A DNA stretch of 64,000 nt, from the NCBI GenBank assembly GCA_017517275.1, contig JAFWZX010000023.1, positions 1 through 64,000 of the forward strand, read 5' to 3'. Both the position numbers and the translations under genes were made by a program. The DNA comes from Clostridia bacterium (GTDB taxonomy: Bacteria; Bacillota; Clostridia; UBA1212; UBA1255). Below, piece after piece: positions 1-64,000 of this stretch (positions are counted from its first letter, which is position 1; each line of letters opens with the position of its first letter). The notes beneath the pieces were generated by a model that was not told the DNA's origin, did no database searches, and saw only the letters and a list, made by a program, of their open reading frames with translations.

Positions 1-222
1 CGAATCGCAAAAGAAGCAGCTTTAGCAATTGCGATAAAAGATGCCGGCATCAATGAAGCAGACGTAAGAGATCTGGACATTGAGTTAGATAAGGAAAGAG
101 AAATCTTTGTCTATGAAATCGATTTTGAAACTTACAATAACAGACAGGAAATCGAATACGAATACGACATAAATGCCGTAACAGGTGAGATTATAAAAAA
201 GGAAATTGAAAGAGATGGATGA
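1..222 (+). CDS. PepSY-domain protein, C-terminal fragment
   Basis: The window opens inside this gene. Frame 1 is open to TGA at 220-222 and gives 73 residues. The fragment begins with an RIAKEAALAIA helix followed by DIELDKEREIFVYEIDF and ends with a GEIIKKEIE strand. This helix followed by beta strands ending in a V-TGEI pattern is characteristic of PepSY domains, which are found in secreted peptidase-inhibitor or propeptide-like proteins. The protein is probably extracytoplasmic, but the N-terminus and any signal peptide lie outside the window. A strong terminator follows 28 bases downstream. Family assignment rests on pattern recognition; the exact role is unknown. Confidence 0.75.
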   Translation, partial: RIAKEAALAIAIKDAGINEADVRDLDIELDKEREIFVYEIDFETYNNRQEIEYEYDINAVTGEIIKKEIERDG

Positions 223-250
223 CCCCTACGAGAGTGTAATAAATTCTCTA

Positions 251-288
251 AACCAAGCTGTACAAAAACGTACGGCTTGGTTTTTTTT
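251..288 (+). terminator. Rho-independent terminator after PepSY gene
   Basis: AACCAAGC and GCTTGG(TT) form the outer stem, GTAC/GTAC the inner stem around a short A-rich loop, and eight T follow directly. The next gene's start lies beyond this hairpin, which argues against starting that gene upstream at 277. Confidence 0.9.
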
Positions 289-324
289 ACAAGACAATAT
301 ATAATGAATATGGAGGGGTTATCA

Positions 325-1041
325 TTGGAAAATAAAAAAATATTCGTAATATCAGATGTTCACGGTTTTTACACAGAGATGAAAAGCGCACTTGAGAAAT
401 CAGGCTTTGACAAAAACAATCCTGATCATTTACTTGTATGTTGCGGCGATTATTTTGACCGTGGCTGTGAAAATATGGAAGTTTTAAAATATTTTGAAAA
501 ATTAAATCACACAGTTTTGTTAAGGGGCAATCACGAAGATTTATTATTAAAATTGCTGATAACCGGTCAGATTCATTCCCATAACTATGTGAACGGCACA
601 ATGCAGACCCTACTGGAATTTTTTGGCAGATATTCCATCAACCCTGTAGATGACACGATAGATTTTTCCGGAAAGACAAGTACGGTCAACAGAGTCATAG
701 AGTTTATTGAAGATACACGCAATTATTATGAAACAGATAAATACGTTTTTGTTCACGGTTGGATACCCGCCGGTTGCACTAAGTCGGAGGACTTAATTAT
801 AGCTTCTGACAGCGATTGGGAAAAGGCTCGTTGGGTAAAGTGGACAGAGAAATACACAGGTCAGCCTCCACTGGAAGACAAGATCCTTATATGCGGCCAC
901 GTGCCCACATTTACAGCTAACAAATATGATAGTACAAGAGAATTAAACTGCTCTGATATTTTCACAGGTAACGGACTTATTGCGATTGACGCCGGTACAT
1001 ACGACTCCCGCCGAGTAAACGTATTGACGCTATACGATTAA
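325..1041 (+). CDS. Calcineurin-like serine/threonine phosphatase family protein
   Basis: A cytoplasmic metallophosphoesterase of about 238 residues. The metal-binding signatures are visible in order: ISDVHG near the N-terminus, GDYFDRG, then LRGNHED, with later histidines in FVHGW and CGHVP. This is the PPP/PrpE-like arrangement that binds two metals and hydrolyses phosphoester bonds; the substrate could be phosphoprotein or a dinucleotide. The start is set at TTG 325 because GGAGGGG sits 6 bases upstream. An in-frame ATG at 277 falls inside the preceding terminator and has no ribosome site. The gene is monocistronic: a new promoter follows before the alpha-galactosidase. Family is sure, substrate is not. 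Confidence 0.85.
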   Translation: MENKKIFVISDVHGFYTEMKSALEKSGFDKNNPDHLLVCCGDYFDRGCENMEVLKYFEKLNHTVLLRGNHEDLLLKLLITGQIHSHNYVNGTMQTLLEFFGRYSINPVDDTIDFSGKTSTVNRVIEFIEDTRNYYETDKYVFVHGWIPAGCTKSEDLIIASDSDWEKARWVKWTEKYTGQPPLEDKILICGHVPTFTANKYDSTRELNCSDIFTGNGLIAIDAGTYDSRRVNVLTLYD

Positions 1042-1070
1042 TATTGCTACTTTTATACTATTATTTTGCG

Positions 1071-1099
1071 TTGTTCCATTGTTGTATTTATGCTATAAT
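1071..1099 (+). promoter_or_regulatory. Sigma-A-type promoter for the GH36 operon
   Basis: TTGTTC at 1071-1076, a 17-base spacer and a perfect TATAAT at 1094-1099. It lies about 40 bases before the alpha-galactosidase start. Confidence 0.7.
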
Positions 1100-1139
1100 T
1101 TTTTCATTACTTAAATGAAACTTTGCGAGGTGTATAATC

Positions 1140-3035
1140 ATGGAAGCAAATAATATTCCACTATCTTTTGTTTACGGTGGCAAACTCTTATCCGGCATAC
1201 CGCAGGAATTTAATCCTGTTAAGGAAGTTAAGAAGCTTGACGGCAACAAAACGCAAACCACATTTACCGGCACAGATTCCAAAGGTTTGACAATTACCGC
1301 AGAATGTGTAACATATAGCGACTTTTCAACTTATGAGTGGCTGGTTTATTTTACAAATAACGGAAACACAGATACTCAAATACTTTCAGATATCAAACTT
1401 AATCAAAAGTTTACCGGTAACAATCCGATTTTGTACTACGGAAACGGTGATACTTGCCGTGATGACGGCTATGAATGGTATCGCACGCCTGTCACACAAG
1501 AGATTAAGATAGATTCTCACTTTGGCATGAGCTGTCAAGATGCCTTCCCGTATATGCGATTACTTTTTGAAGACAAAGGAGCGAACATTGCCATAGGTTG
1601 GCCCGGTGGCTGGACTGCGATTATTAAGCCCGAAGACAATGGCGCAACTGTCAGCATCGGTCAGCAAAGATGTCATATGAAGCTTCTTCCCGGTGAAAAG
1701 ATCCGCACACCCCGGCTTACTGTTCAACCGTACGAAGGTACAGATGACATTGGTAGAAACTCCTGGAGAAGATGGGCTATTAAGTATATCGTTGCAAAAG
1801 AAAACGGGACAGTATTACCCCCTAAATACTGTCTGCACGTGTGGATGGTAAATAATATGCCTGAATTTACCGGTGCGACAGACGAGAACCAGATTGGCGG
1901 ACTCGTAGATTATATCAACGGTGGTTTGAAGCCCGATATTTGGTGGATTGATGCCGGTTGGTATAAATGCGACGGCAATTGGCCTTACGTTGGCTCTTGG
2001 TATCCTGACACTGACAGATTCCCTAACGGTCTTAAGACAATCGGTGATAAATGTAAAGAAGAGGGCGTTGGTTTCCTTTTGTGGTTTGAGCCGGAACGAG
2101 TTGTGTACGGCACAAGACTTCACACAGAACACCCTGACTGGCTCTTATATGCAGACGGTGTCCCCGGAGCAAACAAAGATACCGGTATTCTTAATTTAGG
2201 AATAACAGAATGTTGCGATTATATGATTCACCATATTACAAATATTATAAAAACCTCCGGAATCACAGTATACAGACAAGATTTTAACTTTATTCCTGAA
2301 CCATATTGGATAAATAACGAAGCAGAAGACAGAATCGGCGCTTTAGAGAATTTTCACCAGCAAGGATATCTCCGTTACTGGGACGGTCTGCTTGAGAACA
2401 ACCCCGGTCTTATAATCGACTCCTGTGCAGCCGGCGGAAGACGTAACGATCTTGAAACAATGCGTCGCAATGCAGTTGCACTTCACTACACTGACGTAGG
2501 TTATGGAATTCCGATTATTAAGCAAAAGCAGCACAGAGAAATGTTTGAATGGATTCCCTACTTCCGCGCTCATAACATGAACTGGGATTATCCTGATAAG
2601 AATCAGCCTGACTCATATGCCTTCCACACGGCGATGGCTCCTGCACTTACTGATATGATTAGCCACAGTGCAGATGAAGATGCATATGCACTTTCCCGCA
2701 AAATGGTTCCAATTTGGCGCAAAGCCGCTCATATAATGACAAGTGCTGACTATTATCCCTTAACCGAATGCCGTAAAAATCCCGAAGACGTTTATGCAAT
2801 GCAGTTCCATAATCCGGAATCCGGAAGTGGCTTCGTTCAAATTGTCGCCGGCAAAGACTGCGCTCACGACTGCTACACTTTGATTTGTGAAAAGTTAGAT
2901 CCCAACAAGAAATATCTATTTACAGATGAAGAAAGAGGAACAGAAATAACTTACACAGGAGCAGAATTAACGGCAGGTATTTGCCATAAACTGGAAAAGA
3001 GAACAGGCTATTTGTATTTCTATAATGAGATATAA
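1140..3035 (+). CDS. Alpha-galactosidase, glycoside hydrolase family 36
   Basis: A 631-residue enzyme without a signal peptide, so it acts in the cytoplasm on imported alpha-galactosides such as raffinose-type sugars or galactomannan pieces. The GH36 core is clear: WWIDAGWYKCDGNWP, FPNGLK, LWFEPE, then YRQDFNF with the predicted nucleophile Asp381, and DSCAAGGRRNDLE with the predicted acid/base Asp437. The N-terminal part (about 1-215) matches the beta-sandwich domain of the family and the tail a small C-terminal beta domain. The protein is shorter than the common 700-residue forms. It is followed after 32 bases by a GH99-like gene, so the two are probably one transcript from the promoter at 1071. 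Confidence 0.93.
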   Translation: MEANNIPLSFVYGGKLLSGIPQEFNPVKEVKKLDGNKTQTTFTGTDSKGLTITAECVTYSDFSTYEWLVYFTNNGNTDTQILSDIKLNQKFTGNNPILYYGNGDTCRDDGYEWYRTPVTQEIKIDSHFGMSCQDAFPYMRLLFEDKGANIAIGWPGGWTAIIKPEDNGATVSIGQQRCHMKLLPGEKIRTPRLTVQPYEGTDDIGRNSWRRWAIKYIVAKENGTVLPPKYCLHVWMVNNMPEFTGATDENQIGGLVDYINGGLKPDIWWIDAGWYKCDGNWPYVGSWYPDTDRFPNGLKTIGDKCKEEGVGFLLWFEPERVVYGTRLHTEHPDWLLYADGVPGANKDTGILNLGITECCDYMIHHITNIIKTSGITVYRQDFNFIPEPYWINNEAEDRIGALENFHQQGYLRYWDGLLENNPGLIIDSCAAGGRRNDLETMRRNAVALHYTDVGYGIPIIKQKQHREMFEWIPYFRAHNMNWDYPDKNQPDSYAFHTAMAPALTDMISHSADEDAYALSRKMVPIWRKAAHIMTSADYYPLTECRKNPEDVYAMQFHNPESGSGFVQIVAGKDCAHDCYTLICEKLDPNKKYLFTDEERGTEITYTGAELTAGICHKLEKRTGYLYFYNEI

Positions 3036-3067
3036 TAAATAATTGTACATAAGAAAGGACATATGCT

Positions 3068-4093
3068 ATGAAAGACACAGAAAAATTGTACAAAGACGTT
3101 GTGTATAACTATGATGACGTAGAATGTAAACAAACAGGCGTAGGCTTATTTCCCAAGACTCCCTGCGAGGAAAGACAAGTTGGTATTGCATATTCTACGT
3201 GGCATACTCCGGCGCGCAAATGGGGTGAGACTACATGGGATATACCGCAAATCGGCCCATATTCTTCTGACGACAAGGTAGTTCTTCGCAAACATGCTGA
3301 AATGCTAGCCGCCGCAGACATAGACTTTGTACTTATAGATTGGTCAAATAATACTTGCTATAATCCTGAAACAATGGCAGCCTTACGAAGTGATTTTCGT
3401 ATGATAGAAGTTGCTGTAGATGCAATGTTTGAAGTATGGGCAACAGTACCCAATGCTCCGAAAATTTGCTTCTTAGTTGGTCCCGGACACAGCGGAATGC
3501 CCAATCTTGACAATGGCAACCATCAAAAAAAAGTAGATCAAATTTACAGAGATTATCTGGCTAACGAGAAAAACAGGGAAATGTATTACTGTTACGATGG
3601 CAAGCCGCTTCTTATATGTTACGGTGCAACGCCCACACAATACGGTGCCGATCCAAAATGGGATGATGATCGTTTTACCGTACGCTGGATGACAGGATAC
3701 GTAGGACAACAAAGAGATCTTTTTGATGCAGAAACAAAGAGGTCTTACAGATATTGGAGCTGGGAAGAACGCGACGAACAAACTTACACAGTATACAATG
3801 GCACAGTAGAATCTGTTACGTGTACAGCTGCCTCAAGACCACAAGGCAAACCGGAAGCGCCCGGTTACATCCCTGCATATCCCAGAAACAACGGTTCAAC
3901 CCTAAAGCGCCAATTCCAGAGAGCGATAGATTTGGGATCACGTTTCGTATTAGTCGTATCCTGGAATGAATGGTCAAAAGGAGAACAGCCTACCCCCGAG
4001 ATTTCCAAGGATATTGAACCCTCTGAGATATACGGAAGCTTTTATTACGACCTATTAAAAGAGCAAATCAAGAAGTTTAAAGGAAAAATCTGA
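3068..4093 (+). CDS. Intracellular GH99/WbsX-like glycoside hydrolase
   Basis: A 341-residue protein with no signal peptide. It has the TIM-barrel pattern of GH71/GH99/WbsX-like proteins: VGIAYSTWHTP near residue 35, KHAEMLAAADIDFVLIDWS, YYCYDGKPLLI, RFTVRW, and the C-terminal VVSWNEWSKGEQ followed by SKDIEPSEIYGSFYY. Glu in the WNEW motif is a candidate acid residue. The same landmarks occur in the surface-anchored protein at 45450-47447, so the two are distant paralogs. Co-transcription with the alpha-galactosidase suggests that both work on one imported oligosaccharide. The exact CAZy family and linkage cannot be read from sequence alone. Confidence 0.7.
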   Translation: MKDTEKLYKDVVYNYDDVECKQTGVGLFPKTPCEERQVGIAYSTWHTPARKWGETTWDIPQIGPYSSDDKVVLRKHAEMLAAADIDFVLIDWSNNTCYNPETMAALRSDFRMIEVAVDAMFEVWATVPNAPKICFLVGPGHSGMPNLDNGNHQKKVDQIYRDYLANEKNREMYYCYDGKPLLICYGATPTQYGADPKWDDDRFTVRWMTGYVGQQRDLFDAETKRSYRYWSWEERDEQTYTVYNGTVESVTCTAASRPQGKPEAPGYIPAYPRNNGSTLKRQFQRAIDLGSRFVLVVSWNEWSKGEQPTPEISKDIEPSEIYGSFYYDLLKEQIKKFKGKI

Positions 4094-4125
4094 AGCATTC
4101 TGTACTATGTAACCATTGACAAAAA

Positions 4126-4160
4126 CGAGCCTCACTTTATTTAGTGAGGCTCGCTGTTTT
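4126..4160. terminator. Bidirectional terminator between convergent genes
   Basis: An 11-bp perfect stem (CGAGCCTCACT / AGTGAGGCTCG) with a six-base loop lies between the convergent ends at 4093 and 4191. On the + strand TGTTTT follows, and on the - strand a run of five T follows. Confidence 0.9.
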
Positions 4161-4190
4161 AATGATATCTTTTATAAATTGCCTTCAAAC

Positions 4191-5183
4191 TTAAATTGAA
4201 AATCCCGGATCTTCTGGACCCGATACTTCACCGGACGTCAATATGCCTATAATTATCAGCAAAAGAAAACATGTAAAGACAATCCCGATTACAAGATTCT
4301 TTATACTCTTATGTCCTTTAATTTTGAGTATAATAAAGGCAATTATTGATGATTGAGGGAGCAAGAGTGAAAAATAATATGCAAACATCGTATTTACTCT
4401 GAATTCCTGAATTAAAATCTCATCAATGATCATTGCTATAATCCAAGACGCAATAGACAGTCCGAACGTTATCCATGAAAGGGCTTTAAGTCCTCCCGGA
4501 ACAGATTTTTCTTTTCTCTCTACTACCTGATATATGGGTTGCGTCGTTCCATACTGCTGTTGACGGTAAACCGGCTGTTGTATTGGTTGTCCATATGCTG
4601 CCGGGTGATACACAGGCTGACCGTACACAGGCTGACCGTACACAGGTTGACCGTACACAGGTTGACCGTAAACAGGCTGACCATATATTGGTTGCTGTTG
4701 CGGTTGAGCCGTTTGCTGTTGCGGTTGCGGCTGAGCTGCTTGCGGATTTACCGGCTGAGCTGCTTGCTGTTGCGGTTGCGGTTGAGCTACTTGCGGATTT
4801 ACCGGTTGAGCTGCTTGCTGTTGCGGTTGCGGTTGAGCTACTTGCGGATTTACCGGTTGAGCTGCTTGCGGATTTACCGGTTGAGTGTATATAGGAACGT
4901 ACTGTGGTTGAGGACGAGGTGAAACCGGCGGTACGTGATGTACAGGCTGTACCGGTTGTGCAGTCTGCGTTGGCTGCACTTCAATCGGTTTATCATTCAA
5001 AAGCGCGTCAACACTAATACCAAATACTTGTTCAATTTTTACTAACTCTTCTACTCTTGGAAGAGCTTTGTGCATTTCCCAATCGTCAACAACCGTTGGC
5101 TGAATGTCTAACTTCTCAGCAAATTGCTGTATAGTTAAGCCCATAGATATTCTATAGTCATGAATTTTATCTCCTAACATCAT
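4191..5183 (-). CDS. XRE-type HTH protein with Q/P-rich repeats and three membrane segments
   Basis: A 330-residue membrane-bound presumed regulator. Residues 4-63 form a Cro/C1-type helix-turn-helix (LGDKIHDYRISMGLTIQQFA onward). Residues 68-220 are a low-complexity linker. It contains three 17-residue units of the type QAAQPVNPQVAQPQPQQ and then five tandem YGQPV units. Three hydrophobic segments follow at about 234-256, 266-287 and 296-316, with a short charged tail. This places the DNA-binding domain in the cytoplasm tethered to the membrane by a flexible arm. The start overlaps the stop of the upstream small gene (ATGA), so the two are translationally coupled. The target operator and signal are unknown. 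Confidence 0.8.
   Translation of the reverse strand: MMLGDKIHDYRISMGLTIQQFAEKLDIQPTVVDDWEMHKALPRVEELVKIEQVFGISVDALLNDKPIEVQPTQTAQPVQPVHHVPPVSPRPQPQYVPIYTQPVNPQAAQPVNPQVAQPQPQQQAAQPVNPQVAQPQPQQQAAQPVNPQAAQPQPQQQTAQPQQQPIYGQPVYGQPVYGQPVYGQPVYGQPVYHPAAYGQPIQQPVYRQQQYGTTQPIYQVVERKEKSVPGGLKALSWITFGLSIASWIIAMIIDEILIQEFRVNTMFAYYFSLLLPQSSIIAFIILKIKGHKSIKNLVIGIVFTCFLLLIIIGILTSGEVSGPEDPGFSI
4606..4680 (-). repeat. 15-bp tandem repeat encoding YGQPV
   Basis: About five copies of a 15-base unit (CCGTACACAGGCTGA with minor variants). Because the unit is a multiple of three, copy-number change keeps the frame of the XRE protein. Confidence 0.9.
4716..4868 (-). repeat. 51-bp tandem repeat encoding a 17-residue Q/P unit
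   Basis: Three nearly identical 51-base units. On the + strand each reads as tgcggatttaccgg followed by a GCTGTTGCGGTTGCGG stretch. They encode residues 106-156 of the XRE membrane protein and are in frame with it. Confidence 0.85.
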
Positions 5184-5404
5184 GATTTACCCTCCGAGTC
5201 TATCTTATCTTGCGTGTCAGAGGCTGTCTCCTCTGTTATTTCAACATTCTCTTTTGCTTCATTATCATAATCCTCTGAATTCGCCCATTTATCCACCTTA
5301 TGAGCCGCAGTGGATGCTGACTTTACAATAGATTTACCAAGATTTTTAAATGCGTGGCCTAAGCCAACTCCTGTTGTTTTCCATGAATCTTTCAAATCGC
5401 CCAT
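5180..5404 (-). CDS. Small conserved-looking charged protein, coupled to XRE membrane protein
   Basis: A 74-residue soluble protein starting MGDLKDSWKTTGVGLGHAF. The first half is an amphipathic, basic, Gly-rich stretch (KNLGKSIVKSASTAAHKVDKW) and the second half is strongly acidic. The ATG at 5404 is chosen because AGGAG lies 8 bases upstream; a GTG nine bases earlier overlaps that ribosome site. Its stop overlaps the start of the downstream XRE gene by ATGA. I recall similar short LKDSW..TG.G proteins in Clostridia but know no function. It may interact with the membrane or with the partner regulator. Confidence 0.65.
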   Translation of the reverse strand: MGDLKDSWKTTGVGLGHAFKNLGKSIVKSASTAAHKVDKWANSEDYDNEAKENVEITEETASDTQDKIDSEGKS

Positions 5405-5434
5405 CTTAATCACTCCTAAATATTATCTGCTTAT

Positions 5435-5463
5435 ATAATATTGCATATTTCAAAATATAGCAA
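5435..5463 (-). promoter_or_regulatory. Promoter for the small protein/XRE operon
   Basis: On the - strand TTGCTA (5458-5463), 17 bases, TATTAT (5435-5440), about 30 bases before the start at 5404. Confidence 0.5.
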
Positions 5464-5469
5464 GCCTTT

Positions 5470-7464
5470 TTATTGATTACTTACAATCCATCTGATAGTT
5501 TCCGGCATAACCTTATAATTTCTGACAAAAATACTATATAATTCTCTTTTATCCAAAGCAGCTTCTTGACAACCAATCTCAATTGTTACGGAAGGTATAC
5601 CAAGATATTCCATTACCCAATCCTTATACCCTGCGCCGTCAACACCGTAACTCGTGGCAAGAATATATCCGCTTACACTCTTTACAGACTGAGCCAAACT
5701 CTTGGATAAACTATTTACGGGTTCCTTATTGCCATATTCATAATATATTATACTACCTGTAGCATGATAACTAATAGTAACGTCGAAGTCATATTTCAAT
5801 GTGTAGTCGCGTAAAGCTTTGGCCTCTGCACTTGAGAATGGTGCCGTGCCTCCGTATAGTTCCGACGAAGGTGCTTTACGCTCATCTTTATTTTCACCCC
5901 AACCGGCAGGGAAATTTCGGTTGATATCAACACCAAGGGCATTTGCCTTCCATTTTTCAGTATATAAAGCCTGTGAAAAAGACGTATATTTTAATTTTTT
6001 ATCGTTTTGATATATTTTTAACTGAGAGGAGTTAAGCTTGCCCGTCTGAGAAATAACCACTCCGTCAGGATTGCTCATCGGAATAATATGGAAACAAACG
6101 TCGTCATAATCTGTAATATTGTAAATACACCAGTACTCTGCCATAGACATTAAAAGCCATGACGTCAGATGTTCTCTTGCATGAATGCCGCCTTGAATAA
6201 GAATCTGGTGCTTTGCGTTTTTATTGCCGATAATGATAACAGGAATATTCCTTTTCTCCTCGCTCCTGCCTATAGCTTCCGTCTTAGCTATGCTACTGTA
6301 TTTATTACAAATGGCATTAATATCTCTGCACATTTCTTCATATGAATAAGCTCCTGTTTGCTCTACGATTGACAAAGCGTCGAGGAAAGCCCCTTTAGCC
6401 TCTGTTTGATAATCCGGGTCAATAGTAAATGAAGGCTTTATAAAACTGCTCATTACGTAACCGATTTTATTCTTATACTCTACCTTTGCGAACTTTCCGT
6501 ACCATTCAAGAAGCGTGAAGGTAGATCCCTTATAAATTTTTGCAAGAACTTTAGCTGTAGTATTTGCGCTTCTTCTCAAATTGATATATTCATCACAATT
6601 TGCTTCCCATACAACCGGAATAGACGGATCGAACGTATCATCCACGTCGTATTCTTTCTCATCAGCATAATGCCACCATTCTTTGCTGTATCCCTTAAAG
6701 CCATGCTTTTCCATTACCGTCTCAAGCAAAACAGCATTTGCAGCGGCTTCTGTGCTTACATCACTATAATTTCTATCTGCTTTAGAGGAAAAATCGTCAA
6801 AATTTGACGGCATAACCAATTGTTTACCTGTAGTCAAATCAAACAGCGTCAAGTCAACTGCGCCGCCGCGGCAGTGAGATCGATTGCCGGTAACAGGATG
6901 TGATACGTAATTCGTATCAGGACAGATATCCCACAGTGCCTGTTGCGCGGAAACCGGTCTGAATCCGTCCCAGATAAGAATGCCAAGTCCTTTTCCCTTA
7001 AGTTCTTCCACAACAGCTGCTAATTTTTTTACAGTACCGTATCTTAAATACGTTTGCTGGAAGTCGTAAATTCTTTTTCCCGTGAAATTATCCTTCGTAG
7101 CATACATCAGATATTCTTTTGCATCGGGAATATATTCAAGTACGCGAACAAAAGCCGCATCACTGATGCCTGTATCGGGAGTCGGTTTCGGCGTAGCGGC
7201 AGGACTTGCAGTAGGACTTAATGCAGGTGTAACGCTCGGTGTTATACTGTGAGTCGGAGTCTCTATAGGAGTCATTGTCGCAACCTCCGTAGCTGATGGC
7301 GTTAACGTTAAATTACTCGTTGCAGTTGCTTGTAAGGAAGGTGTGCTATGGGCCGACGGAACTACCGTAGAATCGGCAGGCTGACTATTATGGCAGCCTC
7401 CGAAAAAAATCACAGCAGACAATATGAAAAAAAAGATTAAAACTAATCCCTTTATCTTCTTCAC
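5470..7464 (-). CDS. Lipoprotein with VanX-like dipeptidase, SH3 and M14 carboxypeptidase domains
   Basis: A 664-residue exported wall-peptide hydrolase. Residues 1-24 form a lipoprotein signal with lipobox FGGC (Cys24). Residues 30-98 are a Ser/Thr/Pro linker. Residues 100-275 match the M15D/VanX D-Ala-D-Ala dipeptidase family: SHCRGGAVD supplies zinc ligands His198 and Asp204, and KEWWH supplies Glu262 and His265. Residues 285-345 are a bacterial SH3 domain (YINLRRSAN, IGYVMSSFIKP). Residues 350-664 are an M14 zinc carboxypeptidase with HARE (His428, Glu431), DINRNFP, YHATG (His567) and catalytic Glu629 in VTIEIG, as in gamma-D-glutamyl-diaminoacid peptidases. The GTG start has GGAGGT five bases upstream. 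All catalytic residues of both enzymes are present, so one protein could trim both D-Ala-D-Ala and gamma-D-Glu bonds. Confidence 0.9.
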   Translation of the reverse strand: MKKIKGLVLIFFFILSAVIFFGGCHNSQPADSTVVPSAHSTPSLQATATSNLTLTPSATEVATMTPIETPTHSITPSVTPALSPTASPAATPKPTPDTGISDAAFVRVLEYIPDAKEYLMYATKDNFTGKRIYDFQQTYLRYGTVKKLAAVVEELKGKGLGILIWDGFRPVSAQQALWDICPDTNYVSHPVTGNRSHCRGGAVDLTLFDLTTGKQLVMPSNFDDFSSKADRNYSDVSTEAAANAVLLETVMEKHGFKGYSKEWWHYADEKEYDVDDTFDPSIPVVWEANCDEYINLRRSANTTAKVLAKIYKGSTFTLLEWYGKFAKVEYKNKIGYVMSSFIKPSFTIDPDYQTEAKGAFLDALSIVEQTGAYSYEEMCRDINAICNKYSSIAKTEAIGRSEEKRNIPVIIIGNKNAKHQILIQGGIHAREHLTSWLLMSMAEYWCIYNITDYDDVCFHIIPMSNPDGVVISQTGKLNSSQLKIYQNDKKLKYTSFSQALYTEKWKANALGVDINRNFPAGWGENKDERKAPSSELYGGTAPFSSAEAKALRDYTLKYDFDVTISYHATGSIIYYEYGNKEPVNSLSKSLAQSVKSVSGYILATSYGVDGAGYKDWVMEYLGIPSVTIEIGCQEAALDKRELYSIFVRNYKVMPETIRWIVSNQ

Positions 7465-7496
7465 CCTATACCTCCAAGTAGCAATTACTCCCGTGC

Positions 7497-7525
7497 ATTA
7501 TAAACAAAGATCGGCTTTTTTTCAA
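7497..7525 (-). promoter_or_regulatory. Promoter for the VanX/M14 lipoprotein
   Basis: TTGAAA (7520-7525), 17 bases, TATAAT (7497-7502) on the - strand, 33 bases before the GTG start. Confidence 0.75.
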
Positions 7526-7552
7526 GATGCTATAAACAACACGTTAAAAAGC

Positions 7553-8179
7553 TTATGATTTTTTCTTTGAAGAAAAATAGAATTTCCTTTCCGTTCCATG
7601 GATTAGTCGGTTTATATTTTCATGGTGACGGATTATGATAAAAAGAACCATTGCTGTGCAGGAAATTATTGCTCCCGGATGTGCATCCGTGAAGAAAAGA
7701 ACGACTACACTGGAGGTAACGGCACACATAGTAGATAATGACATATATTTAATAGTGAAGATCAAGGCAGCAAGCACGGCGCAGGCAACAAGCCATGCTC
7801 TCCAGTCTACAAATAATATCAGAGACATATAAACCAGAAATCCCTTACCGCCCTTGAACTTGTACCATATCGGGAATGAATGGCCAAGCATACAGAATAA
7901 GCCCGTATAGGCCGCACCCAACTGAAAATGTCCTGTATAGTGCTTAAACAGCATGGCAAAAGTACCTACAACCACAGCTGATTTTAACAAATCAATTGCC
8001 ATTACGACCCAGGACCATGCGCCTCCGAAGGTCCGCTTGAAATTAGTAAATCCCGGATTACCGCTACCGCACGTACGTATGTCCTTATGATACACGAGTT
8101 TTGATATTATTATTGCAGGATTAAGACCTGTTACGAAATATGCAACTAAAGCGGAAATAATATATAAAGCTATTTTCAT
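7553..8179 (-). CDS. plsY: Glycerol-3-phosphate acyltransferase PlsY
   Basis: A 208-residue polytopic membrane enzyme that moves the acyl group from acyl-phosphate to glycerol-3-phosphate, the first step of phospholipid synthesis. The family signatures are visible: TGLNPAIIISKLVY near residue 18, DIRTCGSGNPGFTNFKRTFG (PlsY motif 1), LGHSFPIWYKFKGGKGF (motif 2), and a later membrane segment. Length is usual for PlsY. It is the last gene of a three-gene unit whose frames overlap by ATGA at each junction. That ties this copy to two redox enzymes rather than to the usual neighbours; a second plsY elsewhere in the genome is likely but not visible here. Confidence 0.93.
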   Translation of the reverse strand: MKIALYIISALVAYFVTGLNPAIIISKLVYHKDIRTCGSGNPGFTNFKRTFGGAWSWVVMAIDLLKSAVVVGTFAMLFKHYTGHFQLGAAYTGLFCMLGHSFPIWYKFKGGKGFLVYMSLILFVDWRAWLVACAVLAALIFTIKYMSLSTMCAVTSSVVVLFFTDAHPGAIISCTAMVLFIIIRHHENINRLIHGTERKFYFSSKKKS

Positions 8180-9354
8180 TTTATTGATGGCACCTCCAGT
8201 TCAATATCAGTAATAGGAAAGCTGCAGCACGGGTGTAAATATGAATATTTGCTGTCTGCAAGACGACGTCCGTCTGTTTTTTCAGGAATATAAACATCTC
8301 CCGACAGGAGTTTGCTGCGGCAATATCCGCACTGGCCGCCACGGCAGCCAGATAGTGCCGGCACAGCATTTTCTTCAAGAGATCTGAGTATTGTAACGTC
8401 TGTTCGAGCCTTAAAATTCATTACTTTATCACGGATTTTCACAGTAAAGTTAACGTATTCCGGCATTTCGCCACAAGTTTTGCGGCTTTCTGCGAAAGAT
8501 TCGAACCTGATATATTTATGTTTTTTGTATTCTTCTATATTAAGCTTATCAAGTATTTGCTCTGATTGGGATTCAATATATTGGTAAAGCCCCCCGGGAC
8601 CGCACACAAAAACAGATACGTCCTCAGCATCGCAAAAAGAGCAACGCGCATTTACAATATCGTCAACAGTAATATTCCCATATACGTATCTTACCTGAAC
8701 ATCTGAAGTCCTACTGCATATTTCCTCTAATTCATCTTTGAAAACAGCAGCATGCTCCCCGGAGCAGCCGTATAAAATCGTGAGTTTGTGACGCTGCGTC
8801 CCTTCACAAATTGCTTTTGCCATAGAAAGCAGCGGTGTTATACCCATGCCGCCAGCAACACCTATTATATTCTTTGAATCACGAAGAGGCTCATATGTAA
8901 AAAAACCCATAGGCTCTGATACTTTTACTATACTGCCCTCTTTCCAATTATTGTAGATATATTCCGTGGCAAGGCCTTGATTATATTTTTTAACAGAAAT
9001 CCTGTAATATCCTGCCAAAGATTCTTTAGGTGAAGACGATATAGAATACGGCCTTGACAGTATATTGCCATTTATGTCCAGTCTAACACATACGTATTGT
9101 CCGGCGCTGAAAAAAGCCGGCTTTTGCGTTTGATCTTCCATTGTGAGAATAAAACTTCTACAGTCGCGGCTGTGTTCGATTACCTTACTTACGACCATAT
9201 TACGATCACCCGGATGAAGTAATTTGGCAAGCTCGTTTGACTGCCATTTATTTCCTTCTAATCCGCCGCTTGCCTCAGCAAAGCATTTTTCTCTTTCCTG
9301 CACTATTTCCATAAACCTCATGGGATTCAACGTTTTAAATTCATATTCTGTCAT
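8176..9354 (-). CDS. Ferredoxin-NAD(P)H reductase-like flavoprotein with C-terminal 2Fe-2S domain
   Basis: A 392-residue soluble electron-transfer protein. Residues 45-155 form an FAD-binding FNR barrel (RPYSISSSP, residues 101-109). Residues 160-290 form the NAD(P) domain (GVAGGMGITPLLSMA and VFVCGPGG). Residues 300-392 form a plant-type ferredoxin with cluster ligands Cys337, Cys342, Cys345 and Cys376. The order FAD, NAD, 2Fe-2S is that of phenol-hydroxylase and methane-monooxygenase type reductases. About 45 N-terminal residues precede the barrel and are not recognised. Start and stop overlap both neighbours by ATGA, so it is probably the dedicated electron donor of the upstream FAD enzyme. 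Confidence 0.85.
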   Translation of the reverse strand: MTEYEFKTLNPMRFMEIVQEREKCFAEASGGLEGNKWQSNELAKLLHPGDRNMVVSKVIEHSRDCRSFILTMEDQTQKPAFFSAGQYVCVRLDINGNILSRPYSISSSPKESLAGYYRISVKKYNQGLATEYIYNNWKEGSIVKVSEPMGFFTYEPLRDSKNIIGVAGGMGITPLLSMAKAICEGTQRHKLTILYGCSGEHAAVFKDELEEICSRTSDVQVRYVYGNITVDDIVNARCSFCDAEDVSVFVCGPGGLYQYIESQSEQILDKLNIEEYKKHKYIRFESFAESRKTCGEMPEYVNFTVKIRDKVMNFKARTDVTILRSLEENAVPALSGCRGGQCGYCRSKLLSGDVYIPEKTDGRRLADSKYSYLHPCCSFPITDIELEVPSIK

Positions 9355-10868
9355 GCGATTGTCTCTCTGTCTTGTTTAATTTCTTTTATGGCACTCTTTG
9401 CGGCATCAATACCGTTTGATATAGCACTATTGTATCCGTCAGTCCTCTCGCCGTGTGCGCCTACAAACCATAAATTTCCAAATAAGCGCTCATTTTTTGA
9501 ATTAAGAATTCTGGCAATCATACTATCCCACAAGGAAACCTCATACCCATACGGCGTACCTCCCGGTGTATTAATATACCTTGCAAAGGTAGCCGGACTG
9601 CTCGTGACGATCTCTTCAATATAAGGTGTAATACTTATGCCTGCTTTCTCCTCATATCGCTTTATCATAGCTTCTGCAACGTGATTTTTAAAATCTTTAT
9701 AGCCTTCGGTAGTTACGTCTTTCAATATATCTTCCGTAAAAACAGAAGTAAAATACAACATACTTGTACCTTCAGGCGAGGCGCTTTTAAAAGCACAATT
9801 CAAGCAATTTACCATTATAAATGACGTATCTAATCCGCGACAGCCTTCGTATTGCTTCACAGATAACGGTGAATCATATAAAATTAAAGTATAATCATTA
9901 ATGCCAAGAGACGCGGCATCTTTGCACAATCCTATATACATAGTGAAAAATTGCGCTCCGTTCTTGCGGGCATTGTGTATTTTAAGAGCTCTTTCCGGTA
10001 TATGATCTTCTCTTATAAGGCTTCCAAAGCTACATCCCGGATGGCAGTTTGCGATTATTTTACTGCCGTATATTTCTTTTTCACCGATTTTGACTCCAAG
10101 TGCTTTGCCGTCCTTCATAATAATCTCCTCCACCTTCGTCCCATACCAGATTTCCCCACCGTTGCGGCGTACAGAATCCTCAAAAGCGGACGTTATCTCG
10201 TGTGAGCGCATAATAGGCATAGCCGGTCCGAGGTTAATATATCTGTCCAGAATAATCACGTAGAAAAGGAAATCCAAACGATCGGAAGGTGCCCCAATAT
10301 ATGACCAATATGTGTTCAGAATATTTTGGGCTCTTTGCGGCATATTAAGTGCATTAAGGCATGTATCTACGCTGTGGGAGGCCATTATCATAAAATCACG
10401 GTGCTTTGTCATCATCACATTCGGATCCGGTTTGCCGGAAGATAAATATTTAAATGCCTCATTCGCCTTCTTGCCAAGACGGAAAACAGCACGCACACTG
10501 TCATAGCTTCCGGGAACGTTTTTTTCCATCTCGCAACAGAATTTCTCAACACCGGCAGGCATTGTAACGTCGTAATCTGCCGTGATAACGCGGAAAGCCG
10601 TATCATCTATATGCCAATTTACGTCAATGCCGAAGTCGCTGAAAATCTTTCGTATTGTACCCGGATTCTCCTCTGTGCCGACGTTGGCAAGCTCATGCAA
10701 GGCCGTTTCAAATTCAAAGCGACCTCTGCGAAAGCTCGTAGCGCAACCACCGGGATATACGTTTTTTTCTATCAAAAGCGTCTTCATGCCTGTTGCTGCA
10801 GCCGTTGCAGCGGCGGCTAATCCTGCGTTGCCGGCACCTATAACAATTACGTCGTATTTTTTAGTCAT
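9351..10868 (-). CDS. CrtI/RetSat-like FAD-dependent oxidoreductase
   Basis: A 505-residue amine-oxidase-fold flavoprotein of the phytoene desaturase / carotenoid isomerase / retinol saturase group. The N-terminus has the dinucleotide-binding motif VIVIGAGNAGLAAAATAAA followed by GGCATSFRRGRFEFE, typical of CrtI/CrtISO proteins. The C-terminus has GNLWFVGAHGERTDGYNSAI, the second FAD contact. Such enzymes desaturate, isomerise or saturate long hydrophobic chains. It heads a tightly coupled operon with a 2Fe-2S reductase and PlsY, which suggests a lipid substrate. No other carotenoid gene (crtB, crtM) is visible nearby. The substrate is therefore inferred only. Confidence 0.8.
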   Translation of the reverse strand: MTKKYDVIVIGAGNAGLAAAATAAATGMKTLLIEKNVYPGGCATSFRRGRFEFETALHELANVGTEENPGTIRKIFSDFGIDVNWHIDDTAFRVITADYDVTMPAGVEKFCCEMEKNVPGSYDSVRAVFRLGKKANEAFKYLSSGKPDPNVMMTKHRDFMIMASHSVDTCLNALNMPQRAQNILNTYWSYIGAPSDRLDFLFYVIILDRYINLGPAMPIMRSHEITSAFEDSVRRNGGEIWYGTKVEEIIMKDGKALGVKIGEKEIYGSKIIANCHPGCSFGSLIREDHIPERALKIHNARKNGAQFFTMYIGLCKDAASLGINDYTLILYDSPLSVKQYEGCRGLDTSFIMVNCLNCAFKSASPEGTSMLYFTSVFTEDILKDVTTEGYKDFKNHVAEAMIKRYEEKAGISITPYIEEIVTSSPATFARYINTPGGTPYGYEVSLWDSMIARILNSKNERLFGNLWFVGAHGERTDGYNSAISNGIDAAKSAIKEIKQDRETIA

Positions 10869-10900
10869 TTTTTTTACACCAATATAAATATTACTTGCTA

Positions 10901-10909
10901 ATTATATCA
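10901..10909 (-). promoter_or_regulatory. Extended -10 promoter for the CrtI-like/reductase/PlsY operon
   Basis: TGA immediately followed by TATAAT on the - strand (-10 at 10901-10906). The -35 region is poor, which suits an extended -10 promoter. Confidence 0.55.
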
Positions 10910-10962
10910 CATAAAACGTAAACTCTAACTAAACTTTTGAAATTAACTTGGTGATTTTATCA

Positions 10963-10991
10963 CTGAAATTTTTTGCAATTATGGTTATACT
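10963..10991 (+). promoter_or_regulatory. Probable trxA promoter
   Basis: CTGAAA (10963-10968), 17 bases, TATACT (10986-10991), 33 bases before the thioredoxin start. Confidence 0.5.
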
Positions 10992-11024
10992 AACACCGTA
11001 AAAAGATTTAAGGAGGACACGAAA

Positions 11025-11339
11025 ATGTCAGTAGTTAGTATAAACAATAATAATTTTGAACATGAAGTTTTAAAAAGCGACAGACCTGTTTTGCTTGATT
11101 TCTACGCCGACTGGTGTGGCCCCTGCAAAATGGTTTCTCCGGTAGTTGATCAGATTGCAAAGGAACATCCGGAGTACAAAATCGTTAAGGTTAACGTAGA
11201 TGAACAACCGGAGTTGGCTTCCAAGTTCAATGTAATGAGTATTCCGGCTTTGTTTGTTGTAAAAAACGGTGAAATAGTCAATAAATCAGTAGGTGCAAAG
11301 CCAAAATCAAAAATCCTTGAAATGCTCAAAGTGGTGTGA
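11025..11339 (+). CDS. trxA: Thioredoxin
   Basis: A 104-residue cytoplasmic disulfide reductase. The active site WCGPCK sits at about residues 30-35 in DFYADWCGPCKM. It is followed by the cis-proline segment MSIPALFVVKNGE and a short C-terminal helix. Length and order match classical Trx1. The start is supported by AGGAGG ahead of the ATG. It is the only + strand gene in a long run of - strand genes and converges on sfsA, seven bases away. Both genes end in the same hairpin. Thioredoxin reductase is not in the window. Confidence 0.96.
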   Translation: MSVVSINNNNFEHEVLKSDRPVLLDFYADWCGPCKMVSPVVDQIAKEHPEYKIVKVNVDEQPELASKFNVMSIPALFVVKNGEIVNKSVGAKPKSKILEMLKVV

Positions 11340-11354
11340 GTTATCTCACACCAC
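11331..11354. terminator. Perfect palindrome holding the stop codons of trxA and sfsA
   Basis: GTGGTGTGAG, a TTAT loop, and CTCACACCAC. The left arm encodes the trxA Val-Val-stop and the right arm, on the other strand, the sfsA Val-Val-stop. No clear T-run follows on either strand, so termination efficiency is uncertain; an mRNA 3'-end stabiliser is an alternative. Confidence 0.7.
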
Positions 11355-12044
11355 TACTTCTATGCTTTCGTCGATTGTCATCTGATTAGGTGTTACTTTG
11401 CAATCCATTGCAATTATTTCCACACCTGCTTTTTTTGCTTCGCACAAAGCGCATGCAAACTCTTCGTGCATATCTGTATTTGGTTTAAAGATCCGCGGAC
11501 CTTTCATCTGTATTACAAATAATAGATATGCTCTGTGTCCGTCCCTGACACATTTTTCCAACTCCTTAATATGTTTAACACCTCTTTGAGTAGGTGCATC
11601 GGGAAAGAGAGCTATTCCATTTTTTTCCAAAGTAACACCTTTCACTTCAATAAAAACAGACTCCGTCTTTCCTTCTATACATAGGTCAAGACGTGAATCA
11701 CCGTATACGACCTCTCTTTTGAGAGTATACTCCAAAGCCTTGTCGCCGGACGTATTAATCATATTTTCTATCCATTCATAGGCAGCACTGTTTGGAGCAT
11801 TAGAATCCATATTTATCAGCAAATTATTTTCTTGCTTTACTACTGCGATTAAATCATACGGAGTTTTCCTGTTAGGATTTGTGCTTTTTTCTAAATAAAC
11901 TGTACAGCCCGGAATCAATAATTCCCTACAGCGCCCGGTGTTTTTTACGTGTACAATCACTATTTGCCCGTCTATTTCAACTTTTGCTATAAAACGGTTA
12001 GGCCTTTCGATAAAAATGCCTTTTATAACGTTACTGTACTTCAT
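11346..12044 (-). CDS. sfsA: SfsA family DNA/RNA nuclease-like protein
   Basis: A 232-residue protein of the sugar fermentation stimulation family. Visible signatures are an N-terminal OB-like part (GIFIERPNRFIAKVEIDG, HVKNTGRC, LLIPGC) and a nuclease-like core with DSRLDLCI and FIEVKGVTL (Asp and Glu-Val-Lys as in PD-(D/E)XK folds). FPDAPTQRGVKHIKEL and the C-terminal Cys-rich region follow. SfsA was linked to maltose metabolism in E. coli and later to nuclease folds; its role in Clostridia is unsettled. Its start overlaps the stop of the GDPD gene by one base (TAATG), so it is the last gene of that operon. Confidence 0.93.
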   Translation of the reverse strand: MKYSNVIKGIFIERPNRFIAKVEIDGQIVIVHVKNTGRCRELLIPGCTVYLEKSTNPNRKTPYDLIAVVKQENNLLINMDSNAPNSAAYEWIENMINTSGDKALEYTLKREVVYGDSRLDLCIEGKTESVFIEVKGVTLEKNGIALFPDAPTQRGVKHIKELEKCVRDGHRAYLLFVIQMKGPRIFKPNTDMHEEFACALCEAKKAGVEIIAMDCKVTPNQMTIDESIEVVV

Positions 12045-12871
12045 TACTTATCTTCCTTTTCAAAAATACTCTTCTCTGCGTAGCCACGGGCTTCTGCTAA
12101 TTCGCCGTCTGTTTTTATTGTCCATACAAATTTCGGTGCTTTATACAGACCGGTAGTGATTTTTACAGGAAGTGAACGTCTATATTTCTTATCAAAGGCT
12201 ACGAAGGCAGGCTTTGCCAGAAAATTAAAGGCCATAAGCGTAAGACATATATGAATCACATCGTATTTTCGCTTTTCTTTACATACGTTTGTATACAAAA
12301 TTCCCCGCATTGACGTAGGAAGATATTTCCCCATATCACGAAGCAACAATGGGTTAAATGATTCTATGCAGTATTCGCCCTGGTAAGAAGCTAACAGCTG
12401 TGCGGCCTTCTTGCAAAGTGCAGTATCAAAAGTCTCACCTTTGAGCTCTACAAGCAGCGGAACGCGTCCGTTTACAAGATCCAGAACTTGTGAGAAAGTA
12501 GGAATAGTTTCTTCGGTACCTGCAAGTTTTAATTTCACCAATTCGCAACAGTCTAACTCGTTTACTCGCCCGCTGTGTCCTGTCATGCGTACAAGAGTAA
12601 AATCGTGAAAAACCATTACCTGTCCGTCTTTTGAAAGCTGAATATCCAGTTCTATTCCATATCCCGCCCTGCAGGCAAGCTCAAAGGCAAGCAAGGAATT
12701 CTCAGGAACGTTTCTTCCATGTAAACCTCGGTGGGCATATTCGCACAGCAAAGAAGCCTTGACCTTCTTCGTTTTACGCGGGCGGACAAGAAAAATAAAA
12801 TAAGTTAAAGCCAGTATTAATAGCAGCGCTAAAACTGCCACAACAATCCAAATAAAAATTCTCATAATCAA
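12044..12871 (-). CDS. Membrane-anchored glycerophosphodiester phosphodiesterase
   Basis: A 275-residue GDPD. Residues 1-32 form one N-terminal membrane segment ending in a basic RPRKTKK stretch. The catalytic TIM barrel starts at YAHRGLHGRNVPENSLLAF with the conserved HR, followed by GIELDIQLSKDG (metal-binding Glu and Asp) and VMVFHDFTLVRMTG (second His). The enzyme splits glycerophosphodiesters, or lipoteichoic-acid-like polymers, into glycerol-3-phosphate and an alcohol. It overlaps the MFS gene upstream by four bases and sfsA downstream by one. Confidence 0.9.
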   Translation of the reverse strand: MIMRIFIWIVVAVLALLLILALTYFIFLVRPRKTKKVKASLLCEYAHRGLHGRNVPENSLLAFELACRAGYGIELDIQLSKDGQVMVFHDFTLVRMTGHSGRVNELDCCELVKLKLAGTEETIPTFSQVLDLVNGRVPLLVELKGETFDTALCKKAAQLLASYQGEYCIESFNPLLLRDMGKYLPTSMRGILYTNVCKEKRKYDVIHICLTLMAFNFLAKPAFVAFDKKYRRSLPVKITTGLYKAPKFVWTIKTDGELAEARGYAEKSIFEKEDK

Positions 12872-14238
12872 TCAACGTCAAGATGTTCAATAGCACTTTT
12901 CTTCTCAATCGGCTTAGAATCACCATGTTTTACAAAAAGCATTGTAACGAAGGAGAAACAAACGAATACGCAACCGAAAGCAAAGAAAACATTTTCCATT
13001 CCCATAAGATCATAAAGCACACCGGATAAAATAGGCGCTACAATCTGCGCAGCCATGGAGGAGGTATAATAGTAGCCTGTATACTTACCTGTGTTTCCGT
13101 TTCTTGCCAATTCTACTGCCATAGGGAAAGAGTTAACGTTAATGGTTGCCCAACCGATTCCCGCCAAAATGAAAACAGGAAACATTATAAATTCCGGTGT
13201 TGAAGACGTAACAAACATACCAATGAAGAAAGCGGCAGCAAGCATAATTACGCCGGCAAGGATAGATTTTTTTCTTCCTATCTTTGACGCAATTATTCCT
13301 ACCGGGATATAAGCAACGATTGCCGCAGCCTGAGCAATTATCAATGTAAGATTAAAGTCAAAGCCGAGCACGTTTGTAGCATATACTGAATATTTGCTTG
13401 TAATTGAATTATATCCGATATACCAAAGAGCAACAGAAGCCAGTATTAAGATAAGAGACTTAAACTCTGCAGAAGAGAGCTTACCTACTCTGCTGCCGTC
13501 TGTTTGTAAATCACTTGCCGGAGAATCATCTATTCCGTACTTCTTAGCTTCCTGCTGCATTTCATCTGCCCACTTACGTTCTTTTACAGTTAAGAGAAAA
13601 ACGATGAAGCCAACAAGCATTACGCACACAACGGCAAAAACGTAACCGGTATATTGCATATAATGATCCTTGGACGTTGCAAATATCATTCCGAGAACAA
13701 GAACTATAATTCCTCCTGCAGTACCTGTAAGATTAATAATTGCATTAGCCTTTGACCGAAGAGGCTTAATAGTAACGTCAGGCATTAAGGCTACTGCCGG
13801 AGAGCGGAACGTTGCCATAGCAACTAGCATAACAAGCAGCGTAGCAATAAAGCCCACAAGAGGAAGCGGGTTATTCACAGTGATATCAAAGGCTGTTTCA
13901 ACGTCTGATGCACCTGCCTCTACGACTCTTGCCAGCTGATAATTGTCGATAAAAGTAAGTACCATAAATGATACAACTGAAATAATGGTTCCTACAAATA
14001 TAAACGGTGTTCTTTTTCCGTATTTTGTATTTACCTTATCTGAAATAGTCCCAAAGATTGGCAGTAAAAAAACAGCCAATACGTTATCGAGGGACATAAT
14101 CCCTCCCGAGGCTGTTTGTGATAATCCAAAATGATTTGTCAAAATCAACGGTACTATAGCATCGTATGCCTGCCAGAATGCCGTGATCAGAAAAAAAGCC
14201 ATACCTACAAGTAAAGTACGTTTGTAATTGAGTTTCAT
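12868..14238 (-). CDS. MFS transporter, glycoside-pentoside-hexuronide/SLC45-like
   Basis: A 456-residue integral membrane transporter with about 12 hydrophobic segments. The N-terminal AFWQAYDAIVPLIL and FGTISDKVNTKYGKRTPFI (loop 2-3 D-RxGRR-type motif) match the MFS_2/sucrose-transporter-like group that imports glycosides with cations. A long cytoplasmic loop (about 215-250) precedes the second half. ATG 14238 is preferred because AAAGGA lies six bases upstream; an in-frame TTG at 14253 overlaps the previous stop and has no ribosome site. Neighbours (esterase upstream, GDPD downstream) suggest an esterified or phosphodiester glycoside as cargo, but that is inference. Confidence 0.82.
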   Translation of the reverse strand: MKLNYKRTLLVGMAFFLITAFWQAYDAIVPLILTNHFGLSQTASGGIMSLDNVLAVFLLPIFGTISDKVNTKYGKRTPFIFVGTIISVVSFMVLTFIDNYQLARVVEAGASDVETAFDITVNNPLPLVGFIATLLVMLVAMATFRSPAVALMPDVTIKPLRSKANAIINLTGTAGGIIVLVLGMIFATSKDHYMQYTGYVFAVVCVMLVGFIVFLLTVKERKWADEMQQEAKKYGIDDSPASDLQTDGSRVGKLSSAEFKSLILILASVALWYIGYNSITSKYSVYATNVLGFDFNLTLIIAQAAAIVAYIPVGIIASKIGRKKSILAGVIMLAAAFFIGMFVTSSTPEFIMFPVFILAGIGWATINVNSFPMAVELARNGNTGKYTGYYYTSSMAAQIVAPILSGVLYDLMGMENVFFAFGCVFVCFSFVTMLFVKHGDSKPIEKKSAIEHLDVD

Positions 14239-14249
14239 ATTGCGTCCTT

Positions 14250-14999
14250 TCAATCAAGAAGTTTGTCTACAATGAACTGATGCAGTGCCTGTCTTACCTC
14301 CAGTGTGAATGCCCCGTGACCGCAGTGTTCCTGTTTATGATACACAACGTCAAGTCCTCGTTTTATTAACATATCAACGTATTCATCACATTCTGCTACA
14401 GGAAACAGTTCATCATCAACGTCGCTGCATATAAAATACGAAATATCTCGTAATTGATCTACAAGTTCCCAGGGTGAAAAATCCTTCAAAGCTTCTTCAA
14501 TGGGCATATCATATACAACAGCTGCGCTGATAAACGACCTTGGAACCAAATCCTTACAATAATACGACGTCATCACATTTACACAAGGACAAGCAGATGC
14601 CACGCAATCAATATTATGGGCTGATTTTACGGAATAAATAATAGAACCAAGTCCGCCCATACTGCCTCCGCAAACAGCTATGCGGATTTGTGGAGACAAG
14701 TTGTATTTGCTTTTAATAGCACTTACAATCGCATCCGTCATTCTCACTGCACCTTTATTTCCCCAGCTCCAAGGTCCCGGAAACAAATAGGCAAGTAAAA
14801 TGCCTTTTGAAGCAAAATCTCTTGAATACTCAGTGTCATAGACTCCCATATCTACACATCCGCCCAAGCAAGAGCTTCCGCCGAGGCCCGGAAATTCTAA
14901 GACAACGCCTTTTACGGGCGTTGTCAGAAACTGTTCATTGCTGTTTATAAAATAATGCAACGTATCTTTATTTATAAATTTACTGTCATCATATACCAT
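14250..14999 (-). CDS. Alpha/beta hydrolase, acyl-peptidase/esterase-like
   Basis: A 249-residue soluble hydrolase. The oxyanion region LEFPGLGGSS is followed by the nucleophile elbow CGGSMGGLG (Ser in GGSMGG), a VDDELFP segment likely to carry the acid residue, and HCGHGAFTLE with the catalytic His. There is no signal peptide. The combination resembles S9-type/esterase proteins acting on small acylated compounds. It lies four bases after the anchored protein gene and just before the MFS transporter, so uptake followed by de-esterification is plausible. No residue pattern tells the substrate. Confidence 0.75.
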   Translation of the reverse strand: MVYDDSKFINKDTLHYFINSNEQFLTTPVKGVVLEFPGLGGSSCLGGCVDMGVYDTEYSRDFASKGILLAYLFPGPWSWGNKGAVRMTDAIVSAIKSKYNLSPQIRIAVCGGSMGGLGSIIYSVKSAHNIDCVASACPCVNVMTSYYCKDLVPRSFISAAVVYDMPIEEALKDFSPWELVDQLRDISYFICSDVDDELFPVAECDEYVDMLIKRGLDVVYHKQEHCGHGAFTLEVRQALHQFIVDKLLD

Positions 15000-15003
15000 A
15001 CGT

Positions 15004-15939
15004 TTATTTTCTCTTCTTAATAATTAAAGCGGTTCCCAAAATAAGCATAATCTGAACTACTGCCGCACTGGATCCGCAGCCGCCTTCTTCTGCAGGAGCC
15101 TGAGTCGGAGCCGCCGTGGGCGCCTGAGTCGGAGCCGTCGTGGGTGCCTGTGTAGGCGCAGGTGTAGGGGTGCCCGTTGCTATACGTTTAATCAAACATC
15201 CGTCTATACATAGATCGTCTAACGTTACTTGAATTCCTTCACCTAAGATATCAAAACGGAAAGCAGAAAGCTGCGCGAATTCTACGTTAAATTCAGAATG
15301 GCTCTCGGGAATGTAATTGCCGTCGAGGAATACGTAATAATCCGTTGTCTCGAGGTCGCAGGCAACTACGATTGAATATGCCTTGCCTACTTCTAATTCA
15401 GCAAGTAATTTATTTGATAAGTTATAAAGGCCAAGTTTGCCCTCAACATTCTGTATATAAAGAATAGGATTGCTTGAATCCTCATTATCTCTCTCGGCGG
15501 AGTTAATATCTGTTATCTTAAGCGCAAATCTGCCGCCGTTTTCCGGCATTGAATCAACTCTTATCGAAAACTCCATAGCATAGGCAGAAGAATCAAACGG
15601 AATCACTGCATGAATCATCCACGTTCTCGTATCGAGAAAATCTTTGAAAACGATTGATTTTGTGCCGTTTATAGGATTCTGATCTGTAATTTTTACCGGG
15701 CTGCCGGGATGTAAGAAAGAGAAAAAACCATACACGTGGCCATTTGCAAAAGTCGGATAATCAGCGGAAACAAAATCTTCACTTACCTCTACCTCTTCAA
15801 AATCCTGACTGTAAAATTCAGAAAGAGGCGCAAAATCCGCTGAATACTTATAGGTAAAATCCTCTGCAAACACGCACGCAGAAAGAACTATAGTTGCTAT
15901 AATAGTTGTAACGATTACTGAAATCAAAAATTTTCTCAT
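15004..15939 (-). CDS. Secreted protein with C-terminal Cys-Gly membrane-anchor motif
   Basis: A 311-residue exported protein. Residues 1-25 are a signal peptide (ending CVFA-ED). Residues 40-250 form a beta-rich domain resembling a concanavalin-like sugar-binding fold (GTKSIVFKDF, YVFLDGNYIPES). Residues 255-283 are a (A)PTQAPT linker. The C-terminus is EEGGCGSSAA, a 15-residue hydrophobic stretch, then KKRK. This tripartite end (Cys-Gly-Ser, membrane segment, basic tail) recurs in Clostridia and resembles protein-sorting signals, but it lacks LPXTG. It heads the operon with the esterase, MFS, GDPD and SfsA genes; a carbohydrate-capturing surface role is inferred. Confidence 0.7.
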   Translation of the reverse strand: MRKFLISVIVTTIIATIVLSACVFAEDFTYKYSADFAPLSEFYSQDFEEVEVSEDFVSADYPTFANGHVYGFFSFLHPGSPVKITDQNPINGTKSIVFKDFLDTRTWMIHAVIPFDSSAYAMEFSIRVDSMPENGGRFALKITDINSAERDNEDSSNPILYIQNVEGKLGLYNLSNKLLAELEVGKAYSIVVACDLETTDYYVFLDGNYIPESHSEFNVEFAQLSAFRFDILGEGIQVTLDDLCIDGCLIKRIATGTPTPAPTQAPTTAPTQAPTAAPTQAPAEEGGCGSSAAVVQIMLILGTALIIKKRK

Positions 15940-15972
15940 GATTTATACCTCCATTTGCTTATAACTGTTTCA

Positions 15973-16001
15973 ATTATATCTTACGATGATTTTTTTTACA
16001 A
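15973..16001 (-). promoter_or_regulatory. Promoter of the anchored protein-esterase-MFS-GDPD-sfsA operon
   Basis: TTGTAA (15996-16001), 17 bases, TATAAT (15973-15978), 34 bases before the start at 15939. Confidence 0.75.
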
Positions 16002-16045
16002 CCTTCATTTCCAACTAAGGTCGCAATTAAAGTACCGGATAAGTC

Positions 16046-16077
16046 AAAAAATACCGGGTTATTAACAACCCGGTATT
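16046..16077 (-). terminator. Terminator after the 16.2 kb lipoprotein gene
   Basis: An 11-bp stem AATACCGGGTT / AACCCGGTATT with a six-base loop, followed on the - strand by a T-run (complement of 16046-16050). Confidence 0.9.
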
Positions 16078-16090
16078 GCTAACTCAAACG

Positions 16091-16126
16091 GCCTTTACTT
16101 TGTTCGGCTGACGCACCGTCAAAGGC
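16091..16126 (-). other. Possible structured 3' untranslated segment
   Basis: Between the lipoprotein stop and its terminator, GCCTT/AAGGC arms enclose a TGAC-GCACC-GTCA hairpin with an unpaired side. No known riboswitch core was recognised. Confidence 0.3.
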
Positions 16127-16160
16127 TCTTTCATTTTGACATTATGGGTAATAATTATAA

Positions 16161-16955
16161 TTAGTCTTCAACTTTATCAGCCTGGTCCATTTGAGCCATA
16201 AAGCCCGGGTTCCAGTTCTGTGCATCTTCAACCGTCTTGAAGAATCCGAAATATTGAACGTAGAAGTAGGGTGAATCTGAATCAGCAAACAGCTCTGGGC
16301 TAATTGCCAGACCGTCAAGTCTCAAACCGTAAAGTGCCGTACGGGCATCGAGGAATGCCTGGCCCTTCTTCTCGCTTAAATCAAATATGTAATCTACAAA
16401 ATCTTCATCTTCTGCTGATATATCAAAACGGAAGTTGTCTTCTCCCTTAGCACCGGCTGTTATCTGAGCATGAGCTTCAAATATTGTACAAACAGTTTCA
16501 TTCTTAAGTCTGATCTTAAATACAGGGTACTGTGAAAGGTCTAATTTCTCTCCTGTCTCTGTAGCGGAGATTAAGAAGTATGGGTCATCAATAAGCACTT
16601 CAACTGCAAGTGCATTCTCATCAAAGTAGTAGTGACAAGCCTCACCCTTTGCTGTAAAGCCGGAGCCTTCTTCATCAGCTGAAATAAATCCATCTGCCTT
16701 CCACATATAATCTTCATCATTGTAGAATCTGTATAAGAAAGCATCAACCTCCGGATCCTTAGCCGTATAGTCAATGGAAGGTGTCGGTTCAGGTGTTGCT
16801 GTCGGAACAGGAGTCGGTGCTTGCGTCGGTGCCTGTGTAGGGACAGCTGTCGGTGCTTGTGTAGGCGCTGAATCCTTATCCGAATTATCGCCACAGCCAG
16901 CAAATAAAGTAACACATAAACAAACAGTTAATAAAAATAATACTGCCTTTTTCAT
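16161..16955 (-). CDS. Lipoprotein of unknown function with PTQAPT linker
   Basis: A 264-residue surface lipoprotein. The signal ends in lipobox LFAGC. Residues 25-60 are a repetitive APTQAPT/PTPVPT linker. Residues 65-255 form a beta-rich domain (FRIDISAEDEDFVDYIFDL-like strands, LRLDGLAISPELF) of the type seen in carbohydrate-binding galactose-binding-like folds. No catalytic motif is seen. It has its own promoter and terminator, so it is monocistronic. The linker is similar in sequence to that of the anchored protein just downstream. A glycan-binding role is possible but not shown. Confidence 0.7.
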   Translation of the reverse strand: MKKAVLFLLTVCLCVTLFAGCGDNSDKDSAPTQAPTAVPTQAPTQAPTPVPTATPEPTPSIDYTAKDPEVDAFLYRFYNDEDYMWKADGFISADEEGSGFTAKGEACHYYFDENALAVEVLIDDPYFLISATETGEKLDLSQYPVFKIRLKNETVCTIFEAHAQITAGAKGEDNFRFDISAEDEDFVDYIFDLSEKKGQAFLDARTALYGLRLDGLAISPELFADSDSPYFYVQYFGFFKTVEDAQNWNPGFMAQMDQADKVED

Positions 16956-16986
16956 ATAATTTCCTCCTTATGATTGTTTTTTTTGC

Positions 16987-17015
16987 ATTTTAACACACTT
17001 TTATTTTGTCTTCAA
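16987..17015 (-). promoter_or_regulatory. Promoter of the 16.2 kb lipoprotein gene
   Basis: TTGAAG (17010-17015), 17 bases, TAAAAT (16987-16992) on the - strand. A consensus AAGGAGG ribosome site follows just before the ATG at 16955. Confidence 0.7.
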
Positions 17016-17022
17016 TATTAAA

Positions 17023-17916
17023 TTATAATTCTGCTTTAATACCTAATATACCTTCTTTTTCTTCTACGTAGAAGAAGTGTGTCCTCTCCATAGGCGGACA
17101 TTCAGGCTGATGAAGACACATCATTTGTTTTCCTTCGAACGTTTTGAAAAACATCGCATGGCCACCGTTTTTATCAAACAAGGGTTCCGGCAGATGTTTC
17201 CAGGGGCCACGTATATTGCCGCTTTGGGATACAACCGACAGAACAACATAGTTCCCGTCAAGATACGGAGACCAAGTAAGAAGCAGCTCGCCTCCTGTCA
17301 TTCTTTGCATAAACGGGGCATCCGACCCGTATCTTATCGTCTCTTTACCTTCGTATTCAATGTGGTGAGGAGTCTTTGAGGATATCGGCGATTCATCAGA
17401 AGCAAATAATCTGAATGGCTCCCCTACAATATTTACAAGGTCAGAATCTACCTGTGCCGCCCAAATCTCACCTATATATGCATCTTTATCTTTTACATAA
17501 TTATCCGGCCAATCGTGGGAATATATAATATAAGGAACGTCTCCGTCTACAAATAACGTTGCATCGATGCAGCTTTGTCCCGCCGGGGTTATCGGTCTGT
17601 TTGTCACAGGAACGAACGGACCTACAGGCGTATCTGACACTGCGACCTGCGTTCCTCGCAAACCGTTTCTTCCTTTTAATGATACAAACAGATAGAATTT
17701 CCCGTTTAATCTGTGTACTTCCGGTGCCCAGACGTCCCTATAGCTCCAAGAATCCTTCGGTATGGTAAAAACGGCAGCCATTTCCTGCCAATCTTCCAGG
17801 TTATTACTTGTATAGCAATATACTGTATTGTCTGCTTTGCCTACATATAAATAGTACGTATCCTCATAGGCAACTACAAACGGATCTCTTACTCTTAACT
17901 CATCTCTTCTTGGCAT
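17023..17916 (-). CDS. Glycoside hydrolase family 43-like, arabinosidase/xylosidase type
   Basis: A 297-residue five-bladed beta-propeller enzyme without a signal peptide. The GH43 triad is visible: RDPFV (Asp11, general base), CIDATLFVDGD (Asp118, pKa modulator) and IGEIWAA (Glu150, acid). VWAPEVHRLNGKFYLF is also typical. The start is ATG 17916 because CAGGAG lies close upstream; the open frame extends 24 residues further without a ribosome site. It faces away from the GH3 gene, so the two divergent genes probably serve one hemicellulose-derived substrate (arabino- or xylo-oligosaccharides), acting inside the cell. Confidence 0.88.
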   Translation of the reverse strand: MPRRDELRVRDPFVVAYEDTYYLYVGKADNTVYCYTSNNLEDWQEMAAVFTIPKDSWSYRDVWAPEVHRLNGKFYLFVSLKGRNGLRGTQVAVSDTPVGPFVPVTNRPITPAGQSCIDATLFVDGDVPYIIYSHDWPDNYVKDKDAYIGEIWAAQVDSDLVNIVGEPFRLFASDESPISSKTPHHIEYEGKETIRYGSDAPFMQRMTGGELLLTWSPYLDGNYVVLSVVSQSGNIRGPWKHLPEPLFDKNGGHAMFFKTFEGKQMMCLHQPECPPMERTHFFYVEEKEGILGIKAEL

Positions 17917-17981
17917 ATTAAGCTCCTGTTTTTTTCGTATTTTTTCATAAAAGAAGCTGTCTGTCAAGATTATAATATTCA

Positions 17982-18009
17982 TTGACAAAAAACTAATATA
18001 TGATATAAA
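17982..18009 (+). promoter_or_regulatory. Promoter of the GH3 gene
   Basis: Perfect TTGACA (17982-17987), 16 bases, TATAAA (18004-18009), followed by GGAGGT just before the ATG. Confidence 0.7.
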
Positions 18010-18036
18010 TCAATTAATAATGAATCGGAGGTCACC

Positions 18037-20196
18037 ATGGATTTACAAAAATTATTAAACAGCATGACCGTAGACGAGAAACTCTCTCAAATGACTCAAT
18101 TGATAACAGGCATAATTACTGACAAGAACGACGGACCGATTACGGGTCCTATGAGAAAATTCGGTTTAACGAAAGATACTACTTCAAGAGTCGGAACGAT
18201 TCTCGGCGGAAGCGGTGCAAATCACAGTAAGGATCTGCAGAATTTTCACCTAAGTGAGGACCCTAACAAGATTCCGCTTCTCTTCATGACAGACGTCATA
18301 CACGGTTATCGCACTTTGTATCCCGTTCCGTTGGGGATTGGAGCTTCTTTCGACGATGATCTTGCAGAACAGTGTTGCGCCATGGCTGCAAAAGAGGCTT
18401 GTGTCAGCGGAATACACGTTACCTTCGCCCCTATGGTTGACCTGGTAAGAGATGCTCGTTGGGGCAGATGTATGGAAACAACCGGTGAAGACCCTTATCT
18501 TAACTCAAGAATGTCCGCAGCTATGGTCAGAGGTTATCAAGGCAGTATTGATTCTCCCGACAGGCTTGGCAAATATAAAATAGCTGCCTGCGTGAAACAT
18601 TTCGCAGCATACGGCGCCTGCGAAGGAGGCAGGGATTATGATGCAGTAGAAATGGGCGATCATACGCTTCGCCAGTATTATTTACCGGCATATAAGGCTG
18701 CAGTAGACGAAGGTGTTGAACTTCTTATGACCTCATTTAACACGGTAAACGGCATACCTTCTTCTGCCAATAAATACCTGGTGCGTGATATTCTTCGCGG
18801 CGAATGGGGATTTGACGGTGTTGTTATATCTGATTTCGCGGCTTTCTACGAGATGATATCTCACGGAATCTGTGAAAATGAAAAAGAATGTGCAAAAAAA
18901 GCCCTTGATGCCACCAATGATATTGAAATGATGTCAACGTGTTTCGTTAAAAACGGCAAACAGTTACTGGAAGAAGGCGAGATTACTGAAAAACAGTTAG
19001 ACGAAGCCGTTATGCGTATTCTTAAGCTTAAAGAGAAGCTCGGCCTTTTCGATAATCCCTACAGATATGCAGACTCTGAGGAAGAAAAAGAAATCTGCCT
19101 GTGCAAGGAGCACCGCGACCTTGCCAGAATAGCTGCAGAGAAAAGTGCGGTATTGCTTAAAAACGACAATGTCCTTCCCTTCAACAAGAACGTTAAAAAG
19201 ATTGCTATCATCGGTCCGGTTGCAGATCACGGCATGATAGGAGGCTGGTTCTGTTGCGGTAAACATACAGAAGCCATAAGCGTAATCGATGGCATTAGAA
19301 ATTACGCTAAAGATGCGGAAATAGTTTTTGCCCGCGGTTGCGGTGCTCATCCTGCAGAGATGGCGGAAAATGTCAGTGAAATGATTGCTCAAGCTAAGCA
19401 AGTAGCCAAAGACGCAGATGCCGTTATTATGTGTTTGGGAGAAGAAATAGATATGAGTGGAGAGGCTCATACACGCGCCAAGATTGCTGTCAGTGATTCC
19501 CAGACGGCCCTCATTAAAGAAGTTTGCAGTGTAAACAAGAACGTTGCCGTAGTTTACTATTGCGGACGACCAATTGCTTTAGAGAAAGTAATAGACGTTG
19601 CTCCTGCCACTGTTATTTTTTGGCATCCCGGCACGGAAGGCGGTAACGCCCTTGCTAATTTGCTCTTTGGCGAAGTAAACTTCCAGGCGAAACTTCCCAT
19701 GACTTTCCCTCGCGAAGGCCAATGCCCGTACTATTACAACAGACTTAACACAGGCCGTCCAAACGGGTCGCAGGGGTACTGTTTAAACTACAGCGACTCA
19801 CCATTTCCTCCTGTTTTCCCCTTCGGCTACGGAATTTCATATACTACGTTCAGTCTCTCAGAACCTGTACTCAGCAGTGCGGAAATGACAGAAAACGGAG
19901 AAATCACTATATCATTATCTGTTAAAAACACAGGAGACCGCTCAGGCATAGAGACTGTTCAGCTGTACGTTCAGGACGTTACCGCCTCAGTTGCAAGACC
20001 GATAAAAGAACTTCGAGGATACAGCAAAGTGGAATTAAACCCGGGTGAAGAGAAAAGTATTACGTTCCGGATTACAATCGATGATTTAAAATTCAACACC
20101 TTAAGCGGCAAATATGAAGCAGAAAAAGGATTATTCAGAGTTTACGTAGGTAATAGCTCTGCTATAAACGAGTATAAGGAATTCAGATTAGTGTGA
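18037..20196 (+). CDS. Glycoside hydrolase family 3, beta-glucosidase/beta-xylosidase
   Basis: A 719-residue cytoplasmic exo-glycosidase (no signal peptide) that removes terminal beta-linked sugars. Domains are in the usual order. The N-terminal TIM barrel (about 1-320) carries IPLLFMTDVIHGYRT, KIAACVKHFAAYG and GVVISDFAA with the predicted nucleophile Asp266. The alpha/beta sandwich (about 370-590) carries SAVLLKNDNVLP, CLGEEIDMSGEA and FWHPGTEGGNA. A C-terminal fibronectin-III-like domain (about 620-719) begins at VKNTGDRSG and contains LRGYSKVELNPGE. Length and order are those of BglX/Xyl3-type enzymes. The 3' end overlaps the convergent AAC(3)-like gene by 14 bases. Confidence 0.95.
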   Translation: MDLQKLLNSMTVDEKLSQMTQLITGIITDKNDGPITGPMRKFGLTKDTTSRVGTILGGSGANHSKDLQNFHLSEDPNKIPLLFMTDVIHGYRTLYPVPLGIGASFDDDLAEQCCAMAAKEACVSGIHVTFAPMVDLVRDARWGRCMETTGEDPYLNSRMSAAMVRGYQGSIDSPDRLGKYKIAACVKHFAAYGACEGGRDYDAVEMGDHTLRQYYLPAYKAAVDEGVELLMTSFNTVNGIPSSANKYLVRDILRGEWGFDGVVISDFAAFYEMISHGICENEKECAKKALDATNDIEMMSTCFVKNGKQLLEEGEITEKQLDEAVMRILKLKEKLGLFDNPYRYADSEEEKEICLCKEHRDLARIAAEKSAVLLKNDNVLPFNKNVKKIAIIGPVADHGMIGGWFCCGKHTEAISVIDGIRNYAKDAEIVFARGCGAHPAEMAENVSEMIAQAKQVAKDADAVIMCLGEEIDMSGEAHTRAKIAVSDSQTALIKEVCSVNKNVAVVYYCGRPIALEKVIDVAPATVIFWHPGTEGGNALANLLFGEVNFQAKLPMTFPREGQCPYYYNRLNTGRPNGSQGYCLNYSDSPFPPVFPFGYGISYTTFSLSEPVLSSAEMTENGEITISLSVKNTGDRSGIETVQLYVQDVTASVARPIKELRGYSKVELNPGEEKSITFRITIDDLKFNTLSGKYEAEKGLFRVYVGNSSAINEYKEFRLV

Positions 20197-20989
20197 TATC
20201 TTGATAATATTCCTCCGGGACAGGACTATCCTCTATACACAGATCGTGATCTGTTCTTTGCCAAAGGATTCTGACTACGTCAGTCATTTTTCTGGCATCA
20301 CAGCAATATACGGTGGCATTTCCAAGCTTGTGATATGTCACCGCTTTTGTTTGCTCAAAAGCCTTTTTGTAATTCGGATAGTACTCCGAGACGCATACCT
20401 TTGTAGCCGCAGAGAAATGACCGTGATACGGAGGAGACTTATGTAAATTGCCATCATAATCTTTTATTGTTATTTCAAAAGGCTCCGGATGTAATCTGTC
20501 CGGTATATCATATCGTTCATCTACGGCATGTAAATACGTATTTCTCTCATGTCCTACGCCCACAAGCAATATCTTACCGTTCTCTTCGTATAACCTACTA
20601 AGACATCCGTTTACAGGTGTGGGGGTGGCTGATTTTTCTTCATTTCTTACGTACTCTGCTGCATTCTTGCCAAATACTGCTACTGAATGTGTGGGATGAA
20701 GTGACCTTACTCCGTCCGGGCGGAAAGCCGCAACCTTTGCCAAGGTTCCTATGCACGGAACAGAAGTTTTTACGTCATAGAAAGGATTCTTCCTGGTTAC
20801 TGAGTCCCACGTGTGTGTCGGCACGATAAATAATCCGTCTTTAAGATATTCACAAAAGGCATCAATCAATCCGTCAGCGCCGTTTTCGATAGTTCCGATA
20901 GCGCGAAGAGAACAGTGAATCGTTACTTTATCGTGACTTTTTATTCCTGTTTCCTTTAGAAATTCAATAATATCTTTTTTTGTCACCAT
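20183..20989 (-). CDS. AAC(3)/YokD-like aminoglycoside N3'-acetyltransferase family protein
   Basis: A 268-residue acetyl-CoA-dependent N-acetyltransferase of the antibiotic_NAT family. IHCSLRAIG, IVPTHTWDS, VRSLHPTHSVAVFG and LLVGVGHERNTYLHAVDE are the conserved blocks, including the His/Asp-rich active-site region. ATG 20989 is set by GGAGGT seven bases upstream. Many chromosomal members do not give drug resistance and probably acetylate amino sugars or related amines. It sits last in an operon with phosphoglycerate-mutase-like and phosphatase-like genes, which supports a metabolic rather than resistance role. The 3' end overlaps the GH3 gene on the other strand. Confidence 0.85.
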   Translation of the reverse strand: MVTKKDIIEFLKETGIKSHDKVTIHCSLRAIGTIENGADGLIDAFCEYLKDGLFIVPTHTWDSVTRKNPFYDVKTSVPCIGTLAKVAAFRPDGVRSLHPTHSVAVFGKNAAEYVRNEEKSATPTPVNGCLSRLYEENGKILLVGVGHERNTYLHAVDERYDIPDRLHPEPFEITIKDYDGNLHKSPPYHGHFSAATKVCVSEYYPNYKKAFEQTKAVTYHKLGNATVYCCDARKMTDVVRILWQRTDHDLCIEDSPVPEEYYQDITLI

Positions 20990-21002
20990 TTGTTTACCTC
21001 CA

Positions 21003-21569
21003 TTACATGGGATTAATCCAACTCCATAATCTCCACTTACCGTTTTTGTATTCATAAATTGATATTGCGCAATTATCGCAATGAATTATATTTCTCGGTT
21101 GCTTTATGCCGGTCACGATATCTAACATTCCTCTCAGCCAGCCTGCATGTGAAAAAACTGCAATTTTACCATAATCAAGAAGTTCCATTTTCTTCATAAA
21201 AGTACGAATTCTTTCGTTCATATCCTCTTTTGATTCGCCTTCGTATTGAGCGTATCCAACTAACGAAGCGCAGGCGCGTTCTTCTTTTGTCAAACACTCG
21301 TGAGGCTGTCCGGAAAGTGTTCCTACGTTAATTTCTCTTAGCTCCTTGCTTTGTTCAATTTCATAGTTCGGCAACGCAATCTGCGCAGTACGGTATGCCC
21401 TGGTAAGATCGCTGGAGAAAACTTTATCGAAGGACACATTATTGAGATATTCTCCAGCCTTATGGGCATCTTGTACTCCTTTATCTGTCAGCATAACGTC
21501 ACGCCACCCGGTCCATACGTGGCTTACATTCGTCTCACTCTGACCGTGTCTTATTACGTAAACGAACAT
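21003..21569 (-). CDS. Histidine phosphatase (phosphoglycerate mutase-like)
   Basis: A 188-residue soluble phosphatase of the histidine-phosphatase superfamily. The phospho-accepting motif is at the N-terminus, VIRHGQSETN, preceded by MFVY. SSDLTRAYRTAQIAL and VFSHAGWLRGML (second catalytic His) follow, and a Glu-rich EINVGTLSG segment supplies the acid. ATG 21569 is chosen for its RBS AGAGGTG; the frame is open upstream but overlaps the preceding gene. It lies four bases after the phosphatase-like gene. Members dephosphorylate sugar phosphates or nucleotides; the substrate here is unknown. Confidence 0.85.
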   Translation of the reverse strand: MFVYVIRHGQSETNVSHVWTGWRDVMLTDKGVQDAHKAGEYLNNVSFDKVFSSDLTRAYRTAQIALPNYEIEQSKELREINVGTLSGQPHECLTKEERACASLVGYAQYEGESKEDMNERIRTFMKKMELLDYGKIAVFSHAGWLRGMLDIVTGIKQPRNIIHCDNCAISIYEYKNGKWRLWSWINPM

Positions 21570-21573
21570 AATA

Positions 21574-22386
21574 TCACACCTCTTTCGCCGGGAAACCTTT
21601 ATAAAGGTGAACAATGTTAATATCTTCATCCATATCAAGGCCGTGAGAGCCGTTATTATCATCGATTTCGTGACAACCGTGATCCATGGCAAAGCCCACA
21701 AGCGTGTTGTGATGACCCCAACGTTCTTGTACTAATTTGCAAATGACTGAGTACATATGACCATTCAGTCTTGCTTCTGCCAATGCTTCTATGCTTTCCG
21801 GTCCTGTCTTGTGCATAACTGCATCGTAATTTCCGTTGTATACAGCAATGAAATCATGCTTGTCTTCTACTATAACCTGCATTAATCTGGCATTAACGTC
21901 AGCTATGCCGCCGGGTTCGTATTGGTAGTAGTCCATATTCCTCTCAAGATATATTCTGCTGAGACTGCTTCTGCCGTACGTAATCAAAGCAGGCTTCTTG
22001 CCTGCACGTATTAAAGCATCGAATATAGTATCAATTCTGATAACCGGCTTGTCATATTGCTGTATGCCGTGTACGGCAGGCTGAGCTCCCGTATACATTG
22101 TTCCGAAGCAAACGGGAGTCACAGATGGCATAACCGTAGACAGAGGAACTTCAATATCTGAATTTTTCTTCACTGCTGTAAATATCTGCGGATATTTCTC
22201 ATATATCCATTGAGCGATAGCATCAGGATTGTACATAATAACTCTGTCTGCCTTGCCTCCTGCAAATATTTTGTCAACGTAATCTGAAATGATTTGATTC
22301 TTTATAGCAGCCTGCTTCGGCTTATCGATTCCCATTGCATACGTTAATGCGGCGCAAACAGTATCAAGTGACGTTGGATTGTGCAT
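21574..22386 (-). CDS. Alkaline phosphatase/nucleotide pyrophosphatase superfamily-like protein
   Basis: A 270-residue protein with features of the metal-dependent phosphodiesterase/alkaline phosphatase fold. VMPSVTPVCFGTMYTGAQP places a Thr/Ser nucleophile-like residue early. TIFDALIRAGKKPALITYG and AMDHGCHEIDDNNGSHG near the C-terminus carry the Asp-His metal ligands typical of PglZ/phosphonoacetate-hydrolase-like enzymes. ATG 22386 is set by AGGAGGT eight bases upstream. It is the first gene of a three-gene operon with the histidine phosphatase and AAC(3)-like genes. The substrate is not known. Confidence 0.7.
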   Translation of the reverse strand: MHNPTSLDTVCAALTYAMGIDKPKQAAIKNQIISDYVDKIFAGGKADRVIMYNPDAIAQWIYEKYPQIFTAVKKNSDIEVPLSTVMPSVTPVCFGTMYTGAQPAVHGIQQYDKPVIRIDTIFDALIRAGKKPALITYGRSSLSRIYLERNMDYYQYEPGGIADVNARLMQVIVEDKHDFIAVYNGNYDAVMHKTGPESIEALAEARLNGHMYSVICKLVQERWGHHNTLVGFAMDHGCHEIDDNNGSHGLDMDEDINIVHLYKGFPAKEV

Positions 22387-22421
22387 ATCTAAGCTACCTC
22401 CTGGGGAGTGATTCTGCATTT

Positions 22422-22450
22422 ATTATACTATTATTATACGACATAGGCAA
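22422..22450 (-). promoter_or_regulatory. Promoter of the phosphatase/PGM/AAC(3) operon
   Basis: TTGCCT (22445-22450), 17 bases, TATAAT (22422-22427) on the - strand. A second TATAAT lies 12 bases upstream of this -10. Confidence 0.6.
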
Positions 22451-22501
22451 TAAAGGGCCTGACGCTATCATGGCTATGGTCCCTGTGTAATTTATCTGTA
22501 T

Positions 22502-22535
22502 AAAAAGAAAATGCTCTGTCGTATAGCCAGAGCAT
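22502..22535 (-). terminator. Terminator after the secreted 149-residue protein gene
   Basis: ATGCTCTG / CAGAGCAT stem (22511-22518 with 22528-22535) followed on the - strand by TTTCTTTTT. The 100 bases between it and the stop at 22642 hold no recognised feature. Confidence 0.85.
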
Positions 22536-22641
22536 CTTCCCCCTTTCGGGTAGGTTGTTATGTAGTTTTTAAAAATTTATATAACCCTCTATACGCAAGT
22601 TACATACAGTAAGAAGTGATAATAATGTGCTGTGTGTGATA

Positions 22642-23091
22642 TTACATTATTATCTGTCTGCCTGACGGTGATGGGCAGGTGTGGTAATCAGTAAACGTCT
22701 CTGATTCTGTCGTATACTGTCCATGGGCCGTTAATTCAAATACAGCTTTGTATTCGACGTTGTATCGAGCTTCGAAGTCGCAGATCATAACAAAATATAC
22801 ATCTAAAGTATCATCAATCATAGTAGCTATTCTTGTCCATCCGCCCTCGCCGTCAGATTCATATACAGTCATTCTGCCCTCAGTGAAAATGCACTCATCG
22901 TATAAATCTACTGTTGCAATAGCACTTCCCTGTGTATATTGGAAAAAGAGGTTAAACGATACAACTGATATGTATTGCCATTGAAGGGAGTCTTCAGCTG
23001 CAAAAGCGGTAAAGGGTGAAGCTGCCGCCGTCGATAACAATAAAACTGTAAGTAACACGGCAATAAGCTTCTTTACAATATTATTCTTCAT
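22642..23091 (-). CDS. Secreted protein of unknown function
   Basis: A 149-residue exported protein. Residues 1-31 form a signal peptide (KK, hydrophobic core, cleavage around AFA-AE). The mature part is a small beta-sandwich-like domain rich in aromatic residues (WQYISVVSFNLFFQY, GWTRIATM, YNVEYKAVFEL) with two cysteines. No enzyme motif is seen. It lies 90 bases downstream of the sigma/anti-sigma pair on the same strand and ends at a strong terminator. It may be a member or target of that regulon, which would need expression evidence. Confidence 0.6.
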   Translation of the reverse strand: MKNNIVKKLIAVLLTVLLLSTAAASPFTAFAAEDSLQWQYISVVSFNLFFQYTQGSAIATVDLYDECIFTEGRMTVYESDGEGGWTRIATMIDDTLDVYFVMICDFEARYNVEYKAVFELTAHGQYTTESETFTDYHTCPSPSGRQIIM

Positions 23092-23181
23092 ACTTGTCCA
23101 CTTCCTTTCGTAATCACCTTACAATATATATAACGCACCACATGACAAAATATCACAACAAATTTAAAAATTTTTGGAATT

Positions 23182-23877
23182 TTATTTTACGCTACCTGCA
23201 ATTGATATAATATCGTATCTGCTGTCATATAACGTTATCAAATACGTGTATTCACCGTCATTCCAATATACTCTGCTGACACCATTCTCCGTAACAAATA
23301 AATATCCCTTAATGTCGTTGATATAAACCTCCTGCATATCTAATCCTACGTTATCAAAAAATGCTTCATTACTGTAGTATATTTCTTGTCTTAAAGAACA
23401 TACCCTTTGTCCATTCATACTATACGTTGCCATTGATACTTTGCCGTGTTCCGCTCGAATTTCCTCCTCCACCCCTTCCGGCAAGGCCGTTATATGCTTG
23501 ACATCCTCTATAACCAGATATTTATTTGACTCATCGACACCGTCTTCGTGGAATTCCACTTTGACACAATCTTCAAACCAATCCACAATAACGCCCAGCA
23601 CTGCATTTCGCAAGGCAGATACACTCATTACCGTAATAAAAGCAGCTGAGAAAACAACAAGCAAAACAGTTACTGCCACCCGAACAAAACGTTTTAAAGT
23701 AAACAGTCTCGGCTTCATTTTATACTTAGTAATTACCCGTTTCTTTTTACGTATATATTTTGATGAAGTAGGCACGTCTGATATATCCAGATTCTCAAAC
23801 GCTTCAACCTCATCCATACCGCAACCCTCTACGGCTATAAAAAGCAAACAATCCAGTTTATCATAACGTTCAGTCAT
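23182..23877 (-). CDS. Membrane anti-sigma-like protein with extracytoplasmic DUF4367-type domain
   Basis: A 231-residue single-pass membrane protein. Residues 1-60 are cytoplasmic with an acidic N-terminus and a basic RKKKRV patch. Residues 67-90 are one membrane helix (VRVAVTVLLVVFSAAFITV). Residues 100-231 are an outside beta-rich domain ending in WNDGEYTYLITLYDS and ISIAGSV, similar to DUF4367/DUF4179 sensors. The start overlaps the upstream sigma factor by eight bases and its ribosome site (AAAGGAGG) lies inside that gene. This is the usual arrangement for a sigma factor and its membrane regulator, so an anti-sigma role is inferred. Confidence 0.75.
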   Translation of the reverse strand: MTERYDKLDCLLFIAVEGCGMDEVEAFENLDISDVPTSSKYIRKKKRVITKYKMKPRLFTLKRFVRVAVTVLLVVFSAAFITVMSVSALRNAVLGVIVDWFEDCVKVEFHEDGVDESNKYLVIEDVKHITALPEGVEEEIRAEHGKVSMATYSMNGQRVCSLRQEIYYSNEAFFDNVGLDMQEVYINDIKGYLFVTENGVSRVYWNDGEYTYLITLYDSRYDIISIAGSVK

Positions 23878-24436
23878 ACAAATCCTCCTTTCCCCGTTGA
23901 AGCAGCATTTGCTTTGCTCTCATAAGGCGCGTACTTACGGCAGATTCCTTTATGCTCAAAGCATTTGCTATATCAATGCAGCTCATATTATGTATATATT
24001 TTAGAATAACAACGTCACGGTATATATCCGGAAGTCCATTTACAAGATCATGAAGAATCTTTCTGTTTTCTTCACTCATAATGATCTTCTCAGGACAGTT
24101 CTCATAATCAACCATACAATTATCTGCCATCTCTACTTCCTCCGGCATCTCATCAATCAAGTTATTTTCCACTTGCCTGTGTCTGTAAAAGCTAATCGCG
24201 ACGCTTCTGCTGTAGATAATAACAAGTCTTGTCTGTTCTTTCTCATCTACACCCTTAAAGCAATCTAAATTTTTGATAATTTTCTCCACCACATCGTGAA
24301 CACAATCTTCCGCATAGTCCCAATTTTTAAGATATCCATATATAAATTTCTTAATATATTTTTCATATCTGGTATATATGTCGCTTACGAAAAATCGGTC
24401 ACTTTCATTCTCAATGGCCATAATTAATTCAATCAT
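23870..24436 (-). CDS. ECF-type RNA polymerase sigma factor
   Basis: A 188-residue sigma-70 family factor. Region 2 is YEKYIKKFIYGYLKN followed by AEDCVHDVVEKII. Region 4 is LPDIYRDVVILKY followed by MSCIDIANALSIKESAVSTR, a clear helix-turn-helix. There is no region 3 and the short length is that of ECF factors. GGGAGGT lies before ATG 24436. It is coupled to the membrane anti-sigma-like gene and probably controls its own operon. A canonical AAC/CGT ECF promoter was not found upstream, so the regulon is unknown. Confidence 0.85.
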   Translation of the reverse strand: MIELIMAIENESDRFFVSDIYTRYEKYIKKFIYGYLKNWDYAEDCVHDVVEKIIKNLDCFKGVDEKEQTRLVIIYSRSVAISFYRHRQVENNLIDEMPEEVEMADNCMVDYENCPEKIIMSEENRKILHDLVNGLPDIYRDVVILKYIHNMSCIDIANALSIKESAVSTRLMRAKQMLLQRGKEDLYD

Positions 24437-24526
24437 ATATATTTACCTCCCGTGGGGGATTTTAACATTTAAGCCAAATATAGTCACAGACTTTTGACCG
24501 ACTCGTTATACATGCCCGGATATAGG

Positions 24527-24567
24527 AAAAGGCTACGTTCCTGCGGATTACAGGTTCGTAGCCTTTT
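24527..24567. terminator. Bidirectional terminator after the yhaN-like gene
   Basis: AAAAGGCTACG / CGTAGCCTTTT with an inner CCTG/CAGG pair. T-runs are present on both strands. It separates the long 32.5-24.6 kb transcript from the sigma-factor gene. Confidence 0.85.
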
Positions 24568-24594
24568 ATGTTTCTTACTGTACAATCAGTAGAT

Positions 24595-26481
24595 TTACTT
24601 TAATTCTATTACGTTTACCTCATCTGCGTAGCGGTCAGGCAAACAGGTGGTGATAATGATCTGCGAATCGTTGTTATCTGCAAAGTCGCATAAAGCCCTC
24701 ATCGCCAAGCCTTTGCGCACTACGTCGTATTGAACAAAAGGATCATCGAAAATAACGGGCAAAACAGACGTTTCGGATGAAACAAGCTTTATAAGAGCAA
24801 GGCGCAAAGCCAGGTACATCTGGTCTACTGTAGCACCGCTGAAATATCCTGACGGATAAAGCTTACCTGTATTCTCATCTGGAAGTGATATTTCAAAATC
24901 ACGGTCAATTTTCATCGTCTCATGTCGTCCGTTAGTTATATCGTATAAAAGGGTACGGGCTGTGCCGGCAAAGACAGGGCCTAAGTCGGATTGCCATTTC
25001 TCGAAAGATTCTGCTAAAGCAGTGCGGGCAAGAGACAGGGCGTCGTATTTGCGTTGAAGAATTTGAATCTTCTCATCAAGTTCTTTTGACTGCATAACCA
25101 GCGTTTCATAATCTTCATATCCGTTTATCTGGCGAAGAAGAGAGTCGATAGCCGCTTTTGAATATGAAATCTCCTGAGTTAACTGTTCTACCTTAATATG
25201 GTAAATCTCATCTTCTCTTGACTTCTTTTCAAGATTATCCATAAAGTCTTTAGCCTCGTTAAATTCCTTTTCCTGGATATCCAAAGCTCTCTTGATTGTC
25301 TCTTCTCTGTATTCGTGGGAGTCTTCTTCGTGGAATTCCAATCCAAGGAGATTTGCAAGATTATCCTCTTCTTTTTGAAGATCACGGTTAAGATTGCGCA
25401 TTTCTTTCATTCCGGAGAGCATTGTTACTAAATAAACAACTACTAATACAGCCAGCAATCCGGCAACACTTATATACGTAATCTTAGAATGTGAAACTAA
25501 CGTATGATACAGCTCTAATTCGTTTATTAAAGACAGCTTCGTTACGTATTTTTCGAAATAAACTGCAGCAGCTACGCCTACTGCTGCTAAGAATACAAGC
25601 AAAAGGAATATATACATAGGTATCTTGTATCTGCGCTGACGCCTGTGTTCTTCGTAAATCGATTCATCCAATACAGTAAGAGACGTTAAGGTGCGTCTGA
25701 TTTTATCATGTTTTGCCATTGTATCTACGGCGCATCTCATGCTGTCATACGCTGTATTGTTTTTACTTTGTTCTTCTTTAAGAGCATTAAGCTGCGCAGA
25801 TTTTTGCTTATATACGTCTCGCATACGTTGTATATCTTCTTCGTATTGCTCTACAATCTCTATGTCTTCATCAATTTTTGCTTTTTGATTACGTGCAACG
25901 TCAATAATACCCTTGCCACTGCGAGGCGCACTGATATAGTCCATCGCCTGTTTAAGACGCTTGCTGACAGCCGTTTCGGATTGATTCATCTCACGGTTAG
26001 AAGATTTACTTAACTGTTCAATCATATAATCCATATTGGCATTATCAAGCTCCGGCTTTGAACCTAATTGTGGTGCATATACAGTAATGTCATACGTTGC
26101 AGGAGACATTTCAAGAATCATCTCACCTACTGTCTGACCGTCGGGAACGGGAATCAATCTGCCGGTCATGTCGTTGTACAAAGCTACGCTGTCACCTCTT
26201 TTGCTTTCTGCAAAACGCACCACAACTCTGTAATAGTTACCGGCATGTTCAAACTTCATCCAACCGCCGTATTTGGCATTCTCGTTCCAGGGAGCGTATT
26301 TCTTCCTGTCGCTCATAATGCCTCTGCCGGACATTCCGTACAGCGCCGCACGGATAAATGCAACAATAGTTGATTTACCGCTTTCATTTTCACCGGAAAT
26401 CACATTTACGCCTGCCTCAAAGTCTAAATGAAGGTTAACGTGTTTTCCGAATCCGTCAATCATTATCTCATTAATTCTCAT
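24595..26481 (-). CDS. YhaN-like SMC-family ATPase
   Basis: A 628-residue SbcC/Rad50-like ATPase. The N-terminus carries ISGENESGKSTIVAFIRA (Walker A). Two long coiled-coil segments (about 180-260 and 370-500) flank a pair of membrane-like helices near residues 292-350 (MYIFLLLVFLAAVGV and VAGLLAVLVVVYLV). The C-terminus has VLPVIFDDPFVQYD (Walker B) and IIITTCL. The central membrane segments, in place of the zinc hook, match YhaN of Bacillus rather than SbcC. The 3' end of its YhaO-like partner overlaps its start by 11 bases. The pair probably processes DNA ends near the membrane. Confidence 0.85.
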   Translation of the reverse strand: MRINEIMIDGFGKHVNLHLDFEAGVNVISGENESGKSTIVAFIRAALYGMSGRGIMSDRKKYAPWNENAKYGGWMKFEHAGNYYRVVVRFAESKRGDSVALYNDMTGRLIPVPDGQTVGEMILEMSPATYDITVYAPQLGSKPELDNANMDYMIEQLSKSSNREMNQSETAVSKRLKQAMDYISAPRSGKGIIDVARNQKAKIDEDIEIVEQYEEDIQRMRDVYKQKSAQLNALKEEQSKNNTAYDSMRCAVDTMAKHDKIRRTLTSLTVLDESIYEEHRRQRRYKIPMYIFLLLVFLAAVGVAAAVYFEKYVTKLSLINELELYHTLVSHSKITYISVAGLLAVLVVVYLVTMLSGMKEMRNLNRDLQKEEDNLANLLGLEFHEEDSHEYREETIKRALDIQEKEFNEAKDFMDNLEKKSREDEIYHIKVEQLTQEISYSKAAIDSLLRQINGYEDYETLVMQSKELDEKIQILQRKYDALSLARTALAESFEKWQSDLGPVFAGTARTLLYDITNGRHETMKIDRDFEISLPDENTGKLYPSGYFSGATVDQMYLALRLALIKLVSSETSVLPVIFDDPFVQYDVVRKGLAMRALCDFADNNDSQIIITTCLPDRYADEVNVIELK

Positions 26482-27607
26482 CGATCGTCACATCTCCTTC
26501 AAAAGCGTCAAGACCAAATTGCATTGCTTCTTCTATAAAAGCTTTGCGGTCTTCGTCAACGTCCCCAACAGAATCTATACGTTCAAGACAATTCTTGATA
26601 AAAAGTCCGCGCAAACTATTTTCACGAGCTAACATCTCAACGTCAAGATGCTGACGGCATTGTGATATTATTTTAATATAAAAATACTGTTGATTTACAG
26701 CAGAATTAATCATAACCACTGACATATTAAAGTCGTCGTGAATAATACCCGTAAGCACAACCTTGTAGCTGTATTCATAATCGGGACAGTTGCGGCGTAT
26801 CAATTCAACAACCTGATCGTTCGATTGACAGTCAGAAACATCAATCTCAACAACCTTGCACTTGCGGACTGACGTTTCAACAAATCCTAACGCCAGTTCT
26901 TCCTTAGTTATAGAACCGCTGATGATACCGCATTCGTCAGTCTCATCAAAGCCTCTTCCTTCCGTTACACCGGGAAATGCATATGCGGAATTCTGAGTTT
27001 TTACAATTCCGCTGTATTTGTGGATATGTCCCAGTGCGCAAAAATCAAAACCGCACAGGTCAATATCCTCTTTTGTCATAGGGTTATATTTTCCGCTTGT
27101 TTCCAAAGACGTGTGCATAAGCAAAATATTAAGCTTAGTCTTGTCAAGCTCCGGAAGCGTACCTGCTGATCGAAGTAAATTTTTTGTTGAAAAGTGACTC
27201 CGGAAGGCTCCGCCATATATACAAACAGCCTCACCGGTCCTTAATGAAAGATCAAGCCTCTCCAACTCCTGTTTGAAAACGTATACGTTTTCCGGCCAGG
27301 ATTGAGTTGCATACGGAGAATCCTCCGTATAGGGGTCATGGTTGCCCGGGGAAATAACTACGTAAGTACCCGGTATGGACTCAAATGCGTCCGTTAAAAA
27401 CTTCACAGTAGCCATGCTTGCTTTGCGTCCGTCGAATAAATCTCCGGGAATAAGTAACAGCTCCGCACCGATGCGTTTTACCTCATCGATTGCTTTTGAA
27501 AAAGCCTGTCTTTGCTCCTGGTGACGTATACTCAGGTTAACATCGCTGCGATTAAACATGGAAAACGGTGAATCTAAGTGTGCGTCTGCGCAAATAACTA
27601 CTTTCAT
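26471..27607 (-). CDS. YhaO-like DNA repair metallophosphoesterase (SbcD family)
   Basis: A 378-residue exonuclease-type phosphoesterase. Metal-binding motifs are in order: ADAHLDSPF, IPGDLFDGR, ISPGNHDPY, LMHTS and LGHIHKY. Residues 280-378 are a less conserved capping domain. ATG 27607 is set by a GGAG nine bases upstream; the frame is open for 29 more residues into the deacetylase gene, without a ribosome site. Overlap with the YhaN-like ATPase shows that they form one complex, as with SbcCD and Mre11-Rad50. Confidence 0.88.
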   Translation of the reverse strand: MKVVICADAHLDSPFSMFNRSDVNLSIRHQEQRQAFSKAIDEVKRIGAELLLIPGDLFDGRKASMATVKFLTDAFESIPGTYVVISPGNHDPYTEDSPYATQSWPENVYVFKQELERLDLSLRTGEAVCIYGGAFRSHFSTKNLLRSAGTLPELDKTKLNILLMHTSLETSGKYNPMTKEDIDLCGFDFCALGHIHKYSGIVKTQNSAYAFPGVTEGRGFDETDECGIISGSITKEELALGFVETSVRKCKVVEIDVSDCQSNDQVVELIRRNCPDYEYSYKVVLTGIIHDDFNMSVVMINSAVNQQYFYIKIISQCRQHLDVEMLARENSLRGLFIKNCLERIDSVGDVDEDRKAFIEEAMQFGLDAFEGDVTIDEN

Positions 27608-27609
27608 TT

Positions 27610-28677
27610 TTATTGACTCCTTATACTTCTGTATACCTCTCCAGCACTTGGTGCAGGGCCCTCTGTCATAATCATCTCTGATACAGGAAGACAAACGTAA
27701 TTATTAGCCTCAAGGTAATCCAACAAAATCGGAATAGCAGCTAAAGTTCCCGGATGTATATCGTGAAATAAAACGATGCAGCCGTGTCTTAAACAGCTTA
27801 CGACAGATTTGTATTTCGTGCCGTCTGTATCAGTATACCCTTCAAACAGAAGTTGATTTACTAATATAGACTTAGCCTCATCCTGTGAAATATTATTTGT
27901 CTCCGCGTATTTTTTTATGTTATCTTTGTCAATGTAATCCCAATCTCTTGAGTCAACATTCCATTTAATGATAGGCATACCGCAACTTTCCCTCACATGT
28001 GCATTATAACTGCCGTACGGCGGTCTTAGCAAAGTAGGTCTGACGCCGGTAATTTGTTCTACTTTGTCGTTTAAACCGTTAATCTCAGCCAAAGCCACAT
28101 TTAACTCTGACTTTTTGAGATTTACGTGTGTCATAGTGTGGTTGCCAATCTCATGTCCCTCATCAAAAGCACGTTTCACAATAGAAGGCCCTTTCGTATA
28201 AGTGAGCATCTCTCCTACGATGAAAAATGTAACGCGTACGTTTCTTTCTTTGAGGATATCAAGAAGTGCCGGTGTGTAATAAACAGAAGGACCGTCGTCG
28301 AAGGTAAGAGATATTACTTTCTTTCCTTCGTAAAGGGGATTTGAAGAAGTATTACCTGCCGGTTTATTATTCGGAGTAGGTTTCGCTGTCGGTTCGGGTG
28401 TCATAGTCGCAGTAACCGTAGGCTCTGCCGTGGCAGGCGCGGTTACTTGAGGTGTGATATCAGGAGTAACACTTGGAACAGAGGCAGATTCCGTAGGAGT
28501 AGCAGGCGTTGTCCCCGGTGTTCGTACCGAGCTATTAGCCTGCATATCAGGGGTGGCGGTAGGAGCTGCGGTATTTGCATTTCCTGACGTAGTCAACATT
28601 ACTATGACTACTGCCACGGCTGCCAATATAACCATGATAAGACTAGCGAAAATTATACTATTCTTCTTTGTGAACAT
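27610..28677 (-). CDS. Polysaccharide deacetylase (NodB homology), membrane-anchored
   Basis: A 355-residue exported hydrolase. Residues 8-29 are a signal anchor, residues 30-115 a TP-rich linker, and residues 120-335 the NodB domain. LTFDDGPS supplies Asp127 and Asp128, HTMTH supplies the metal ligands His180 and His184, and LRPPYG is motif 3. FHDIHPGTL supplies the C-terminal His. It removes acetyl groups from peptidoglycan or another surface glycan (PdaA/PgdA-like). It ends two bases before the YhaO start and starts 30 bases after upp, so it belongs to the long operon. The linker is the same TP-rich kind used by other exported proteins here. Confidence 0.9.
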   Translation of the reverse strand: MFTKKNSIIFASLIMVILAAVAVVIVMLTTSGNANTAAPTATPDMQANSSVRTPGTTPATPTESASVPSVTPDITPQVTAPATAEPTVTATMTPEPTAKPTPNNKPAGNTSSNPLYEGKKVISLTFDDGPSVYYTPALLDILKERNVRVTFFIVGEMLTYTKGPSIVKRAFDEGHEIGNHTMTHVNLKKSELNVALAEINGLNDKVEQITGVRPTLLRPPYGSYNAHVRESCGMPIIKWNVDSRDWDYIDKDNIKKYAETNNISQDEAKSILVNQLLFEGYTDTDGTKYKSVVSCLRHGCIVLFHDIHPGTLAAIPILLDYLEANNYVCLPVSEMIMTEGPAPSAGEVYRSIRSQ

Positions 28678-28707
28678 CTTTACCTTTGCCTTCTGTCATT
28701 TAAATGT

Positions 28708-29337
28708 TTACTTTGTTCCAAATAAACGGTCACCTGCATCGCCAAGTCCCGGAACGATATAAGCGTGTGAATTAAGCTCTTTATCAACTGCTGCGCAGTA
28801 AATATCAACATCAGGATGGTCTGCAACAACTCTGTTAATTCCCTCCGGAGCCGCGATAAGGTTCATTAATTTAATATTCTTTGCACCTCTTTGTTTGATG
28901 AAAGAGATAGCGGCTGAAGCAGAACCACCTGTTGCAAGCATCGGGTCTAAGACTACAACGTCTCTATCTGCTACGTCGACAGGGAGCTTACAATAATATT
29001 CAACAGGTTCAAGAGTATCCGGATCTCTGTACAAACCGATATGACCGACTTTTGCAGAAGGAACTAAGCTAAGTACGCCGTCTACCATTCCTAAGCCGGC
29101 TCTGAGTACAGGAACAAAGCAAATATTCTTGCCTGCAAGCATTTTCTCATGAGCAATGCCGATAGGAGTCTCAACGTCTACGTCTCTAAGCGGCAGGTTA
29201 CGTGTTACCTCATAACACATAAGCATAGCAATCTCTGAAACTAATTCTCTGAAATCTTTTGTTGATGTGTTCTTGTCTCTCAGCATTGCGATCTTATGCT
29301 GAATTAACGGATGATCATAAATAAGTACTTGTCCCAT
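28708..29337 (-). CDS. upp: Uracil phosphoribosyltransferase
   Basis: A 209-residue cytoplasmic salvage enzyme converting uracil and PRPP to UMP. The PRPP-binding loop is [18 protein letters not shown], and the C-terminal uracil-contact segment [16 protein letters not shown] is complete. Length is exactly that of the family. It sits between tsaC and the deacetylase in the housekeeping operon. No attenuator or pyrimidine leader is visible in the 31 bases upstream. Confidence 0.97.
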
Positions 29338-29368
29338 AATTTTTCCTCTTTTCTATATGTTTCTTAAA

Positions 29369-30451
29369 TTAATCCAACTTTATTACTCTGCCTGCGGCAG
29401 CTCTGTATAATCTGTTCATAACAGCATCACCCACACCTGTCTGAGGCAACATCTCCGCTATAATAACGTCTACCCCTGCTTCATCAAATCTTCTGAGACA
29501 TGTAAAAAGCGCCGCCGCATGTTCCATGCTATTTGTTCCGGATCCAACAGATTGTACCATATCAGCATCCTTATAATAATCCCTGTTTTCGTCAGTTGCA
29601 AGCACTCCGACAGAAAGTTTTTTGTTTTTTTCTTCGATAATTTTTTCACATATTCCTTGTACCATTATTTGGCAATCCGTGGCTGTAAAAATATAAAGCG
29701 GTGCATCGGGTGCATAGTGTTTGTATTTAAGTCCCGGGGATTTTGGCACCTTAGATGCGTCTATTCCGTGGGCAAGATGCCAATCAGCTTCTACCGAACC
29801 TTCTATCACCGACTTTACGTCTGCTAATGTTACAGCGCCCGGTCTTAAAATATTAGGTACACTTCCTGTTATGTCCAAAACAGTAGATTCTACTCCTACT
29901 CTGCAATCTCCGCCGTCAATAATAGCATCAACTCTTCCCATCATATCATCCTTAACGTGTTCAAAACACGTAGGACTTGGCTTCCCGGATAAGTTCGCAC
30001 TTGGCGCCGCAATGGGAACTCCGGCTAATTTTATCAATGCCGATGCAATCGGATGGCAGGGATATCTGACACCTACCGTATCAAGTCCTCCTGAAACAAC
30101 AGCAGGAATAATGCTTGTCTTGGGTGCTATCATAGTAAGCGGTCCAGGCCAGAATCTGTCACCTAAGGCAGTCATCTTTCCCTCTTGCAGAAAAGAATCT
30201 TTGACAATAAGCTCCAACATATCATAATTACATATATGCACAATAAGCGGATTATCCGACGGGCGACCTTTTGCTTTGAAAATATTTGAAACAGCAACCG
30301 GATCGTATGCATTGGCACCCAAACCATATACCGTCTCCGTAGGCATGCAAACGAGACCGCCTCTTTTTATTATATCAGCACATTCTCTGAGCTGAACTAT
30401 AGCGGTACCGTCAATATTATCCGGATTAATTTTAAATACCTTTGTTTCCAT
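29369..30451 (-). CDS. tsaC: L-threonylcarbamoyladenylate synthase, Sua5 type
   Basis: A 360-residue enzyme making threonylcarbamoyl-AMP for the t6A37 modification of ANN-decoding tRNAs. The YrdC domain (about 10-210) has LVCMPTETVYGLGANAYD, FKAKGRPSDNPLIVH and APSANLSGKPSPT. The additional Sua5 domain (about 240-360) makes it the long form. It starts two bases after prfA, with no prmC between them, although prfA-prmC-tsaC is a common order in Firmicutes. It is co-transcribed with recR and prfA. Confidence 0.94.
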   Translation of the reverse strand: METKVFKINPDNIDGTAIVQLRECADIIKRGGLVCMPTETVYGLGANAYDPVAVSNIFKAKGRPSDNPLIVHICNYDMLELIVKDSFLQEGKMTALGDRFWPGPLTMIAPKTSIIPAVVSGGLDTVGVRYPCHPIASALIKLAGVPIAAPSANLSGKPSPTCFEHVKDDMMGRVDAIIDGGDCRVGVESTVLDITGSVPNILRPGAVTLADVKSVIEGSVEADWHLAHGIDASKVPKSPGLKYKHYAPDAPLYIFTATDCQIMVQGICEKIIEEKNKKLSVGVLATDENRDYYKDADMVQSVGSGTNSMEHAAALFTCLRRFDEAGVDVIIAEMLPQTGVGDAVMNRLYRAAAGRVIKLD

Positions 30452-30453
30452 TT

Positions 30454-31524
30454 TTACTCTTCGCCTGCACTTAACTTAGCTGACTCATCCCCGGTAATCA
30501 ATGCGTCGATTATTTCTTCAAGATCTCCATTTAAGATCATCTCAAGCTTATACAAAGTAAGGTCGATTCTATGATCGGTAACTCTATTTTGAGTGTAATT
30601 ATAAGTTCGTATACGCTCGCTTCTGTCTCCTGTACCTACTTGACTTTTGCGTGTTTGGGCTACTTCACTTTCCTGTTCGTTTTTATATTTCTCATAAAGC
30701 TTAGATCTAAGCACTTTAAAGGCTTGCTCTTTATTCTTAAGCTGTGATTTCTCATCCTGACAAGTAACAACAATGCCCGTGGGCTTGTGCGTCAGCCGGA
30801 TAGCAGATTCCGTCTTGTTGATGTGCTGTCCGCCGGCGCCGCTTGATCTGAACGTATCGACCTCTACGTCATTTACGTTAAGTTCAACTTCTACGTCATC
30901 CACTTCGGGGAGTACGGCGACTGTGGCCGTGGACGTATGGATTCTGCCGCCTGTTTCGATGGTAGGCACTCGCTGAACGCGATGGACACCGCTTTCAAAC
31001 TTCAGTCTGCTGTACGCGCCTTTACCATTTACTGTGAAAACTATCTCTTTTATCCCGCCGATACCTGTATCATTTACGTCAACAATTTCAACGTTCCATC
31101 TGTGCTTTTCTGCATACATTGAGTACATTCTGAATAAAACAGCAGCAAAGAGTGCCGCCTCTTCACCGCCGGCGCCTGCTCTGATCTCAAATATAACGTT
31201 TTTGTTATCATTTGGATCTTTGGGCATAAGCAATCTTTTTAGTTCGATCTCAATGAATTGCATTTTCTCTGCAGATTCCTCAAACTCTTGCTTAACTAAT
31301 GCTTTAAAATCTTCGTCAATATTAGTTCCAAGCAGCTCTCTTGCTTCATCGTGGGCTTCTCTGGCATGCTTATACTCCCGGTATTTCTCCACGATTGGCG
31401 CAATCTCAGCATGTTCTGTTGCGATTTTCTTATACAAATCAGAATCACCTAACACGTCAGGGGCAGTGAGCCTTTGAGTCAACTCTTCGTATTTATTTTC
31501 AACAGCTTTTAATTTATTAAACAT
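30454..31524 (-). CDS. prfA: Peptide chain release factor 1
   Basis: A 356-residue RF1 that reads UAA/UAG. The GGQ motif is in [15 protein letters not shown], the codon-recognition PxT motif lies in [12 protein letters not shown], and the C-terminal [12 protein letters not shown] is conserved. Length is typical. It lies in the ebfC-recR-prfA-tsaC order. The prmC methyltransferase that modifies the GGQ glutamine is not beside it. Confidence 0.97.
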
Positions 31525-31530
31525 TATTTG

Positions 31531-32127
31531 TTAAATTTCCCTTCTGTTTTGAAGTGCGCGAGCCAAAGTCACGTCATCAGCGTATTCAAGTTCTCCTCCG
31601 ACGGGAAGTCCGTGAGCAATCCGGCTGACTTTTACGCCAAGAGGTCGCAAGAGCCTGGAAATATACATAGCAGTAGCTTCACCTTCTACGTTGGGATTGG
31701 TTGCAACTATTACTTCTGTTATGTTGCCGTCTATTCTGGCCAGGAGTTCCTTTATCTTAAGATCGTCGGGTCCCACACCGTTTATCGGTGAGATAACCCC
31801 GTGAAGAACGTGATAATATCCTTTGAATTCTCTCGACCTTTCCATTGCCATTACATCCCGTGGGTCTTGAACGACACAGATCTTATCCTTTTCACGAGAC
31901 CGGTTTGAACATATATCGCATACGTCTTTATCTGACATATTTTGACAAACGCTGCACAGCTTAATACTCCTTCGTCCCTCAACCAGTGCCTTGGCAAATT
32001 CTTCCACTTCATCCTGAGGTCTGTTGAGAATATAAAAAGCCAGCCTCTGTGCAGACTTATGTCCGATGCTGGGAAGCTTCTCAAATTGTTCTATAAGTTT
32101 CGTAACAGATGTGCCGTAAATACTCAT
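31531..32127 (-). CDS. recR: Recombination mediator RecR
   Basis: A 198-residue DNA repair protein that works with RecF and RecO on gapped DNA. The N-terminal helix-hairpin-helix is [15 protein letters not shown]. The four-cysteine zinc finger lies in [19 protein letters not shown]. The Toprim part has [13 protein letters not shown] and [19 protein letters not shown]. It starts 21 bases after ebfC, the usual order, although dnaX is not upstream. Confidence 0.97.
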
Positions 32128-32148
32128 AAAGGATCTCCTTTACGCTTC

Positions 32149-32490
32149 TTACAGACCAACTGTATATTTTGACATTACTGCTTCTGTCTTAGCGTCGATT
32201 GCGTCTGACGTCTCATTGACAGCACCGATAATAAGGTCCTGAAGCATCTCTATATCTTCAGGGTCAACTACCTCCGGCTTTATCTCTAAAGCTGTAATCT
32301 TCTTGTCGCCTGTCATAGTTACTTTTACAGCTCCGCCGCCTGACGTTCCTTCAAATACTTCTTCTGATAATGCAGCTTGTTCTTTTTCCATCTCACGTTG
32401 CATTGCCTGAGCCTGCTGCATCATTTTTTGCATATTGGGCGCTGCGCTGCTTCTTGAGCTGCTAAAGCCGCCTCTGAATCCTTTTGCCAT
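32149..32490 (-). CDS. YbaB/EbfC nucleoid-associated protein
   Basis: A 113-residue DNA-binding dimer. The conserved core is EVFEGTSGGGAVKVTMTGDK, LEIKPEVVDPEDIEML and LQDLIIGAVNE. The N-terminus has an unusual Ser/Arg/Gly-rich leader (FRGGFSSSRSSAAPN). It heads the long operon behind a good promoter and lies just upstream of recR. In many bacteria dnaX precedes it, but here a terminator and promoter do instead. Confidence 0.94.
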   Translation of the reverse strand: MAKGFRGGFSSSRSSAAPNMQKMMQQAQAMQREMEKEQAALSEEVFEGTSGGGAVKVTMTGDKKITALEIKPEVVDPEDIEMLQDLIIGAVNETSDAIDAKTEAVMSKYTVGL

Positions 32491-32517
32491 AAAAATCTAC
32501 CTCACTTTCAACTTTTT

Positions 32518-32546
32518 ATTATACCTCATTTACGTTGTCGCTTCAA
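32518..32546 (-). promoter_or_regulatory. Promoter of the ebfC-recR-prfA-tsaC-upp-yhaON operon
   Basis: TTGAAG (32541-32546), 17 bases, TATAAT (32518-32523), about 28 bases before the ebfC start. Confidence 0.75.
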
Positions 32547-32612
32547 GCTGTCTAAGGCTTGTTGAGTGTGTCAAGTTTTCTTCTCGATGACCAATACGCA
32601 ACTACATCATAA

Positions 32613-32641
32613 AATAGCCCCCGTAAAATCACAGAGGCTAT
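32613..32641 (-). terminator. Probable terminator after sepF
   Basis: ATAGCC / GGCTAT stem with extra CCTC/GGGG pairing possible, followed by TTTTA on the - strand. The stem is short, so confidence is moderate. Confidence 0.5.
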
Positions 32642-32679
32642 CTTGTTCAAAACTATATAGAAGGTTCTAACCGTTATAA

Positions 32680-33255
32680 TTAGATTTGCGGAAATTCAAC
32701 TTCGCTGTCGTTTGCAAATTCAGCTTCGTTATATATATTAATATTGCTGGGAGCAATAACGTATATCAAATCAGAAACTTTCTGAATGTTGCAATCGAGG
32801 GCAAAGCAGCAACCTGAAACGAAATCGAAAATACGTCTGCGATCAGCTGTATTTGTAACGTATTCAAGATTAAGAACAACTGTCATATGTGATCTTAAAT
32901 TAGAGCAAACTGCCTGACAATTATCAAATGATGAAGGATTTGATAAAACAATCTGGACACCGTTTGCGCCACACATATTGAGCACTTTGTTACCTTTGCT
33001 TTGATATTTTGTTTGTCTTTGGGTTGAATATGAAGTTGTTGATTCTGATGAACCAAACGCCTTGGAAGAATCATACACGGGCTGCGTGTAATCATCTGCC
33101 GGAATCTTGAACTCTTCTATGGAGCTGTCTGACATTATGCTTGACTCTTCCATCTCAGGAAAATCATACGTTTCCTCTGCCTGCGGCTCCAAAGCGGCAT
33201 TACCCTCTTCGCCAAAACCAATAATGTCCTTAATACGTTTACTCCAGTTACTCAT
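32680..33255 (-). CDS. sepF: Cell division protein SepF
   Basis: A 191-residue FtsZ-interacting protein. The N-terminal SNWSKRIKDIIGF is an amphipathic membrane-binding helix, followed by an acidic linker. The DUF552 core carries VQIVLSNPSSFDNCQAVCS, VVLNLEYVT, RRIFDFVSGCCFAL and YVIAPSNINI. ATG 33255 is set by AGGAGG; an in-frame ATG six codons earlier overlaps that site. It is preceded by yggS, the order common in Gram-positive bacteria, although ftsZ is not nearby. Confidence 0.95.
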   Translation of the reverse strand: MSNWSKRIKDIIGFGEEGNAALEPQAEETYDFPEMEESSIMSDSSIEEFKIPADDYTQPVYDSSKAFGSSESTTSYSTQRQTKYQSKGNKVLNMCGANGVQIVLSNPSSFDNCQAVCSNLRSHMTVVLNLEYVTNTADRRRIFDFVSGCCFALDCNIQKVSDLIYVIAPSNINIYNEAEFANDSEVEFPQI

Positions 33256-33302
33256 CTTTAGTATCCTCCTCATCTTTAGTAAATAAAAAACTTTTGTATA
33301 AC

Positions 33303-33962
33303 TTAGTGAAATATGCCTGTACCAACACGTATAATATTTGCTCCTTCTTGAAGAGCAATCTCAAAATCATGAGTCATACCCATGGAAAGCATACATATAT
33401 CTGTATTATGAATATATTCTTGCTTGATGTCAAGATATTTTTTGTATAATCTTGAAAAAATATTGTGTAATTCGCTTTCAGAGGCATCCAAAGGTGCCAT
33501 TGTCATAAAGCCTTTAAGGGAAATACCCTCCAGCCCCAACATATAGTCTACCATGCGGTCAACGTCCTCCATATATACACCACTCTTACTGTCTTCTTTA
33601 GAAACGTTGACCTGCAGCAAACACGGCATAACTATATTTTTTGATATGCAACAGCGGCTTATTTCATCTGCCAGTCTTGTGCTGTCTACAGAATGAATCA
33701 AGCCAACTTTGTCAACTACGTATTTTACTTTATTCGTCTGGAGATGACCTATCAGATGCCAGGTTGCTTTATTACCGATAACCGAATATTTGTTTTGAAG
33801 TTCCTGCACTCTGTTTTCACCAAAGACAGTTTGTCCGGCATCCATAGCAACGCGTACTTCGTCGCAGGTAACAGTCTTGCTGACGGCTACAAGTGTAACC
33901 GGACCTTTTGCATTAGCTTTTATTCTATCGTTTATATCAATTAAATTTTCACGGATATTCAT
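33303..33962 (-). CDS. YggS/PLPBP pyridoxal-phosphate homeostasis protein
   Basis: A 219-residue PLP-binding barrel protein. VTLVAVSKTV holds the PLP-binding lysine, and FGENRVQELQNKY, WHLIGHLQTNKVKYV, LSMGMTHDFEIAL and IRVGTGIF are all present. It regulates free PLP and has no known enzyme activity. It overlaps the HlyD-like gene by four bases and lies 48 bases before sepF. Confidence 0.95.
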   Translation of the reverse strand: MNIRENLIDINDRIKANAKGPVTLVAVSKTVTCDEVRVAMDAGQTVFGENRVQELQNKYSVIGNKATWHLIGHLQTNKVKYVVDKVGLIHSVDSTRLADEISRCCISKNIVMPCLLQVNVSKEDSKSGVYMEDVDRMVDYMLGLEGISLKGFMTMAPLDASESELHNIFSRLYKKYLDIKQEYIHNTDICMLSMGMTHDFEIALQEGANIIRVGTGIFH

Positions 33963-35305
33963 TCTATAATTTGACCTTCCTTTACATCTTCTTGATTAAT
34001 TACGTATAAATCGTTTATTCTGACTGAAATGCCTTCTTCGTCTTGGGACAAGTTACTTTTGCTGTTTATAATAACGTACTCTCCGTCCGAAGCGAGAATG
34101 TTTACGTATACAAATTCAACGTATCCGGAGCGGACGATGGCAATACGGGCAGTTACTCCTGCCGAATCAATTTCCGAAAGACAGCGTTTGACAACTTTAA
34201 TACCCTCTGTGTATGACAAAATAACGTCGCCTTCTACACTTCGAAACGAAAGAGAGCTTGATATGCCGCAAGACGCCTCAAGAATAATAGCACTGTCCTT
34301 GCCGTCTTTGAAAACCTCCACAACGCGGGCAGTAACACTATAGTCTCGGTTTGCGGACTTTAGCAATATATTTGTTCCCTCGCTTACCGAAGACAATTGA
34401 TTCTCAGCGCATCTTACTGCAATATAATACGATACGTCAGGTGTAATCCTTGCCACAACGTCACCGTGTGAAACGTTCTGGCCGTACATGTATTTCATCT
34501 CATTGTTTGAAAAAGAAATAACGTTTTTATCCAGCTTAAGTAAATCCTCGGAGGAATTCTTCTGATATTCCGAGATTTTCATGGCGTTTAAGGAAGATAC
34601 GTTTTGATTGCCGTCGATATAGAACGAAACTACCCCTGATTTATCAGAAATAACTTCCTTCATGTAATTTCGAAGGCCCTTATAAACTGTATCATACTCA
34701 GCCTTAAGCTTCTTTACGTATTCATTCGGAGCCTCAATATTAAGTAAGATATTATTCTTTATCTCCAAAGCAGTTTCTAATTCCTGTTTGTATCGGGAGT
34801 ATAACGAAATATCTCCGGACAGAGTCAACATAGTAATCTTACGCCTTAGATTGGCAATTTCTTCATTTATAGATGCAAGCTCTACGTTTGTTTCTGATCC
34901 TACGTAGGAAGATGCGTTATTCGCAACGGCAATCTTTGACTCTAATTCGCGAAGTTTTTTTAATTCTTCTTCGTATCCTTCTTTAACAACGTATGCGATA
35001 ATACTGCCGGCAGATACTTTGTCTCCCTCGTTCACCTTGGGAATAACCTTGCCCTCTCCCGGAGACGTAATTTCATATTCCGTCCTTATAAAAGTAAGGT
35101 CTGATGAAAAGTATTCGTCAATTACTCCTGTCTGAATAAAATCAGTTCGGATCCGTCCTTTTGCATTTCCTTTATGAACAATCAAAAAGACTAACATGCC
35201 GATAACCGCAATAAAGACGCCGATCTTTATTCCGAGGAAAATTTTATTTTTCTTTTGAGCTTTTCTTTGCGCTTCCTTCAAAGCGTTGCGATCTTCGGAT
35301 GTCAT
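33959..35305 (-). CDS. HlyD-like membrane-fusion protein
   Basis: A 448-residue single-pass membrane protein. One N-terminal helix (residues 23-44, IFLGIKIGVFIAVIGMLVFL) is followed by a barrel-sandwich segment (TSPGEGKVIPKVNEGDKVS). A coiled-coil hairpin (about 115-215) and the second half of the lipoyl-like domain follow. This is the adaptor fold of type I secretion and efflux systems, but no ABC transporter, RND pump or outer-membrane channel is beside it. It overlaps yggS by four bases. I infer that it serves an envelope task linked to the sepF/yggS operon. Confidence 0.75.
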   Translation of the reverse strand: MTSEDRNALKEAQRKAQKKNKIFLGIKIGVFIAVIGMLVFLIVHKGNAKGRIRTDFIQTGVIDEYFSSDLTFIRTEYEITSPGEGKVIPKVNEGDKVSAGSIIAYVVKEGYEEELKKLRELESKIAVANNASSYVGSETNVELASINEEIANLRRKITMLTLSGDISLYSRYKQELETALEIKNNILLNIEAPNEYVKKLKAEYDTVYKGLRNYMKEVISDKSGVVSFYIDGNQNVSSLNAMKISEYQKNSSEDLLKLDKNVISFSNNEMKYMYGQNVSHGDVVARITPDVSYYIAVRCAENQLSSVSEGTNILLKSANRDYSVTARVVEVFKDGKDSAIILEASCGISSSLSFRSVEGDVILSYTEGIKVVKRCLSEIDSAGVTARIAIVRSGYVEFVYVNILASDGEYVIINSKSNLSQDEEGISVRINDLYVINQEDVKEGQIIE

Positions 35306-35315
35306 GTTCTACCTC

Positions 35316-36620
35316 TCATTTAAAACGTCGGAGCTTTGTCGTAGCCAGCATGCATGCTAATTTTACGTTTTCATATACCAGGCCGCCTTGCATATAGGCA
35401 ATATACGGTGGTGTCATCGTACCGTCGCTGCTTAATTCTATGGAAGAGCCCTGAACGAACGCACCGGCCGCCATTATTACCTGATCTTCATACCCCGGCA
35501 TATCCCATTCTTCCGGAACAACAAAAGAATCCACGGGAGCCGCGGCCTGTATACTGGCACAGAAGGCACGCAACGTCTCAGGTGAACCGAATTCAATAGC
35601 CTGAACAATATCTGCGCGGTGATCTTTAGAATGAGGGCAAGTCTTGTAGCCTTCATGTTCCATCATAGCTGCCATAAGGACAGCGCCTTTAATTGCCTGC
35701 GACACAATATGAGGTGCCATGTAAAAGCCTTGCATTATCCATCTGTTGCTGCCCAAAGTAGCACCCACATGTTTGCCGAGACCGGGCGCCGAATATCTGT
35801 CTGCCGCACGGGCAACCAGATCCTTGCGGCCTGCAATATAACCTCCGTTTAAAGCCATACCGCCGCCGGGATTTTTAATAAGAGATCCTGCCATAATATC
35901 AACGCCGACTTGCGTAGGTTCTCTCGTTTCAACAAATTCACCGTAGCAATTGTCACACATTACAATACAATCAGGATTAACCGATTTTACAGTTTTTACA
36001 ATTTTTTCTATAGTGTCGATGGAAAAAGCCGGCCTAAAGGCATATCCCTTTGATCTTTGTATCATCGCCATGGTAGTCTTGTCTGTAATAGTCCTTGCGA
36101 TACCCTCGTAGTCAACCTCACAATTTTCGAGTAAATCTACCTGCTTATATGACACTCCAAAATCCTTAAGTGAACCGTTATTTTCCACTTCTTTTATACC
36201 TATTATACCCTCTAAGGTATCGTATGGTTTTCCCGTTACTGCCACAATTTCGTCTCCCGGTCTTAAAATACCGTACAAAAGTGTAGCAAGAGCCACCGTG
36301 CCGGAGAGAATAGAACCGCGAACAAGTGCATCCTCGCACCGGAAAACTTCTGCATATACTCTTTCGATTGCATCTCTGCCTATATCATCATAACCATATC
36401 CGCTGGTGCTTCCTAAATGCCTGTCGGAAATCCCATTATCTTGCATTGCTTTAAGAACCTTATATTGGTTATATTCAGCAATTTGTTCTATCTTGCGGAA
36501 CTCAAAGGACAAGCTTTGCTCACATTGTGAACAAAGCTCATAAACGTCTTGAGATATGCCATATTGTTCCATCAATAATCTTTTAATATCTTTTGTAAAA
36601 ACGTCTTGCATCAATGTCAT
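35316..36620 (-). CDS. Methionine gamma-lyase family / aluminum resistance-type PLP enzyme
   Basis: A 434-residue PLP-dependent protein of the Met_gamma_lyase (PF06838) group. VRGSILSGTVALATLLYGI binds the cofactor region, and CDNCYGEFVE carries the catalytic Asp. SLIKNPGGGMALNGGYIAG holds the predicted PLP lysine. The HLGSTSGYGYDDIGRD segment is typical. The name is historical; substrate and reaction are uncertain, probably a sulphur-amino-acid elimination. It overlaps iorB by four bases (ATGA). Confidence 0.85.
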   Translation of the reverse strand: MTLMQDVFTKDIKRLLMEQYGISQDVYELCSQCEQSLSFEFRKIEQIAEYNQYKVLKAMQDNGISDRHLGSTSGYGYDDIGRDAIERVYAEVFRCEDALVRGSILSGTVALATLLYGILRPGDEIVAVTGKPYDTLEGIIGIKEVENNGSLKDFGVSYKQVDLLENCEVDYEGIARTITDKTTMAMIQRSKGYAFRPAFSIDTIEKIVKTVKSVNPDCIVMCDNCYGEFVETREPTQVGVDIMAGSLIKNPGGGMALNGGYIAGRKDLVARAADRYSAPGLGKHVGATLGSNRWIMQGFYMAPHIVSQAIKGAVLMAAMMEHEGYKTCPHSKDHRADIVQAIEFGSPETLRAFCASIQAAAPVDSFVVPEEWDMPGYEDQVIMAAGAFVQGSSIELSSDGTMTPPYIAYMQGGLVYENVKLACMLATTKLRRFK

Positions 36621-37201
36621 CCTTCTATGTAATTTCTACCTTTTTCAAATGCCCTCGTATTAACGTCAAGCAGCTTGGCCGGAATAACAGCGTTAAGACC
36701 GTCCTGCCATATATTCTCAGGAATCTCAGGCAGAGTCCTTGAGAGCACACCTAATAAAACAATATTAACGGCCTTGGACGTTCCGCTCTCTACTGCCAGT
36801 GAAAAGGCGTCGAGTGCATGTAACGTTACGTCTGAGTCAGCAAGAATGTCGAGAATTTTATCAGGATACGTTGTCTGGCCGAAGACAACAGGCATAGGAT
36901 TGATTTTTTGAATATTTGTAATAACAGTGCCGCCTTTTTTCAGATATTTGATCCAACGTACAGCCTCAAGCTGTTCAAAAGCCAAAATGATATCTGCCTG
37001 TCCTTCGTCTATAAGAGGAGAGTGAATATTATCTCCGATTTTCACGCACGTAACAACGCTTCCGCCTCTTTGTGACATACCGTGTACCTCAGAGACTTTT
37101 ACATCTTTACCGATGAGCGCAGCTACCGCTCCTAAAAATTTTGATGCGAGGAGTGTTCCCTGTCCGCCTACACCTACAATTAGAATGTTAAGATTTACCA
37201 T
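36617..37201 (-). CDS. iorB: Indolepyruvate:ferredoxin oxidoreductase, beta subunit
   Basis: A 194-residue subunit of the 2-oxoacid:ferredoxin oxidoreductase gamma family. VGVGGQGTLLASKFLG and VSEVHGMSQRGGSV are the conserved N-terminal motifs. With IorA it oxidises aryl pyruvates (from Trp, Phe, Tyr) to aryl-acetyl-CoA, reducing ferredoxin. It starts 12 bases after iorA. Confidence 0.93.
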   Translation of the reverse strand: MVNLNILIVGVGGQGTLLASKFLGAVAALIGKDVKVSEVHGMSQRGGSVVTCVKIGDNIHSPLIDEGQADIILAFEQLEAVRWIKYLKKGGTVITNIQKINPMPVVFGQTTYPDKILDILADSDVTLHALDAFSLAVESGTSKAVNIVLLGVLSRTLPEIPENIWQDGLNAVIPAKLLDVNTRAFEKGRNYIEG

Positions 37202-37213
37202 TTTGACGCCTCC

Positions 37214-38962
37214 TCATATTTCTTTCTCTATACATCCGAACGGACACATTTGCACACAAAGTCCGCAACCTGCGCATATCGCGTCATCTATGAGATACTT
37301 TCCGTCCTCTTTGAAAATAGCAGGACAGCCGAGCTTCATACATTTGCCGCATTTTCTGCATTTATCTTGATTAATAATAGGATTTTTACCGTATTTTACA
37401 TTTTTAAGAAGAACGCAAGGTCTTCTTGAAATAATAACAGAAGGCTCGTCGCAGGAAAGCTCTTCAGATACGGCCTGCTTAAAGGCCGGTAGATCGAAAG
37501 GATCTTCTACGCGAACGCGTTTAATGCCGAGGGCTTCACAAAGCTTGACAAGATCAATCTTTGGTGCCTCCTCCATTTTGATAGTATATCCCGTGGTTGG
37601 ATTCTGCTGGTGACCTGTCATACCTGTAATAGAGTTGTCAAGAATAATTACGGTTGAAGTTCCTTTGTTGTAAACGATATCAACCAGGCCTGTAATGCCT
37701 GAATGCATAAACGTCGAGTCTCCGATAATTGCAACAGTAGGAATAATATCACTGCCAGTTGCCAGCTCGCCTTTTTGTGCACCGTGTGCCATACTGACAG
37801 ATGCACCCATACAAACACACGTATCTACGCTTGCATACGGAGCCATGGCACCTAATGTATAACATCCGATATCTCCGGATACTCGTACTTTCATATTAGA
37901 CAGCACGTAGAAAACACCTCTGTGCGGACAGCCCGGACACATTACGGGAGGTCTTGCCGGAGCTTGTATATCCTGTGAAAGTTCTGCACTTTCCGGCTTT
38001 GTTCCGTAATACGCAGAAGCGATTTTTACAGTATTCAGCTCCCCTTGATTTGTAAAATACTTCTTGCCTTCTGCTTTGAGTATGCCGATTTGTTTTACAA
38101 AGTTTTCCATATAAGGCTCTAACTCTTCTATAACAAGAAGTTTATCTACGTTTGCGGCAAATTCTTTTATCAGTTCAGTAGGCATCGGATTTACAAGACC
38201 TATCTTAAGAACAGATGCATTCGGAAATACTTCTTTTGTATATTGATAACTTATACCTGACGTAATAATACCCAGAGTCTTATCGTTATATTCAATCTTG
38301 TTTACCAAGGAGCTGACTTCTTTGTTATTTTCCAGATCATTCATACGTTTGTCTACGATAACGTGTCTTTTGATAGCCATACCGGGCATCATTACGTACT
38401 TCATGATATCTTTCTTGTACTCTTTCTTCGGTAATTCCTGTCTGTCTGAAAGCTCTACAAGGCTCCTTTGGTGTGCGATCCTTGTGGTTGTACGGATGAT
38501 TACAGGTGTATCAAACTTCTCACTGATATCAAAAGCTGCTTTCGTAAAGTCAAGACATTCTTGTGAATCAGAAGGTTCAAGCATCGGAATATGTGATGCA
38601 AGTGCGTGATATCTTGAATCCTGTTCATTTTGTGAGCTGTGCATTCCCGGGTCATCTGCAACAACAATAACAAGGCCTCCGTTTACACCTGTATACGAAG
38701 CTGTGTACAAAGGATCTGCCGCAACGTTAAGACCTACGTGTTTCATTGCGCTCATTGCTCTTGCGCCTGTAACAGAAGCTCCGATGGATACTTCTAAAGC
38801 AACCTTCTCATTCGGTGCCCACTCGCTGTATATCTCATCATATTTTGAGATGTTCTCTGTAATTTCTGTGCTTGGTGTTCCCGGATATGAAGCTACAACG
38901 TGTACGCCGGCCTCCCATGCGCCTCTGGCAATTGCTTCATTGCCCAGTAATAGTTTTTTCAT
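37214..38962 (-). CDS. iorA: Indolepyruvate:ferredoxin oxidoreductase, alpha subunit
   Basis: A 582-residue subunit. The N-terminal pyrimidine-binding half has GNEAIARGAWEAG and SYPGTPSTEI. The TPP-binding half has GDIGCYTLG and GDSTFMHSGITG, and PGCPHRGVFYVLSN carries a conserved Cys pair. The tail (about 520-582) has two 4Fe-4S motifs, CRKCGKCMKLGCPA and CAGCGLCVQMCPFGC. Length is usual. It follows paaK by 14 bases, fitting aryl-acetyl-CoA to aryl-acetate interconversion with substrate-level ATP gain. Confidence 0.96.
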   Translation of the reverse strand: MKKLLLGNEAIARGAWEAGVHVVASYPGTPSTEITENISKYDEIYSEWAPNEKVALEVSIGASVTGARAMSAMKHVGLNVAADPLYTASYTGVNGGLVIVVADDPGMHSSQNEQDSRYHALASHIPMLEPSDSQECLDFTKAAFDISEKFDTPVIIRTTTRIAHQRSLVELSDRQELPKKEYKKDIMKYVMMPGMAIKRHVIVDKRMNDLENNKEVSSLVNKIEYNDKTLGIITSGISYQYTKEVFPNASVLKIGLVNPMPTELIKEFAANVDKLLVIEELEPYMENFVKQIGILKAEGKKYFTNQGELNTVKIASAYYGTKPESAELSQDIQAPARPPVMCPGCPHRGVFYVLSNMKVRVSGDIGCYTLGAMAPYASVDTCVCMGASVSMAHGAQKGELATGSDIIPTVAIIGDSTFMHSGITGLVDIVYNKGTSTVIILDNSITGMTGHQQNPTTGYTIKMEEAPKIDLVKLCEALGIKRVRVEDPFDLPAFKQAVSEELSCDEPSVIISRRPCVLLKNVKYGKNPIINQDKCRKCGKCMKLGCPAIFKEDGKYLIDDAICAGCGLCVQMCPFGCIEKEI

Positions 38963-38976
38963 GGTTGTTGTCTCCT

Positions 38977-40272
38977 TTATCTTAAATCATGAACTCTGTG
39001 AGCTTTGCCTGTTTCAAATCTTTCTAACGTTTTCGGTGCCGCAAGTGTTATTTTCGCATCAATGAGAAGATTTGACTTAACCTTTTCACGAATCATTTTT
39101 GTAAGCTTTTCTAATTCCTGATAGCTGTCAAGCAATGACGTGTCGAGAAGCTCTATTTTAATTTCTAACGTATCTGTATAGCCTTGACGTCTTACGTATA
39201 GCTCATAGTGAGGTCCTACGTACGGCATGCCCAAGAGCAAGCTCTCTACCTGACTTGGGAAAACGTTTACGCCCTTGATTATAAGCATATCGTCTGTTCT
39301 GCCTTTTATTTTACTCATGCGGGCTGATGTTCTGCCACATTTGCACGGCGATAAATCAATAGACGTAATATCCTTTGTTCTGTATCTAAGTACCGGAACA
39401 CCTTCTTTACTGATAGTGGTAAGAACAAGCTCGCCTTCATCTTCTATATCTTTGTTCTTAAGCGTATTACTATCTATAATCTCATAGATAAAGCTGTCTT
39501 CATTGATATGCATACCGCAATGCTCAAGACATTCGCCTGATACACCCGGGCCTTGTACTTCCGTAAGGCCGTAGTTTTCCGTACACTCTATGCCCCAGAC
39601 ACGTTCTATCTGCTGACGCATCTGCGCTGTGTGTCCTTCTCCGCCGAACATACCCACACGAAGCTTGTGCATGTCACGAGTAAGACCCTTCTCCCTGGCA
39701 AGCTCACCTAAGTAAAGTACGTATGACGGAGTGCCAACAATAACAGTCGGACCGAAATCCTGAATAAACATCAATTGCCTTTCTGAATTACCGGAAGACG
39801 CGGGGATAACCGCCATTCCCATATTCTCAAGGCCCTGAAGAAGACCAAATCCACCGGTGAACATACCGAATCCGAAAACAATCTGGGCCATATCGTTTGG
39901 CATGCAACCTGCCTGGCAGGCGATACGGGAGATATTCTCTTTCCACGTAGCCATGTCCTTCTTCGTATATCCAAAAACTACAGGTTTACCTGTGGTGCCG
40001 GAACTTGCATGAAGTCTTACTATCTGATCCATCGGTGTGGCAAACAAGCCGAAAGGGTAATTTTCTCTTAAATCGTCTTTGGAAGTATATGGAATTTTCT
40101 CTATGTCTTTGAGTGTCTGTATATGTTCAGGCTTAAGACCTATAGCATCAAATTTCTTTTTGTAAAACGGTACGTTATTATATGCTACTGCAACAGTTTG
40201 TTTCAGTCGTTCTAATTTAATGGCATCATATTCTGACCTTTTTGCACATTCGTATTGGGGGTTCCAAATCAT
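38977..40272 (-). CDS. paaK: Phenylacetate-CoA ligase family protein
   Basis: A 431-residue AMP-forming aryl-CoA ligase (PaaK). SSGTTGKPVVFGYT is the P-loop, EHIQTLKDIEKIPYTSKDDLR the N-terminal block, ENYGLTEVQGPG the adenylate contact, and GRTDDMLIIKGVNVFPSQVE the hinge; the quoted blocks are short pieces of each motif. ATG 40272 is set by AGGAG upstream. In amino-acid fermenters this enzyme can run with IOR to handle aryl-acetyl-CoA. It heads the operon behind the promoter at 40330. Confidence 0.92.
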   Translation of the reverse strand: MIWNPQYECAKRSEYDAIKLERLKQTVAVAYNNVPFYKKKFDAIGLKPEHIQTLKDIEKIPYTSKDDLRENYPFGLFATPMDQIVRLHASSGTTGKPVVFGYTKKDMATWKENISRIACQAGCMPNDMAQIVFGFGMFTGGFGLLQGLENMGMAVIPASSGNSERQLMFIQDFGPTVIVGTPSYVLYLGELAREKGLTRDMHKLRVGMFGGEGHTAQMRQQIERVWGIECTENYGLTEVQGPGVSGECLEHCGMHINEDSFIYEIIDSNTLKNKDIEDEGELVLTTISKEGVPVLRYRTKDITSIDLSPCKCGRTSARMSKIKGRTDDMLIIKGVNVFPSQVESLLLGMPYVGPHYELYVRRQGYTDTLEIKIELLDTSLLDSYQELEKLTKMIREKVKSNLLIDAKITLAAPKTLERFETGKAHRVHDLR

Positions 40273-40329
40273 TTTCTTACTCCTTTTTGTAACGCCACAC
40301 GGTGGCATAAGTTATACTTTAACCTGTGT

Positions 40330-40358
40330 ATCATAACATGCAAAACATTCTTCGACAA
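40330..40358 (-). promoter_or_regulatory. Promoter of the paaK-iorAB operon
   Basis: TTGTCG (40353-40358), 17 bases, TATGAT (40330-40335) on the - strand. A GCCAC/GTGGC hairpin (40294-40306) lies in the leader. Confidence 0.6.
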
Positions 40359-40371
40359 GTACTGCGACAAT

Positions 40372-41418
40372 TTACTTTATTAAGCATGCTAATATGTTCA
40401 TTGCGTACACGCGGGCAAGCCAGTCATTGGGATGATTTACGTTATTGCCTGACATGGCGATAAAATCTTTCTTTTTGAGAAATTCGTCGTGCATGCCAAA
40501 GACGTCAGCGAAGGCTACGTCAGGTATTTGTGAAAAAGCTTTGGCATATTCTGCCTGTCTTAACAGAAATCCTGCATCTTTGTTTGCAACCATGCAGGAC
40601 GTAACGATAAAGTCACATGCCGGATTCTTAAGGCGTGTAGCGTTGATAATACTTTTCATATTAGCCTGTACATCCTCAGGAGCACTCTGACCGTCATTCA
40701 TGCCAAAAGACATTACAACTAAATCAGGGCAAAGATCGGCGCAATTTTCATTTCTTGTTTCAGCTCCCCAAGAAGAAGTCTTGCCGCCTACGGCCGTCAC
40801 ACACATCTCAACGTCAGCGCCAAAATGCTGCTCTATCCCATTCTTTACCAGATCCGAGAGTATCGGCTGATACGGAGCCCGGTTATGGAGCCCGCTGGCA
40901 TCACAGCCCGTAAAAATACTGTCGCCGAAGAAAACAACCTTGAGCTTCTTATCTTTTGATAATTTTGCAAGGCAATTTTCAAGCTTCTCCGGCTGATACT
41001 CCGGAATCACGCCTTTGTAGCTACCGGGAAGATAGCGATACGTAATCGCAATTTGTTTTTCGTACAGAAAACCATTCATACAAAAAAGAGCATCATTAAA
41101 CCGTGATCTTCCTTTATCGTCAGTTGCTGGATACGCCTCAAGATATTCTCCGTCTTCCTTACGGCCGTGGATATCATTATCTGTAAAAAACGGAATTGCA
41201 GAACCCTGCGGTAACGTAATCACATTCGTTCCTTTTTCCCAGATATAATCTACTCCCTCAACAAATTTCTTCTCAAGAGAAACATCGTAAATACCGATTA
41301 TTTCTTCCGGAACAAATAAAGTTCGTGCATTTATTTCTCCGTTTGTACGTTCAATCATACAAATACTCTCATTGTACATCGTATCTGTGTTCCAGAAATA
41401 CGTTAGCTTTTTATCCAT
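40372..41418 (-). CDS. SGNH/GDSL-family esterase
   Basis: A 348-residue hydrolase without a signal peptide. Residues 1-145 form an N-terminal beta-rich domain. The SGNH core has KVVFFGDSIFTG (Ser), VTAVGGKTSS (Gly), MSFGMNDGQ (Asn) and GNNVNHPND (His/Asp near the C-terminus). Such two-domain forms include acetyl-xylan and other carbohydrate esterases. It lies four bases after the small binding-domain gene, so the two are probably one transcript. The substrate is probably an acylated oligosaccharide, by context. Confidence 0.82.
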   Translation of the reverse strand: MDKKLTYFWNTDTMYNESICMIERTNGEINARTLFVPEEIIGIYDVSLEKKFVEGVDYIWEKGTNVITLPQGSAIPFFTDNDIHGRKEDGEYLEAYPATDDKGRSRFNDALFCMNGFLYEKQIAITYRYLPGSYKGVIPEYQPEKLENCLAKLSKDKKLKVVFFGDSIFTGCDASGLHNRAPYQPILSDLVKNGIEQHFGADVEMCVTAVGGKTSSWGAETRNENCADLCPDLVVMSFGMNDGQSAPEDVQANMKSIINATRLKNPACDFIVTSCMVANKDAGFLLRQAEYAKAFSQIPDVAFADVFGMHDEFLKKKDFIAMSGNNVNHPNDWLARVYAMNILACLIK

Positions 41419-41422
41419 TTCG

Positions 41423-42001
41423 TCATCCTCCTATTTTATATAGATAGCTAAAATAACCCTCAGGGGAATCCACACCGTCAGTAACGGTAAAATAAAACTG
41501 CTCCGGTGTATTCTCTCCGTACAGGCCGATGTCGCTGCGCGCTATCTGAACCTGCATATATTTACCTGATACTGTATATTGGGCAGAACCAAGACTTGTA
41601 TTGCGCACGCCGCCGTGCACAGCATCGTGGTGTAAATGTACGTGAATATGATCGTCTTCCTGTAAAGAGTCAAACTGCTTGTCTGAGTGATAATTCTCAA
41701 TTTGCGCTATACCCAAGTGGTCATTGCTCATTCCCATACATTCAACTTCTCTCCTCCGGTTTATAACGTAGGAATATTGATGCTTGTCAAAACCGATATA
41801 AATATTCATCCATTTGCTGTCAATAAAAAAAGAAATAACATCGGCACACTCAATTAACATATATACGTAATCGCTGTCCGACGTTACTTTTATATTCCGG
41901 ATATTGTTCTCAGACGGAAACTCTACGGGCAAGACTACTATATTATCAACGTCTTTCCATTGCTTCTCATCTGCACAAATATCAATACTTTTCATGTTCA
42001 T
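41423..42001 (-). CDS. Stand-alone beta-sandwich module related to the GH99-like protein's C-terminal domain
   Basis: A 192-residue cytoplasmic protein. SDSDYVYMLIECADVI, KWMNIYIGFDKHQYSY and VINRRRE line up with VGDYTYFYINCAEDIV, NWMNLYIDSDQYHYSG and VLNRSRK of the membrane protein at 45450-47447. The type resembles CBM9/DOMON-like sugar-binding folds, but I could not identify a family. GGAGGT lies six bases before ATG 42001. It heads a two-gene unit with the SGNH esterase; it may deliver or hold the sugar substrate. Confidence 0.6.
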   Translation of the reverse strand: MNMKSIDICADEKQWKDVDNIVVLPVEFPSENNIRNIKVTSDSDYVYMLIECADVISFFIDSKWMNIYIGFDKHQYSYVINRRREVECMGMSNDHLGIAQIENYHSDKQFDSLQEDDHIHVHLHHDAVHGGVRNTSLGSAQYTVSGKYMQVQIARSDIGLYGENTPEQFYFTVTDGVDSPEGYFSYLYKIGG

Positions 42002-42040
42002 TTTATTACCTCCGCAAATTGCGTTATCTTTATATTGATA

Positions 42041-42069
42041 ATTGTATCATTTTAGATAAAAAGCTTCAA
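42041..42069 (-). promoter_or_regulatory. Promoter of the module/SGNH esterase operon
   Basis: TTGAAG (42064-42069), 17 bases, TACAAT (42041-42046). Further upstream, TGAAAACGTTTATA (42147-42160) is close to a catabolite-response (cre) site but lacks the final CA. Confidence 0.6.
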
Positions 42070-42172
42070 GGAATCATACTTTTATCATCGATTAATTTTT
42101 GAATTAAAAGGGAAACATTGCTGTTCTTTCTTTGATAACCTGATAATGAAAACGTTTATAAGACGTACCGTG

Positions 42173-43348
42173 TTATTTAGAAATAATAACGTGTTTTAAT
42201 TCCAAATTCTTGCTGACAATTAACAAATCCGCAGCCTTTCCCACACTGATACTGCCCACACGATCGTATATTCCGGCTGCTTTAGCCGGCATTGCAGACG
42301 CAGCATATACGGAATCTTCCAGCGTTGCGATATCCCATCTTACAAGATTCATCACGCTGTCGTACAGGCAAGCCGTACTGCCTGCTATCGTTGAATTCTG
42401 TATAGAATCGCCCGGCAGTCCAAGGTATGCTATGTTATTTTTCACAGTAACTTCCTGTCCTCCGGAGGTGTATTTACCGTCTTCAAGACCTGCGGGCTGA
42501 ATGCTGTCAGAAACAATTACAAATCTATCTCTTCCAATATGGTCGTATAGAAACTTAATCATCGCCGGATGAACGTGTATACCATCACAAATACATTCGC
42601 AAAAGACTTTGCTGTTATTCAGACAAGCTGCGAGGACACCCGGATTTCTATGATGCAACGGTCTCATACCATTGAAAGTGTGAGTAAGACCGCTTGCGCC
42701 TGCTTCTATAACACTATTTGCCGTATCGAAATCTGAATCTGTGTGACCGATAAAAACTCGCACAGGGGAAAAATCTTTATCAGAAAGTACTTCTTTTGTA
42801 AATTCTTCGCTTCCCTGCCTTTCCGGCGAAAGACTTATAATTTTTATTAATCCTCCACTTAACGTATACATCTTTTTAAAAAAGTCAATATTCGCGTCCA
42901 TGAGGTAGTCGGGATGCTGAGCGCCTTTATATTTTTCAGTAAAAAAAGGTCCCTCAAGATATATTCCTCTTACGTGTGCTCCATCCCGCAACTTTCCATT
43001 ATACTCTGCAACGTTTCTGCAGGCATTTTCCATCTTTTCACAGGATTGGGTCATAATAGTCGCCAAAATACTTGTAGTACCCTTTGCTGCCATATATTGG
43101 CAGATTGCGGAAGTTGATTCAATAGCGCCGTCCAGATGATCACACCCCACAGCTCCGTGAGAATGTATATCTATAAGCCCCGGAATCAGATATGAACCAT
43201 ATGCGTCGATTATCTCCTGTTCCGGCTCTTCCGCGGCCCCGGCAGTGCCGGCCATACGGATTGCAGTTATAATACGTCCGTCCGTGTATACGTCAGCGTG
43301 GACAAAGTGAAACTCATCATTTAGCACATAAGCATTCTTTATAATCAT
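42173..43348 (-). CDS. nagA: N-acetylglucosamine-6-phosphate deacetylase
   Basis: A 391-residue cytoplasmic amidohydrolase converting GlcNAc-6-P to GlcN-6-P and acetate. Metal-binding motifs: GLIDIHSHGAVGCD, YLEGPFF, FIGHTDS and THTFNGMRPLHHR, with catalytic Asp in VIVSDSIQPAG. Length is typical. It overlaps the ROK-kinase gene by four bases (ATGA), so uptake as free GlcNAc and phosphorylation by the ROK kinase would feed it directly. nagB is not visible in the window. Confidence 0.96.
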   Translation of the reverse strand: MIIKNAYVLNDEFHFVHADVYTDGRIITAIRMAGTAGAAEEPEQEIIDAYGSYLIPGLIDIHSHGAVGCDHLDGAIESTSAICQYMAAKGTTSILATIMTQSCEKMENACRNVAEYNGKLRDGAHVRGIYLEGPFFTEKYKGAQHPDYLMDANIDFFKKMYTLSGGLIKIISLSPERQGSEEFTKEVLSDKDFSPVRVFIGHTDSDFDTANSVIEAGASGLTHTFNGMRPLHHRNPGVLAACLNNSKVFCECICDGIHVHPAMIKFLYDHIGRDRFVIVSDSIQPAGLEDGKYTSGGQEVTVKNNIAYLGLPGDSIQNSTIAGSTACLYDSVMNLVRWDIATLEDSVYAASAMPAKAAGIYDRVGSISVGKAADLLIVSKNLELKHVIISK

Positions 43349-44304
43349 TTTATTCCCCTATACTGTAACATAGCAGCCCCGATAATACCTGCTGCATTTC
43401 CGCCTTTTGAATTAACGATTTTAACGTCGCCGCATTGTTTCATAAGGTCAGGAATTATTTTTTCAGCCTGGTGCATTACGCCTCCGCTCATTACTATAAC
43501 GTCAGGCGAAAAAATTCTTACTAACGATTTAATTCCAATTGCAAGTTCGTAAATCCAGTTGTTATATACGTCGAGGGCGATACCGCAACCCTCATCCAGT
43601 GCCTCGAAGACTGCCTTGGCGCTCACGTTTTCACTTATTCGTTTTGCCAAAATACTGTTTGGAGCTGATGTAGCAGCATCTTTTGCCGCCTGCGTCAATG
43701 CACTGGCGGCTGCATACTTCTCAAAACATCCCTCCTGGCCACAGCCACAGGCTCTGCCTCTTGCATGAGTAATAATATGGCCTATCTCTCCTGCATCTTC
43801 TTTTGTGGAAATATATAATTTACCGTTGATTACGATACCTCCTCCGATGCCTGTCCCGATTGTAATCATCACCATATTATCAAAATCTTTGCCGCCACCG
43901 GCTAAATGTTCATACAAAGCAGCACAATTGGCATCTTTTGCAATTTTCACGCTTATGTCAAGAGCCTGCGTCAGATATTCTTCTACGTCTGTATTATTGA
44001 ACGGAAGATTAACGGAGAAATCTACCCTTCCCGTACGCATGCTTACATTGCCGGGAATTCCGATCCCTACAGCTTTGACGTGATATTCTGCCATCATTTT
44101 ACGGCAGATATTCTTAAGCTGAGTCAAAAGAGCACCTTCGGATGATGTCTGTGTCGGTTCCTTATAGTTAACTATAATTAAATTATCACGGCTGACAATA
44201 CCGTATTTTACGTCTGTTCCACCAAGATCTATACCCAGATAATATTCTTCACGGCCGGTTACATCCATAGTCGCTTTATCTTTTTTGCATACACTCAACT
44301 TCAT
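43345..44304 (-). CDS. ROK family sugar kinase, probable N-acetylglucosamine kinase
   Basis: A 319-residue ATP-dependent sugar kinase. YLGIDLGGTDVKYGIV is the ATP site, GIGIPGNV the conserved hinge, and IAKDANCAALYEH holds the catalytic Asp. IGTGIGGGIVINGKL and GEIGHIITH (sugar contacts) come next, then the zinc site CGCGQEGCFEKYA. Glucose is the other common substrate; coupling with nagA favours GlcNAc. GGAGG lies before ATG 44304, and an AraC-family regulator is divergent. Confidence 0.9.
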   Translation of the reverse strand: MKLSVCKKDKATMDVTGREEYYLGIDLGGTDVKYGIVSRDNLIIVNYKEPTQTSSEGALLTQLKNICRKMMAEYHVKAVGIGIPGNVSMRTGRVDFSVNLPFNNTDVEEYLTQALDISVKIAKDANCAALYEHLAGGGKDFDNMVMITIGTGIGGGIVINGKLYISTKEDAGEIGHIITHARGRACGCGQEGCFEKYAAASALTQAAKDAATSAPNSILAKRISENVSAKAVFEALDEGCGIALDVYNNWIYELAIGIKSLVRIFSPDVIVMSGGVMHQAEKIIPDLMKQCGDVKIVNSKGGNAAGIIGAAMLQYRGIK

Positions 44305-44335
44305 AAAAGAGCCTCCGCTTGTTCATCTTGCCTTT

Positions 44336-44341
44336 ATTATA
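44336..44341 (-). promoter_or_regulatory. -10 element of the ROK-nagA operon
   Basis: Perfect TATAAT on the - strand with no good -35 at the right distance, which fits activation by the divergent AraC-type regulator. Confidence 0.45.
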
Positions 44342-44448
44342 AGCACGGCAGCCATAACATCGTATATATTTTTAGCTTTGGTTTTTATAAATTCGGTCTT
44401 TTATTTTCACAGCTGCAGTGGTATAGTTAGGAAAGGAGACGTGATAAT

Positions 44449-45351
44449 ATGCGATACGATTCACTTTGTTTAAAAAGGGCCTTTAACGTAGAAAGAATAT
44501 ATTCTGTTCACTATTTTGAGTTTTCCAAAGATTATACGTTCCCGGGGGAAGCTCACGACTTTTGGGAATTTGTTTACGTTGACAAGGGAGAAATTATTGC
44601 AACAGCCGGAAATACTGACTATGTTCTGCAGGCAGGAGAGATGATTTGCCACTGTCCTATGGAATGGCATAATATACGGGCAAATGGCAGTATTGCTCCA
44701 AACGTTATGATTGTTTCTTTTCGCTGTGTCTCACCCGGCATGAAAACATTCATAAGTAAACAGTTTCAGGTAGATAGAGAAATGCGTAATCTTTTGTCTG
44801 CAATACTTGCAGAGAGCAGAAGAGCCTTCTCCTCTGCCCTGGACGATCCTTATAACAATACTTTAGTCCGAGCAAAAGGTGCACCCTTTGGATGCGAGCA
44901 GATGATTGACATATATCTTGCGGAGTTATTGATTTTGTCGTACCGCAAGCTAACAGACTCAACTATCCACAGTCATATCACAGGAACTGAGCCTCTTTTA
45001 GATGAGATAATTCTATATTTGCAGGATAACGTAGGCAACAAACTGACTCAAAATGCCATTGCAGAACATTTTCACATAAGTCCCTCCAGAATAAAGAATT
45101 TATTTGCTCAATACCTGCACGTGGGCGTTATGCATTTTTACATTAATATGAAAATCGCCCAGGCGAAGGAGTACTTACGCCAAAGCGATTTGAACGTTTC
45201 GCAAATTGCTGAAAAGTTGGGTTATGACAACGTGTATTATTTTTGTAATCAATTCAAAGCACGTGAAAATATGTCTCCTCTTGAGTACCGTCGCTCAGTA
45301 AAAGCAATCGGAGATAAAGCTCTTTTGCAGCAAACGCTGTCTCGTGACTAA
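44449..45351 (+). CDS. AraC-family transcriptional regulator
   Basis: A 300-residue regulator. Residues 15-110 form a cupin-like sensing domain (AHDFWEFVYVDKGE, YVLQAGEMICHCPMEWH). Residues 195-290 hold the two helix-turn-helices (LTQNAIAEHFHISPSRIKNL and VSQIAEKLGYDNVYYFCNQF) ending in ENMSPLEYRRS. AAAGGAG precedes ATG 44449. It is divergent from ROK-nagA and probably activates it in response to an amino sugar. It may also act on the nearby SBP/hydrolase genes. Confidence 0.88.
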   Translation: MRYDSLCLKRAFNVERIYSVHYFEFSKDYTFPGEAHDFWEFVYVDKGEIIATAGNTDYVLQAGEMICHCPMEWHNIRANGSIAPNVMIVSFRCVSPGMKTFISKQFQVDREMRNLLSAILAESRRAFSSALDDPYNNTLVRAKGAPFGCEQMIDIYLAELLILSYRKLTDSTIHSHITGTEPLLDEIILYLQDNVGNKLTQNAIAEHFHISPSRIKNLFAQYLHVGVMHFYINMKIAQAKEYLRQSDLNVSQIAEKLGYDNVYYFCNQFKARENMSPLEYRRSVKAIGDKALLQQTLSRD

Positions 45352-45399
45352 GGTCGGGAACATTACTTTATGTGATATATTCTGATTTTGCCTCGCTTT

Positions 45400-45423
45400 A
45401 AGATTTTTTCGAATCTTTTTTAT
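45400..45423 (+). terminator. Weak terminator after the AraC regulator
   Basis: AAGATT / AATCTT six-base stem with TTTTTATT following on the + strand. Confidence 0.5.
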
Positions 45424-45449
45424 TAAACCTTGATAACGTATACAGCAAA

Positions 45450-47447
45450 TTATAATGTCGTCTGTAAATTTTTAATTCTGCTACGCTTCTTTATAAATAC
45501 GATAACGGCTGCTGCTACGGAGCAAACGCAGAGTGCACCTGCGGCAAGGATTAACCACAAAGTGTGATTACCATCTGTATTCGGATATCGTGATGCACCG
45601 GGAAGCAATTTAACGGATATTTTGCCGCCTTCTTTTACGTATCTAAAGTTAAAGCGGGAGTTGGGAGCGCTGTCACCTAAGTCCATAAACTCCATAACCT
45701 CACCTGTTACCGTGGAATTATCTGCCCATTTAAAGTCAAAATTGTCACGTTTGTCCAAAGAAACAAGACTCGATTTAACTTTGATAACTAAGGTGTTGCC
45801 GTTTAGCGTATAATCTGCTTCTCCGACCGTTTTAAATTCCCAGGAATTGTTTACAAACTTTTCAACAGATACCCGTCCGTCTTTGCGAGAACGATTTAAA
45901 ACGTAATCGTATCCCTCCCAGCCTGAATAATGATACTGATCGCTGTCTATGTAAAGATTCATCCAATTCTTCTCCTCGTCTGATTCCGGCAAAACAATAT
46001 CCTCAGCGCAATTAATGTAAAAATACGTATAATCGCCGACTTTAGATACCTTCGCTGTATCAAGGTCATTTCGACCCGAACTATTCTGATAATTGAAAAC
46101 ACTGCCGACTGACGGGAAGTTACGTGACCATACGTCTCCCACGTCATCGCAGAATTCCGGGCCGACCTTTGAAAATTCCGATAAATCACCATTTAAATCC
46201 ACGTCAACGCTACCTGTGCCCTTGTCGATATCTGATACCCCTTTGTACAATCTTATGTAATAGCACATCTGGTAGTAATAATTGTCACGGAAGAAGCCTC
46301 TGATCGGTTCGATATCACGGCTGTATTCTAAAGTAAAAGCATCTACGTAATTATGTCTGAACTGAGGATCATTGGCTACAATCCGATATCCGCCTGCTAT
46401 CGTCTGACCTTCGCCTGCATCCTCCCAGCGTCCGAAAGTAAATTCGTTCCAGCCGGTAACCATGATAAGAGGAGGATCAATTTCCAATGCATGCTCCCAC
46501 TGCTCACGGAAAGCCAGCCCCTCTCCTGACGTTTCAAGACCATATCCAAAGTCGTATCGACCTGTCATTTCATTTTTGCCATTGTGAAAACTTCTGCCTT
46601 TAGAAGAATTTGAATGAAAACCTGAGGCAACAACAACTTGTTCAACGTTACCGTACTCATCTCTGCCCGGCAGTTGCGGAGTCTCTGCTATCCACGGCCA
46701 ACGGAGCTTTCCGTCATCTTGCTGGGTAAACCCGTTAAATGCCCATGAACGGCGCACAGTGAAATTTTCTAATAATTCAGTAGGTGTCCCGTCCGGATTA
46801 CCTAACACCAATGGCTTTCCATCCCAATAAAACCACAAATCTTTATATTTCTCATCTCTGTAAACCATTTCCCATAACCAGTTTAAGTGCAAATTCATTC
46901 CGCTGGCAGTGTCTCCGCAGTGGAATACCACCTGGGGCGTTCTACCGCCTTTCAGGCGAATATCAGACCATGTTTTCATAAGAGTCTGCCATCCCGTGGC
47001 AAAGAAACCGCTTTCCATATTGCCGGTTGCGTTGGTAACGTCAAGGAACACAAAATCTACTCCTGCATCCGTAAGAAGCTGGGCATGCTTTGCATATACC
47101 CAAGGATCCTTGTTACTGTAATAACCAAAATAAGGCTCTCCCCAAAATCTAAAGCCTTGATCTCTTGTAGCAGCTTCCCATACTGCTTCTGTACCGCCAT
47201 ATTGGTATATTCTGGAAAAATCCAAAATGCTCTCCGCATATGATGTGTTGAGAAACAAGAAATAGAAAATACCTACGTATTTTTTTTCTTTAGTGTCCCC
47301 TGCCTCCTTGTTTGTAGGAAGAACTCTGCCCAGATCATCTGTAGCAACCCAGGTTTCAGGCCGTATTTCACCTGCAAAAGCGTATCCGGAGAAACATCCG
47401 ATTAACAATATCCATATAAGTAAAGCAACAGCTACTCTTTTTATCAT
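45450..47447 (-). CDS. Surface-anchored GH99/WbsX-like hydrolase with C-terminal binding module
   Basis: A 665-residue exported protein. The N-terminus is a signal (LIGC lipobox-like, or AFA-GE cleavage). Residues 45-380 are the TIM-barrel part: VGIFYFLFLN, YYSNKDPWVYAKHAQLLTDA, GVDFVFLDVTN, FYWDGKPLVL, NFTVRRSW, and MVTGWNEFTFGRW with SRDIEPIRGFF. Residues 395-600 hold a beta-rich binding module (DYTYFYINCAEDI, NWMNLYIDSDQYHYSG). Residues 625-650 are a membrane helix with a KKRSR tail. The landmarks match the intracellular protein at 3068-4093. It overlaps the solute-binding lipoprotein gene by one base (TAATG), so capture and cleavage of one glycan outside the cell are likely coupled. Confidence 0.75.
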   Translation of the reverse strand: MIKRVAVALLIWILLIGCFSGYAFAGEIRPETWVATDDLGRVLPTNKEAGDTKEKKYVGIFYFLFLNTSYAESILDFSRIYQYGGTEAVWEAATRDQGFRFWGEPYFGYYSNKDPWVYAKHAQLLTDAGVDFVFLDVTNATGNMESGFFATGWQTLMKTWSDIRLKGGRTPQVVFHCGDTASGMNLHLNWLWEMVYRDEKYKDLWFYWDGKPLVLGNPDGTPTELLENFTVRRSWAFNGFTQQDDGKLRWPWIAETPQLPGRDEYGNVEQVVVASGFHSNSSKGRSFHNGKNEMTGRYDFGYGLETSGEGLAFREQWEHALEIDPPLIMVTGWNEFTFGRWEDAGEGQTIAGGYRIVANDPQFRHNYVDAFTLEYSRDIEPIRGFFRDNYYYQMCYYIRLYKGVSDIDKGTGSVDVDLNGDLSEFSKVGPEFCDDVGDVWSRNFPSVGSVFNYQNSSGRNDLDTAKVSKVGDYTYFYINCAEDIVLPESDEEKNWMNLYIDSDQYHYSGWEGYDYVLNRSRKDGRVSVEKFVNNSWEFKTVGEADYTLNGNTLVIKVKSSLVSLDKRDNFDFKWADNSTVTGEVMEFMDLGDSAPNSRFNFRYVKEGGKISVKLLPGASRYPNTDGNHTLWLILAAGALCVCSVAAAVIVFIKKRSRIKNLQTTL

Positions 47448-48859
47448 TATTCATCACTCTCCTTAATAAGCTGCGGATTGTATCCGAAAGGAACACCCAA
47501 TTCATTAATAGTATTATTTATCTCTCTGGCAGCACTTTTTACATGTTTTATAAGTGATTCGTTAGATCTACCGGAGGAAGTATACTTTTGTGTCAGGTAA
47601 TATGCCATTATGCATCTTGCTCTGAGATTTTTCTCGTATACTGCCACGTCGCCCTTGAACAGATCAACGTAGTCATCCCGTACGTCATTTTCAATTCCGA
47701 CAAGTGCATTATCGCCATTCTCACCGGCAAATACACCTGTTCTCCAGAAAGACTCTTCCCAAAGAGCTTTATTAGCAGGAATTCCTCCGTAATATCTATT
47801 TAAAATACTATTGCCCTCCAAGGAATTTGCAAATTCAATAAGCTTCATCGCATTATCCATTTTATCCTTATCTATATAGGAGCTAATGGACAAGCCATGA
47901 ATATAATCTGTATTGGCAAAGCTGTATCTGTTACCGTTTACAGCAGGCAGAGGAAGTAATAGCAGGTTGTCGTTAGCAACAAGTTCATCAGCGCGATATG
48001 CAGGATTAGTCTTGAGAGCTTCCTCCGGCAGGTGAACGTTGTCACCGCGAGTGGGTTGTGCTGCATAATTCCAAGACATAACGCTCTTTGTATATGCGCT
48101 GTCTCTGCCATTTGCAAAGAAGCTGTTTGCTTGCTTTGTTCGATACAAAACGTTTAATTCACGCCAACCTTCCTGAGCTTCTTCCGATGAAAAATTAACT
48201 GTTCCCTCCTCTGAATACCAGGATTCGGCTGCTTTATTTACGAAATATTTCCAGACGAAAGACTGAGAAAGAGGCATATAAGTTCCTATGAGTAATTCAT
48301 CCATGCCGTCATCATTTTCGTACATTACAGATGCACTCTGTGTCAGAGCGGCAAATTCCTCGTACGTCCAATTAACACCCGGCATTGGTAAGCCCAGCTT
48401 CTCAAACATAGCTTTGTCAACAAATACCACAGCACGATCGTAATTAATCGGAATAAAGATCTGCCTTTTTACATATTCCGCATACTCGTTTTCTTTATAA
48501 AAAACGCCTGTATTTAAAGCAGGAACCAGAAAATCCCCACCTTTACCGTCAATTATATCTATAAGATTAGTCGTATCTGTAGGTGCGTATTCTATAACAG
48601 AGTCTGCAGCAATGAGAGCTACTTCAACATTTTTAAAGTCCACCGGAAATTCTTTGACGTATTCTATTTCAACGTCAATTTTCGGATTCTTTTTTTCAAA
48701 AGCTTTTACAAACTCAGAAATAACACTCTTTTGCAAATTAAGATCCTCTTCTGAGATGGAAGAGCTTCTTATTGTCAGTTTTAACGAACCTCCGCCTAAG
48801 CAGCTGACAAGTGTCAGGGCAAGTACAGCCATCAGGAAAAGTGCAATTAATCTTTTCAT
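47447..48859 (-). CDS. Extracellular sugar-type solute-binding lipoprotein
   Basis: A 470-residue family-1-type binding protein of ABC sugar importers. The lipobox LVSC gives Cys20. LQKSVISEFVKAFEKKNPKIDVEIEYV and the closing FAN/LEGNSIL region are typical; GVNWTYEEFAALTQSA is the conserved lobe. No permease or ATPase gene lies beside it: rqcH is 18 bases upstream and the GH99-like gene overlaps its stop. It may use a distant shared permease, or act only as a surface glycan trap. There is no clear promoter in the short gap after rqcH. Confidence 0.82.
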   Translation of the reverse strand: MKRLIALFLMAVLALTLVSCLGGGSLKLTIRSSSISEEDLNLQKSVISEFVKAFEKKNPKIDVEIEYVKEFPVDFKNVEVALIAADSVIEYAPTDTTNLIDIIDGKGGDFLVPALNTGVFYKENEYAEYVKRQIFIPINYDRAVVFVDKAMFEKLGLPMPGVNWTYEEFAALTQSASVMYENDDGMDELLIGTYMPLSQSFVWKYFVNKAAESWYSEEGTVNFSSEEAQEGWRELNVLYRTKQANSFFANGRDSAYTKSVMSWNYAAQPTRGDNVHLPEEALKTNPAYRADELVANDNLLLLPLPAVNGNRYSFANTDYIHGLSISSYIDKDKMDNAMKLIEFANSLEGNSILNRYYGGIPANKALWEESFWRTGVFAGENGDNALVGIENDVRDDYVDLFKGDVAVYEKNLRARCIMAYYLTQKYTSSGRSNESLIKHVKSAAREINNTINELGVPFGYNPQLIKESDE

Positions 48860-48877
48860 AATTCACGCTCCTTCGTT

Positions 48878-50602
48878 TCATTCACCGCAAGGGACTACAG
48901 TAATTGTTTTATAATTTGTATAAGTTACCATACCGGGCTTTGCCCCGGGGATCTTCTTTACGTATTTAATCTTAGTATAGTCTACGTCAGCTTTAGAGCT
49001 GCACCGCATACTACTGTACCAGGCAGCCAATCCGGCTGCTTTTTCGAAAATACCCGACGGTATTATCTGATTTTTCTCAAGGCCCGCGGTAGATATTACA
49101 ACGTGTGATCCGGGAGCGTTCTTAAGATGGAACCATATATCTTCTGATCTTGCCATTTTACAAGTCAGATAATCGTTCTGTTTATTATTTTTGCCTACGT
49201 AAATCGTAAAACCATCTGAAGTTGTAATCTTAAGAGGCATTGGTGCACTGCTTGTTTTTTTCTTTGTACGGCAATTAATCTTGTTGCCTGCACCTCTTAG
49301 ATAGCCTTCTTCCGTAAGTTCTTCTTTAATTTGTATAATTTCATCATCATTCGATACGTTTTGAAGAAGAGCTGCTACGTTGCTTAGATACTCTAATTCT
49401 TTTTGATCTTCTTCATAGTACAGCACGGAGTTTTCATACGTTGCTTTTTGCTTTTGATACTTTTTGAAATATAAACGGGCATTTTGCGGTATCGTTCTGT
49501 TTTCATCAAGTTCTATTTTTATCTTGCTCTTTGGCATAGACTCCTCATCCAAATCATAGAAGTTATCCAGTTCAATTTCATTGTGATAGTTCTTAATTGC
49601 GTACGTATTTGCCAGGAGTAATTCGCCTTTTATTCTATTAATATCATAATTCTCAGCATCTACAGCCGCCTGCTTATGCAACTCCATTTTCCTGTGAGTC
49701 TTGTTGATTGCAGATTGAAGATGCTTTTGCATTTCACCTGTTTTTTGCAAAATTGCATGTTGCTGTTCTTTGGGACTGTAAAAACAATCCAGCATTTCAT
49801 TTACTGTAGCAAAGTTTCCTTTGTCAAAACTGATAACGTGATAATCTCCACCGGTAAAAATAACGGGAGTATATTTGTGATTGACAATATCAGTGCAAAC
49901 AGCCTTCAGCACGCTTGAAACATCTACTCCAAGCTCCTGACTCCTGGCAACTATCATTTTACATAAAAACGGACTAAAACCTGATACACAGGATAAAATC
50001 GCCTTGTTGTAATTACCGCCTGTTGTTTTAAGTGTTTCCTCCAAGGCATTAAAAAAAGCACAAGAATTCTGCCCGATAACGTCTTCGGGAGTAAATTTAT
50101 CTTGTGCGGGAGGTAGACAGTATTTACGAAGCGGCATTACTTCGCGAACACTGCTTACTTCAAAATCTACCGTTTTAATCGCATCGTATATAACGTCATC
50201 CTCATTTAAAAGAATAATATTACTGTGTTTGCCCATAATCTCTATCATGAGCTTCTTTATAGACTCGTCGCCAAGTTCATCCCGGCTAAGGACTTTGATG
50301 CAAACGATTCTGTCATATCCGACTTGTTCAATAGAAAGAATACGGCCGCCGGCAACGTGTTTGCGAAGAAGCATTGCAAAGCGCGGCGCGGTCAACGGGT
50401 TTTCCTTCTTTAGTTTTGTAAGATGCATGCCGCAATTTACGGCATTACAACTAATGGTAAAATTGTACCGCCCGCCCTCATTGCGGCAGAGCAGTACAAC
50501 CTCATCTTTTTGAGTCTGAAAAATCTTATCAATACGCGAGCCGGTAAGGAAAACTGACAGTTCCTTACATACGGCCCGTGTTACAATACCGTCAAATGGC
50601 AT
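48878..50602 (-). CDS. rqcH: Ribosome-quality-control protein RqcH (NFACT)
   Basis: A 574-residue cytoplasmic protein that adds alanine tails on stalled 50S-bound chains. NFACT-N starts at PFDGIVTRAVCKEL and contains GSRIDKIFQTQKDEVVLLC. Coiled coils lie at about 300-440, and NFACT-R at 460-574 (IYVGKNNKQNDYLTCKMA, DIWFHLKNAPGSHVVI). Older annotations call such proteins fibronectin-binding. It overlaps the 3' end of ileS by 11 bases and is 18 bases upstream of the binding-lipoprotein gene, an unusual partner. Confidence 0.93.
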   Translation of the reverse strand: MPFDGIVTRAVCKELSVFLTGSRIDKIFQTQKDEVVLLCRNEGGRYNFTISCNAVNCGMHLTKLKKENPLTAPRFAMLLRKHVAGGRILSIEQVGYDRIVCIKVLSRDELGDESIKKLMIEIMGKHSNIILLNEDDVIYDAIKTVDFEVSSVREVMPLRKYCLPPAQDKFTPEDVIGQNSCAFFNALEETLKTTGGNYNKAILSCVSGFSPFLCKMIVARSQELGVDVSSVLKAVCTDIVNHKYTPVIFTGGDYHVISFDKGNFATVNEMLDCFYSPKEQQHAILQKTGEMQKHLQSAINKTHRKMELHKQAAVDAENYDINRIKGELLLANTYAIKNYHNEIELDNFYDLDEESMPKSKIKIELDENRTIPQNARLYFKKYQKQKATYENSVLYYEEDQKELEYLSNVAALLQNVSNDDEIIQIKEELTEEGYLRGAGNKINCRTKKKTSSAPMPLKITTSDGFTIYVGKNNKQNDYLTCKMARSEDIWFHLKNAPGSHVVISTAGLEKNQIIPSGIFEKAAGLAAWYSSMRCSSKADVDYTKIKYVKKIPGAKPGMVTYTNYKTITVVPCGE

Positions 50603-53600
50603 TTCTCTTTACTCCCAACTGTACGTCAATGCCATTGAGATTCCAGTCTTTTACGTAAACATCACTGTCGCAGATATCATCTGTGTATTCAATCTTGTCA
50701 CTGAGTGTCTCATCCATAACTGTTGCTTCGTTGTTTGAGAGATACTTTTTGATTTCATCACTCTTTGCCTGATAGATCGTAATATGATCCATAACTTCAA
50801 AGCCGGCCTCCTTACGCATCGTCTGAATACGGCTAATAATCTCACGGACAAAGCCTTCTTCAATAAGACTGTCTGAAAGAGTAATATCCAACACAACGCA
50901 AACGCCGCCGTATTGTGTTACTGCGTAGCCTTCTTTGTGAGTTGTAGTAATGAGTAAATCTTCCTTTGCAAGATCATAACTTGCGCCGTCTATGTTAACT
51001 GTGAAAACTCCGCGGCTTGACAGTTCATTCATAACTTCATTGCCGTTTACTGTTTCTAAGATTCCCTTAAGCTTACCGATATTTTTACCAAGGCGCGGTC
51101 CTAACGTCTTAAGCTGCGGCTTAAACGTATAGGTAACGTATTGGTCTGCATCTTTTACAAATTCTAATGACTTTACGTTAAGCTCTTCGAGAACGATCTC
51201 CTTATAAAATTCGTTAAGTTCAAAATCAGCCTGTACCATCATGCGAGCCAGAGGCTGTCTCGTTTTGATTGAAGTGTTGTTGCGAGCCTCTCTGCCTAAT
51301 ACTACGATATCAAGAACGTGCTTCATTTGACTCTCTAATTCTTCGTCGATATATGATTCATTGCATACAGGATAATCACAGAAATGAATACTGATCGGGG
51401 CCGTCTTATCAACGTTGACAACAATATTCCTGTAAATAAGCTCTGTCATAAACGGTATCATCGGTGCAGATATCTTGCAAAGTGTAACAAGTACCGTATA
51501 CAGAGTCATATACGCGTTAATCTTATCCTGCTCCATACCTTTTGCCCAGTATCTGTCACGACATCTTCTTACGTACCAGTTACTGAGTTCATCTATAAAG
51601 TCCTGAAGATCTCTGGAAGTCTCTGTTATTCTGTAATTCGACAGGTTATTATCTGTGTTCTTTACCAAAGTGTTGAGTTTGGACAAAATCCATTTATCCA
51701 TTACAGACAACTTATCATAGTCAAGAGTGTATTTAGTAGGATCAAATTGATCAATCTCAGCATACAAAACATAGAATGCGTAAGTATTCCAAAGCGTTCC
51801 CAAGAATTTACGCTGTCCTTCCTGAACTGCTTTAGCGTAGAATTTGTTAGGAAGCCACGGAGCGGAGTTAGAGTAAAAATACCATCTGATGGCATCTGCT
51901 CCGAATTGCGCCAAAGCCTCAAAGGGATCTACGGCATTGCCTTTGGACTTAGACATTTTTTGTCCGTTCTCATCTTGAACCAAGCCAAGGACGATAACGT
52001 TCTTATATGGTGCCTTGTGGAAAATCAGCGTTGAAATAGCAAGCAAAGAATAGAACCAGCCTCTTGTCTGATCCACAGCCTCACTGATGAAATCTGCCGG
52101 GAAATTATCGTCAAATATTTCTTTATTTTCAAAAGGATAGTGCCATTGAGCAAAAGGCATACTGCCTGAGTCAAACCAGCAGTCGATAACTTCTTTTGTC
52201 CTTGTCATGCTGCCGCCGCACTTTGGACACTTAATAGTAACCGCATCAATATAAGGTCTGTGAAGCTCAATATCGTCAGGACAGTTGTCTGACATGGATT
52301 TGAGCTCTTCAATAGAACCGATTGCGTGCTTATGACCGCAATCACATATCCAGATATTAAGAGGTGTGCCCCAATACCTGTCACGACTGATACCCCAATC
52401 CTGGATATTATTAAGCCAATCGCCGAATCTTCCTTTACCTATAGACTCCGGAATCCAGTTGATGGTATTGTTATTTGCAATAAGTTCATCTTTAACTTCT
52501 GTCATTTTAATGAACCATGATTCTCTTGCATAGTAGATTAAAGGAGTATCACATCTCCAGCAGAAAGGATATGAATGCTCATATTGAAGCGTTTTAAACA
52601 TAAGACCGCGCATATTAAGATCTTTGATAATCTCTTTGTCGGCATCTTTGCAGAACGTGCCTGCCCACGGTGTCTCAGGTGTCATCTGTCCCTTGCTGTC
52701 AACAAGTTGCAGGAACGGAAGATCATAATTACGTCCGATCTTCGCATCATCTTCACCGAAAGCCGGAGCGATATGAACAATACCCGTACCGTCTGTAGTT
52801 GTTACGTAGTCGCCAAGTGTTACATAGTATGCTTTTTTATCAAGAGCTTTAAAGCTGTAGAGCGGCTCATATTCCAGATTCTCAAGCTCGCTTCCTTGCA
52901 TTTCTTGTAATATCTCGTATTCCTGTGAAATATTAGAGGAAATCAAATCTTTTGCAAGGATATAAATCTCGTCTTCTACCTTGATTTTCACATACGGTAT
53001 ATTTGCATTGACACAAAGAGCTACGTTTGACGGAAGTGTCCACGGAGTTGTTGTCCATACGAGGAAATACGTATTATCTGTGCCCTTTTGCTTCATTTTC
53101 ACCGTTACAGACTTCTCTTTTACATCTTTATAGCCTTGTGCAACCTCGTGACTGGAGAGAGGTGTTCCGCATCGGGGACAATACGGTACAATCTTAAAGC
53201 CCTTGTAAAGAAGGCCTCTTTCCCAGATTTGTTTTAAAGCCCACCATTCGGATTCGATAAAATTATTATCGTACGTTACATACGGATCATCCATATCTGC
53301 CCAAAAGCCTACTGTATCTGAGAAATCTTCCCACATACCTTTGTATTTCCATACGCTCTCTTTACATTTTGTAATAAACTCTTCCAAGCCGTACTGTTCT
53401 ATCTGTTCTTTGCCGTCAAGACCGAGAAGCTTCTCTACTTCAAGTTCCACGGGAAGTCCGTGTGTATCCCAACCGGCCTTACGCAGAACCTTGTCGCCCT
53501 TCATTGTTCTGTAACGGGGAATCAGGTCCTTGATTACTCTCGTAAGAACGTGGCCGATATGAGGTTTACCGTTGGCCGTAGGCGGTCCATCGTAAAAAGT

Positions 53601-53723
53601 AAAGGTGTCGCCGTCTTTTCTAAGGTCAATACTCTTCTTAAAAACGTCATTTTCTCCCCAGAATTTCAATACTTTTTTTTCATTTTCAACAAAATTCAGG
53701 TTTGATGATACTTTATCGTACAT
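50592..53723 (-). CDS. ileS: Isoleucyl-tRNA synthetase, type 2 (eukaryote-like)
   Basis: A 1043-residue class I synthetase. The HIGH motif is PTANGKPHIGHVL (residues 55-58), KMSKS is QKMSKSKGNAVDP near residue 589, and the editing domain has VWTTTPWTLPSN and the TDGTGIVHIAPAFGEDD block. A C-terminal domain follows. HGLPVELEVEKLLG and PYCPRCGTPLSSHEVAQGY are hallmarks of the IleS2 branch, which is often less sensitive to mupirocin. ATG 53723 is set by GGAGGG; upstream in-frame codons are not needed. It has its own promoter at 53758-53786 and also lies downstream of the T-box-controlled ligase gene. Confidence 0.96.
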   Translation of the reverse strand: MYDKVSSNLNFVENEKKVLKFWGENDVFKKSIDLRKDGDTFTFYDGPPTANGKPHIGHVLTRVIKDLIPRYRTMKGDKVLRKAGWDTHGLPVELEVEKLLGLDGKEQIEQYGLEEFITKCKESVWKYKGMWEDFSDTVGFWADMDDPYVTYDNNFIESEWWALKQIWERGLLYKGFKIVPYCPRCGTPLSSHEVAQGYKDVKEKSVTVKMKQKGTDNTYFLVWTTTPWTLPSNVALCVNANIPYVKIKVEDEIYILAKDLISSNISQEYEILQEMQGSELENLEYEPLYSFKALDKKAYYVTLGDYVTTTDGTGIVHIAPAFGEDDAKIGRNYDLPFLQLVDSKGQMTPETPWAGTFCKDADKEIIKDLNMRGLMFKTLQYEHSYPFCWRCDTPLIYYARESWFIKMTEVKDELIANNNTINWIPESIGKGRFGDWLNNIQDWGISRDRYWGTPLNIWICDCGHKHAIGSIEELKSMSDNCPDDIELHRPYIDAVTIKCPKCGGSMTRTKEVIDCWFDSGSMPFAQWHYPFENKEIFDDNFPADFISEAVDQTRGWFYSLLAISTLIFHKAPYKNVIVLGLVQDENGQKMSKSKGNAVDPFEALAQFGADAIRWYFYSNSAPWLPNKFYAKAVQEGQRKFLGTLWNTYAFYVLYAEIDQFDPTKYTLDYDKLSVMDKWILSKLNTLVKNTDNNLSNYRITETSRDLQDFIDELSNWYVRRCRDRYWAKGMEQDKINAYMTLYTVLVTLCKISAPMIPFMTELIYRNIVVNVDKTAPISIHFCDYPVCNESYIDEELESQMKHVLDIVVLGREARNNTSIKTRQPLARMMVQADFELNEFYKEIVLEELNVKSLEFVKDADQYVTYTFKPQLKTLGPRLGKNIGKLKGILETVNGNEVMNELSSRGVFTVNIDGASYDLAKEDLLITTTHKEGYAVTQYGGVCVVLDITLSDSLIEEGFVREIISRIQTMRKEAGFEVMDHITIYQAKSDEIKKYLSNNEATVMDETLSDKIEYTDDICDSDVYVKDWNLNGIDVQLGVKRNAI

Positions 53724-53757
53724 ATAATTTTCCCTCCGTAACGTACTTATGCTCCCG

Positions 53758-53786
53758 ATGATAATATATCCCGGGAGCTGTGTCAA
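53758..53786 (-). promoter_or_regulatory. Promoter for ileS inside the intergenic gap
   Basis: TTGACA (53781-53786), 17 bases, TATCAT (53758-53763), the same hexamers and spacing as the promoter of the T-box leader. A GCTCCCG/CGGGAGC hairpin overlaps it. It would give a leader of about 30 bases without a T-box. Confidence 0.7.
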
Positions 53787-53795
53787 ATTTATCTT

Positions 53796-56066
53796 TTACA
53801 GCTTATTTCGCTGAATTTTACCACTTATTGTCTTCGGAAGTTCTTTTTTGAACTCAACGATCCTTGGATATTTGTAAGGAGCTGTTTTCTCCTTTACATA
53901 ATTCTGAATCTCTTTCTTAAGTTCAGGTGTGCCTTCCGTTCCGGCTGTAAGCACAATACTGGCCTTTACTACCTGGCCTCTTACTTCGTCAGGAGCAGCA
54001 GATACTCCGCACTCCACTACGTAAGGAAGCTCCATAATTACGCTCTCTATTTCAAACGGTCCTATGCGGTATCCGGAAGACTTGATTACGTCATCTGCTC
54101 TGCCTACGTACCAGAAGAATCCGTCAACGTCCTTCCATGCAAGATCTCTTGTATGATACATTCCGTCATGCCATACTTCTTTCGTTTTTTCATCATCAAG
54201 GTAATATCCCATAAATAGTCCGCAAGGGATTGTTTTGTCAGTACGAACAACAATCTCACCGGTCTCGCCACACGGGACTGGATTCCCGTCCGGATCTACC
54301 AGGTCAATGTCATACAGCGGGATTGCTTTACCCATAGAACCAAGCTTATAAGTATCACCTACCAGGTTACCGATTGTAAGCGTGGTCTCTGTCTGTCCGA
54401 AGCCCTCCATAACCTTAAGACCTGTTTGTGCTTCAATCTGTCTGAATACTTCCGGATTAAGAGCTTCTCCTGCAGTAGTCGCTTTCTTTACAGAGGACAA
54501 GTCGTATTTGGACAGATCTTGTTTTATCATCATTCTGTACATTGTAGGCGGTGCACAGAACGTTGTGATTTTATATTTGGCAAACAAAGGAAGAATATCT
54601 GCCGCATCGAATCTTGTAAAGTCATATACGAATACGATACCTTCACAGAACCATTGTCCGTACAATTTACCCCACAGAGCTTTGCCCCAACCTGTATCAG
54701 AAATTGTAAAATGAATCTTGTTTACTTGTACACAGTGCCAATATTTAGCTGTTATGAAATGGCCGAAGGGATATCTGTAATCGTGAAGTGCTATCTTCGG
54801 ATACCCTGTAGTGCCTGAAGTAAAGAACATAAGCATGGGATCTTTGCCGCAAGGTGAATCAGGAGTTCTTTCATATTTTCCTGAGAAGCGAACGTATTCG
54901 CTGTTAAAGTCGTGCCAGCCTTCTCTTTGTGAATTAACTAACAATTTTAATTTAACCTGAGGACATTTTTCACAGGCTTTGTCAACTTCCGCTTCAAGTA
55001 CAGGGTCATTTGCGCAAATTATTGTGTTTACCCCTGCTGCATCAAATCTGTATACAAGGTCGTGTTCTTTCAAAAGATTTGTCGCAGGAATTGCTATCGC
55101 GCCAAGTTTGTGCAGACCTAAGATTGCAAACCAGAACTGGTACGTACGTCTTAATATAAGCATTACTCTGTCGCCGCGTTTGATGCCAAGGGATGCAAAA
55201 TAATTTGCACACTGGTTTGAGGCTCTCTTCATATCTGCAAATGTGAAAATGTGTTCCGTCTTGTCGCAATCTAAGTGAATCATTGCAGTAGCATCAGGTT
55301 TCTTTTCTGCAAGACCGTCTACGATATCAAATGCAAAATTAAATTTATCTTCTTCCGGAAATGAAATCTGGCGAAGAACGCCGTTCTCATCAACTTTTGC
55401 ATCGACAAATTTATCTGCGATAATAGAATCTGTCTGGCCGGCAGTAACAAGTGTGTTCGTTGTTTCCTCTGCTGCCTGTTCATTTTCGCCGGACATAACT
55501 ACTGCAAGGAATTGGCAGGAACTTCCATCAACCGCAATCATTCCGTGAGGTGTGGAGCTGTTATAATAAATAGAGTCGCCTTCTTCTAATATCTCAATGT
55601 GCTCTCCTACTTGAACCTTTAATTTTCCTTTTAATATAAGGTCAAACTCCTGACCGGAATGTTTTGACAAATGAATAGGCTCGCTTTGCTGCTTTGCCGA
55701 ATATTCGTACGTGACGTAATACGGCTCTGCTAATTTAGAACGGAAAGACGGCGCTAAATTTCTAATGTCAATGCCGTCTTCTTTTGCTGTTTGAGTTGCA
55801 GTTCCTTTACGTGTTACTGTGTACGAAACCAGCTTTGCCGTAGAGCCTTCTAATAACTCTTTCATATCAATACCGAAGGTAAGTGCACATTTATGAAGAA
55901 ACGAGAAAGGCAAATCTACCTTCCCTTCCTCGAAAGCGACATATTGCGCTTCAGTTACCTCTGTTTTCTGCGCCATTTCTGCCGTAGAAATGCTCATTAC
56001 TTCACGCATTTCACGGATTCTCTGGCTTACTTCAGCCAGCATGTTCATCGTTGTGTTGTTTTCCAT
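53796..56066 (-). CDS. XRE-cupin-AMP-forming acyl-CoA ligase fusion
   Basis: A 756-residue cytoplasmic protein joining a regulator-like head to an enzyme. Residues 12-72 are a Cro/C1 helix-turn-helix (MSISTAEMAQKTEVTEAQYV). Residues 125-195 are a cupin (HSGQEFDLILKGKLKVQVG, SSTPHGMIAV). Residues 240-756 are an ACSM/acetyl-CoA-synthetase-like ligase with SGTTGYPK (417-424), EGFGQTETT, HTRDLAWKDVDGFFWYVGR and KTISGKIQR (predicted catalytic Lys750). The substrate is likely a fatty or branched acid, and the head may sense it and bind DNA. GGAG precedes ATG 56066. An isoleucine-type T-box precedes the gene, and ileS follows after 72 bases. Confidence 0.85.
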   Translation of the reverse strand: MENNTTMNMLAEVSQRIREMREVMSISTAEMAQKTEVTEAQYVAFEEGKVDLPFSFLHKCALTFGIDMKELLEGSTAKLVSYTVTRKGTATQTAKEDGIDIRNLAPSFRSKLAEPYYVTYEYSAKQQSEPIHLSKHSGQEFDLILKGKLKVQVGEHIEILEEGDSIYYNSSTPHGMIAVDGSSCQFLAVVMSGENEQAAEETTNTLVTAGQTDSIIADKFVDAKVDENGVLRQISFPEEDKFNFAFDIVDGLAEKKPDATAMIHLDCDKTEHIFTFADMKRASNQCANYFASLGIKRGDRVMLILRRTYQFWFAILGLHKLGAIAIPATNLLKEHDLVYRFDAAGVNTIICANDPVLEAEVDKACEKCPQVKLKLLVNSQREGWHDFNSEYVRFSGKYERTPDSPCGKDPMLMFFTSGTTGYPKIALHDYRYPFGHFITAKYWHCVQVNKIHFTISDTGWGKALWGKLYGQWFCEGIVFVYDFTRFDAADILPLFAKYKITTFCAPPTMYRMMIKQDLSKYDLSSVKKATTAGEALNPEVFRQIEAQTGLKVMEGFGQTETTLTIGNLVGDTYKLGSMGKAIPLYDIDLVDPDGNPVPCGETGEIVVRTDKTIPCGLFMGYYLDDEKTKEVWHDGMYHTRDLAWKDVDGFFWYVGRADDVIKSSGYRIGPFEIESVIMELPYVVECGVSAAPDEVRGQVVKASIVLTAGTEGTPELKKEIQNYVKEKTAPYKYPRIVEFKKELPKTISGKIQRNKL

Positions 56067-56103
56067 ACCAATTACTCCTATCTGTTGATAAAATTAATTG
56101 AAT

Positions 56104-56404
56104 AAAAAAACTCGTCTCAAGTTCATACTTGAGACGAGTATATAACCCGCGGTACCACTCAATTTGCGATTCGCCTGATCTTCAATACGATTAGAGAATA
56201 CGCCCCTTTGGGGACTCTGACAAGTCCTGTGCTTTAACGCAGCCTCACGTGAACCTTTAATTAACGGCATATGCCGTTGTTCGAGATTCAAGCTCAGAAG
56301 TGATAGGTTCTATTAGACTTTGTGATATCGGCTCTCAGCAAATGCCGTACTCTCTGTGAATAACTCCATCTAAACCGTCTTCGTCACAGCTTTTTTATTC
56401 AATT
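56104..56404 (-). promoter_or_regulatory. T-box leader with isoleucine specifier
   Basis: This 400-base gap between the ligase gene and kdgK is a T-box riboswitch. The T-box sequence TGGTACCGCGG is at about 56148-56158. The terminator CTCGTCTCAAG / CTTGAGACGAG (56111-56138) is followed by seven T. Stem I spans about 56291-56391, with an AGAGAG bulge and a GCTGAGAGCCG distal loop. The 3' strand reads CCT-ATC-ACTTCTGAGCT, giving the specifier ATC (Ile, 56302-56304). A second ATC at 56324-56326 fits less well. Uncharged tRNA-Ile would prevent termination and allow the ligase (and, by readthrough, ileS) to be made. Confidence 0.88.
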
Positions 56405-56410
56405 GTCGTG

Positions 56411-56439
56411 ATGATATCACTTAGTTTTATAAGTGTCAA
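56411..56439 (-). promoter_or_regulatory. Promoter of the T-box leader
   Basis: TTGACA (56434-56439), 17 bases, TATCAT (56411-56416) on the - strand. The region between it and kdgK (56440-56469) shows nothing more. Confidence 0.8.
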
Positions 56440-56469
56440 TATTTTTTTTTGAGATTTCTTTATACGGTC

Positions 56470-57492
56470 TTACCGTTGAACTCTGCCGCTGGCATTTCCG
56501 TTCATTAATGTCTTAACCTCTGCGCAACTTACCATATTATAGTCACCTTCAATAGAATGTTTGAGAACACTTGCACTTACGGCAAATTCTACGCAATCTT
56601 GAGCTGCATATCCACTGATGAGGGAATAAATTAGTCCGGCTCCAAAGGAATCTCCGCCCCCTACGCGGTCTACAATATGCATAAGATATTTCTTGGAAAA
56701 ATACGGCTTATACTCGTAATAAAAAAGTGCGGAAAAGTAATTGTCATTAGCAGACAAACTCTGACGAAGAGTAATCGCAACTCCCTTAAAGGAGTATTTT
56801 TCAGTAAGCTGTCGAGCAACACTGATATAACCCTCATTGTCAATCAAACCGGAATCTACGTCTGTATTTTCTGCTTCAATTCCAAAAACATCTTTAGCAT
56901 CCTCTTCGTTTGCGATGAGATAGTCAACGTATTTACAAAGCCCGTTCATAACAGAACCGGCCTTTTCACGACTCCAAAGCTTCTTTCGGTAGTTCAAATC
57001 GCAAGATACAGTAATTCCCCGTGCTTTCGCAGCCTGAACTGCTTCAAGGCATATTTGGGCCGTAGCATCAGACAAAGCGGGTGTTATGCCTGTAAAATGA
57101 AACCAATCTGCACCACTGAAAATAGTATCCCAGTTAAAATCACTGCTTACAGCCGTTGAAATAGATGAATAAGCTCTGTCGTATATTACCTTTGAAGGTC
57201 TTTGACTGGCACCCTTTTCACAATAATAAATACCTACACGGTCTCCTCCGCGAACAATCAAGCTTGTATCTACGCCGAACCTACGAAGGGAATTTACGGC
57301 AGATTGACCGATCTCGTGGGCAGGAAGTTTTGTGATAAAAGCAGCATCCATACCATAATTCGCAAGACTCACCGCTACGTTTGCTTCCGCCCCTCCGAAC
57401 GTAGCTTCATATTTTTCACTTTGAACAAATCTTAAATAGTTTTCAGGTGCGAGGCGCAACATAACCTCGCCGAAGGTAATTATTCTGCCCAT
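56470..57492 (-). CDS. kdgK: 2-dehydro-3-deoxygluconokinase, PfkB family
   Basis: A 340-residue ribokinase-fold kinase converting KDG to KDPG. The N-terminus has TFGEVMLRLAPENYLRF and EATFGGAEANVAVSLANYG, typical for KdgK. The C-terminal ATP/anion-hole motif is DRVGGGDSFGAGLIYSL with the catalytic Asp. It overlaps the KDPG aldolase by 13 bases, so the pair completes the uronate/Entner-Doudoroff branch. No isomerase or uronate reductase is visible. Confidence 0.95.
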   Translation of the reverse strand: MGRIITFGEVMLRLAPENYLRFVQSEKYEATFGGAEANVAVSLANYGMDAAFITKLPAHEIGQSAVNSLRRFGVDTSLIVRGGDRVGIYYCEKGASQRPSKVIYDRAYSSISTAVSSDFNWDTIFSGADWFHFTGITPALSDATAQICLEAVQAAKARGITVSCDLNYRKKLWSREKAGSVMNGLCKYVDYLIANEEDAKDVFGIEAENTDVDSGLIDNEGYISVARQLTEKYSFKGVAITLRQSLSANDNYFSALFYYEYKPYFSKKYLMHIVDRVGGGDSFGAGLIYSLISGYAAQDCVEFAVSASVLKHSIEGDYNMVSCAEVKTLMNGNASGRVQR

Positions 57493-58031
57493 TTACTAAG
57501 CGCCTCCTCAACAAAGAATGTACCTCCGACGGCCGCAACATTGTCACAAGCAAGGAATTCTTCAAGATTATCCCGATTAATGCCGCCGGTGGGAATGAAC
57601 TTAACTTGCGGGAACGGCGCCGCAAGAGCCTTTAAGCCCTTAAGGCCTCCATAAATATTTGCAGGGAAAAATTTTACAGTTGTAATGCCAAGACTAAGTG
57701 CCGTCATAATCTCTGTCGGCGTAACACATCCAGGATAATATGGAATATTTCGAGCTGCACATACTGCTGCAACCTCCTTGCTAAGGCCGGGAGATACGAT
57801 AAACGCAGCGCCGGCATCAATTGCTCTGAAACACTGCTCTTCATTTATAACCGTGCCGGCACCGATGTCCATGTCAGGATATTCAGTCTTAGCCAAACAG
57901 ATTGCTTCTGCCGCGCAAGGCGTACGGAACGTAATTTCCGCACAATTAATGCCGCTTTTCTTAAGAGCCTGCATTATTTTACGTGTATCGTTAATATCTT
58001 TAATAACAACTACCGGGATTAATTTATCCAT
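57480..58031 (-). CDS. eda: KDPG/KHG aldolase
   Basis: A 183-residue class I aldolase splitting KDPG to pyruvate and glyceraldehyde-3-P. AEITFRTPCAAEAI (catalytic Glu), GAGTVINEEQ, FIVSPGL, PGCVTPTEIM, TVKFFPANI (Schiff-base Lys) and FIPTGGI are in the right order. The N-terminus is about 15-20 residues shorter than usual, so the first helix may be trimmed. GAGGT precedes ATG 58031. It overlaps kdgK and follows the tiny ORF at 58036. Confidence 0.94.
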   Translation of the reverse strand: MDKLIPVVVIKDINDTRKIMQALKKSGINCAEITFRTPCAAEAICLAKTEYPDMDIGAGTVINEEQCFRAIDAGAAFIVSPGLSKEVAAVCAARNIPYYPGCVTPTEIMTALSLGITTVKFFPANIYGGLKGLKALAAPFPQVKFIPTGGINRDNLEEFLACDNVAAVGGTFFVEEALSKWAE

Positions 58032-58035
58032 TTAT

Positions 58036-58137
58036 TTACCTCTTTCGCATAGTAACAATAGTACCTTTTCCCTCAATCTTTTCAGGAACGAGAAGCCTTT
58101 GCATTAAATCGTCACCGGTGAAAACGTATCCGCTCAC
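58036..58137 (-). CDS. Possible 33-residue small protein between amidase and eda
   Basis: A GTG-started ORF of 33 residues, beginning MSGYVFTGDDLMQRLLVPEK and ending TMRKR. A GGAG lies eight bases upstream of the GTG. Its stop is four bases before eda, and eda's ribosome site is inside it. The tight packing and protein-like composition speak for translation; no homolog is known to me. It may equally be the remains of a longer gene. Confidence 0.4.
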   Translation of the reverse strand: MSGYVFTGDDLMQRLLVPEKIEGKGTIVTMRKR

Positions 58138-58168
58138 CGATTATTCTCCATAGGTCTCATACACTGCT

Positions 58169-58741
58169 TCACATAAGTCCTCTGTTTTTTTTAACAGAAT
58201 ATTCTTGTAAATTACCACAATAAATCACTTTGCAACGATCCGTATCTCCCAAACACAGAAAATCTATCGGTTTGACAATCTGCGGCAAGGCTCCTGCAGA
58301 TATAATACCAAATCTAGTTAACATTTCCTTTGCAAACTCGCTACAATAATATCGTCTCACACTACTGTATCTTATATGTACGGCAGCAAGGAACAGCCCA
58401 AGATAGTTGTACTTGTACGTCTTTCTTTCCTCTAACATTTCTTCCATACAGCTTTTTAATTTATCAAACTGTTCAGTCGTAATCAGGATAGATAAGATAA
58501 CCACCTGCGTCTTATAAAAGCGCTTGAACGTACCGAATTTCGGCGATTCAGAGACAAAGCCTCCTATTACCGGGTTATATGGATTTGTGCGTCCAAAGGA
58601 GTACATATAGTCAAGATTGTCATCTAAAGCAATAGATACGTGATTGTACTCAGCCTTCGTAAAAAGTCTGAGCACTCTTGATAAGACAGTCCCTGTCTGG
58701 CTTAACACTATATATATTGTTTTAGAGTTTTCACCGACCAA
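58169..58741 (-). CDS. Permuted papain-like (YiiX/YebB type, C92) amidase
   Basis: A 190-residue cysteine-hydrolase-like protein. SKTIYIVLSQTGTVLSRVL begins the domain, NHVSIALDD carries the predicted His, and RYYCSEFAKEML the predicted Cys; the order His-then-Cys is the permuted NlpC/P60 arrangement. TTG 58741 is the start: GGAGG lies seven bases upstream and a perfect promoter just before. The frame is open further upstream, but that part overlaps the promoter and divergent gene. The reading frame ends within a sequence where an A8 run would, if shifted by one, extend the protein to 58141. Substrate is unknown. Confidence 0.72.
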   Translation of the reverse strand: MVGENSKTIYIVLSQTGTVLSRVLRLFTKAEYNHVSIALDDNLDYMYSFGRTNPYNPVIGGFVSESPKFGTFKRFYKTQVVILSILITTEQFDKLKSCMEEMLEERKTYKYNYLGLFLAAVHIRYSSVRRYYCSEFAKEMLTRFGIISAGALPQIVKPIDFLCLGDTDRCKVIYCGNLQEYSVKKNRGLM

Positions 58742-58771
58742 AATATATCCTCCAAAATATGTATCTCTTAG

Positions 58772-58800
58772 ATTATAGATTGTCCGAGTCGTTTTGTCAA
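58772..58800 (-). promoter_or_regulatory. Perfect consensus promoter for the C92 amidase-eda-kdgK unit
   Basis: TTGACA (58795-58800), 17 bases, TATAAT (58772-58777). It decides the downstream TTG start. Confidence 0.9.
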
Positions 58801-58832
58801 AAACTGTTGCGGAGATTATATAGCCTCTTTCC

Positions 58833-58861
58833 TTGCAATATATGACGCATTTTGGTATCAT
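58833..58861 (+). promoter_or_regulatory. Promoter of the prolyl-tRNA deacylase gene
   Basis: TTGCAA (58833-58838), 17 bases, TATCAT (58856-58861), divergent from the amidase promoter. Confidence 0.65.
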
Positions 58862-58886
58862 CTTCCACGGAAAAGAGGTTGTGTAC

Positions 58887-59438
58887 ATGGAAAATACCAT
58901 TTCTGAACTTATGAAAGGCCGTCCTTATGATTGCGCCGGCCGACTTGACAAAGAAATACGCTGTTATGATTTGCTTGACTCACTGAACATAGAATATTAT
59001 CGTATCGATCACCCGGCAGCTCCCAGTCGTGAAGCTTGCCGCGGATTAGATGATGTACTTGGTACACAAATATGCAAAAATCTTTTTTTGTGTAATCGCA
59101 AGCAAACAGAATTTTATCTTCTTATGATGCCTCTTGATAAAACGTTTTGTACCTCTGATGTTTCCCATCAGGTAGGATCTTCCAGATTATCTTTTGCTTC
59201 AGCAGATTATATGCAGGAATATCTTGATATCACGCCCGGGTCTGTCAGTATTCTCGGACTTATGAATGATAAAGAGCACAAAGTGCGGCTGCTGGTTGAC
59301 GAGGATATTTTAAACAGCAACTACGTAGGTTGTCACCCATGTATAAACACCAGCAGTCTGCGTTTTCATACAAAAGACCTTTTCGGTCCGATTCTCAAAG
59401 CATTAGACCACGAGATGACTCCGGTCAAGTTAAAGTAG
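58887..59438 (+). CDS. YbaK/ProX-type aminoacyl-tRNA deacylase
   Basis: A 183-residue cytoplasmic editing protein. EIRCYDLLDSLNIEYYRIDH, CKNLFLCNRKQTEFYLLMMP and the SVSILGLMNDKEHKVRLLVD block match the PrdX/ProX group that hydrolyses Ala-tRNA(Pro) or related mischarged tRNA. The catalytic Lys lies in the YLLMMPLDK region. AGAGG precedes ATG 58887. The gene stands alone, with its own promoter. Confidence 0.88.
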   Translation: MENTISELMKGRPYDCAGRLDKEIRCYDLLDSLNIEYYRIDHPAAPSREACRGLDDVLGTQICKNLFLCNRKQTEFYLLMMPLDKTFCTSDVSHQVGSSRLSFASADYMQEYLDITPGSVSILGLMNDKEHKVRLLVDEDILNSNYVGCHPCINTSSLRFHTKDLFGPILKALDHEMTPVKLK

Positions 59439-59481
59439 TTGCAAACTCCCGTCGTCTATATTTTATCAGAACTGTTAACGA

Positions 59482-59511
59482 TTGACAAAAACACTACCGT
59501 AATGGCATAAT
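59482..59511 (+). promoter_or_regulatory. Promoter of the lipid kinase gene
   Basis: Perfect TTGACA (59482-59487), 18 bases, CATAAT (59506-59511). The -10 is inside the hairpin at 59496-59517. Confidence 0.55.
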
Positions 59512-59525
59512 TACGGTGATTCTTT
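59496..59525 (+). terminator. Terminator of the deacylase gene overlapping the next promoter
   Basis: ACCGTAAT / ATTACGGT eight-base stem with a six-base loop, then GATTCTTTTT. It may also be an operator, since it covers the -10. Confidence 0.6.
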
Positions 59526-59539
59526 TTGCAGGTGAAAAT

Positions 59540-60400
59540 ATGAAAGAAATATATGTATACAATCCGGCAGCAGGCAGAGGAAACTGTTCTTGCCTCCCTG
59601 AAAACGTTTATTACACAACGTGCCCCGGAGATTGCCGCAGATATATCACACAAGAATGTTTACAGGATCCTTCTGCGCACTTTACAGTTTACGGCGGAGA
59701 CGGGACTTTAAACGAAGCTGTTTGCGGTATTATGGATGCCCAATGTGGCAAGAGCGCGTATCTGACAGCCGTTGCCAGCGGTTCAGGTAACGATACCGTT
59801 AAAACGCTCCCTTCAGATAAAGGACTTGCGCTTAATTTGGACGTTATAAAGCATAATGATCAGTATTCTATAAATATGCTTAATATGGGCTTTGACTGCA
59901 ACGTTGTTGCAACTCACAGTAAGATAAAGAAAAAATTCAAAATTGCCGGAAAAATCTCTTATATTTTAGGGGTTATCGTTGAGTTTTTTAAACCTTTCGG
60001 TGAAAATTTCTCAATAGAAGCCACCACTGTCGGCGGAGAAACTTTCTCTTACAGCGGACCTACTCTCTTGTGCTGTGTCTGTAACGGTCAATGGTGCGGC
60101 GGAAGCTTCCATAATTCACCGGCCTCCGATATGACAGACGGAGTATTGGAGCTTATGTTAGTTAAGAAGACCGGCCGATTGAGTTTTCTTAAATTAATCG
60201 GAAAATATAAAAACGGAACGTTAGTAGACAAAGATACATGCCGTGTTACCTTACCAAAATACAAAGATCTGGTTACGTATCTCAAGGTCAAATCAGTGAG
60301 AATCTCAGGCATAAAACAATATTGTGCCGACGGAGAGATTATTGCCGACACAAAAGTAGACGTTTGTGTAATGCCTGATGCTTTAAACTACTTAACCTAA
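59540..60400 (+). CDS. Diacylglycerol kinase family lipid kinase
   Basis: A 286-residue soluble lipid kinase of the DagK/YegS group. YNPAAGRGN, the VYGGDGTLNEAVCGIM catalytic block, VASGSGNDTVKTL and NMLNMGFDCNVVA are the conserved segments, with LCCVCNGQWCGGSFHNSP and a final CADGE near the C-terminus. It phosphorylates diacylglycerol or a similar lipid. ATG 59540 has only a weak AGGTG upstream. The 3' end overlaps the convergent thioesterase gene by nine bases. Confidence 0.87.
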   Translation: MKEIYVYNPAAGRGNCSCLPENVYYTTCPGDCRRYITQECLQDPSAHFTVYGGDGTLNEAVCGIMDAQCGKSAYLTAVASGSGNDTVKTLPSDKGLALNLDVIKHNDQYSINMLNMGFDCNVVATHSKIKKKFKIAGKISYILGVIVEFFKPFGENFSIEATTVGGETFSYSGPTLLCCVCNGQWCGGSFHNSPASDMTDGVLELMLVKKTGRLSFLKLIGKYKNGTLVDKDTCRVTLPKYKDLVTYLKVKSVRISGIKQYCADGEIIADTKVDVCVMPDALNYLT

Positions 60401-60781
60401 TTGGCTATATGCTTTTTTAAGGAATTTATCCTTATCGATAATGAATCTTTCGTGCACGCCTTCTCCGATGAGCGTGCCTTTTTCATCGTATGCCTTTACG
60501 TTAAAAACCAACCTTCTTCTGTCAACCTGGGTAAGCTCACTCTCACAGATAACCTCTAAGCCAACAGGTGTAGCAGCAAGATGTTTTACGTTAACGAGAG
60601 TACCTACTGTTGACTGACCCTCTTCTAAATAAGGCGCAACACTTTGAGATGCCGTATATTCCATCAGCCCTATCATTGCCGGAGTTGCAAATACTGCAAT
60701 ATCTCCGCTACCGTACACTTGGGCTGTGTTTGTTTCATCAACCATTTTAGTCTGCTTACCTTTAATTCCAATTTCTACCAT
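60392..60781 (-). CDS. Hot-dog fold thioesterase family protein
   Basis: A 129-residue acyl-CoA thioesterase-like protein of the FlK/fluoroacetyl-CoA type. AVFATPAMIGLMEYTA, the STVGTLVNVKHLAATPVG segment with catalytic Thr/His, and IGEGVHERFII are conserved. It is the last gene after the acyltransferase and PAP2 genes, with one base after PAP2. Confidence 0.85.
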   Translation of the reverse strand: MVEIGIKGKQTKMVDETNTAQVYGSGDIAVFATPAMIGLMEYTASQSVAPYLEEGQSTVGTLVNVKHLAATPVGLEVICESELTQVDRRRLVFNVKAYDEKGTLIGEGVHERFIIDKDKFLKKAYSQLG

Positions 60782-60782
60782 T

Positions 60783-61718
60783 TTATTTATCTCCTTTATT
60801 TTTAATTGATATCTTTTTTGACACGTAAGTAATTATCCACGGCCAAATAACCGCTGCAAAGAATACTATCAGAAAATACCTGATTGCAGACGATATCATG
60901 TGATTGCCAAACAGCAACGTACATAAGGGCTTCAATCCCTCTTTAATTGCCAGCACAATTGCTAATCCTATAACAATTTTTATAATTTGCAACCACCAGA
61001 CGGCTTTTGTTTCTGATTTAACGTATTTTCTGTCAACGTGAAATGCCAATAACGTTGCCAGACTGCTTCCGGAGGTCATATATCCTGCCTTTATGGCCGC
61101 CTGCAAATTATGAATCTCTGTATCTTCCGGCCATTTGTAAAGAGAAACAAAAAAGGTAAAAATAATCGCCATTAAACACATTGCTCCCATTACAACGTAC
61201 GCCGGATATGGCTTTTCATCAGATTTCTCAAAAACCGGATAAAGAATAAAAACAAGAAACGTTCCTATAGCCAGCGAAACAAGCACGTCGGCAAGAGTGT
61301 GCACACCGAGATACATACGGGAAAATGCCACTAAAGTTATCAGTGTCAAGCATATCAATCGAACCGGCAGTTTGTGTGCAAATCTGGCTGTCGTTCCGGC
61401 ACTTGACATAATGTTCTGCGTATGTCCACTTGGAAATGAATATCCTGTAGCATCTGCCTTTGCTGACCCTACAATTGTAAACTCCGGATCTCTTATCCAC
61501 GGTCGCGGTACGCGGCAGACCATTTTCAGCGTTTGATTGATTATTACTCCTATAAAACAAGTGGCTACCATGTAATATCCGTACTTTTTGTTCACACACC
61601 AAAGAACAATAAGACAGGCGATAAGTACGAACGTCTCACCGCCAAGCTTAGTTATTACAGAAAACAATCTATCCAGATAATCACATCTCAATGATTCCAG
61701 TAAACGTAAAAATCCCAT
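60783..61718 (-). CDS. PAP2-family membrane phosphatase
   Basis: A 311-residue polytopic lipid phosphatase. Three catalytic blocks are seen in the usual order: MVCRVPRPWIRDP, YSFPSGHTQN and SRMYLGVHTLADV (His). About eight to nine hydrophobic segments are present, more than in short PAP2 proteins. It probably acts on undecaprenyl or phosphatidyl phosphates. It abuts the acyltransferase stop (61719), so the two are co-transcribed. Confidence 0.9.
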   Translation of the reverse strand: MGFLRLLESLRCDYLDRLFSVITKLGGETFVLIACLIVLWCVNKKYGYYMVATCFIGVIINQTLKMVCRVPRPWIRDPEFTIVGSAKADATGYSFPSGHTQNIMSSAGTTARFAHKLPVRLICLTLITLVAFSRMYLGVHTLADVLVSLAIGTFLVFILYPVFEKSDEKPYPAYVVMGAMCLMAIIFTFFVSLYKWPEDTEIHNLQAAIKAGYMTSGSSLATLLAFHVDRKYVKSETKAVWWLQIIKIVIGLAIVLAIKEGLKPLCTLLFGNHMISSAIRYFLIVFFAAVIWPWIITYVSKKISIKNKGDK

Positions 61719-62957
61719 TTATTTTTCCTTTTTTTTACTACCGATTCTCATTACAAGCTTTGCAAGAGGCTTCTCAACGGCATATGTCATTATGATTGCT
61801 ACTGCAAAAGACACAACAATACAGAGAATCATATACGTCCACATCCATTTCTTGTCACCTGTAATATTGGGAGGAGTGTCGCCCTCCCAATACGGAATTC
61901 TAAATTCCTTAAGCCTTACAGATATAAATTGATGCCATATATACAAATTAAAAGAAATACCAGCCAAGAACTTCATGACCTTATTTCCGAACAGCCACCT
62001 TAGATAGCGGCCTGACATTATTATGCTAAACAATATGAATAAAAATAACAGCGACAGCAAAAATCTTCTGTCTACCTGCCATTTAGTCATGTTTTCATAT
62101 CTCATTCTGTCCTCGCAAGCAAGTTTAAAAAGCCACAAGCCAACAATAGTAAGCAATAAAAACAAAGCTTCCTCCGCTTTGGTACGCTTTCTGTTTTTTG
62201 TCATAGACATGTATGCCCAAGCGCCTAACATTCCGTTTGCAAATACGCCAAAGAACGTCAGCGTGTGATTAAGATACACGCTTTGATTAAGCGTATCAAA
62301 ATTATTGCTGATATAAGTACAGCTAATCCAGCCTATAGCAAACATGCCGGCATACGTAAGAAGAGGCTTCTTCTTAAATAATCTGGCTATTAACGGAAAC
62401 AGCAGATATAGCTGTACCTCAACACCTACAGTCCATAGTGCGCCGTTGAGTTTACTGAATTGTGTTGACGCAGGGAAAAGATTATGAGTAAAAAACATAT
62501 GAGGAATAAGATCCTTCCACATGTCTTGCGAAGTGGCATATTCGTTAAGCGGTATTGCGAAACAAAATAATACAAGAAAAATACAGACAAAATACGAAGG
62601 CGCAATACGGGCAGCCCTTTTCTTATAGAACAAACCGGCACCAAGAGCTTTATCTCCGTATACCATTTCCTTTGCATGAGGCAGAAAAAGACAAAATCCG
62701 GAAAGCAATATCATCATATCTACCAATATAGAACCATTTCTTGGAATCCAGTCCACGTTAAAATCTCCCCAGATAGGCATAAGCCACGACTGTTGCCAGA
62801 AATGATACCATACTACAATCAGAACGCTGACAGCCCGAACACCGTCCAGCACCGGTATGTACGAAATATCGTAGGTACTTCGTTTTACTTCCTTCTCGGC
62901 TTTCTTTTGCTGCTTTGCATTTGTGTATCTTTGCTCAATTATTATATCGTCGTCCAC
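61719..62957 (-). CDS. Acyltransferase-3 family (OafA/YrhL-like) membrane protein
   Basis: A 412-residue integral membrane acyltransferase with about 10-11 hydrophobic segments. DGVRAVSVLIVVWYHFWQQS holds the catalytic His, LVDMMILLSGFCLFLP and GALWTVGVEVQLYLLFPLI are typical. These enzymes add acetyl or succinyl groups to surface sugars. GTG 62957 is chosen with GGAGGGGG about ten bases upstream. It heads an operon with PAP2 and the thioesterase; the acyl donor could come from that thioesterase's pathway, but this is inference. Confidence 0.9.
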   Translation of the reverse strand: MDDDIIIEQRYTNAKQQKKAEKEVKRSTYDISYIPVLDGVRAVSVLIVVWYHFWQQSWLMPIWGDFNVDWIPRNGSILVDMMILLSGFCLFLPHAKEMVYGDKALGAGLFYKKRAARIAPSYFVCIFLVLFCFAIPLNEYATSQDMWKDLIPHMFFTHNLFPASTQFSKLNGALWTVGVEVQLYLLFPLIARLFKKKPLLTYAGMFAIGWISCTYISNNFDTLNQSVYLNHTLTFFGVFANGMLGAWAYMSMTKNRKRTKAEEALFLLLTIVGLWLFKLACEDRMRYENMTKWQVDRRFLLSLLFLFILFSIIMSGRYLRWLFGNKVMKFLAGISFNLYIWHQFISVRLKEFRIPYWEGDTPPNITGDKKWMWTYMILCIVVSFAVAIIMTYAVEKPLAKLVMRIGSKKKEK

Positions 62958-63006
62958 TTAAGACAGCCCCCTCCGCGATAATTAACGAACTGTTTATGCT
63001 CGCTAA

Positions 63007-63035
63007 ATTGTAGCATAATCCTATGATTTTGAAAA
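63007..63035 (-). promoter_or_regulatory. Promoter of the acyltransferase operon
   Basis: TTTTCA (63030-63035), 17 bases, TACAAT (63007-63012). Confidence 0.6.
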
Positions 63036-63041
63036 GAATAA

Positions 63042-63070
63042 TTGACATTATGCTGACAGGAGTGTTATAT
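63042..63070 (+). promoter_or_regulatory. Promoter of the PHP gene
   Basis: Perfect TTGACA (63042-63047), 17 bases, TTATAT (63065-63070), divergent from the acyltransferase promoter. Confidence 0.5.
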
Positions 63071-63100
63071 AGATTATATTAAACGCAGCGGAGGCGTAAT

Positions 63101-64000
63101 ATGAAAAAATATCTTTTACCTCAAAGTGGTAATTTTTACAAAGCAAACTTGCATTGTCATACAACAGTATCGGACGGAGCTTTGACACCGGAAGAAGTAA
63201 AAAAAGTTTATCAGGAAAAAGGCTACAGCATTGTAGCGTACACTGATCATGACGTTCTTATCTCTCACAGTGTGCTAAGCGATGAGGATTTCTTAGCGTT
63301 AAACGGGTTTGAGGCAGAAATAACAGAGCCCTGTAGTGATTTTACGTTTGCAAAAACATGTCACATTTGTTTTATCGCACTTGATCCTGACAATCTTGTT
63401 CAACCATGCTGGCATAGAAGCGCTTATCTATTTGCCAATGCACCAAAGTACAAAGATCAGGTGCAGTTTGATGACTCACTTCCGGATTATGTCAGGCAAT
63501 TCAATGGTAAAGATATCTCCGAAATGATGAATATTGCATCAGAAAAAGGCTTCTTCGTTACGTATAATCATCCTACGTGGTCGTTGGAAGATTATAGTAA
63601 CTATATAAATTATCATGGTATGCACGCCTTTGAGATGTTCAACAGCGGATGCATCGTCGAAGGATATGATGACTATAATCCTCGCGTTTATGACGATTTG
63701 CTAAGAAGCGGCAAGAAAATATATTGCATAGGAGCCGATGATAACCACAATGCTTATCCACAAGATTCCAGACAATGGGACTCCGGACTTGCTTATACCG
63801 TAATAAAAGCTCCATGTCTCGATTATAAAGAAATAACAAACGCACTTCTAAACGGTAATTTCTACTCATCACAGAAACCGGAAATATATAACCTCTGGTA
63901 CGAGGACGGAACAGTCCATATAGATTGTTCTGAAGCAGACAGAATAACTCTTAGCACCGGCATCCGTTTTTGCCAAGCTGTATATAGTGAAAATGACATA
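63101..64000 (+). CDS. PHP-domain metal-dependent phosphoesterase, 3'-truncated
   Basis: The window ends inside this gene after 300 codons with no stop. The N-terminus has the PHP motifs ANLHCHTTVSDGALTPEE and YTDHD, with later FVTYNHPTW and CIGADDNHN supplying further metal ligands. PHP proteins are metal-dependent phosphoesterases and nucleases; the full domain ends near residue 260. GGAGG precedes ATG 63101. The substrate is unknown and the C-terminus is outside the window. Confidence 0.85.
   Translation, partial: MKKYLLPQSGNFYKANLHCHTTVSDGALTPEEVKKVYQEKGYSIVAYTDHDVLISHSVLSDEDFLALNGFEAEITEPCSDFTFAKTCHICFIALDPDNLVQPCWHRSAYLFANAPKYKDQVQFDDSLPDYVRQFNGKDISEMMNIASEKGFFVTYNHPTWSLEDYSNYINYHGMHAFEMFNSGCIVEGYDDYNPRVYDDLLRSGKKIYCIGADDNHNAYPQDSRQWDSGLAYTVIKAPCLDYKEITNALLNGNFYSSQKPEIYNLWYEDGTVHIDCSEADRITLSTGIRFCQAVYSENDI

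Follow-up and report, generated by a model that had tools for sequence, protein, structure and literature searches.

A lipoprotein-like protein of a Clostridia bacterium joins VanX-like M15D, SH3 and M14 domains and may trim cell-wall peptides

What is known of VanX-like enzymes comes mostly from their intracellular part in glycopeptide resistance, and we take PcgL to be another member of the VanX family. M15D is the name of the VanX subfamily (PMC8698665), and the source on PcgL describes it as a periplasmic D-Ala-D-Ala dipeptidase that enables Salmonella to live on D-Ala-D-Ala as its sole carbon source (PMC3760250). The portions of a 2019 survey of wall hydrolases that concern the M14 and M15 families state that (i) MpaA, an M14 enzyme, cleaves the gamma-D-Glu-mDAP bond; (ii) VanXYC, whose fold is related to M15, accepts both di- and pentapeptides; and (iii) the additional catalytic domains of M15 proteins include transpeptidase, S11 and NlpC/P60, with the corresponding entry for M14 given as "none" (PMC6403190). 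Thus, both enzymes, as well as the fusion of M15 to another wall enzyme, are already known, whereas the pairing of M15D with M14 described here looks new.

In the window, by which we mean the whole 64,000-nucleotide stretch of DNA analysed, a GTG-started open reading frame encodes a lipoprotein-like protein of 664 residues with three domains, M15D, SH3 and M14 (Table 1). A GGAGG ribosome-binding site, read from the sequence, precedes the GTG start on the minus strand (ACTTGGAGGTATAGGGTGAAG). Promoter-like sites in the region were overall not above chance (11 found vs 8.7 +/- 2.8 in the consensus scan), and no RNA family reached gathering thresholds within the window. The Pfam matches were (i) Peptidase_M15 (PF01427) at residues 104-278 (3.6e-35, 122 bits, cut-off 27); (ii) SH3_3 at residues 294-342 (3e-7, 31 bits, cut-off 27); and (iii) Peptidase_M14 (PF00246) at residues 382-635 (1.4e-41, 143.5 bits, gathering cut-off 21.6). 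As each score exceeds its curated cut-off, chance is ruled out as the source of the three domain calls. The lipobox cysteine, assigned by pattern, is C24 in FGGC, with a phenylalanine at -3 that lies outside the strictest consensus, and the orthologue in a second species of the genus (G008) has IAGC. From these sequence features, the protein is probably exported and surface-located as a lipoprotein.

Table 1. Features of the fusion gene and its upstream region, in window coordinates
Feature	Position	Strand	Basis
Promoter-like site, TTGAAA-17-TATAAT	7497..7525	-	Consensus scan, 11/12, best of the region; not evidence of function
Whole gene, lipoprotein with M15D, SH3 and M14	5470..7464	-	Open reading frame, Pfam, same-locus orthologue in G008
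Lipoprotein-type signal peptide, residues 1-24, lipobox FGGC	7393..7464	-	Sequence, hydrophobic segment, lipobox pattern
Ser/Thr/Pro-rich linker, residues 25-98	7171..7392	-	Sequence; little conserved
M15D VanX/DdpX-like zinc dipeptidase domain (predicted), residues 99-284	6613..7170	-	Pfam, alignment, model and fold search
Bacterial SH3 domain, residues 285-345	6430..6612	-	Pfam SH3_3 294-342; 75% identity to G008
M14 zinc peptidase domain (predicted), residues 365-664, K614 in GYKDW	5473..6372	-	Pfam, alignment; low-confidence model

The upstream neighbours of the fusion gene are plsY and redox genes, and the neighbourhood gives no functional hint. On the other side, a 77-residue open reading frame (window 5180-5413, minus strand) lies between the lipoprotein gene and a gene for an HTH_3 protein (4191-5183, minus strand) that has a long Gln/Pro-rich repeat of the QPVYGQ type and C-terminal hydrophobic segments. 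An open reading frame partly similar to this HTH_3 gene adjoins the fusion in G008.

The M15D domain shares with VanX (1r44) and DdpX-type dipeptidases the fold, the arginine, the three zinc ligands and the catalytic glutamate. In the alignment with 1r44 (E 2.6e-22), R169, H197, D204, E262 and H265 fall on VanX R71, H116, D123, E181 and H184, so that the pattern Arg, His-x6-Asp, Glu-x2-His is present at the VanX positions; the roles of these residues (three zinc ligands, catalytic Glu, and Arg) are those we assume from established VanX knowledge. The fusion differs from the VanX and DdpX enzymes in being probably exported, in being fused, and in scoring below both equivalog cut-offs (96.7 of 320 bits for the VanX model NF033115, and 144.9 of 176 bits for the DdpX-type model NF007557), and its loop ahead of the first zinc ligand is shorter than in VanX. 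On these scores, the domain is nearer the DdpX-type model than the VanX model, passing neither. Its predicted structure (built from five sequences; mean pLDDT 82.4, pTM 0.84) had VanX 1r44 as the best match in a fold search (TM 0.76, E 2.1e-14), with VanY, VanXY and LdcB at about 0.4-0.5; in the model, the fold is nearer VanX than VanY/VanXY. This proximity, together with a Pfam VanY score of 19.9 that lies under the cut-off of 25, argues against a reading in which the M15 domain would work on intact stem peptides in a D,D- or L,D-carboxypeptidase-like manner and the M14 domain would trim further, the cell's own wall being remodelled and not fed upon. We hold this wall-editing reading to be possible yet doubtful; in its favour are the two kinds of substrate taken by the related VanXYC fold (PMC6403190) and the repeated joining of M15D to YkuD-type domains in exported proteins.

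The M14 domain shares its zinc ligands, catalytic glutamate and Asn-Arg pair with carboxypeptidases T and B and with MpaA. By alignment, the zinc ligands H428, E431 and H567, the general base E629, and the carboxylate binders N515 and R516 are all present, their roles being presumed from established carboxypeptidase A knowledge. For the equivalent of carboxypeptidase A Arg127, no unambiguous alignment column was seen, and the region is modelled with low confidence. The fusion differs from MpaA in reaching 17.4 of the 157 bits at which the MpaA-type gamma-D-Glu-mDAP amidase model (NF007897) makes its cut-off. The predicted structure is weak (mean pLDDT 63.5) and too poor for judging geometry; its fold matches include carboxypeptidases T, A and B. 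By sequence, the closest solved relatives are carboxypeptidases T and B, not MpaA. K614 lies in the GYKDW motif, at a position held by Lys or Arg (G-Y-[K/R]-D-W) in 18 of the 21 M14 rows and which, in our own reading of the alignment, we take to correspond to carboxypeptidase A position 255, presumably a specificity position. Eight of the same 21 rows retain the Asn-Arg pair, which the other 13 lack.

The M14 domain may be a general carboxypeptidase, since it belongs to a long-branch clade, keeps the Asn-Arg pair and has carboxypeptidases T and B as its solved relatives. The last two of these points would also favour a role in general nutrition, in which a carboxypeptidase T/B-like M14 would process dietary or community peptides and M15D would serve as a general D,D-dipeptidase. 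We judge this improbable, as the SH3 domain lies between the two enzymes and GYKDW is common to M14 proteins linked to LysM or PG_binding_1. That either M15D or M14 has lost its catalytic activity and acts in binding is very unlikely: the Arg127 equivalent that could not be assigned and the low-confidence stretch before the Asn-Arg pair would speak for a dead M14, but zinc ligands and catalytic glutamates are kept in both species and purifying selection on the two domains is equal.

The G008 orthologue has the same three domains, 64% identity over residues 45-662, and the same neighbouring genes. Identity is 66% in M15, 75% in SH3, 67% in M14, and 31% in the signal plus linker, and every tested catalytic residue is identical between the two proteins. 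The lipobox is present in both, its cysteine being offset by one in the alignment. Comparison of the two species gives a pN of 0.23 for M15 and 0.22 for M14, far below a pS that is saturated at 0.79 and 0.77, respectively, and both enzyme domains are therefore under purifying selection. An assembly artefact was considered and is ruled out, as the fusion recurs in G008 within a conserved gene neighbourhood. These comparisons bear out the sequence observation of the first-pass annotation and part of its interpretation. Its single lipoprotein with VanX-like, SH3 and M14 domains is borne out by three Pfam matches over cut-off and a lipobox; the zinc and catalytic residues that it read in both enzymes align with known sites and are kept in G008; and signal and lipobox agree with a probable surface location, a role in wall peptides being likely as well. 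Its VanX-like label holds at the level of the M15 family (PF01427) and of the M15D active site, whereas the cut-off of the VanX equivalog was not reached, and structure prediction supports a VanX-like M15 fold but yields only the weak M14 model.

The M15-M14 fusion was found in two of 31 genomes in the order-level search (G000 and G008), in at least two of 391 genomes of a class sample, and in at least one of 398 genomes of a phylum sample (threshold 1e-45), the last being the window's own genome. The class and phylum counts are lower bounds because few candidates per genome were scored (at most three among the matches listed), so that divergent fusions could escape. Within these 391 class and 398 phylum genomes, no fusion was found outside this genus. 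The EWWH motif is absent from six long M14 reading frames of the class sample (486-798 aa), a check that did not extend to the long M15 reading frames in G185 and G396. No phage or plasmid record matches 80% of the query at a single locus, and a scan of named genomes returned one distant locus, in Porphyromonas levii. An M15-M14 or M15D-M14 fusion was absent from the titles and abstract openings of the literature searched. In the window genome (1.59 Mb, 38 contigs, 79.8% complete), this gene is the sole M15 place as well as the sole M14 place. G008 additionally encodes a separate M14 protein with PG_binding_1 and LysM.

The closest relatives of the M14 half are SH3-M14 lipoproteins of another family (L039 and L038, from G043 and G079, two of the two genomes searched), which share with the fusion the M14 clade, an SH3 domain and a lipoprotein-like signal. 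They differ in being without M15 and in having their Pfam-matched SH3 further N-terminal, with a second SH3-like stretch aligning with the SH3 of the fusion. Within the M14 tree, the domain of the fusion clusters with these proteins at 100/99 support and not with the stand-alone M14s of its own family, one of which is present in G008; it belongs to a clade that sits on a long branch away from the PG_binding_1/LysM M14s. In the M15 tree, it lies inside a clade of nine rows (91/89) containing the family's M15D lipoproteins, its nearest row being L040, with weak support (82/81). In genus g2, from the same family as the window, four of five genomes encode an M15D protein without M14, in one case in frame with a GNAT domain, and there are separate M14 proteins as well. 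Although the trees include several weak or open forks plus long branches, their simplest reading suggests that, in the genus of the fusion, an SH3-M14 lipoprotein gained an exported M15D domain in front.

The M15 tree set comprises 25 proteins, these being all M15 relatives in the loci used for trees and not every class-sample match. A strong hydrophobic, export-like segment precedes the domain in 23 of them, and 11 have a lipobox pattern. EWWH is present in 25/25 and the simple zinc pattern in 24/25, the exception (L047) having Ala in place of Gly, with His and Asp retained. The first-pass annotation had called an external VanX-like enzyme unusual, which is overstated in view of these export-like segments and of the periplasmic PcgL (PMC3760250). 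As for partners, two of the 25 carry M14, six YkuD, two PGA_cap and one a zf-HC2 zinc finger; one has an in-frame GNAT, one a sub-threshold DUF1801, and 12 stand alone.

The fusions of M15D with YkuD occur in both orders (L043, L045, L046, L051 and L054, with YkuD first in L012:1549-3066, where its score of 23.0 is just under the Pfam cut-off of 23.4). Like the fusion described here, L043, L045, L046, L051 and L054 combine an exported M15D with a second type of wall-peptide enzyme; unlike it, they have YkuD as the partner and not M14, and an M15-transpeptidase combination is already given in the part of the 2019 survey that treats M15 (PMC6403190). PGA_cap, too, is found on either side of M15D across L058 and L063 (matched by Pfam) and L108 (read by eye). 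In G003 (L005:1480-2667, minus strand), one open frame runs through a RimI-like GNAT domain and an M15D lipoprotein, which could reflect either a genuine fusion or a lost stop. In L106:3081-4825 (G335:C25, minus strand), a zf-HC2-transmembrane-M15D gene overlaps that of an ECF-type sigma factor; in the anti-sigma-like protein that the former encodes, the VanX-like domain is predicted to lie outside and the zinc residues are kept, and the protein might sense D-Ala-D-Ala-type peptides. The full zf-HC2-transmembrane-M15D form was found in one of 295 genomes of that order, G335 only. M15D-like genes are also present on contigs filed as viral (L082, L083 and L084, with two M15-like open reading frames in L083) and in a phage record (MT835750.1:4086-4598).

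We propose, with a probability of roughly 45%, that the fusion is a surface-anchored, two-enzyme trimmer or scavenger of cell-wall (stem) peptides. The lipid would anchor the protein at the outer face of the membrane, and the flexible linker and SH3 domain would position both enzymes in the wall. There, M15D would, like DdpX and PcgL, cleave free dipeptides of the D-Ala-D-Ala type; M14 would act at the stem-peptide diamino acid, either at the gamma-D-Glu-mDAP bond or on a diamino acid at the C-terminus. Wall fragments that have been released would in this way become amino acids for import or reuse. The MurE of the window genome carries a DNPR motif, which we take to be expected for meso-diaminopimelate (mDAP) walls, and two Pfam-tested M14 relatives, L017 and L048, carry LysM or PG_binding_1. 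The trimmer or scavenger reading is favoured because (i) the domains and catalytic residues are intact and the orthologue is conserved under purifying selection; (ii) the M15 model matches VanX, MurE has DNPR, and a basic residue occupies the G-Y-[K/R]-D-W position; and (iii) M14 relatives carry LysM or PG_binding_1 and M15D is repeatedly fused to exported wall-related domains. Against it stand the M15 scores below both equivalog cut-offs, the features by which M14 may be a general carboxypeptidase, the Arg127 equivalent that could not be assigned, the uninformative neighbourhood, and the external source of free D-Ala-D-Ala that it presupposes. External use of D-Ala-D-Ala by M15D is plausible because of the precedent of PcgL, which is likened here by its description and not by sequence: like the fusion, where this is predicted, PcgL is a D-Ala-D-Ala dipeptidase outside the cytoplasm, and it differs in being described as periplasmic, with no M14 partner mentioned in that description (PMC3760250). 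The initial proposal that stem peptides are attacked from both ends is possible under the trimmer or scavenger reading, but it depends on an M14 specificity that we infer only.

That the protein is a factor in glycopeptide resistance or susceptibility, as the first-pass annotation had also suggested, is hard to credit. Beyond the naming of M15D as the VanX subfamily (PMC8698665), which would favour it, the protein is probably exported, the sole above-cut-off ligase is of the D-Ala-D-Ala type by motif, and the neighbours are ordinary genes. In the ~80% complete genome, the ligase search gave one match over the family cut-off, on another contig, and a second far under it. The former has an FYDYDDKY region, presumably that of ordinary D-Ala-D-Ala ligases. 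Among the neighbours checked for a vanHAX-type cluster, no D-Ala-D-Lac ligase lies beside the vanX-like gene. Nor would an enzyme outside the cell deplete the D-Ala-D-Ala of the cytoplasm, and a resistance role is unsupported. A resistance cassette was considered as a separate candidate and is rejected in view of the apparently ordinary D-Ala-D-Ala-type ligase of the ~80% complete genome, the plsY and redox neighbours, and the probable export.

A wider reading, which we offer as speculative and unlikely, is that exported M15D is a mobile surface module repeatedly paired with diamino-acid-proximal enzymes (M14 and YkuD) and even with an anti-sigma zinc finger; its substrate would be a wall-derived D-amino-acid peptide serving as food and signal, and the fusion would be a two-cut stem-peptide machine. 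Among the VanX-like proteins examined in one class, most look exported, and they occur in combination with other wall-peptide enzymes; this points to a broader everyday role for VanX-like enzymes. The M15D-M14 pairing would offer a simple test system for what such enzymes cut, and it cautions that a VanX-like match is not automatically a resistance gene.
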